From NCBI GenBank assembly GCA_016932965.1, contig JAFGBW010000089.1:1-27548 (forward strand): 27,548 bases of DNA, in the 5' to 3' direction. Positions 1 to 27,548 of the stretch are shown here, in pieces (position 1 is the stretch's first letter; every line of letters begins with the position of its first letter). This DNA is from Candidatus Auribacterota bacterium (GTDB taxonomy: Bacteria; Auribacterota; JAFGBW01). The translations under genes were made by a program, and so were the position numbers. The notes under the pieces are model-generated. The model saw nothing but the letters and a program-made list of their open reading frames with translations, did not search any database and had not been told where the DNA came from.

Positions 1-2124
1 TCCGTGATTGCCGGAGTCAGCTATTCTTTTTCGCCATTTATGTTCGCTCATTTATGTCATCTCCAGGTCCTCTCCGCCTGGGCAATCCCGTTGAGTTTTC
101 TCTTTCTTCAGCGGTTTTTCAAAACAGAAAAGACGATGGATTTGTTATATTTTTCTTTGTTCTACCTGATTCAAATTCTTTCAAACGGTTATTATGGGCT
201 GTACCTGACTCTTTTTGCCGGAATGTTTATTGCCTATCATCTGACTCTCAGGCATCGATCATATGGAATACATCATCAGCCTTTTTCTGAAAGCGGTTCT
301 GCCCCTGCAATGAGGTCAGAAGAGGTATCATCAGGTATGGAATATGACATGCCGTCCTTTTCATCGGATTTGCATCCGGATGCGGCAAGCACCCGGATGA
401 TCCTGTTCAAAGTCCTTTTATTTCTGGGCGCGGCCTGGTTACTCGCTTCCCCCTTTTTTTATCAGTATCTTGCCGTCAGAAAGGAAATGGGGTTTTCCAG
501 AGAGACGGTTTTCGGGGCCGATCTTGTTTCGTATTTCATGACCCCTCCGGTCAATATGCTCTATGGCGGTTTTTCAAAATATTTTGATAGGGCTGAAGGA
601 CAGTTGTTTCCCGGATTTACCATCCTATTGTTAGCCTTCATCGGCATTTGTTCCCTTTATCATCCTGAAAAGAGTTCAGCCGGAAAGATCGGGAAAGAAA
701 GCACGGACATAAAAGACCGTCTGATCAATTTCGGATTATGGTTTTTTATCACTTGCGCCATCATGATTTTCATGATGGGCGGCATTCAGATGACCTTTTT
801 GGGTTTTACACTGAAAGCTTCCACTCCGGAGAGAGTACTCCTGGGCGCTTTAATATTAGCCCTATTGAAGTTCATTCGTAATAACAAATTCAGGGAGAAA
901 ATATTGTATTCCTGGACAGGGCTTCAAACCGGTTCGGAAATGAAGATGATTCTGCTGATCGGTCTTTTTGCTTTTGTTTTTTCTTTGGGGCCTGAAATCC
1001 GCCTCTTTGACAGGGCCGTCTTTTCCTGGGGGCCTTACCAGCTTCTGCAAAGATTCATTCCCGGATTTGACGGATTGAGGGTTTCAGGAAGGTTTTTCAT
1101 TTTCGTGTCCTTTTCCCTGTCGCTTTTTTCCATATGGGGATTGAAAAGGATTGAAGAAAGAGTCTCTAAAAACAGGGTGAAGATTTTGAATGCGGCCATC
1201 CTGTTTTTGGTCATCTCTGAGTATCTTTCCGTCCCGGTTCCTTTGCATGTAATGCCGGTCAAAGAGTCTATCCCGCCTGTCTATCGCTGGCTGAAAAATC
1301 AGGATAAAAAAATGACCATCATCGAACTTCCCCTTCCTTCGAATCTGTCCGAGATTGCACAAATCGAATGTCCCAGAATTTATTATTCCTGTTACCATGG
1401 AAAAAATATTTTTAACGGATTCAGCGGGTATATCCCCCCTTTATACCAGGAGATGATGAGGCGTCTTAAATACCGCCCATTGAAGGACTGTATCCGGGAT
1501 TTTAATCGATTAGGGATTGAGTACATTCTTTTTCATTTTGGATTCGGAAAGTATTCGGACCGGTTTCGCAGGGAATTATCCGGTCTCGGCGATGAACTTG
1601 AGTCAGTCATTGAATTCAAAGAAGACAGAGTGTATCGCATAAGAAGAATTAAAGAAGAGATGGGGAAAAGCCCGTTTGTCCCCGGGAGAGTCCTTGCTCG
1701 GGAAAATGAATGGCGGATTTTCTCCAATATCAATCCTGAAAAGGTTTGTCATGCCATTGACGGTGATATGGGTACTTCCTGGAATGTACCGCATGTTCCC
1801 GGCATACATGCCTGGATCGAACTGAACTTCAACCGCACTCACATGGTTGCCGGATTTTCCCTTAAACAGGGGAAAAACGGTCTCAATTATCCGGAAGGGT
1901 ACAAAGTCGAAATATCAAAAAACGGAGTTGAATGGCATGACGTGGCGAACCAGGACACGACCCTCATTCCCATCAGGGATTTTTTAAAGCCGGCTCAGTT
2001 ATCGGTGACGGTGAATTTTCAGCCTGTTTCGTGTCAATGGCTCAGGATCACCAATACAGGCAGTGACCCTGACCGTATCTGGTCAGTCAGTGAGTTGGAA
2101 ATATACAAAACCGGCTCTTCATGA
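1..2124 (+). CDS. Polytopic membrane protein with C-terminal discoidin-like (F5/8 type C) domain, 5' truncated
   Basis: The reading frame is open to the window edge and the visible protein starts inside a hydrophobic stretch, so the true start lies upstream and the GTG at position 4 is not a convincing start. Residues up to about 400 hold many hydrophobic segments, broken by a polar insert at about 85-130; this resembles YfhO/GT-C-type multi-pass membrane glycosyltransferase-like proteins. A soluble, probably periplasmic region follows (about 430-560). The last 120 residues fit an F5/8 type C (discoidin) fold: an A-I-D-G-D-x-G-T-S-W motif near residue 590, later K-V-E-I-S-K-N-G-V-E-W and W-L-R-I-T. 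Such domains usually bind carbohydrate. Function in envelope polysaccharide or protein glycosylation is inferred; no catalytic motif can be assigned because the N-terminal part, where GT-C acidic residues lie, is missing. The stop overlaps the convergent kinase gene by six bases. Confidence 0.7.
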   Translation, partial: SVIAGVSYSFSPFMFAHLCHLQVLSAWAIPLSFLFLQRFFKTEKTMDLLYFSLFYLIQILSNGYYGLYLTLFAGMFIAYHLTLRHRSYGIHHQPFSESGSAPAMRSEEVSSGMEYDMPSFSSDLHPDAASTRMILFKVLLFLGAAWLLASPFFYQYLAVRKEMGFSRETVFGADLVSYFMTPPVNMLYGGFSKYFDRAEGQLFPGFTILLLAFIGICSLYHPEKSSAGKIGKESTDIKDRLINFGLWFFITCAIMIFMMGGIQMTFLGFTLKASTPERVLLGALILALLKFIRNNKFREKILYSWTGLQTGSEMKMILLIGLFAFVFSLGPEIRLFDRAVFSWGPYQLLQRFIPGFDGLRVSGRFFIFVSFSLSLFSIWGLKRIEERVSKNRVKILNAAILFLVISEYLSVPVPLHVMPVKESIPPVYRWLKNQDKKMTIIELPLPSNLSEIAQIECPRIYYSCYHGKNIFNGFSGYIPPLYQEMMRRLKYRPLKDCIRDFNRLGIEYILFHFGFGKYSDRFRRELSGLGDELESVIEFKEDRVYRIRRIKEEMGKSPFVPGRVLARENEWRIFSNINPEKVCHAIDGDMGTSWNVPHVPGIHAWIELNFNRTHMVAGFSLKQGKNGLNYPEGYKVEISKNGVEWHDVANQDTTLIPIRDFLKPAQLSVTVNFQPVSCQWLRITNTGSDPDRIWSVSELEIYKTGSS

Positions 2125-3108
2125 ATTCAGAATTTTCTTTGCATAATCGTTTAAAATGGCTGCATTTTCAGGAGTGAGTCTGGCTCCGCTTTGGCTGACG
2201 ATGAGGGCGCCCGCTTTGGAGCCGAGGGCGCCGGCTGTTTGGATATCCAGGTTTTTGGACAATCCGAACAAAATTCCTCCGGCATACGCATCTCCTGCGC
2301 CGTTTGTGTCGGCCACATTCACTTTTTCAGCTGGAATGCGGACGGTCCTGCCATTTTTGGATATAAAGGAGCCTTTTCCTCCTTCCTTGACAACGGCGGT
2401 TTCGCAATACGAGGTAAACACATTTAAAGATTCCTGGGGCGGTAATCCTGTGAATGCGCGGCTCTCGTCTTCATTTGCGAAAAGAATATCCACGTACTTG
2501 TTTTCGAGCGCTTTTTTGAAACGGTCTTTATTTTGCTCCACGACCGTAAAGGAACTCAGATCCAACGCCATTTTTTGCCCGTTTGTTCTGGCGGTTTTCA
2601 GGATATGGGTGAAAAGGTCCGGATTAAAAACAAGATAGGCTTCCACCAGAAGAAGGGGGGCCTGGTTCATTACGGCCGGAGTTAAATCGTCCGGTGTCAT
2701 TTCCACTGCGGCGCCCAGATGCGTGGCAAAAGTGCGTTCACCGTCGGGAGTAATGAAGCTGACCACGATCCCGGTCTGTCTGTCCGGAGAGTAAAGCTCC
2801 AGGTAATGCACGAGGGCTTTTTCTGTCTGGGTTTTAAAGTAATCCCCGGTTTTATCTTTTCCGATTTTTCCTGCAAAAGCAGCGTTACCACCGCAGCAGG
2901 CAAAAGAAGCAATCACATTCGCAGCGGCTCCGCCGGGACAGAACTGTTTTGCTGAGTCCGGAAATTGGTCCAGCAGGTCTTTTGACCTGTCGGCCTCCAC
3001 CAGGGTCATTCCGCCTTTGGGAAGACCTTCTTTAGTCAAGAATTCATCATTCACCCTGATCATCACGTCCACCAGGGCTGATCCGATTCCTAAAATCTCG
3101 AATGGCAT
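2119..3108 (-). CDS. PfkB-family sugar/nucleoside kinase, adenosine kinase-like
   Basis: This 329-residue protein is a ribokinase-fold kinase that phosphorylates a sugar or nucleoside with ATP in the cytoplasm. The family's first signature is at residues 58-65 (P-G-G-A-A-A-N-V) and the second near 266-275 (D-T-N-G-A-G-D-A-Y-A-G-G), where the last D is the catalytic base and G-A-G forms the anion hole. The N-terminal G-I-G-S-A-L-V-D and the later T-H-L-G-A-A with P-D-D-L resemble bacterial adenosine-kinase-type PfkB proteins more than fructokinases, but substrate cannot be fixed from sequence. I chose ATG at 3108; a GTG five codons upstream (3123) is possible but has no ribosome site and adds residues not usual in the family. 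It lies 172 bases behind queE on the same strand, with an AATTCTTAA-type repeat between them. It ends tail-to-tail with the membrane protein gene. Confidence 0.85.
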   Translation of the reverse strand: MPFEILGIGSALVDVMIRVNDEFLTKEGLPKGGMTLVEADRSKDLLDQFPDSAKQFCPGGAAANVIASFACCGGNAAFAGKIGKDKTGDYFKTQTEKALVHYLELYSPDRQTGIVVSFITPDGERTFATHLGAAVEMTPDDLTPAVMNQAPLLLVEAYLVFNPDLFTHILKTARTNGQKMALDLSSFTVVEQNKDRFKKALENKYVDILFANEDESRAFTGLPPQESLNVFTSYCETAVVKEGGKGSFISKNGRTVRIPAEKVNVADTNGAGDAYAGGILFGLSKNLDIQTAGALGSKAGALIVSQSGARLTPENAAILNDYAKKILNS

Positions 3109-3185
3109 GGTTCGCTCAATCACAATGTGTAGGTTGGCTGGTCATTATTCTGTTTCACGACTGTCGGGTTCCCTTTTATCTCCTT

Positions 3186-3208
3186 GATTCTTAATTTTCA
3201 ATTCTAAC
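3186..3208. repeat. AATTCTTAA-type intergenic repeat
   Basis: A short AT-rich run (GATTCTTAATTTTCAATTC) between queE and the kinase. Related runs lie at about 11507, 14577, 19989, 25832 and 25949. It is one member of a degenerate dispersed family. Confidence 0.5.
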
Positions 3209-3280
3209 CTGCGTATAGATAATAGGCTATAATAAAATGATGGCACTATATGAGTCTCGATTTGTGATATGATATTGGAT

Positions 3281-3931
3281 TCAGACTCCTTTTTGATGTG
3301 GCGGCCAGATATATTTATGCAGCTGCAGCTGCATGCGGACATCCAGATTATCCGCCAGGATCCATTCTGCAAGGATGCGGGGTTCAAGCTCTTGGGACAC
3401 ACAGGACATCAGGATCGTGCCGCAGCGTCCGGAGAGCTGATTTTCCTGAATGAATCGTTTTGAAAATTCGTAATCTTCACGGTTGCCGATGACAAATTTG
3501 ATTTCATCCTTTTTGCTGATATCCTCTATAAGCGCCGGATTGTTTTTATGGCTCATGTTTGATGAAGGCGTTTTGATGTCCACAATATAATGGGCTCCCC
3601 TGGGATAATCCCGGATCAGATGACATCCTGCAGTTTCCACTAATACGGTGTATGGGTGGTCGAGCAGTTCTTTGATCAGGATGCGGCAGCCTGGCTGATC
3701 CAGGGGTTCGCCTCCGGTCACCAGAACATGACTACAGGACATACCGCTGATTTGCATCAGGATTTCCTCGATTGTTTTTTCTTCTCCTTCATGAAACGCA
3801 TAAGCGGTGTCGCAATAACTGCATCGGAGACTGCATCCGGAAAGACGGATAAAAATAAAAGGAATCCCGGCAAAGGAAGATTCCCCCTGAATGCTTTTGA
3901 AGATTTCATTAATTTTCAACCGGATGTTCAT
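3281..3931 (-). CDS. queE: 7-carboxy-7-deazaguanine synthase (radical SAM)
   Basis: QueE converts 6-carboxy-5,6,7,8-tetrahydropterin to 7-carboxy-7-deazaguanine, a step toward queuosine and other 7-deazapurines. The 216-residue protein has the family N-terminus (S-I-Q-G-E-S near residue 13, A-G-I-P, F-I-R-L) followed by the QueE form of the radical-SAM cluster motif, C-x3-C-x2-C at C33, C37 and C40, then D-T-A-Y-A. A G-G-E-P motif lies near residue 74. Length is normal. No queC, queD or queF gene is in the window, so the rest of the pathway must be elsewhere. The ATG at 3931 gives the expected start although no Shine-Dalgarno sequence precedes it. The gene is divergent from the four-cysteine protein and aldolase pair and is followed on the same strand by the kinase. 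Confidence 0.95.
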   Translation of the reverse strand: MNIRLKINEIFKSIQGESSFAGIPFIFIRLSGCSLRCSYCDTAYAFHEGEEKTIEEILMQISGMSCSHVLVTGGEPLDQPGCRILIKELLDHPYTVLVETAGCHLIRDYPRGAHYIVDIKTPSSNMSHKNNPALIEDISKKDEIKFVIGNREDYEFSKRFIQENQLSGRCGTILMSCVSQELEPRILAEWILADNLDVRMQLQLHKYIWPPHQKGV

Positions 3932-3980
3932 CAGGGAAGTTTTTAAAACAAAATAGTCGTTTTTTAAATGCTTTTCTTTA

Positions 3981-4009
3981 TTGACCCTTGTCTGGGGTCT
4001 TTGTTACAT
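3981..4009 (+). promoter_or_regulatory. Candidate sigma70 promoter for the small-protein/aldolase pair
   Basis: TTGACC (3981-3986), a 17-base spacer and TTACAT (4004-4009) lie about 40 bases before the start of the 76-residue protein. An imperfect dyad GACCC/GGGTC (3983-3987 and 3995-3999) overlaps the -35 element and spacer and could be an operator. Assigned by eye only. Confidence 0.45.
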
Positions 4010-4050
4010 ACATCTTCACTATATTTCAATTGATACAGATCACTAAGAGA

Positions 4051-4281
4051 ATGGAAACCGTCATGCCGATCAAAGGATACATTGAATACAAGCGAAGGGA
4101 ATTCTGCAAGGATGTGCACTGCCCCGTGCAGGTGAATCTGGATGTGGAAACAGAAGGTTCTCCGATATATGAGAATATCAGAAATACCTGTAAAACAGGC
4201 TGCATATATAGCACCTATCAGTTTCATCACTGGTTGATGGAAAAAGGATACCTGATCGTCAGACCGGAACAAGGAGGTTGA
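4051..4281 (+). CDS. Small four-cysteine protein upstream of the LsrF-like aldolase
   Basis: I do not recognise a named family. The frame is open from 3988, but ATG at 4051 (76 residues), or at 4063 (72 residues), is preferred: upstream residues are hydrophobic, unrelated in style, and overlap the promoter-like sequence. With the 4051 start, cysteines are at 19, 24, 47 and 51 (C-x4-C and C-x3-C), with a histidine pair at 59-60, so a metal site is plausible. The protein is charged and soluble, with no signal peptide. It opens with K-G-Y-I-E-Y-K-R-R-E-F-C and ends in a G-Y-L-I-V-R-P segment. Its stop codon (4279-4281) lies just before the aldolase start at 4284, and its last codons carry that gene's AAGGAGGT ribosome site, so the two are cotranscribed and probably translationally linked. 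A partner or metal-delivery role is inference. Confidence 0.75.
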   Translation: METVMPIKGYIEYKRREFCKDVHCPVQVNLDVETEGSPIYENIRNTCKTGCIYSTYQFHHWLMEKGYLIVRPEQGG

Positions 4282-4283
4282 GT

Positions 4284-5081
4284 ATGGATTGGGGAATGAG
4301 AAATCGTTTGAGTAAACTGATTCAGACTGACGGCAAATGTTTTTTTATGCCGATTGATCACGGTTATTTTCAGGGACCGACATCCTGTCTTGAAAAACCC
4401 GGGAAAACCATCGCACCTTTGTTTCCTTATTATGACGCTTTGTTTGTCACCCGGGGGGTGCTGCGTTCTGCGATCGATCCCTTAACGAGTAAGCCGATCA
4501 TATTGAGAGTATCGGGCGGTACCAGCATGGCGGGAAAAGACCTGGCCAATGAAAGCATCACCACATCCATCGAGGAAATCATCCGTCTGAACGTATCTGC
4601 TGTCGGAATTTCCATTTTTGTCGGAAGCGATTATGAACGCCAGACTCTTCAGAATCTCTCTGATATGGTCAACCAGTGCGAAAATGTCGGTATTCCGGTC
4701 ATGGCAGTGACCGCGGTGGGGAAAGAAATGGAAAAAAGGGACAGCCGTTATCTTGCCTTGAGCTGCCGGATTGCCGCGGAACTGGGGGCTAAGGTGGTTA
4801 AAACGTATTGGTGTGAAGAGAATTTTGAAAAAGTTGTCAACGGTTGCCCGGTTCCCGTCGTGATGGCGGGAGGGCCCAAATGCGAAACGGAAAAGCAGGT
4901 GTTCGAGTTTGTCTGCGACGGTATTCAGAAAGGCTCCATCGGGATCAACCTTGGAAGAAACGTCTGGCAAAGTAAACATCCGGTTGCCATGGCCAGGGCA
5001 TTATATGCCATCATTCATGAAAAGGCGGACGTGAAAAAGGCCCAGGAAGTATTCAACGAGGAAAAAAATAAAAAAGATTAA
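4284..5081 (+). CDS. LsrF-like class I aldolase/thiolase (DeoC/FbaB-DhnA superfamily)
   Basis: This 265-residue TIM-barrel enzyme strongly resembles LsrF, the thiolase that cleaves 3-hydroxy-2,4-pentanedione 5-phosphate in autoinducer-2 breakdown. Shared features include the N-terminal D-W-G-M-x-N-R-L-S, I-D-H-G-Y-F-Q-G-P-T (residues 24-33), T-R-G-V-L-R-S, A-V-T-A-V-G-K, the Schiff-base lysine in V-V-K-T-Y-W (K173), A-G-G-P-K and the C-terminal phosphate site G-R-N-V-W-Q-S-x-H-P-V-A-M. Start is ATG 4284, six bases past AAGGAGGT (4271-4278); a TTG at 4278 is unsupported. No lsrK, lsrR, lsrB or ABC transporter genes are nearby, so an AI-2 role is not supported by context. Related DhnA-type enzymes act in sugar-phosphate and aromatic amino acid pathways, so the true substrate is open. 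Confidence 0.85.
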   Translation: MDWGMRNRLSKLIQTDGKCFFMPIDHGYFQGPTSCLEKPGKTIAPLFPYYDALFVTRGVLRSAIDPLTSKPIILRVSGGTSMAGKDLANESITTSIEEIIRLNVSAVGISIFVGSDYERQTLQNLSDMVNQCENVGIPVMAVTAVGKEMEKRDSRYLALSCRIAAELGAKVVKTYWCEENFEKVVNGCPVPVVMAGGPKCETEKQVFEFVCDGIQKGSIGINLGRNVWQSKHPVAMARALYAIIHEKADVKKAQEVFNEEKNKKD

Positions 5082-5189
5082 TCATTTATTTTTTCTTCTC
5101 TGCGCCTCTGCTCGGTGAAAATATTTTTTTAAAAAGTGACCTCTGTCTAAGGGGCTCTTCATCTTCCATTTTCAATCAAGTCACGATCA

Positions 5190-8100
5190 TCAATAACCCA
5201 GATAAGGAGAGAGCCATCTTTCGGCTGTCTGGACATCCATGTTTTTGCGTGAGGCATAATCCCGGATCTGGTCTTTTCCGAGTTTGCCGATTCCGAAATA
5301 TCTGGAATTGGGATGGGAAAAATAAAGACCTGAAACCGAGGAAGCCGGATTCATGGCGAAATTTTCCGTGAGTGTTACGCCGATATTTTTTTCGGTCTGC
5401 AATAAATCAAAAAGCGTGCGTTTTTCCGTGTGATCAGGACAGGCCGGGTATCCAAATGCAGGACGGATACCTCGGTATTTTTCCGTGAAGATGTCTTCCG
5501 GACCCAGCGTTTCGTCGGGCGCGTATCTCCAGAATGTTTTTCTCACGCGTTCATGCATCTGTTCCGCCAGGGCTTCCGCCAGGCGGTCTGCCAGGATCTG
5601 TGCCAGAATCCGTGTGTATTCGTCATTCTTTTCTCTTAATTTTTGGCGGTAGATTTCCAGGCCGATTCCGCAGGTAACGGTAAAGGCCCCGATATAATCG
5701 ATTTTTCCGGATTCAATGGGGGCAATGAAATCAGCCAGGCACCAATTGGGTTCCTTATCCGGTCTTTTGAACTGCTGGCGGAGAAAATGAAATACCGCAG
5801 CGGTTTTAGATCTCGACTCGTCGGGATAGACTGCAATATCCCCGCCGGTGCTGTTTGCGGGGAAAAGACCTGTCACGGCCCGTGCAATGATGTGCTTGTT
5901 TGAAATGATTTGGTTCAAAAGAGCCTGGGCGTCGTCAAAGACCTTTTTTGCCTGAGGATTTTTCAGGATTTCCGGGTACTTTCCATCCATTTCCCAGGCA
6001 TGAAAAAAGGGTGTCCAGTCGATGAAGGGAATGATTTCTTCCATTTTGATGTCGGAAAAGACGTGGATTCCCTTAAGGGAGGGAACGGGTATGGGATAAG
6101 ATTTCCAGTCAAAACGAAACGCGTTTTTATTAGCTGATTCCAGGGGGAGCAAAGAAAGGCTTTCCTGAATTTTCATGTGTTTTTCACGGATTTGCCGGTA
6201 CTCTTTCTGTATTTTTTCCTCCAGTTTTTTTCTGCTTTCTGTCTGACTGAGGCTGGATGCGATGTTGACGCATTGAGTAGCGTCGCTGACGTGAATACAG
6301 ATGCCACTGTACTGCGGCGCAATCTTCACAGCGGTATGGACCGAGGAGGTGGTTGCTCCCCCGATTAAAAGGGGGATATGGAAACCCTCCCGTTCCATTT
6401 CCTTTGCCACATGGACCATTTCATCCAGAGAGGGGGTGATCAATCCGCTTAGCCCGATCATGTCCGCTTTTTTTTCTCTGGCCGTATTCAGGATGGTTTC
6501 ACAAGGCGTCATGATTCCTGCGTCAATGATTTCAAAATGATTGCAGGCCAGAACAACGCTCACGATATTTTTTCCGATGTCATGGACATCCCCCTTGACT
6601 GTGGCCAGGACAATCCTGGGGGAAGAGGCAGCATCCTTTTGATTTTTCCGGATGAAAGGGGATAAATATTCCACCGCCTTTTTCATGACCCTGGCTGTTT
6701 TTATGACCTGGGGCAGAAACATTTTTCCTTCTCCGAAAAGTTTTCCAACCTCGTTCATGCCTTTCATGAGGGGCCCCTCGATGATTTCCATGGGTGTGGG
6801 GTATTTCAGCCTGGCTTCCTCGACGTCTGATTCAATGAATTGATCCTCGCCCTTGATCAGACTGTGGATCAGGCGTTCATCCACTGGAAGCGTTCTCCAT
6901 TCTTTCCCCTTATTTTCTTTCTGAGGGCCGGAAGACTGGAAAGAAGCCGCCAGGACTGACAGTTTTTCCGTTGCTTCGGATGACCGGTTCAATATGACAT
7001 CTTCCACTGCCTGCAAAAGATCAGCTGGAATGGAGGTGTAGACAAAGAGTTGTCCTGGATTCACGATCCCCATGTCCATGCCGGCCTTGGAGGCGTGGTA
7101 AAGAAAAACGGAATGCATGGCTGAACGAACGGTTTCATTTCCGCGGAAGGCAAAAGACAGGTTGCTGACTCCTCCGCTGATATGGGAAACGGGATATTTG
7201 GCTTTCAGGGTTCGGGCGGCTTCGATGAAATGGACCGCATGGTGATTGTGTTCTTTCATGCCTGTGGCCACGGCAAAGACGTTCAGATCGAAGATGATAT
7301 CCTCGGGAGGGAACTGGATTTTTTCAGTCAAAAGGGAATGGGCGCGTTCGCTGATTGCGATTTTTCTGGCGGCGGTCTCGGCCTGGCCCTGTTCGTCGAC
7401 AGCCATCACGATGACTGCTGCGCCATAGCGCCGGATCAGCCTGGCTCGTTCCAGAAACAGTTCCTCTCCTTCTTTAAGGCTGAGGGAGTTGACAATCCCT
7501 TTCCCCTGAAGACATTTGAGTCCTGCTTCAATCACATGCCATTTTGAGGAGTCGATCATGACCGGCACTCTTGCGATAGAAGGTTCAGAAGCGATGAGGT
7601 TTAAAAAATGGGTCATGGCTTTTTCGGAATCGAGCATGGCCTCATCCATATTGATGTCAATGATCTGCGCGCCGTTTTCCACCTGCTGTTTTGCCACCTG
7701 TAGTGCGGATGTGTAATTGCCATCCAGGATCATTTTGGCGAATTTTTTTGATCCGGTGACGTTCGTACGCTCTCCGATATTCGTGAAATTGGAATCAGGA
7801 CGAAGGGTCAGGATTTCTGTTCCGCACAAACGGGTGTAAAAAGAAGGGCGCGGAGGTGTCCGGGGAGGGATCCCTTCCAGAGCCTCTGCGATTTCACGGA
7901 TAAAATCCGGAGTGGTTCCGCAGCAGCCGCCTGCGATATTCAAGAGGCCTTTTTCAGCGTATTGTTTCATGATTGTGGCCATATGCTCCGGTGTTTCATC
8001 ATATCCGCCCAGGGCGTTGGGAAGGCCTGCATTGGGATGACAGCTTAGAAACCACGGTGCCATCCGGGACAATTCTTCAAGATGAGGCCCCATCTGTTCA

Positions 8101-8822
8101 GCGCCGAGTGTGCAATTGAGTCCCGCTGCCAGAAGCTGGACATGGGAGATGGAGCATAAAAAAGCCTCCAGACTCTGACCCGAATAGATTTTACCGTTAT
8201 CAAGTGTGGCGGAGACGATAACAGGCAGGGATGTTCCTGTTTTTTCAAAAAGGGTCTGTATGGCGAACAGGGCGGCCTTGCAGTTGAGGGTGTCAAACAC
8301 GGTTTCAACCAGGAGGATATCCACTCCCCCTTCCACGAGACCTGAGATCTGTTCCGTATAAGCACAAACGAGGTCATCAAAGGTGACGGCCCGGAAAGCG
8401 GGGTTGCTCACGTCCGGTGAGAAGGAAGCGGTTTTATCCGTTGGGCCGATGGATCCTGCCACATAACGTGGTTTGGACAAGGTGGAAAAACTGGAAGCGG
8501 CTTTTTTGGCGATCCTGGCAGAAGCCGTGTTGATTTCACGGACATGAGACTGCATTTGATACTGGTACGCCGAGACAGAAGTCGCGTTGAAGGTGTTGGT
8601 TTCAATGATGTCTGCTCCGGCTTTCAAATACTCTTCATGGATCTGTTTGATGATATCAGGACGGGTCAGAGAAAGAACATCATTATAACCTTTCAGATCT
8701 TTTTTGTGGCCGGCAAAAAGGCTGCCGCGGAAATCCGTTTCGGAAAGTTTATATTTTTGAATCTGGGTCCCCATGGCCCCGTCCAGGATCAGAATCCGTT
8801 GTTTCATTAATTCGTGAAGCAT
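5190..8822 (-). CDS. metH: Cobalamin-dependent methionine synthase
   Basis: MetH transfers a methyl group from 5-methyltetrahydrofolate to homocysteine by way of methylcobalamin. At 1210 residues it is near the E. coli length (1227) and all modules are present. The homocysteine domain starts D-G-A-M-G-T and carries the zinc cysteines (N-C-T-L-G near 240, G-G-C-C-G near 302). The pterin-binding domain includes [11 protein letters not shown] near 350. A cobalamin cap leads to the B12 site D-V-H-D-I-G-K-N near 745, whose histidine ligates cobalt, and a later S-G-L-I-T-P-S. The C-terminal reactivation domain binds SAM (R-P-A-F-G-Y-P-A-C). The first ATG (8822) is used; a second ATG five codons on is possible, and neither has a clear ribosome site. 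It shares one-carbon/methionine metabolism with metG further on, but is a separate transcription unit. Confidence 0.97.
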
Positions 8823-8856
8823 ATCGTTTTCTTATGAAGATTTTAGTTTTTATAAC

Positions 8857-8885
8857 AGGATAAAATCTATCATCGTTTATTGCAA
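8857..8885 (-). promoter_or_regulatory. Weak candidate promoter for metH
   Basis: Read on the minus strand: TTGCAA (8880-8885), 17 bases, then a poor -10 TATCCT (8857-8862), about 35 bases before the metH start. No cobalamin or SAM riboswitch is recognisable in this short leader. Confidence 0.25.
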
Positions 8886-8944
8886 CTGCACAAGTTAGAA
8901 TTGTGAATAGTAAATGGGGAAACAGGATTTAGTTATGATCGTTT

Positions 8945-8987
8945 GAAGCCTTTGATTTTTCCTGCTTCAAGAAAAATCAAAGGCTTC
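8945..8987. terminator. Perfect 17-bp hairpin, second of a tandem pair
   Basis: GAAGCCTTTGATTTTTC (8945-8961) and its exact complement (8971-8987) enclose a 9-base loop. It lies downstream of the adaptor gene on the minus strand and beyond the hairpin at 9011. There is no clean T-tract on the minus side, so a transcript-end or stabilising role is likely rather than proven. Confidence 0.55.
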
Positions 8988-9010
8988 CCATGATTTTCTT
9001 TTAAAAGGAT

Positions 9011-9057
9011 GGAGGAAGGAAAACTTTTCTTTTTATAAAAAAAGTTTTCCTTCCTCC
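9011..9057. terminator. Perfect 18-bp hairpin directly after the adaptor gene
   Basis: GGAGGAAGGAAAACTTTT (9011-9028) pairs exactly with 9040-9057 around an 11-base AT-rich loop. It begins 13 bases after the stop of the minus-strand adaptor gene and probably ends that transcript. It forms a pair with the hairpin at 8945-8987. Confidence 0.6.
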
Positions 9058-9070
9058 TACAATGTCCAGC

Positions 9071-10228
9071 TTAGCCGGCAGTCTCTTCGATACGGATGGG
9101 GGTATTATCTTTGAGGGGCTGGGTGGTTTCGATGATGACCTGATCGCCTTCATTGAGGCCTTCCTTGATGACGGCCTCATCGCGGGAGACATGGGCGAGT
9201 GAGACGATTTGTTTCTTAGCGGTCTTTTTTTCCATATCCGCGATAAAGACAAAAATCGAATCGTCTTCCTTGGAGACGGCTTTCAAGGGAAGGACAAGGC
9301 AGTCTTTTTTTTCATAGATGGTGATATCGCCTGTGACGAACATGCCGGGAAGGAGGGATGCTTCCGTGGGATCGAGTTTGGCTCTCGCGGAAAGGACCAT
9401 GGCTTTCCCCTGAACAGCGGGGACGATGGATTCAATGGTTCCGGTAATGGTCTGTTTATGGATGTTGGTTTTCATTTCAATGGGTTGTCCCGGTTCGATA
9501 TGAGCTAATTTTTTTTCATTGATTTCGATGTCGGCGTAGACATGATGAATGTCCAAAAGGATAAAGGCTTCTCGGGTGCTGCTGATGTTTTCACCGAGCT
9601 CGATTTTCTTTTCAAGGACCACGCCGTCAAAAGGGGCGCGGAGTTCGCTTTTTTTCAGGCTCTCGAGGGCGGATTCCAGTTCCAGCTCAGCCGCTTTTAC
9701 TTTGTTTTCCTTCAGCCGGACGTTTAATTCGTCTTCTTTCAGTTTTTCCGGTGCGATATAACCGGTTTTGGCCTTTTCCTGTGTTTCTTCCAGGATCCGC
9801 CGGGCTTTTTCCAGTTCAATCTGTTCTCCTTCCAGGCTGTTTTTCTTGTATTTTTCCTTAAGAAGGAGCTCATCCTTGTTGAGTTCAGCCAGGAGATCGC
9901 CTGTTTTAACCGGATTCCCTTTGTCCACCAAAATACGCGCGATCGTGCCGGATATTTCAAAACCCAGCTTAGCCCGGGCCACATCGATTTTCCCTGTTAC
10001 CCCCAGGATGCAGTCCTTATAGCAGGTTTTCTTGATGGTGGCGACCGTAACCAGGGGGGCGTGAGAGGCGGTTTCCTCCTTTTGGGAATCAGCTTTCGCC
10101 TGTTTCTGAGACCTGAGTTTTTCTCTCATGCCTTTCTGCATCTGATACGTTATGATGGCGGCTATGCCGGTAATAAAGATCAGCACCACCACCACGGTTT
10201 TACGGTTTTTCAACCCTTTTCTTTTCAT
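9071..10228 (-). CDS. HlyD/RND-type periplasmic adaptor (membrane fusion protein)
   Basis: The protein (385 residues; ATG at 10234 would add two) is a membrane fusion protein that links an inner-membrane exporter to an outer-membrane channel. A basic N-terminus and one hydrophobic segment (about 14-30) anchor it, followed by a polar linker. The first lipoyl half contains G-F-E-I-S-G-T-I near 92 and K-G-N-P-V-K-T-G-D-L-L-A-E-L. A charged coiled-coil hairpin runs from about 120 to 205, and the second lipoyl half has R-A-P-F-D-G-V-V. Beta-barrel and membrane-proximal domains follow, with L-L-P-G-M-F-V and D-G-x-x-V-I-like ends. ATG 10228 is favoured because GGGGGA lies six bases upstream. No permease or TolC gene adjoins it: upstream lies a BatD-like gene and downstream a double hairpin, so its transporter partner is elsewhere. 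Confidence 0.9.
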   Translation of the reverse strand: MKRKGLKNRKTVVVVLIFITGIAAIITYQMQKGMREKLRSQKQAKADSQKEETASHAPLVTVATIKKTCYKDCILGVTGKIDVARAKLGFEISGTIARILVDKGNPVKTGDLLAELNKDELLLKEKYKKNSLEGEQIELEKARRILEETQEKAKTGYIAPEKLKEDELNVRLKENKVKAAELELESALESLKKSELRAPFDGVVLEKKIELGENISSTREAFILLDIHHVYADIEINEKKLAHIEPGQPIEMKTNIHKQTITGTIESIVPAVQGKAMVLSARAKLDPTEASLLPGMFVTGDITIYEKKDCLVLPLKAVSKEDDSIFVFIADMEKKTAKKQIVSLAHVSRDEAVIKEGLNEGDQVIIETTQPLKDNTPIRIEETAG

Positions 10229-10410
10229 GTTCATTCCCCCGAATTTGTTTATTAATCATTCACACCACAGACAACACGGAAAATAGTGAGGCTCTCCAGA
10301 AACTTTAGATCTCGGATTGCTGGCTTTTAGACTGCAGTCCCGGCCTTCATACTATAAGGTGTATTATTATGTTAAATGATTTTAGACAGCAATAAGATAA
10401 AAAAATCAAT

Positions 10411-11373
10411 TCATTCTTTTTTTAAATCCCCAGCCGCCTGCGGGATGGTTTCACGGATGAACGTGCGTACGGTTTGGATTCCCTCCTGGGCCTGGACGGG
10501 ATCCGGATTGCCTTTGGCGAATTTGACCCAGTCGCATTCGTGGAGGAACTGTTTTAAAAGCTGCTGATGAGATGATAAAAATTCCGGACGGGTCTGCATG
10601 AGTTTTATGAATTCTTCCGTTGTTCTTTCAGGTGCCATGAGGTCAAAACGGTCTTCGATATAATGTCTTAAAATATCAGAAAGCCGGTAATAGTATTCAC
10701 GGAAGTTGTTTTTTTCGATTGTGGAGGAAGCGGAAAGCTCATCCAGTTTTACGAGTGCATTTTCCCAGGGGGATAGAATTTTTTCCGGATTGCCTCTGGC
10801 CCGTGAACGCCAATACCACCCTAATACAATGATGAGGAGGCCTGCCGGAATGACTGACCACAGGAGAATATTATTAATTTTTTCGGAAGCGGGAAAAACA
10901 ACAGGCGGCTGGATATCCCTGATGTCATTGGAGGCTTCGTTCAATCTTGTCTCCACGCGCACATAGAGAGCGCCGCTTAAAATCACCTGATCCGGTTTGT
11001 CTTTTCCGTAATGAATGATGAAGGGCGGAATGATGTAATCCCCGGTCAGAAACGTGTTGATTTCATAGGATTGTTCTACCACTTTATGGTCTTTTTCCAT
11101 GGTTTCTTTTTTTGGGGAAATATTTCGCACGGAGAAAAGGGTCAGGTTCACACCCAGATCAGGGAATTCCACCTTCAGTAATGGGGAGGCCTTTATTTTA
11201 ACGCGGTAATGAATGATGTCTCCTATATGGATTACGCAAGGAGAAACCGTGGCCTCCACTTCGATCGGAGTAGAAACCTCTGCGGCGAAAGAAAGGAAAT
11301 AACCTGTAGACATGGGGAGGAGAAGTGAGAGGAGGAATATTGATCTGCTATATATTGCGCCAATTATTTTCAT
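10411..11373 (-). CDS. BatD/DUF4381-like membrane-anchored protein (second copy in cluster)
   Basis: This 320-residue protein has an N-terminal signal segment (hydrophobic about 11-30), a beta-rich extracytoplasmic domain whose V-H-I-G-D-x-I-x-Y-R-V-K-I pattern is typical of BatD-type Ig-like domains, and one membrane helix near 175-195 (I-L-L-W-S-V-I-P-A-G-L-L-I-I-V-L). A cytoplasmic alpha-helical tail includes R-E-Y-Y-Y-R-L-S-D-I-L-R-H-Y-I-E-D-R-F and A-P-E-R-T-T-E-E-F, features I associate with DUF4381/BatD proteins in MoxR-DUF58 clusters. It lies behind the DUF58 gene after 245 bases holding an AATTCTTAA-type repeat. The cluster is thought to act in envelope stress or in MoxR-assisted assembly; the function of this component is unknown. 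It resembles the 305-residue protein at the head of the cluster in plan but not closely in sequence. Confidence 0.7.
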   Translation of the reverse strand: MKIIGAIYSRSIFLLSLLLPMSTGYFLSFAAEVSTPIEVEATVSPCVIHIGDIIHYRVKIKASPLLKVEFPDLGVNLTLFSVRNISPKKETMEKDHKVVEQSYEINTFLTGDYIIPPFIIHYGKDKPDQVILSGALYVRVETRLNEASNDIRDIQPPVVFPASEKINNILLWSVIPAGLLIIVLGWYWRSRARGNPEKILSPWENALVKLDELSASSTIEKNNFREYYYRLSDILRHYIEDRFDLMAPERTTEEFIKLMQTRPEFLSSHQQLLKQFLHECDWVKFAKGNPDPVQAQEGIQTVRTFIRETIPQAAGDLKKE

Positions 11374-11450
11374 GATTATATTGTATTTTCCTGATTTACG
11401 GAAAAATTGAGAATTTGAAAAGTACAGAAATAATGTTTGCCTAACAGGCG

Positions 11451-11466
11451 CAACTTGTTTAAGTTG
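11451..11466. repeat. Small inverted repeat
   Basis: CAACTT-GTTT-AAGTTG, a 6-bp stem with a 4-base loop in the gap between DUF58 and the BatD-like gene. Too short to call a terminator. Confidence 0.3.
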
Positions 11467-11506
11467 TCTGTGATAACTGCTCTTTTAATAAGAAGCCAAT
11501 ACGTTT

Positions 11507-11542
11507 CAATTCTCAATTCTTAATTCTCAATTTTCAATTAAA
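11507..11542. repeat. AATTCTTAA-type intergenic repeat
   Basis: Repeated AATTCTCAATTCTTAATTC-like units in the 245-base gap between the DUF58 gene and the downstream BatD-like gene. It belongs to the same degenerate family as the other AT-rich runs in the window. Confidence 0.6.
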
Positions 11543-11618
11543 TTGTATTATTTTTTAATACGCTATAACAAAACGCCAATGAGTCCTATCCACCAGTTTT
11601 ATGCATGAAACATAAGAT

Positions 11619-12509
11619 TCATCTCCTCAGCCTTTTTTCCCGTTCCTTGAAAAAGAAGTTAAGGGTTTTCAGGTAATCCTCGCCTGTCTCAAGGGTCAGA
11701 CAGTCAATTCCTTTGGAATGAAATCTTTTCAGGATTCCCTCCCGCCGTTGTTTCATTTTTTCCCTGAATTCCATGAGTGTGGCAGGATTGGAGAAATCAA
11801 CAAGGACCTGTCTTTTGTTTTCCAGGTCCTCGAAACTGACTATTCCGCTGGAGGGGAATTCCTTTTCCAGCCTGTCCGCCACCTGGACCACGATGAGATC
11901 GTGTTTTTTCGTCAGGATGTTCAGCATGGAATCATAACCGGTCGTAAAAAAGTCCGACACGACAAAGCACACGGCCTTTTTGGTCTGGGTCTGATAGAAA
12001 TATTCCAGTGCGCCGGTCAGATCCGTCTTGCGCCGGGTCTTTTTAGCATCTGTTCCGGCGGCAAGGAGTTCCCGTATGACCCGCAGCACGTGTTTTTTCC
12101 CCTTTTCAGGGCGGATGTATTTTTCAACATGGTCTGAAAACAAGAGCAGGCCGACTTTGTCGTTGTTTTTAATGGCCGTGAAAGCCAGAACCGCGCACAG
12201 TTCCGCCACCAGCTCTTTTTTGCTCCGGTCAGATGACCCGAAGTCCATGCTGGAACTGACATCCACCACGAAGAAGACAGTCAGTTCCCTTTCCTCCTTG
12301 AAGAGCTTGACGAATGGCTTTCCCATTCTTGCTGTCACGTTCCAGTCAATGGTCCGGATTTCATCTCCGGGGATGTATTCCCTGACTTCCTCGAATTCCA
12401 TTCCCCGGCCCTTGAAGACGGAACGGTAGTCTCCGGAAAACATCTCCGTGATCATCTTCGATGTCTTGATCTGTATCCGTTTGACTTTGGAAAATATCGT
12501 TTTGTCCAT
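11619..12509 (-). CDS. DUF58 (vWA-like) protein of the MoxR cluster
   Basis: This 296-residue soluble protein belongs to DUF58, the usual neighbour of MoxR ATPases. The family core is clear: F-K-G-R-G-M-E-F-E-E-V-R-E-Y at 32-45, P-G-D-E-I-R-T-I-D-W-N-V-T-A-R at 47-61, then a vWA-type metal-ion site D-x-S-x-S (D83, S85, S87). An S-D-F motif follows near 185 in the C-terminal half. I chose ATG 12509 because AAAGGA lies just upstream; a GTG at 12551 would add 14 residues with no ribosome site. It follows moxR by 73 bases on the same strand and is probably cotranscribed with it. A role as an adaptor or substrate of the MoxR ATPase is known for the family in general; the client here is unknown. 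Confidence 0.9.
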   Translation of the reverse strand: MDKTIFSKVKRIQIKTSKMITEMFSGDYRSVFKGRGMEFEEVREYIPGDEIRTIDWNVTARMGKPFVKLFKEERELTVFFVVDVSSSMDFGSSDRSKKELVAELCAVLAFTAIKNNDKVGLLLFSDHVEKYIRPEKGKKHVLRVIRELLAAGTDAKKTRRKTDLTGALEYFYQTQTKKAVCFVVSDFFTTGYDSMLNILTKKHDLIVVQVADRLEKEFPSSGIVSFEDLENKRQVLVDFSNPATLMEFREKMKQRREGILKRFHSKGIDCLTLETGEDYLKTLNFFFKEREKRLRR

Positions 12510-12582
12510 ATAGTCCTTTGAATCATTTTTCCAGAGGAAACTTTTGTCCACAAAAGGTTTTCCCGCAAGGTCGTTATAATAA

Positions 12583-13575
12583 TTAGGGCACCTTGATTTC
12601 GTCGAAAATTTTTCTGACGATGGTTTCGCTGGTCATTTCCTGGGCTTCTGCCTCATAGGAGATCATGACGCGGTGGCGGAGCACGTCCAGTCCGATCATT
12701 TTGACATCCTGGGGCGTGACGTATCCGCGTCCCTGGAGAAAGGCAAAGGCTTTGGCCGCCAGGGTGAGGTAGATGGTGGCTCTCGGGCTGGCTCCCATCT
12801 GGATCAATTCGTCCATTTCCAGTTTATAGGCAGAGGGTTCGCGTGTGGCGAAAACCAAATCCAGAATATAGTCCTCGACCTTGTCATCGATGTAAATCTC
12901 GTTGATCACTTCCCTGGCTTTCAGGATCTGTTCCGGACCGGTGACAGGGGAGGCTTTGGGTTTAAAACCGATTTTGGACATGCGGTTGAGGATTTCCTTT
13001 TCCTCTTTTTTATTGGGATAACCCAGGTTCACTTTGAGCATGAAGCGGTCCACCTGGGCTTCAGGAAGATTATAGGTTCCCTCCTGTTCAATGGGATTCT
13101 GCGTGGCCAGGACTAAAAAGGGGTCCGACAGTTTGAATGTTTCATTGCCGATGGTGACCTGTCTTTCCTGCATGACTTCCAAAAGAGCGGACTGGACTTT
13201 GGACGGGGCTCGGTTGATCTCATCGGCCAGGATGATATGGGTGAAGACAGGGCCTTTTTTGATGTTGAACTCACCGGTTTTGGGATTGTAGATGAGGGTT
13301 CCCAGGATATCCGCCGGCAGAAGGTCGGGTGTGAACTGGATACGCTGGAACTGGGTTTGAATGCATTCGCTGAGGGTTTTGACGCAAAGCGTTTTAGCCA
13401 GTCCCGGCACGCCCTCCAGAAGAACATGGCCGTCTGCCAGAAGCCCGACCAGGAGCCGGTCTATGAGGTACTCCTGGCCAACGATGATTTTCTGTATTTC
13501 AGTCTTCAAAAGGGTGATGAAGCTGGATTCCTTACGGACCCATTCATTCAATTCAGTGATATTGGTTGTTTTCAT
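12583..13575 (-). CDS. MoxR-family AAA+ ATPase
   Basis: MoxR ATPases are chaperone-like AAA+ proteins that help mature or activate partner proteins, often with vWA-domain proteins. In these 330 residues Walker A is G-V-P-G-L-A-K-T (55-62) and Walker B is I-L-A-D-E-I-N-R-A-P (115-124), followed by the family's A-T-Q-N-P-I-E-Q-E-G-T-Y sensor region near 155 and L-P-E-A-Q-V-D-R-F. The C-terminal lid has G-A-S-P-R-A near 265. Length is typical. The start ATG overlaps the stop of the upstream BatD-like gene (ATGA, 13572-13575) and is preceded by GGAGAG, so translation of the two is coupled. The cluster lacks the BatA/BatB vWA membrane proteins usually found beside it. Confidence 0.95.
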   Translation of the reverse strand: MKTTNITELNEWVRKESSFITLLKTEIQKIIVGQEYLIDRLLVGLLADGHVLLEGVPGLAKTLCVKTLSECIQTQFQRIQFTPDLLPADILGTLIYNPKTGEFNIKKGPVFTHIILADEINRAPSKVQSALLEVMQERQVTIGNETFKLSDPFLVLATQNPIEQEGTYNLPEAQVDRFMLKVNLGYPNKKEEKEILNRMSKIGFKPKASPVTGPEQILKAREVINEIYIDDKVEDYILDLVFATREPSAYKLEMDELIQMGASPRATIYLTLAAKAFAFLQGRGYVTPQDVKMIGLDVLRHRVMISYEAEAQEMTSETIVRKIFDEIKVP

Positions 13576-14489
13576 GGAATGATCTCTCCTTTTTCACGAT
13601 GTTCCGCGATCAATTCTTTTGCCAGAACCTGAACCCGTTCCAGGTCTGCCGGCTGGGGTTTTTGATTGGTAAAGCGGATGAGTTCCAGCAGGTCAAAAAG
13701 ATGGTTTATCTTATTATGAAATTCATGGGGCAAAATGGCCAGAAGTTCTTTTTTCATTTCAGCCTGAGCGGCGGGAAGCTTGAGGGCCAGGCATCCCTGA
13801 AAATAATGGGTGATGGCATTCAGGATTCCCAGTGCGTACTGGTCATAATCTCCCTCCACGAGAAACTGGGACAGACTTTTCAATTGTTCTTTGGATTCTT
13901 TTTCTTTTTCAATTTTAATGAGTTTGAACCGGATGATTTTTTCCCTGGCCTCCTGCTGTTTTCTGGAACGGAGAACTTTTCTGCGGACAGACAACACAAT
14001 CACGCCGCCTGTCCCAAGCAAAAGGAGGGAAAATATCCGCCCCCGGTATCGTTTAGTCCAGGAGACGATTTCGAACTGGATTTCGGCGGAACTGAAATCC
14101 TGTTTTTCCCCTTTGGCATTCATGAAGGTGAATTTTATCGGAGCGATTGACGCTGTGCCGCGTTCCGAGGCCTGGAGTAGAAAATCAAAGTGGTAGACGA
14201 GAACCGGTTTGTCCTGGTCCATTTTTGAGGTAACCGATATGGAGGAATCCACCAGTTTTATTTTTTCAACGGAGGGGCCTTCCATTTTAGAGAGGATGAA
14301 CTGGGTGGCTTCCTTTTGAGAGGGGATTTCAATCGTCAGGCGCATGGTTTCCCCGACCCGGTATAAACCGGAAGGCTTATGGATGATGTTGATGTTTTCG
14401 GAATGGAGATTCAGCAGAACGAAAACGAGGAACAGTGTTTCAGCACAGATTTTCCAAAAATAATTTTTCCGGATTAATGAGTGATTCAT
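13572..14489 (-). CDS. BatD-like membrane-anchored protein heading the MoxR cluster
   Basis: The 305-residue protein has a hydrophobic N-terminal signal segment (about 10-28), an extracytoplasmic beta-rich domain with Y-R-V-G-E-T-M-R-L-T-I-E-I near 43-55, one membrane helix near 170-186, and a basic, helical cytoplasmic tail (E-K-I-I-R-F-K-L-I-K-I-E-K-E-K). This plan matches BatD-type proteins of aerotolerance/MoxR operons, though similarity is too weak by eye to name the family firmly. ATG 14489 is chosen because it places the hydrophobic segment at the N-terminus; the frame is open to 14528 and no clear ribosome site decides. It overlaps moxR by four bases. A second protein of the same layout lies at the other end of the cluster. 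Confidence 0.65.
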   Translation of the reverse strand: MNHSLIRKNYFWKICAETLFLVFVLLNLHSENINIIHKPSGLYRVGETMRLTIEIPSQKEATQFILSKMEGPSVEKIKLVDSSISVTSKMDQDKPVLVYHFDFLLQASERGTASIAPIKFTFMNAKGEKQDFSSAEIQFEIVSWTKRYRGRIFSLLLLGTGGVIVLSVRRKVLRSRKQQEAREKIIRFKLIKIEKEKESKEQLKSLSQFLVEGDYDQYALGILNAITHYFQGCLALKLPAAQAEMKKELLAILPHEFHNKINHLFDLLELIRFTNQKPQPADLERVQVLAKELIAEHREKGEIIP

Positions 14490-14576
14490 TGCACTGCTAC
14501 ATACATGGTCATGTTTGATTAAGAACACATTTATCGGGAATCAAGACGATTGTTCATTGAGAGGATATGAGAGAAA

Positions 14577-14621
14577 ATTAATTCTCAATTCTTAATTCTT
14601 AATTCTCAATTCTTAATTCTT
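14577..14621. repeat. AATTCTTAA-type tandem repeat
   Basis: About five imperfect units of AATTCTTAATTCTCAATTC type fill most of the gap between prfA and the BatD-like gene. This is the longest clean example of the family in the window. Confidence 0.65.
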
Positions 14622-14632
14622 ATTATTTATCA

Positions 14633-15703
14633 TTATGTCAGCGTCTGTGCAATCTGTTGTTTATATTCTGCTTCAGAAAGTGCCAGGCACATTTCCTCGA
14701 TATTTCCTTCCATGAAACCGCTCAGATTATACAGCGTATAATTGATGCGGTGGTCTGTGACCCGGTTTTGAGGGAAATTATACGTGCGGATTTTTTCGGA
14801 ACGGTCTCCGGTCCCGACCTGGGATTTTCTTTGCTGGGAACGTTTTTTATGTTCGTCCTGCTGCATTTTTTCCAGGAGTCTGGCCCTCAGGATTCTCATG
14901 GCCTTTTGTTTGTTTTTCAATTGGGATTTTTCTTCCTGGCTGGCGACCATGAGCCCGGTGGGCAGATGAGTTACCCGGACTGCTGAATCCGTGGTGTTAA
15001 CGGATTGTCCGCCCGGACCCGAAGAGCGGAAGATGTCGATCCGGAGATCCTTGGGATTGATGACCACGTCCACTTCCTCAGGTTCGGCCATGATGGCTAC
15101 GGTGACCGCGGAAGTGTGGATCCGTCCGGAGCCTTCTGTTACCGGGACGCGCTGAACGCGGTGCGTGCCGGATTCATATTTGAATTGCTCCCAGGCCTGA
15201 TCCCCCTTGATGGAGAAGATGACTTCCTTGAAACCGCCGAGATCTGAAGGGGAAGCGCTCAAAAGTTCGAAACCAAGTCCGGTTGACTCGCTGAATTTCT
15301 GGTACATCCGGAACAATTCGCCTGCAAAAAGGGAGGCTTCCTCTCCGCCTGTACCGGCCCGGATTTCCACAATAACGGGGCGCCCTTCGTTTTCGTCGGG
15401 AGGAAGCAGTTTCCGCATCAGTTTTTTTTCCAAAATGGGAAGCGACTGCTGCAGTTTATGGATTTCCTCCTCCACCATGAGATGCATTTCAGGATCGTCT
15501 TCGGTTTCGGAGAAAAGAAGCTGATTGTCCGAGAGCGCCTTGGAGGCTGAATCGTATTCTTTTTTAAGCCTGGTCAGTTCCGTCACATGGGCGTATTCGC
15601 GGGTCAGTTTGATGAATTCTTCCCGTGTTTTCCAGGCATTTTCACTCAGCGCTTTTTCAAGCTCTTCCTTCCGAGAAAGGATCTTCTGGAAATCACCGAA
15701 CAT
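14633..15703 (-). CDS. prfA: Peptide chain release factor 1
   Basis: RF1 recognises UAA and UAG and triggers peptide release on the ribosome. The 356-residue protein has the normal length and order. R-V-P-V-T-E near residue 184 supplies the P-x-T tripeptide that reads stop codons and separates RF1 from RF2. G-P-G-G-Q near 231, followed by [10 protein letters not shown], is the catalytic loop, whose glutamine is normally methylated by PrmC. The K-N-K-Q-K-A-M and C-terminal R-V-T-D-H-R-I-N-Y motifs are also typical. It starts 18 bases after the rpmE stop on the same strand, a widespread gene pair. prmC, often the next gene, is not here; the AATTCTTAA repeat follows instead. Confidence 0.97.
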
Positions 15704-15721
15704 GGCGGCGCCGGACAGGAT

Positions 15722-15919
15722 TTACTTCTGATAGCGCTTGTTGAAGCGTTCTACGCGGCCGGCAGCATCGACGAATTTTTGCTGTCCGGTGAAAAAGGGA
15801 TGGCATTTGGAACAGATGCCCACCTGGATTTCAGCCTTGGTTGAGCGGGTTTGAAAACTCTCCCCGCAGGCGCAGCGCACGGTGCATTCTTTATAGGCAG
15901 GATGAATATCCGGTTTCAT
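15722..15919 (-). CDS. rpmE: 50S ribosomal protein L31, zinc-binding form
   Basis: L31 is a small large-subunit protein near the central protuberance that contributes to an intersubunit bridge. The 65 residues begin M-K-P-D-I-H-P and keep the zinc-ribbon cysteines of the C+ form (C-A-C-G near 16-19 and C-S-K-C-H-P-F near 37-43), with the usual G-Q-Q-K-F-V-D and R-V-E-R-F-N-K-R-Y end. A GGAGG lies ten bases before the ATG. It heads the rpmE-prfA transcript, with a good promoter candidate at 15965-15993. Confidence 0.97.
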
Positions 15920-15964
15920 TGATTGATTTCCTCCATCAGGGATTCTTAAATAATAAAGCGGTAT

Positions 15965-15993
15965 CTAATAGCTTAAAGTCAGTCACAGGGCAA
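15965..15993 (-). promoter_or_regulatory. Candidate sigma70 promoter for rpmE-prfA
   Basis: Read on the minus strand: TTGCCC (15988-15993), a 17-base spacer and TATTAG (15965-15970), about 45 bases before rpmE. Confidence 0.45.
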
Positions 15994-16046
15994 GAGAAAA
16001 AAACGTCTCCTATTTAATAAATCGTCAGTTCTTGTCCCACCATTTT

Positions 16047-16217
16047 TTATTTCAATCGGAAAGGGATGCGGATATACAATTTATCTTTTGATTTTCTGGA
16101 TTCATTCAGATCAAGATGTTCCAGGTTCATCTGGACAAATTCCAGGTAATCTTCCATGGACAGGCTTTTTGACCGAGGCAGGTTTTTTTTAACGACTGGC
16201 AGTTTTAATTTTTTCAT
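16047..16217 (-). CDS. 56-residue basic protein overlapping the nucleotidyltransferase-fold gene
   Basis: This short gene starts at an ATG inside the 3' end of the upstream gene and overlaps it by 29 bases in another frame. The product begins M-K-K-L-K-L-P-V-V-K-K, has a central L-S-M-E-D-Y-L-E-F-V-Q-M-N-L-E-H-L (19-35) and ends I-R-I-P-F-R-L-K. It is basic, with one predicted amphipathic helix and no signal peptide. Two readings are possible: a separate small partner translated by coupling to the upstream gene, or the true C-terminus of that gene separated by a frameshift in the A-rich stretch near 16205-16220. The clean ATG and the fact that the upstream protein already has a full fold favour two genes. 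Function is unknown; I associate similar short basic proteins with such nucleotidyltransferases in related genomes, from memory only. Confidence 0.6.
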   Translation of the reverse strand: MKKLKLPVVKKNLPRSKSLSMEDYLEFVQMNLEHLDLNESRKSKDKLYIRIPFRLK

Positions 16218-16722
16218 AGATTTGCTTCGTACCGTATTTCAGGCATAATTCCCTGAAGGGGGCGGTTGAACTATCAAGATGATTTTTTTTTACCAGATTA
16301 ATGATATCTGGTAAATCCCTGTATTCCCTTTCAGGATTGGATTTAATTGCATGAAGTTTTAGAGCAATCAAATGAGTCAATGAAGGAAGAATATATTTAT
16401 TGCCTGCAATGTTTATCTGTGCTCCTTCTTTAATAAGCCCTTCTAAAGTTTCTTCATCAACAAACAAAAAATCCAGATCCATCAAATACTTATCGGATTG
16501 AAACCTTGCGAAAAGCGTATCGGCAGATTTTTTTTGATACCCGAATTTTTTCAGGATCATTTCTATTTTTGACAGATCTTTTGTAGCAATAAGAAAATCA
16601 ATATCCGCAGTCTGGCGGGTCACTTTATAATAATTAACGGCATACCCGCCTATTAAAAGATGGATGATACCGGCCCTGCGGAATTCATCGCCAATAAAAT
16701 CAAAAGGATTTTTGTCTGACAT
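16189..16722 (-). CDS. Nucleotidyltransferase-fold protein (AbiEii/DUF6036-like)
   Basis: The 177-residue protein fits the Pol-beta-like nucleotidyltransferase fold. L-I-G-G-Y-A-V-N-Y-Y near residue 23 is the G-G loop; T-R-Q-T-A-D-I-D-F-L-I near 36-46 supplies the paired aspartates that bind metal, and D-L-D-F-L near 82-86 is the likely third acidic site. The second half is helical, with H-A-I-K and R-E-Y-R-D-L-P-D-I motifs that resemble AbiEii-type and related stand-alone enzymes. Such proteins include nucleotidylating toxins and small-molecule or tRNA modifiers, so activity cannot be assigned. ATG 16722 is used; TTG 16728 is an alternative. No ribosome site is clear. The 3' end overlaps the 56-residue gene, and no antitoxin gene precedes it. 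Confidence 0.8.
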   Translation of the reverse strand: MSDKNPFDFIGDEFRRAGIIHLLIGGYAVNYYKVTRQTADIDFLIATKDLSKIEMILKKFGYQKKSADTLFARFQSDKYLMDLDFLFVDEETLEGLIKEGAQINIAGNKYILPSLTHLIALKLHAIKSNPEREYRDLPDIINLVKKNHLDSSTAPFRELCLKYGTKQIYEKIKTASR

Positions 16723-16779
16723 GGTCAATTGTATTTTTGTGAAGAAGAGGTATTTTTTTCATTTATTCATACTGTGTAT

Positions 16780-16816
16780 ACGGCTTTCCGGGAACAATTG
16801 GTTCCCGGAAAGCCGT
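16780..16816. terminator. Perfect 16-bp hairpin with T-tract on the plus strand
   Basis: ACGGCTTTCCGGGAAC (16780-16795) pairs exactly with 16801-16816 around a 5-base loop. TTTTTT follows on the plus strand, although the genes on both sides lie on the minus strand. It is the distal member of a pair with the hairpin at 16843. Confidence 0.6.
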
Positions 16817-16842
16817 TTTTTAAAAGTGTTTTGGAAAGGGTT

Positions 16843-16877
16843 CGGGAAGACCTTTTATAGAATAAAAGGTCTTCCCG
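16843..16877. terminator. Perfect 16-bp hairpin after cheW
   Basis: CGGGAAGACCTTTTAT (16843-16858) pairs exactly with 16862-16877 around a 3-base loop, 29 bases past the cheW stop. It probably ends or protects the metG-PilZ-cheW transcript. Confidence 0.6.
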
Positions 16878-16906
16878 CGATACTATTTCCCTTTCAGAAA
16901 GAAGGA

Positions 16907-17377
16907 CTAGGTAAAAACTTTATCCTCTAGTTTGAGGAGTTCTTCGGTGGAGAACATTTTTTCCACATCCAGGATCAGGATGAAGCGTTCGGATGTTTTC
17001 CCGACCCCTTTCATGAAACGGGTGTCCATGCTTTTCATTTCCGGAGGCAGAGGTTCTATGGAAGTTTCCTGCAGATGCACCACTTCGGACGCTTTATCAA
17101 CCATCATCCCAACCGTTCTGTCCTTTATTTCAACGATCAGGATGCGGTTGAAACGGGAGACTTCAGGCTGCTCGATGTGAAAACGTTTCCTCAAGTCCAT
17201 CACACAGACAACCAGTCCGCGGAGATTGATGATGCCCTCCATGAAGGGGGGCGTATTGGGAACGCGGATGATTTCACGGACCCGGATGATTTCCTTGATC
17301 TGATGGATGGGCACACCAAAGGTTTCTTTTCCCAGCATGAAAGTGACGAGGCTGATTTCCTTTTCTGACGCCGTCAT
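16907..17377 (-). CDS. cheW: CheW-like chemotaxis adaptor
   Basis: CheW couples chemoreceptors to the histidine kinase CheA in the cytoplasm. The 156 residues form one CheW domain: V-T-F-M-L-G-K-E-T-F-G-V-P-I near 11-24, I-I-R-V-P-N-T-P-P-F-M-E-G-I-I-N-L-R-G near 35-53, V-M-D-L-R-K-R-F near 59, and V-G-M-M-V-D near 88-93. I-R-V-R-E-I-I-R-V near 31-39 looks like a small local duplication. Its ATG overlaps the PilZ stop (ATGA, 17374-17377). No cheA, cheY, receptor or flagellar gene is in the window, so it may serve a system encoded elsewhere, including type IV pilus or other Che-like pathways. Confidence 0.92.
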   Translation of the reverse strand: MTASEKEISLVTFMLGKETFGVPIHQIKEIIRVREIIRVPNTPPFMEGIINLRGLVVCVMDLRKRFHIEQPEVSRFNRILIVEIKDRTVGMMVDKASEVVHLQETSIEPLPPEMKSMDTRFMKGVGKTSERFILILDVEKMFSTEELLKLEDKVFT

Positions 17378-17811
17378 GGTTTTCTTTCTTTTCTGATCCG
17401 GTGAAATTGTTTGAGGAGATAATCGGAGATATGTTCGACCGTCGCGGAATCCATCCCTAAAAATTCCAGGCCTATTTCGTAGCGGTCAGGGGATATTTTT
17501 TCCGTGCGGACCACTTTCGCCACGGCAGACAGGCCGGTTTCTTTTTCGTGCTGTTCACGGTCGAACAAAGACACAAACGACACGGTTTTCCAGGGGATCT
17601 GTATTTCAAGTTTGACGACGGTGTCCGGCGGGTAAAAATGAGGGGTCTCGATGAGAACGCCGCATGCGGAAATGTTTTTAAGCGAACCTGCGTGGGACCG
17701 GATTCTGCTTTTTTTCAGTTTCAGTTCCAGGTAAGGGTCCCATTCAGTGATCGTGACAAGGGCCGGATTTTCGATCCGGAAATATCTTCTTTTGTTTGTA
17801 GGAGTTTTCAT
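17374..17811 (-). CDS. PilZ-domain c-di-GMP binding protein
   Basis: PilZ domains bind cyclic di-GMP and change motility, adhesion or exopolysaccharide output. The 145-residue protein is a single PilZ domain: the N-terminal R-x-x-x-R (R8 and R12 in K-R-R-Y-F-R) and the N-x-S-x-x-G motif (N46, S48, G51) are both intact, with asparagine in the usual D/N place, so binding is likely. The sequence between them carries an extra strand. Both ends use four-base ATGA overlaps: its start overlaps the stop of metG (17808-17811) and its stop overlaps cheW. Placement between a tRNA synthetase and a chemotaxis adaptor suggests a c-di-GMP input to chemotaxis or surface motility with growth-linked expression; that is inference. 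Confidence 0.9.
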   Translation of the reverse strand: MKTPTNKRRYFRIENPALVTITEWDPYLELKLKKSRIRSHAGSLKNISACGVLIETPHFYPPDTVVKLEIQIPWKTVSFVSLFDREQHEKETGLSAVAKVVRTEKISPDRYEIGLEFLGMDSATVEHISDYLLKQFHRIRKERKP

Positions 17812-19850
17812 CGGATAGTGGCTCCAGGAGGCAGGTCTCCGGGGTCTAAAAGCCGCAATTGTCCTGAAAAAGATGCGGCCAGAACCATCCCGGAGGATTC
17901 GATCCCCATGAGTTTTCTCGGGGCCAGATTGACCAGAATAGCCACTTTTTTCCCGGGGAGTTCATCTGCCTTGTAATGCTGGGCTATCCCGGCCACGATC
18001 TGCCGTTTTTCAACACCCAGATCGATTTTTAATTGAAGTAGTTTATCTGATTTTTTAATGGGAGATGCCTCCAGAATTTGCCCGACCCGTATATCCATTC
18101 TGGAAAAATCCTCGTAGGAGATGCCCTCCTTCAGGGGATCATACGCTGTGGCGGGAGCGTTTTTTAAAGTGAGACTGTCTTTCAATTTGCGGATTTCTTT
18201 TTCAATTTCCTCGTCCTCGATTTTCCCGAAAAGAATCCGGGGTTCGCCTATGCTTTGGGACCCGTCTGACGGAATCAGGCTGGAAAAATCCCATCCGGTT
18301 TCCTTCAGCGGTGTTTTGATTCCGATTTGTTCAAAAATGGCTTCAGCGGTAGATGGTAGAATGGGCCATAGGCAGACGGACAGTTTTTCCAGCAGGCGGA
18401 AGATGCCGAAGATCATCTCTCCGCAAAGGGTTTTATCTTTTTTAATCTGGTTCCAGGGTTCGGATTCGTCAAAAAAGCGGTTGCCGAGCCTGGCCATGTC
18501 GATGACTTCATAGGAGGCTTTTCTCAGCTGATAAGTCTGATAGAGTTCCGCGATCGCATTTTGACGCCGGTCGATCTCCTGAAGAAGCGTTTGTATTTTT
18601 TCGTTATTTCCCCTGAAGGGGGGGATTTTTCCCCCGAAATTTTTAAGGGTGAAAGTCAGGGTTCTGTGCACGAGGTTTCCCAGCACATTCGCCAGGTCCG
18701 CGTTGTTGAATTTTTGAAAGTCCCTCCAGTTGAAATCGCTGTCCTTGGTTTCAGGAGCGTTCGCCGCGATCGCGTACCGGATTTGATCACTTGAATATTT
18801 TTTAAAGAAATCATCCAGTTCCACATACCACCCTTCGGATTTGGAAAACTGCCTTCCTTCGAGGTTGTAAAATTCATTGGCCGGGATGTTTTCCGCCAGC
18901 GTGTAGGGAGTGGTTTGTCCCATGATCATGGCAGGCCAGACCAGAAGATGGAAGGGGATATTGTCCTTGCCGATGAAATTGACGATCCGGCATTTTGGGT
19001 TCTGCCAATAGTGTTTCCATTTGTCCGGCTGCCCTGTTTGTTGCGCCCATTCCATGGTGGCGTCCATGTATCCGATGGGCGCGTCAAACCAGACATAGAG
19101 CACCTTGTCTTTGGCTTCAGGGAGTGGTACCGGAATGCCCCAGGAGAGGTCTCTTGTAATAGGGCGGGAGGTGAGTTCTTCGAGCTGTTTTTTTGCCGTG
19201 TTGACCACATTTGGTTTCCAGTAAGGGTGTCGGTCGATCCATTCCTTCAGGCGGTCTTTGAATTCCCCGAGTTTCAGGAACCAGTGGCGGGTGGATTGAA
19301 TAAGGGGAGTAGTGCCGCAGACCTTGCATTTGACGTCTTTCAATTTCAATGGATCGAGCCAGGCCCCGCAGCCGGGGCATTCGTCCCCGCGCGCCTCCTT
19401 CTGCCCGCAGAGATAGCACGTGCCTTCGATGAACCGGTCCGCCAGAAAACGTCTGCATTTAGGACAAAAATGCTGTTCAATCATTTTGTCTTCGATGAAG
19501 CGGTTTGTATGAAGCTCGGTGAAGAATTTTTGGGAAAGCTCCCGATGAAGTTCCGTGGTGGTCCTGGAAAAATGATCGAATTGGATGTTGAATTTTTTAA
19601 ATATGTCTTTGATGACTTTGTGATAGATGTCCGTGTGTTCCCTGGGGGACCTTCCTGCTTTTTCAGCTCCTATGGTGATGGCCACGCCGTATTCATCGGT
19701 TCCGCAGATATAGACGATATCATTTTTTTTCAGGCGGTGGTACCGGACAAAGACATCCGCCGGCAGGTATGCCCCGGCGATATGCCCGAAATGAATGGGG
19801 CCATTGGCGTATGGCAGTGCCGAGGTTACTAAAATGGTTTCTTTCTCCAT
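17808..19850 (-). CDS. metG: Methionyl-tRNA synthetase with C-terminal tRNA-binding domain
   Basis: MetG charges initiator and elongator tRNA-Met. In 680 residues, the HIGH motif is H-F-G-H (20-23), the KMSKS motif is changed to Q-F-S-K-S (near 334), and the zinc insertion keeps four C-x2-C knuckles between about 128 and 177, as in the two-zinc E. coli type. The anticodon-binding helical domain follows. The last hundred residues form an EMAP/Trbp111-like OB domain (F-S-R-M-D-I-R-V-G-Q-I near 585, A-P-R-K-L-M-G-I-E-S-S-G-M near 645) that mediates dimerisation and tRNA binding. The start ATG at 19850 gives the normal N-terminus; the only ribosome-site hint is GAAAG. The gene heads an operon with PilZ and cheW joined by ATGA overlaps. 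Confidence 0.97.
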   Translation of the reverse strand: MEKETILVTSALPYANGPIHFGHIAGAYLPADVFVRYHRLKKNDIVYICGTDEYGVAITIGAEKAGRSPREHTDIYHKVIKDIFKKFNIQFDHFSRTTTELHRELSQKFFTELHTNRFIEDKMIEQHFCPKCRRFLADRFIEGTCYLCGQKEARGDECPGCGAWLDPLKLKDVKCKVCGTTPLIQSTRHWFLKLGEFKDRLKEWIDRHPYWKPNVVNTAKKQLEELTSRPITRDLSWGIPVPLPEAKDKVLYVWFDAPIGYMDATMEWAQQTGQPDKWKHYWQNPKCRIVNFIGKDNIPFHLLVWPAMIMGQTTPYTLAENIPANEFYNLEGRQFSKSEGWYVELDDFFKKYSSDQIRYAIAANAPETKDSDFNWRDFQKFNNADLANVLGNLVHRTLTFTLKNFGGKIPPFRGNNEKIQTLLQEIDRRQNAIAELYQTYQLRKASYEVIDMARLGNRFFDESEPWNQIKKDKTLCGEMIFGIFRLLEKLSVCLWPILPSTAEAIFEQIGIKTPLKETGWDFSSLIPSDGSQSIGEPRILFGKIEDEEIEKEIRKLKDSLTLKNAPATAYDPLKEGISYEDFSRMDIRVGQILEASPIKKSDKLLQLKIDLGVEKRQIVAGIAQHYKADELPGKKVAILVNLAPRKLMGIESSGMVLAASFSGQLRLLDPGDLPPGATIR

Positions 19851-19988
19851 GGATCATGCTTTCTTTGAGGATTGGTGAAGAAAATTCAAAGGGATTTTAT
19901 AATAAGCCCGGATATTGGGCAATATATTTGATACCGCTACAGTCCGGGAAAAAATAGGACCATGAGTTGAACACGAGGCATTAGTGTA

Positions 19989-20010
19989 GAATTAAGAATT
20001 CAGAATTGAG
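19989..20010. repeat. AATTAAGAATT-type intergenic repeat
   Basis: GAATTAAGAATTCAGAATTG upstream of metG; it is the reverse-complement orientation of the AATTCTTAA family. Confidence 0.5.
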
Positions 20011-20217
20011 CAGACAAAGTCAAAGAAGAAAAACATAGCGAAAGTGTCATCGGGAGAAGTATAATGGCAAAAGCAATCTCAATTTTTAAGAGGCAGGATT
20101 GCCGTTCCTGTTTGAGACAGGTTCTCAAGACAAGGCAGAAAATTTTTACGGTATGAAGGTTTCGCTAACGTTATTTTTATTTCATTTAAATTTTATAAAA
20201 AAATATTACAGGTACCC

Positions 20218-20246
20218 TTGACACCCCCCCTGTCAGGTGGTAAAGT
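20218..20246 (+). promoter_or_regulatory. Strong sigma70-like promoter for the exported protein
   Basis: A consensus TTGACA (20218-20223), exactly 17 bases, then TAAAGT (20241-20246). An inverted repeat TGACA-7-TGTCA (20219-20223 and 20231-20235) overlaps the -35 element and an unusual run of seven C, so a regulator may bind here. This is the clearest promoter in the window. Confidence 0.65.
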
Positions 20247-20312
20247 CATCGGTGGTCATTAAGAAAGGCAAATAATGTGTTTTTAATTGATAAGGAAAAT
20301 AAGGAGGAAACA

Positions 20313-23300
20313 ATGCGAACAAGAAAGTTCATCAACAAGGGAGCGTTGCTGGCGCTCGTATTTTTATTCATGGTATCCGGCAAAGTTTTTGCCGCCGGCA
20401 AGGGGGATGCGCTGAGTGCCAATATTCCTCAGATTTACGGCAAGGCAAAAGACACATTCAAGGGCAGTTCAGACAAAACCGTCATCCACATTCAGGATGC
20501 GCACGGCAACGTGGAATCCCAGGAGAACATCCAGGCTATCATCAAAAGCCTTGAGGACCAGGGAAAAAAGGTTGATGCCATCATGGATGAAGGCGGCTGG
20601 CTGGAATACGAGACCAAGGAAATCTTCAAGGATTTCAGCGCTGAAGATAAGACCCTTCTTGGTGACTGGCTGACAAAATACGGCCTGATTCACGGTGCCG
20701 ACCGTGCGGTCATTTTTGACAATCCGGACATGCCTATTTACGGTGCAGAAGATTATGCTCTTTATCGTGAAAACGGCAAAGTCATGAAGGAAGCCTGCAG
20801 TAACAAGAAAGACTCAATGGCCATCACAGAGAAAATAAAAGGGGTGATGGAAGCCATTAAACTGAAACTGTTTGATGAAGCGTCCCGCAATTTCCTCCAG
20901 GCTGTGGATGATTTCAATGCAGACAGGATCACCCTGACGGCATTTTCCAAGACATTGCAGACAGAGGCTGACAAGGCCGGCGTGAAATGGGCGAATTACA
21001 ATAATTTCAACAAGGTTGCTGAAAGCATCACTTTGGAAGATTCCATTGATTTCGCGAAAATTGACCGTGAAAGACTGGATCTGACAGATGAAATTCAGGC
21101 CAAAGCGGACAAGAAAGTCGCGGATGAAATCGTGACAGAATCCTTGAATTACCGTCTGGGCAAACTGAGCGCCTCTGATTATTACAATGCGCTTTTGAAA
21201 AAGGCTGAAACAGCGAAAGCAGACATGACGAAATACGGCAACGTGCAGAAATATGCTCAACTGGTCAATCTTTATGCCGGGATCAATGACGACGCCTTGT
21301 TTGCCGAACTGAAAAATCTGGAAAAGGAAATCAAATCCAAGCTGTTTAAAAGCGATGCTCAGATCAATTTTGACAAATATTCCACCAACCTGGACATTCT
21401 GAACAAGATGATCGGCCTGCAGATGACGGTTACGGACCTGGCTTATTACAAGGACAACAAGGCTGAAGTGTCCGCGGCAAAGATGATCGCGTTTTTAAAG
21501 GACCAGGCCAAGACGCTGAATTTGGCTGTGGACCTGCAGGATTCCCTGGCCCAGGTGGACAAAAAGCTTTCGGCAAATGAGAAGTTTTACGAACTGGCCC
21601 TGAAAAGAGACGAAATCATGATTGAAAAGACCCTGGCCATGATGGATGAAAAGGGTTTTAAAACAGTTGTGCTGGTTGCAGGCGGATTCCATACAGAAGG
21701 TATCACCAAGGCATTGAAAGCCAAGGCGATTTCCCACATGATCGTGACCCCGAGGATCACGAATCCAGATGCGCCGAACTACTGGCTGCAGAATTCCACA
21801 GGTGAGGAAACCGAAGCCACGAAGCTGTTAAAGGCCAATGGTCTGGATTATGCGACGTTGTATACGAGGGCAACTCCACCGTTGTCGACACCAACTCCGC
21901 CTGGTACTGAACCTGTTACCCCTCCTAGGAAAAGCGAAACTCTTAAATTGACGGCTGATATTTTAAGACGGGCTGAAACCGAAACAGTAGCGGCAGTCGG
22001 ACAGGCAGATATGGACAATGTTAAAGCCGCTGTCAAAGCTTCGGATGCTTCCCAGGTTCCGGAATATCAGGCAGGCTTGGCGGCTATTCAGGCTGGTGTT
22101 TCTCCTGAATTTGCTGCAGTTCCCATGAGGCTTGAGGTGACAGATGGGCTTGGTAATGATCCGGCTTATGACGCTTTGTATTATAATATCAATAATACCG
22201 TTAATCCTTCTATCAGACGTTGGGAAGTCATCGATGGAAAACTGACTTTGGTTTTGACCATGACTCGGGCCCAGGTTTTACTGGCCGGACAGATGGCGGC
22301 ACTCGGGGTGCCTGTTACCGCTAATATCGGTTCAACCTTAGGGTTGTCCGAGACGTCAGAAGCGATAGCGGAACTCAGGCTGTTGACAGGACAAGTTGAT
22401 GCAGTGGGTAGATTGTTAGCCGGACAGGCAACGGAAGCTGATGTGGCAGCCATTCAAGCTGGATTAGCCGCCCTCACTCCCAAGGCGGTCAGCGACAGCA
22501 ATATTGAAGCCTTGAAATCGCTGCCCAATGTGCACCATGTCCTATTGGAAGCGATGGAACTACTCAATGGGATAAGGCAGAAAGCCGAGTTCAAGGGGAC
22601 TCCGGCATTTGATTCATTGGCGCAAATGGTGCTGCAGGCCGTTATGGGTAATGAAGTGCTGCAGGCTCTGCCTGCAGACAGGACGCTGAAGGCAGAGACA
22701 GCCAGAGCAGGACAGGAAGCGCTGTTTACGGCATTCAGGAATGCCGCGTTGCTGGCCCTGATTCGCGGCGGCAATAACTATGTTGAAAGCGTATTCACTC
22801 AGACTCAGAAGGCGATAGTGCAGAACATTCTCGATGCTTTCAATAGTGATGTGACCGTTATTCGTGAAGATGCTTCTGATTATAAGCTTCTGACAGACGA
22901 GGCTGAAGTGGAAAGATACGTCTCCGCGACTCCTGGTGCTCCTTTTGGAATCAGCAAGGAATTGCTGGCCAAAAAGTCCATTGTGCGGGCGGTTAACGAT
23001 ACCGCGCTCGCAGAGCAGGCATTAAAAAGATATTTTAATGTCGTGAAGGTGGATAATATCGATAGTATTGATGATGGCCTGGAAGCTGCCATGGCGGCCA
23101 ATGCGACCAATACGGTCATATTGATTTCCAACAAAGTTATTGAAGCAGCAAAGGATATATTAGCGAAAAAAGGACCGGTCAAGGTGTTCCTGACCTCCGG
23201 ATCACAGGCTCAGAAGATTTTGATGGCCAAAGACAAGGGAAAAACCAATGTTGCAGACAGGACCTACTTTTCTATTGATCATTGGACCATGGATACAGCG

Positions 23301-23501
23301 TTGATTGGTTTTGCCCAGAAAGCAATCGTAGGCAATGCTGAGGCGGCTCAATTCATCGCGGATACGAACCTGTTTGAGACGCAGGATGTGACCACCATCC
23401 TGGCTGGCTTGCAGGAAGGTAATCTGCCAAAAGTGGCTCCTCAGTTACAGGCCTTGTTCGATGCCATGTCTGTGGCTGCTGTCTTCGGAGTGGCTGCTTA
23501 A
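20313..23501 (+). CDS. Large exported protein with ChaN/TIKI-like N-terminal motifs, function unknown
   Basis: The 1062-residue protein starts at ATG 20313, five bases after AAGGAGG (20301-20307); an upstream GTG at 20277 is unsupported. A signal peptide (basic start, hydrophobic 11-22, likely cleavage after V-F-A at 27) sends it out of the cytoplasm. The N-terminal half has H-I-Q-D-A-H (59-64) with Q70, D-E-G-G (92-95) and V-A-G-G-F-H-T-E-G-I (455-464). This His/Glu/GxxH spacing recalls haem-binding ChaN, TraB/TIKI proteases and EreA-type esterases, but the match is by eye. Two long helical stretches lie between the motifs. A proline-threonine linker (about 520-540) separates an alanine-rich C-terminal half with one alternating beta-alpha segment near 890-1000. 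It has one cysteine, no lipobox and no membrane anchor. Strong signals on both sides suggest high expression. I recognise the type from Omnitrophota but know of no assigned function. Confidence 0.85.
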   Translation: MRTRKFINKGALLALVFLFMVSGKVFAAGKGDALSANIPQIYGKAKDTFKGSSDKTVIHIQDAHGNVESQENIQAIIKSLEDQGKKVDAIMDEGGWLEYETKEIFKDFSAEDKTLLGDWLTKYGLIHGADRAVIFDNPDMPIYGAEDYALYRENGKVMKEACSNKKDSMAITEKIKGVMEAIKLKLFDEASRNFLQAVDDFNADRITLTAFSKTLQTEADKAGVKWANYNNFNKVAESITLEDSIDFAKIDRERLDLTDEIQAKADKKVADEIVTESLNYRLGKLSASDYYNALLKKAETAKADMTKYGNVQKYAQLVNLYAGINDDALFAELKNLEKEIKSKLFKSDAQINFDKYSTNLDILNKMIGLQMTVTDLAYYKDNKAEVSAAKMIAFLKDQAKTLNLAVDLQDSLAQVDKKLSANEKFYELALKRDEIMIEKTLAMMDEKGFKTVVLVAGGFHTEGITKALKAKAISHMIVTPRITNPDAPNYWLQNSTGEETEATKLLKANGLDYATLYTRATPPLSTPTPPGTEPVTPPRKSETLKLTADILRRAETETVAAVGQADMDNVKAAVKASDASQVPEYQAGLAAIQAGVSPEFAAVPMRLEVTDGLGNDPAYDALYYNINNTVNPSIRRWEVIDGKLTLVLTMTRAQVLLAGQMAALGVPVTANIGSTLGLSETSEAIAELRLLTGQVDAVGRLLAGQATEADVAAIQAGLAALTPKAVSDSNIEALKSLPNVHHVLLEAMELLNGIRQKAEFKGTPAFDSLAQMVLQAVMGNEVLQALPADRTLKAETARAGQEALFTAFRNAALLALIRGGNNYVESVFTQTQKAIVQNILDAFNSDVTVIREDASDYKLLTDEAEVERYVSATPGAPFGISKELLAKKSIVRAVNDTALAEQALKRYFNVVKVDNIDSIDDGLEAAMAANATNTVILISNKVIEAAKDILAKKGPVKVFLTSGSQAQKILMAKDKGKTNVADRTYFSIDHWTMDTALIGFAQKAIVGNAEAAQFIADTNLFETQDVTTILAGLQEGNLPKVAPQLQALFDAMSVAAVFGVAA

Positions 23502-23521
23502 ACCATTACACAAATTACTGT

Positions 23522-23543
23522 GGAAATGCCTGCGGGCATTTCC
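23522..23543 (+). terminator. Proximal hairpin of the double terminator
   Basis: GGAAATGCC-TGCG-GGCATTTCC, a perfect 9-bp stem 20 bases after the stop of the exported-protein gene, without a T-tract. Confidence 0.55.
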
Positions 23544-23550
23544 CAAACCC

Positions 23551-23586
23551 AAAAGCCGGAAGGAGAAATCCTTCCGGCTTTTTTTT
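23551..23586 (+). terminator. Intrinsic terminator with GAAA tetraloop
   Basis: AAAAGCCGGAAGGA pairs exactly with TCCTTCCGGCTTTT (14 bp) around a GAAA loop and runs into eight T. A textbook intrinsic terminator for the exported-protein gene. Confidence 0.9.
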
Positions 23587-23671
23587 GAGTGGCTCATTTT
23601 GTTTGTGTTTTTACGTTCGTCTGAAATTCCTCTCAACTTCCCCCGTTTTTTGAGGCTGTCTAACAAATATC

Positions 23672-23705
23672 TTGTACAATTCAGTATTTCATGATTTAAT
23701 GAAAT
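23672..23705 (+). promoter_or_regulatory. Toxin-antitoxin promoter with overlapping palindrome
   Basis: TTGTAC (23672-23677), 17 bases, TTTAAT (23695-23700). A perfect inverted repeat ATTTCAT-6-ATGAAAT (23686-23692 and 23699-23705) covers the -10 element, placed where an antitoxin could repress its own operon. Confidence 0.5.
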
Positions 23706-23736
23706 AAGGTTAATAAATCAAAAATAGGGTTTTTAT

Positions 23737-23982
23737 ATGCATGCCACTCCTATTAAAAAAGAACGTTTGAGCATAGATATACTTCCAAAAGAGCACCGGG
23801 AGTTAAAAATTTTTTCCGCCTTGAATGGAGAAACAATCCGTGAATTCGTTGTCAAAAGCATTCATGAACGTTTGAGACAGGAAAAGGACTCACAGGAATT
23901 GGTTCTGTTAGCCAGTCAGATCAGCCCTGCTTTAAGTGAATTGTGGAAGAATGACAAGGACGCTGCCTATGACGCATTATAA
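23737..23982 (+). CDS. Type II antitoxin, ribbon-helix-helix-like
   Basis: The 81-residue protein precedes and overlaps a MazF/PemK toxin gene, so an antitoxin role is well supported by position. Its N-terminus R-L-S-I-D-I-L-P-K-E-H-R-E-L-K-I-F near 10-26 followed by G-E-T-I-R-E-F-V-V-K-S-I near 31-42 has the strand-helix-helix pattern of ribbon-helix-helix DNA-binding domains. The polar C-terminus (43-81) would wrap the toxin. ATG 23737 has only a weak AGGG about ten bases upstream. A palindrome over the promoter fits autoregulation. No MazE-type AbrB fold is visible, so it is a RHH-MazF pairing. Confidence 0.8.
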   Translation: MHATPIKKERLSIDILPKEHRELKIFSALNGETIREFVVKSIHERLRQEKDSQELVLLASQISPALSELWKNDKDAAYDAL

Positions 23983-24313
23983 AATCGGGGATGTCGTTCT
24001 GGTTGGTTTTGTTTTTTCGGAACAAACAGGAAAGAAACAGCGCCCTGCTGCGGTTATCAGCTGTGAAAGCTATAATAAAAGCAGACAGGAAATAATTATT
24101 GCCGGCATCACGAGCAATATTCATCGAAAATTGAAAGGGGAAATCCATATCCGTCATTGGAAAGAAGCGAATCTGCTCTATCCGTCTGTTATTTCCGGTG
24201 TTATTCAAACCATAAAAAGAGAAATGGTTGTCAGGAGATTTGGAGAATTGCATCCGGATGATTTGAAAAATTATCAACAAACAGTATCAAGGGAAATTTT
24301 AGGGCTTGGTTAA
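23969..24313 (+). CDS. MazF/PemK-family endoribonuclease toxin
   Basis: MazF/PemK toxins cut RNA at short sequences and stop growth when the antitoxin is lost. The 114-residue protein begins M-T-H-Y-K-I-G-D-V-V-L-V and has the family loop G-K-K-Q-R-P-A-A-V-I-S near 21-31, whose arginine takes part in catalysis, then I-I-I-A-G-I-T-S-N near 43-51, where T/S is the second catalytic position. The ATG (23969) lies inside the antitoxin gene and overlaps it by 14 bases; the longer open frame from 23936 is rejected because it would add antitoxin-frame residues. The end E-I-L-G-L-G-stop is repeated directly in the same frame just past the stop. Confidence 0.9.
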   Translation: MTHYKIGDVVLVGFVFSEQTGKKQRPAAVISCESYNKSRQEIIIAGITSNIHRKLKGEIHIRHWKEANLLYPSVISGVIQTIKREMVVRRFGELHPDDLKNYQQTVSREILGLG

Positions 24314-24333
24314 ATTTTAGGGCTTGGTTAAAT
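24294..24333 (+). repeat. 18-bp in-frame tandem duplication across the toxin stop
   Basis: AAATTTTAGGGCTTGGTT occurs at 24294-24311 and again at 24312-24329, followed by AAAT. The period is six codons, so the stop codon TAA also appears twice in frame. Likely a recent slippage event. Confidence 0.9.
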
Positions 24334-24366
24334 AGCTGTCCTCTCATGGAGGCAGATCTGTTCAAA

Positions 24367-25749
24367 TTAAGAACTCTTCTTTTCCAGGGTCACCAGAGAC
24401 GTGATGTCTTTTTCGTAAAGAATATGTTCTTTGACCGTATCTTCAGATTTAATCGGAAAAGCGCGCAGTTCCGTGATCCTTAACTGCTGGTCCGGCAGGG
24501 TGTAATGCCGGATGGCATGGTCTTTGTCCTCGATTTTTACCGGACAGTCCTCACAGGCGGACATTCTGCCCCAGATGATCTCATAACATTTATGCCCCAC
24601 GATTTTGCTGGGAGACTGGTTGAGGGTCCTGGCAAAGGGTTTATTGATGCTGGTGATGCGGTAATCTGTATCAATGACGTAGATGTGGTCCGAGATGCCG
24701 TCAAAGATGGCCTTGAGTTTTTCCCGGCTTGTGTGAATCAGGTCAGCGATCTTTTGATGCGTGATGCGGATTCCAAGCTGCCTGCCAAAGGAGATCAGCA
24801 GCTCGCTTTGTCTTTCCGAGACAAAGGTTTTATCCTCAAAAAGAAGGAGAACCGAGCCTAAAATTCCATGCTGTGAAGCAATCGGAAAAGTTAGAATGAT
24901 CTGAATGCCGTTTTTTTCAAAGATGCTCCGCAGGGTGATGGATTGGATCTGGTCGACTTCGAACACCTGCAGTTTTCCTTCCGAGGCTGCCTTCCCGGCA
25001 AAAGAAAAGCCCACCTCGATCTCAGAGAGGGTTTCCAGGTAAAAATCCGGAAGGTTCTGGTAAACAACAAGGCTCATGTCGAATCCGTTGGGACCGATGA
25101 GGTAGATGCCGCCGCTTTTGGAATTGCAGTAATTCGCAATGAGGGACAGGGTTTTTTCGAAATATTCCGTATCATCCATGGATTCATTGGCCAGGGAGGA
25201 AAGCCCGAGCAGCGTATGCAGTTTCTGGTCGCTGGCCTCGCGTTTAGTTACCTGTTCTTCCAGTTTGTGGATCAGAAGAGAATTGTATGTTTTATAAACG
25301 GACGTGGAATATTCCTTCAGTTCTTTTTGAACATCATGGCTGAATAATGGGGTGTTGTCCTTGACCAGGCCTCCGTGGGAAAAAATGCGGGCAAGGGTGT
25401 TCATGAGGACTTTTGGCCGGAGCGGTTTCAAGAGGTATTCCTCGGCCCCGATAAATAATCCGAATTCCTTGTCTTTGGTGTTCTTGTATGTTTCGCTCAA
25501 AAATATCAGGGGGATGTTTTTCAGCCGCACGTCTTTTTTCATTTCCAGACAAAGCGCAAAACCGTCAAAAACCGGCATCAGTATGTCCGAGATGACCACA
25601 TCAATTTGTTCGGAATACAGAAGCTGCAGGGCTTCCTGACCATGACTGGCGGTCATCACCTCATGGCCGAACATTTTCACTGTGGCTGTGGTGACCTCCC
25701 TGCTGGTTGGGGAATCGTCCACGATCAATATTTTTAGTTTTCCTGGCAT
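24367..25749 (-). CDS. Receiver-GAF-PAS signalling protein without output domain
   Basis: The 460-residue protein begins with a response-regulator receiver domain: D11 and D12 bind metal, D55 in I-S-D-I-L-M-P accepts the phosphate, S85 and K108 complete the site, so it should be phosphorylated by a histidine kinase. A GAF domain follows (about 175-340), and then a PAS domain (about 345-450) with D-H-I-Y-V-I-D-T-D-Y-R-I-T and a C-E-D-C-P motif near 408-412 that recurs in some sensory PAS domains. No kinase, GGDEF, HD or DNA-binding domain is present. It stands alone on the minus strand with no kinase gene beside it and no clear ribosome site. It may act by protein contact or as a phosphate sink; the signal is unknown. 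Confidence 0.88.
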   Translation of the reverse strand: MPGKLKILIVDDSPTSREVTTATVKMFGHEVMTASHGQEALQLLYSEQIDVVISDILMPVFDGFALCLEMKKDVRLKNIPLIFLSETYKNTKDKEFGLFIGAEEYLLKPLRPKVLMNTLARIFSHGGLVKDNTPLFSHDVQKELKEYSTSVYKTYNSLLIHKLEEQVTKREASDQKLHTLLGLSSLANESMDDTEYFEKTLSLIANYCNSKSGGIYLIGPNGFDMSLVVYQNLPDFYLETLSEIEVGFSFAGKAASEGKLQVFEVDQIQSITLRSIFEKNGIQIILTFPIASQHGILGSVLLLFEDKTFVSERQSELLISFGRQLGIRITHQKIADLIHTSREKLKAIFDGISDHIYVIDTDYRITSINKPFARTLNQSPSKIVGHKCYEIIWGRMSACEDCPVKIEDKDHAIRHYTLPDQQLRITELRAFPIKSEDTVKEHILYEKDITSLVTLEKKSS

Positions 25750-25831
25750 GGATTGGGTTTAATAAATGTGGCGGTATGTTAGTGACAGTAATGGTTAAGG
25801 ATAACTTGTTGTAACGTTAAGTTATGAAAAA

Positions 25832-25869
25832 AATTAAGAATTGAGAATGGAGAATTAAGAATTAAAAAG
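25832..25869. repeat. GAATTAAG-type repeat, forward orientation
   Basis: AATTAAGAATTGAGAATGG-type units reading on the plus strand. Confidence 0.55.
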
Positions 25870-25948
25870 AAAAAAGAATGATTATTTGATAATGCGAATA
25901 TGCGCATCCTATGCTGGCCTTTTTTTCGGGTATTATGGTTCCTTCTTC

Positions 25949-25998
25949 TTACTTCTAATTTATAATTTTCAACTCTCAACTTTTAATTCTTATTTTTT
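25949..25998. repeat. AATTTTCAACTC-type repeat, reverse orientation
   Basis: TTTTCAACTCTCAACTTTTA-type units, roughly complementary to the run at 25832-25869. Confidence 0.5.
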
Positions 25999-26059
25999 AA
26001 CAAGACATGACTATTTTAAATAGTGTATACAAAAGTTCATGCAGCGTCAAAATGATTCC

Positions 26060-26419
26060 ATGAACGGAATAATAGGATTAAAGGACTACCCCATTTCATG
26101 CATCATAGGGGATTTGCCTGAGGAACGGCTCAGGGAACAGCAACTCCTCATTGATGTGGAAGTGCGTTTTCCTTTTGACAAGGTTATTAAGACAGATACT
26201 CTTGAAGACACTCTTGATTACATGCTGGTTGCGAAAAAGCTTAAATTCCTTGCCAGGACAAGAAAGTACAGGTTGATCGAACTTTTTGCAGCTGAGGCCA
26301 TTTCAGTTCTTTATAAACGCTGGCCTCTGATAAAAGGTGTCAGAATCAAGATCAGAAAGAAAGCCTGTCTGCCCGATGGCGGTGAGGCCTATGTCATGCT
26401 CTCTAAAGGAGAGATCTGA
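26060..26419 (+). CDS. folB: Dihydroneopterin aldolase
   Basis: FolB converts 7,8-dihydroneopterin to 6-hydroxymethyldihydropterin plus glycolaldehyde in folate synthesis, which supplies the cofactor of MetH. With ATG 26060 the protein has 119 residues, the family norm: M-N-G-I-I-G-L-K-D-Y then I-I-G-D-L-P-E-E-R near 17-25 with the conserved glutamate, D-T-L-D-Y-M-L-V near 51-58, the pterin-binding L-I-E-L-F-A-A-E near 74-81, and the catalytic lysine region K-K-A-C-L-P near 102. ATG 26039 would add seven residues; neither start has a strong ribosome site. The stop overlaps the aat start (TGATG). Confidence 0.9.
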   Translation: MNGIIGLKDYPISCIIGDLPEERLREQQLLIDVEVRFPFDKVIKTDTLEDTLDYMLVAKKLKFLARTRKYRLIELFAAEAISVLYKRWPLIKGVRIKIRKKACLPDGGEAYVMLSKGEI

Positions 26420-27024
26420 TGTCCACACACTCTTCCAGACAGGATGCGCCCTTTACTGAAGAATTTTTATTGAACGCCTATTGTCATGGGTATTTTCCCA
26501 TGGGATGCGGAGACTCCGGCGAAATACGGTGGTATCGTCCTGACCCCAGGGCCGTTATACCGTTGGATGGCTTTCATATTTCAAAATCTTTATCCAGATT
26601 GATCAGGAAAAAAACTCATGAAGTAAGGATCAACACCTGTTTTGAAAAGGTGATGCGATACTGCATGAAGCTTCATGGAGATACCTGGATCACTGAAAAA
26701 ATGGTGCCCATTTATACAAGGCTCCATCAGTTGGGATATGCCCATTCTCTGGAAATTTACATGAATGACACTCTTGCAGGCGGGCTGTATGGTGTATCCA
26801 TAGCCGGGGCCTTTTTCGGGGAAAGCATGTTTCACCTTCAAAACAATGCCTCCAAGATCGCACTATGCGAACTGGTCCTTCGCATGAGGGGAAAAGGCAT
26901 GGCGCTTTTAGATACTCAGTTCATCAATCCGCATATCGCCCAGTTCTATGTTGAGACCATTCCGGACCATGAATACATGACGTTGCTCCATCAGGCCCTC
27001 TCCCTGCCGGTCAGTTTTGTTTAA
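26419..27024 (+). CDS. aat: Leucyl/phenylalanyl-tRNA-protein transferase
   Basis: Aat adds leucine or phenylalanine from charged tRNA to proteins with N-terminal lysine or arginine, which marks them for ClpS-ClpAP. The 201 residues carry the family motifs: F-P-M-G near 27, R-W-Y-R-P-D-P-R-A-V-I-P near 35-46, W-I-T-E-K-M near 91, L-A-G-G-L-Y-G-V near 115, F-F-G-E-S-M-F near 127 and L-L-D-T-Q-F near 162. It is at the short end of the family. It shares one base with folB (TGATG), so the two are cotranscribed although the pathways are unrelated. clpS and clpA are not in view. Confidence 0.95.
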   Translation: MSTHSSRQDAPFTEEFLLNAYCHGYFPMGCGDSGEIRWYRPDPRAVIPLDGFHISKSLSRLIRKKTHEVRINTCFEKVMRYCMKLHGDTWITEKMVPIYTRLHQLGYAHSLEIYMNDTLAGGLYGVSIAGAFFGESMFHLQNNASKIALCELVLRMRGKGMALLDTQFINPHIAQFYVETIPDHEYMTLLHQALSLPVSFV

Positions 27025-27428
27025 TTAATCCGGTAAACCACCGCCACAGGATTTGGACTAGAAAAGTTTGATAATTCCGGAAATTTTAAAAAAGAAATAA
27101 TTTCACCACTCCACACGGAGGAAACAGGCGAAACGCCTGTAAGTTGAGATTTGAAATTTGTCATCTGAGATTCATCATGCCTTTAAGGCATGATGACGAA
27201 CTCCGTGCTTTCCGTGTGGAGTGGTGAAAAATAAAAAAATGTAAATATTTCACAGTTTATTAAAATAAACCCCGATGAAGCGGTTCACATTTGAAGCCAC
27301 CGGTACACCCTTTGGTATTTGACCGGTTTTTAGCATGTTTTGTGCTTTGATAATTTTATAAGAAAAGGTATTTAAACACGATTACAGAATGGACAAATGC
27401 CCGTCAACAATCAATAGAGTAGTGACTG
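27025..27428. other. Intergenic region between aat and fusA
   Basis: This gap holds the MITE-like element at 27101-27229, and at 27299-27327 two ACCGGT copies that can pair through an internal CACC/GGT stem and run into TTTTT, a weak terminator candidate. A GATAAT at 27349-27354 might be a -10 element for fusA, without a good -35. No coding frame stands out. Confidence 0.45.
27101..27229. mobile_element. MITE-like inverted-repeat element, 129 bp
   Basis: Perfect 19-bp terminal inverted repeats, TTTCACCACTCCACACGGA (27101-27119) and its complement (27211-27229), enclose two smaller hairpins: ACAGGCG-AAA-CGCCTGT (27124-27140) and an 11-bp stem centred on 27184 (27173-27195). AATAA lies directly outside both ends (27096-27100, 27230-27234) as a possible 5-bp target duplication. 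It has no coding capacity. Confidence 0.55.
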
Positions 27429-27548
27429 ATGCTTCAACATCTGACAGACATAAGAAATATCGGTATTTCCGCGCATATTGACGCGGGTAAGACCACGACC
27501 ACGGAACGAATCTTGTATTACACCAAGAAGATTCATAAGGTGGGTGAA
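27429..27548 (+). CDS. fusA: Elongation factor G, first 40 codons (cut by window end)
   Basis: The translated start runs [23 protein letters not shown] with the EF-G P-loop A-H-I-D-A-G-K-T at 15-22, then I-L-Y-Y-T. EF-G drives translocation on the ribosome. The ATG at 27429 matches the family N-terminus; only a weak GAG precedes it. The gene runs off the window. It is not next to rpsL-rpsG as in the str operon, so this is either an isolated fusA or an extra EF-G paralogue. Confidence 0.93.

What the first reader, a model, noticed from the sequence alone, without database searches (positions are those of the whole stretch)
20218..23586. Self-contained unit for a 1062-residue exported protein with His/Glu motifs resembling the ChaN/TIKI/EreA fold
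The sequence shows a signal peptide, H-I-Q-D-A-H at 59-64, D-E-G-G at 92-95 and G-G-F-H at 457-460. The order (first His/Gln cluster, acidic pair, terminal GxxH) matches the layout of the ChaN haem-binding, TraB/TIKI protease and EreA esterase superfamily, but here about 360 mainly helical residues lie between the motifs. A consensus promoter, strong ribosome site and double terminator suggest an abundant product. It could be a secreted metalloprotease or esterase, or a cofactor-binding scaffold.
Basis: partly seen in the sequence, partly recalled or inferred. Interest (0 to 1): 0.75.

Follow-up and report, generated by a model that had tools for sequence, protein, structure and literature searches.

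The report
Exported TIKI-like enzyme heading giant proteins
This gene encodes an exported protein whose first half is a previously unlisted, very divergent relative of the TIKI/EreA/ChaN enzymes, and the same half heads dozens of very large proteins per genome in two little-known bacterial phyla, which gives a first common and probably enzymatic handle on those giant proteins.

Summary
In detail: a 1062-residue exported protein (20313-23501, +) with H64, E93 and GGFH460. The superfamily guess is supported. Residues 38-510 are one domain with 100 further distinct relatives (median pairwise identity 29%). In all of them H64, E93, G144, R432, G457, G458, H460 and P480 are invariant and D62 is 99% conserved; H59 is not conserved. 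D62/H64/E93/H460 reproduces the 2His/2Glu motif and spacing of TIKI/Ere enzymes. A confident model (pLDDT 86.5) matches ChaN, HopBA1, EreC and an Ere-like protein as four of its five best structural alignments. No Pfam or NCBIfam model reaches its cut-off, so this is a new family in a known superfamily, not a ChaN, TraB or Ere. The ~255-residue helical insert is a fixed part of it. The genome belongs to Ca. Auribacterota. Relatives occur in Auribacterota and Omnitrophota, up to ~40 matches per genome, N-terminal after a signal peptide, heading ORFs of up to 24,620 codons with mostly unrelated bodies; some are free-standing. Most likely it is an exported hydrolase (peptidase or esterase); cofactor binding and giant-protein processing are not excluded. 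The C-terminal half (530-1062) is unresolved.

The parts
20218..20246 (+). promoter-like site (TTGACA-17-TAAAGT, extended -10 TG)
   Evidence: 10 of 12 matches; density of such sites in the region is not above shuffles
20301..20307 (+). ribosome-binding site AAGGAGG, 5 nt before ATG 20313
   Evidence: sequence
20313..23501 (+). gene: exported 1062-residue protein, TIKI-superfamily-like head plus unrelated C-terminal half
20313..20393 (+). signal peptide, residues 1-27 (cleavage V-F-A|A)
   Evidence: hydrophobic core score; same kind of N-terminus in 69 of 75 relatives against 6% of control segments
20424..21842 (+). TIKI/Ere/ChaN-like domain, residues 38-510
20496..20504 (+). D62-A63-H64: first acidic residue and first catalytic-type His
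   Evidence: D 103/104, H 104/104
20589..20591 (+). E93, catalytic-type Glu, 29 residues after H64
   Evidence: 104/104; aligned with the H and E of the Ere family
20769..21533 (+). all-helical insert, residues 153-407 (251-267 residues in 104 relatives)
21606..21608 (+). R432 of the F-Y-x2-A-x-K-R-D motif
   Evidence: R 104/104; aligns with the R-N motif of TraB
21681..21692 (+). G457-G458-F459-H460, second catalytic-type His (GxxH)
   Evidence: G, G, H 104/104, F 103/104; aligns with the TraB GGGH motif
21870..21947 (+). Pro/Thr-rich linker, residues 520-545
   Evidence: sequence
21948..23498 (+). C-terminal half, residues 546-1062, no relatives found, fold unresolved
   Evidence: (no match in 44 genomes of the phylum); single-sequence model pLDDT 37
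23522..23543 (+). hairpin GGAAATGCC-TGCG-GGCATTTCC after the stop codon, no T run
   Evidence: sequence
23551..23582 (+). intrinsic terminator, 14-pair stem and T run

Best explanation
The gene makes a Sec-exported protein of an uncultured Ca. Auribacterota bacterium. Its first half (residues 38-510) is a new family of the TIKI superfamily (TIKI, TraB/GumN, erythromycin esterase, ChaN, RRSP/HopBA1). A parallel-stranded alpha/beta core carries D62-x-H64, E93 and GGFH460 at strand ends and R432 on the last long helix, and a conserved ~255-residue helical insert between the fourth strand and that helix acts as a lid or substrate-binding lobe. By analogy with Ere enzymes and RRSP, H64/E93 and H460 would activate water to hydrolyse a peptide, ester or amide bond outside the cytoplasm. 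In this protein the head is tied by a Pro-rich linker to an unrelated second half; in relatives it stands alone or heads bodies of up to ~24,000 residues. Shown: export signal, homology, invariant motif, N-terminal position, amplification, varied bodies. Well supported: the fold. Inferred: hydrolysis, the role of the insert, and the site of action (cell surface or neighbouring cells). The substrate is unknown.
For: (1) At 29% median identity, conservation is strictest at a catalytic-type set: H64, E93, G144, R432, G457, G458, H460 and P480 in 104/104; D62, Q70 and Y151 in 103. (2) RRSP needs E3900, H3902, E3930 and H4030, and the Ere-like Bcr135 uses H85/E113 (PMC6254334). The same offsets are here: D62 at -2, E93 at +29, late GxxH. 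(3) VIA-align: four of the top five are TIKI superfamily, Z 8.0-8.7, on a model of pLDDT 86.5. (4) Profile-profile alignment of the insert-free core with Ere proteins of the same phylum aligns H64 to E93 onto their H..E (P 0.0064), and with TraB proteins aligns R432..GGFH..GI onto R-N..GGGH..GI (P 0.011); the insert gives nothing (P 0.19, 0.9). (5) Sub-threshold PF04187 (ChaN) hits in 8 of 30 members, best 5e-4, in the window protein over 410-462. (6) Six nearly free-standing members (L041, L056, L072, L074, L092, L112) keep the full motif, so the head does not need a body. (7) A shortened paralogue in the same genome lost H64 and GGFH together.
Against: No activity data exist. ChaN, a close structural match, binds haem, so an invariant pocket need not be catalytic. 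The first acidic residue is Asp, not Glu. Foldseek alone found no significant match (best E 0.29), and Z values near 8 are only just above the range seen without true relatives (note). The pocket distances could not be measured. All Pfam hits are under the curated cut-off.
Confidence: 0.5

Rival explanations
1. The head is the processing or sorting module of the giant-protein system: it folds first outside the membrane and cuts, anchors or sorts the exported polyprotein in cis or in trans, as conserved heads do in some modular exported proteins.
For: One conserved head with many unrelated bodies in one genome, at the N-terminus after a signal peptide, with intact catalytic-type residues.
Against: Free-standing members with the full motif exist, and the window genome has no giant partner known to be cut. 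In the closed genome G044 several ORFs of 2,400-4,500 codons lack the head (some N-termini may be masked).
Confidence: 0.22
2. The head is a ligand- or haem-binding scaffold like ChaN, not an enzyme; the His/Glu set holds a metal or a cofactor.
For: ChaN is the top structural match (Z 8.7); PF04187 is the only superfamily profile that hits.
Against: The motif matches the catalytic 2His/2Glu set of RRSP and Ere in spacing, and I would expect a mere binding scaffold to keep fewer residues at 100% at 29% identity (inference). ChaN's own haem ligands were not tested here.
Confidence: 0.18
3. The resemblance to TIKI/Ere/ChaN is convergence of a Rossmann-like sheet with a few His and Glu residues; the domain belongs to another fold.
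For: Weak sequence scores (all Pfam hits under cut-off); Foldseek found nothing.
Against: Four of five top structural alignments are this one superfamily out of 760 chains aligned, plus independent sequence matches at both ends on exactly the catalytic motifs.
Confidence: 0.07

Closest known systems
Erythromycin esterase family (PF05139; EreC 6xcq, Ere-like 2rad/Bcr135)
   Same: alpha/beta core (Z 8.5 and 8.0); His, then Glu 28-29 residues later, aligned by profile comparison
   Different: not found by PF05139; Ere proteins of the phylum have AHNxH where this family has GGFH; here signal peptide, 255-residue helical insert and fused bodies
ChaN / Cofac_haem_bdg (PF04187; 2g5g)
   Same: top structural match Z 8.7; sub-threshold profile hit over R432-H460
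   Different: 17.6 bits against a cut-off of 27.7; haem binding not tested; the Pfam model is only 213 positions long, without the large helical insert
TraB/PrgY/GumN and TIKI (PF01963)
   Same: R-N/R-D motif followed by GxxH and G-I
   Different: no PF01963 hit; TraB of the same phylum has GSxH first, not DxH; insert and architecture differ
RRSP of MARTX toxins and HopBA1 (TIKI superfamily)
   Same: 2His/2Glu set with the acidic residue at -2 of the first His (PMC6254334); HopBA1 Z 8.6; RRSP is part of a very large exported protein
   Different: delivered into host cells and placed inside the toxin; here N-terminal after a Sec signal, in uncultured environmental bacteria
Giant ORFs of Omnitrophota (PMC10066038) and large PVC proteins (PMC12057145, PMC12419801)
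   Same: many relatives of this head open such ORFs, up to 24,620 codons
   Different: these papers report few annotated domains and, in the passages read, no TIKI-like head; the window protein itself is only 1062 residues

Membership tests
TIKI superfamily | parallel beta-sheet core flanked by helices as in ChaN/Ere/HopBA1 | tested here: met
   model pLDDT 86.5; VIA-align top hits 2g5g, 5t09, 6xcq, 2rad with Z 8.0-8.7; Foldseek alone not significant
TIKI superfamily | 2His/2Glu active-site set with the known order and spacing | tested here: met
   D62 (Asp for Glu), H64, E93, H460 in 103-104 of 104 sequences; compared with RRSP E3900/H3902/E3930/H4030
TIKI superfamily | conserved Arg before the GxxH motif (as in TraB of the same phylum) | tested here: met
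   R432 104/104; aligned with the R of TraB
TIKI superfamily | catalytic residues in one pocket | not testable with these tools
   model coordinates not available; secondary structure puts them at ends of strands 56-62, 89-92 and 451-457
ChaN (PF04187) | match over the curated cut-off | tested here: not met
   17.6 bits against 27.7, partial
ChaN (PF04187) | haem binding | not testable with these tools
   needs purified protein
TraB/PrgY/GumN (PF01963) | profile match over cut-off | tested here: not met
   no hit for the window protein and not among the families listed for its relatives; none in the own genome
Erythromycin esterase (PF05139) | profile match over cut-off | tested here: not met
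   no hit; none in the own genome
Omnitrophota-type giant ORF | ORF longer than 20 kb | tested here: not met
   window ORF is 3.2 kb; relatives reach 24,620 codons
any TIKI enzyme | hydrolytic activity | not testable with these tools
   needs assay

The most novel reading that the evidence does not exclude
A single catalytically intact TIKI-type head is the common operating module of the giant-protein systems of Omnitrophota and Auribacterota. It processes, sorts or deploys dozens of exported proteins per cell whose bodies are drawn from unrelated domains, including exported copies of housekeeping enzymes (phosphoglycerate kinase, phosphofructokinase, phosphoglucomutase, SecA-like).
Probability: 0.22. 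Interest if true: 0.87.

Novelty: new variant of a known kind. Interest (0 to 1): 0.68.

Why it matters
Giant proteins of Omnitrophota are reported as having few annotated domains and poor conservation, so their function is hard to assess (PMC10066038). A recognisable, probably catalytic domain at the front of many of them gives a testable common feature: its activity, its pocket mutants and its position can be assayed on a ~480-residue fragment. It also adds a divergent, strongly amplified branch to the TIKI superfamily, which includes Wnt-inactivating proteases, antibiotic-inactivating esterases and toxin proteases.

Tried and rejected
Single-protein scan of genome contigs with the whole 1062-residue protein: nothing confirmed, because members share about 30% identity and the back half is unique. 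Alignment A1 was too diverse for a pattern scan; a 7-sequence subset worked. Profile search of solved-structure sequences gave only EF-hand and calmodulin chance matches in the helical insert, rejected. DUF1722 and PAH_ZNF598 hits are absent with the insert-free core, rejected as helix-driven. Foldseek against PDB gave mainly coiled-coil and pore-toxin helix matches with E of 0.29 or more, rejected as helix-driven. The C-terminal half: no Pfam match over cut-off (best AAA_2 E 0.014), no relatives in the phylum or among fetched bodies, model pLDDT 37, so no fold claimed. The earlier start GTG 20277 was not preferred: the Shine-Dalgarno and signal peptide fit ATG 20313.

Full report
What is there. 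The window contig (G000:C151) belongs to a 3.1-Mb, 300-contig genome (93% complete). Genomes of the same phylum include one whose contigs match Ca. Auribacter fodinae SURF_26: G003:C9 and QZJZ01000096.1 are both 66,052 bases, G003:C66 and QZJZ01000069.1 both 22,332, and the head sequences are identical. The organism is therefore a member of Ca. Auribacterota in the PVC group. The gene at 20313-23501 lies alone between metG (on the minus strand) and a response-regulator gene on the minus strand, with its own promoter-like site, a strong ribosome site and an intrinsic terminator. The promoter site is not above the chance rate; the terminator is a perfect 14-pair stem with a T run.

A shared domain. 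Residues about 35-510 recur across the phylum: 9 of 44 genomes, in 9 of 29 genera, with 2 to 43 matches per genome (one domain can be split into two matches). The second half of the window protein has no relative in the 44 genomes.

Conservation. 104 sequences were aligned; three pairs are the same gene reached by two routes, so 101 are distinct; median pairwise identity is 28.7%, and the window's best match is 33%. H64, E93, G144, R432, G457, G458, H460 and P480 are invariant. D62, Q70, Y151 and F459 are at 99%, F425 and Y426 at 97%. H59 is His in only 77. The helical insert (153-407) has 251-267 residues in every one: a built-in subdomain, not a loose insertion. In a tree the window's head groups with other Auribacterota heads.

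Fold. The AlphaFold2 model from 30 sequences has mean pLDDT 86.5 and pTM 0.80. Strands 43-49, 56-62, 89-92, 142-144, 451-457 and 474-480 alternate with helices; D62/H64, E93, G144, G457-H460 and P480 lie at or just after strand ends, and R432 is on helix 410-447. Foldseek found no significant match, being dominated by the long helices. VIA-align 2 on Foldseek's candidates ranks ChaN 2g5g (Z 8.7, 179 residues), HopBA1 5t09 (8.6), EreC 6xcq (8.5, rmsd 3.3 over 154) and 2rad (8.0); only one of the top five is outside the TIKI superfamily. Each Z is modest; the agreement of four is the point.

Sequence link. With the insert cut out, hhalign against Ere proteins of the same phylum aligns H64 through E93 onto their H..E (P 0.0064), and against TraB proteins aligns R432 and GGFHxxGI onto R-N and GGGHxxGI (P 0.011); the insert alone gives 0.19 and 0.9 (families fetched). 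PF04187 hits under its cut-off in 8 of 30 members, in the window protein over 410-462. RRSP requires E3900, H3902, E3930 and H4030, and the Ere-like Bcr135 uses H85 and E113 (PMC6254334); spacing -2, 0, +28 there, -2, 0, +29 here.

Architecture. In 77 loci with the upstream stop in view, the domain match starts a median of 69 codons after that stop, never more than 138. 69 of 75 such N-termini carry a signal-peptide-grade hydrophobic core against 6% of control segments. In Auribacterota, 137 listed head-bearing frames have a median of 2,390 codons, 20 have 5,000 or more, and the longest 24,620. Bodies are mostly unrelated to each other: the largest connected group among 67 bodies has 21 members and most of the rest are single. 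Some members stop within 6-121 residues of the domain and keep the full motif. In the closed Omnitrophota chromosome CP070780.1, six frames carry the head (1,134-5,352 codons), while other long frames do not (10.6 kb masked). So the head is frequent on giants, not universal.

Own genome. Besides the window gene there is a free-standing copy of about 530 residues, split over the ends of contigs C163 and C70, and a shortened copy on C246 (361-codon frame) in which H64 is Pro and GGFH is gone. The last looks like a natural pseudo-enzyme and suggests the two motifs are lost together.

Function. The strict set of acidic, His and Arg residues, its match to a catalytic set, export, and retention in free-standing members favour an exported hydrolase. 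A head shared by many unrelated bodies also fits a processing or sorting role. ChaN shows that the fold can bind haem instead. I put these at about 0.5, 0.22 and 0.18. The substrate cannot be named.

Novelty. Literature searches found the giant ORFs (PMC10066038, PMC12057145, PMC11573180) and mixed domain content in Omnitrophota giants (PMC12419801), but no report of a TIKI-like head. From my own memory, a preprint on giant genes reports SecA-like domains in them; it could not be read here. No Pfam or NCBIfam model covers the domain over its cut-off. Hence: a new family within a known superfamily in a new architecture.

Noticed in passing
L047 (11062-18501), L045 (11474-19960), L035, L037, L064, L093 and others: Bodies of head-bearing exported ORFs contain enzyme-like modules normally found in the cytoplasm: phosphoglycerate kinase (E 3.6e-67), phosphofructokinase, glucose-6-phosphate isomerase, transaldolase, phosphoglucomutase/phosphomannomutase, nucleotidyl transferase, SecA DEAD, protein kinase, glycosyl transferase 2. 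Several keep active-site motifs by eye (PGM TGSHNP and DGDSDR; PFK TIDGD and MGRDNGYLA; PGK GGGDS). Why a secreted protein should carry them is unexplained.
   Followed up: partly
L047 against L117: The PGK-like module in the exported ORF is 31% identical to the same genome's ordinary 399-codon PGK and keeps part of its conserved motifs, with insertions.
   Followed up: partly
G000:C246:5949-6884 (L004, L193): Natural short paralogue with about half of the helical insert missing, H64 changed to Pro and GGFH lost; possible pseudo-enzyme.
   Followed up: yes
G000:C163:3-1190 and G000:C70:13840-14284: Second intact-looking copy, free-standing, split across two contig ends.
   Followed up: yes
window 4-2124 (+): 706-codon ORF at the contig edge with a C-terminal F5/8 type C (discoidin) domain, a domain also reported in Omnitrophota giant ORFs (PMC10066038).
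   Followed up: no
window 3281-3931 (-) and 5190-8822 (-): Small radical SAM protein and a full-length B12-dependent methionine synthase; ordinary.
   Followed up: no
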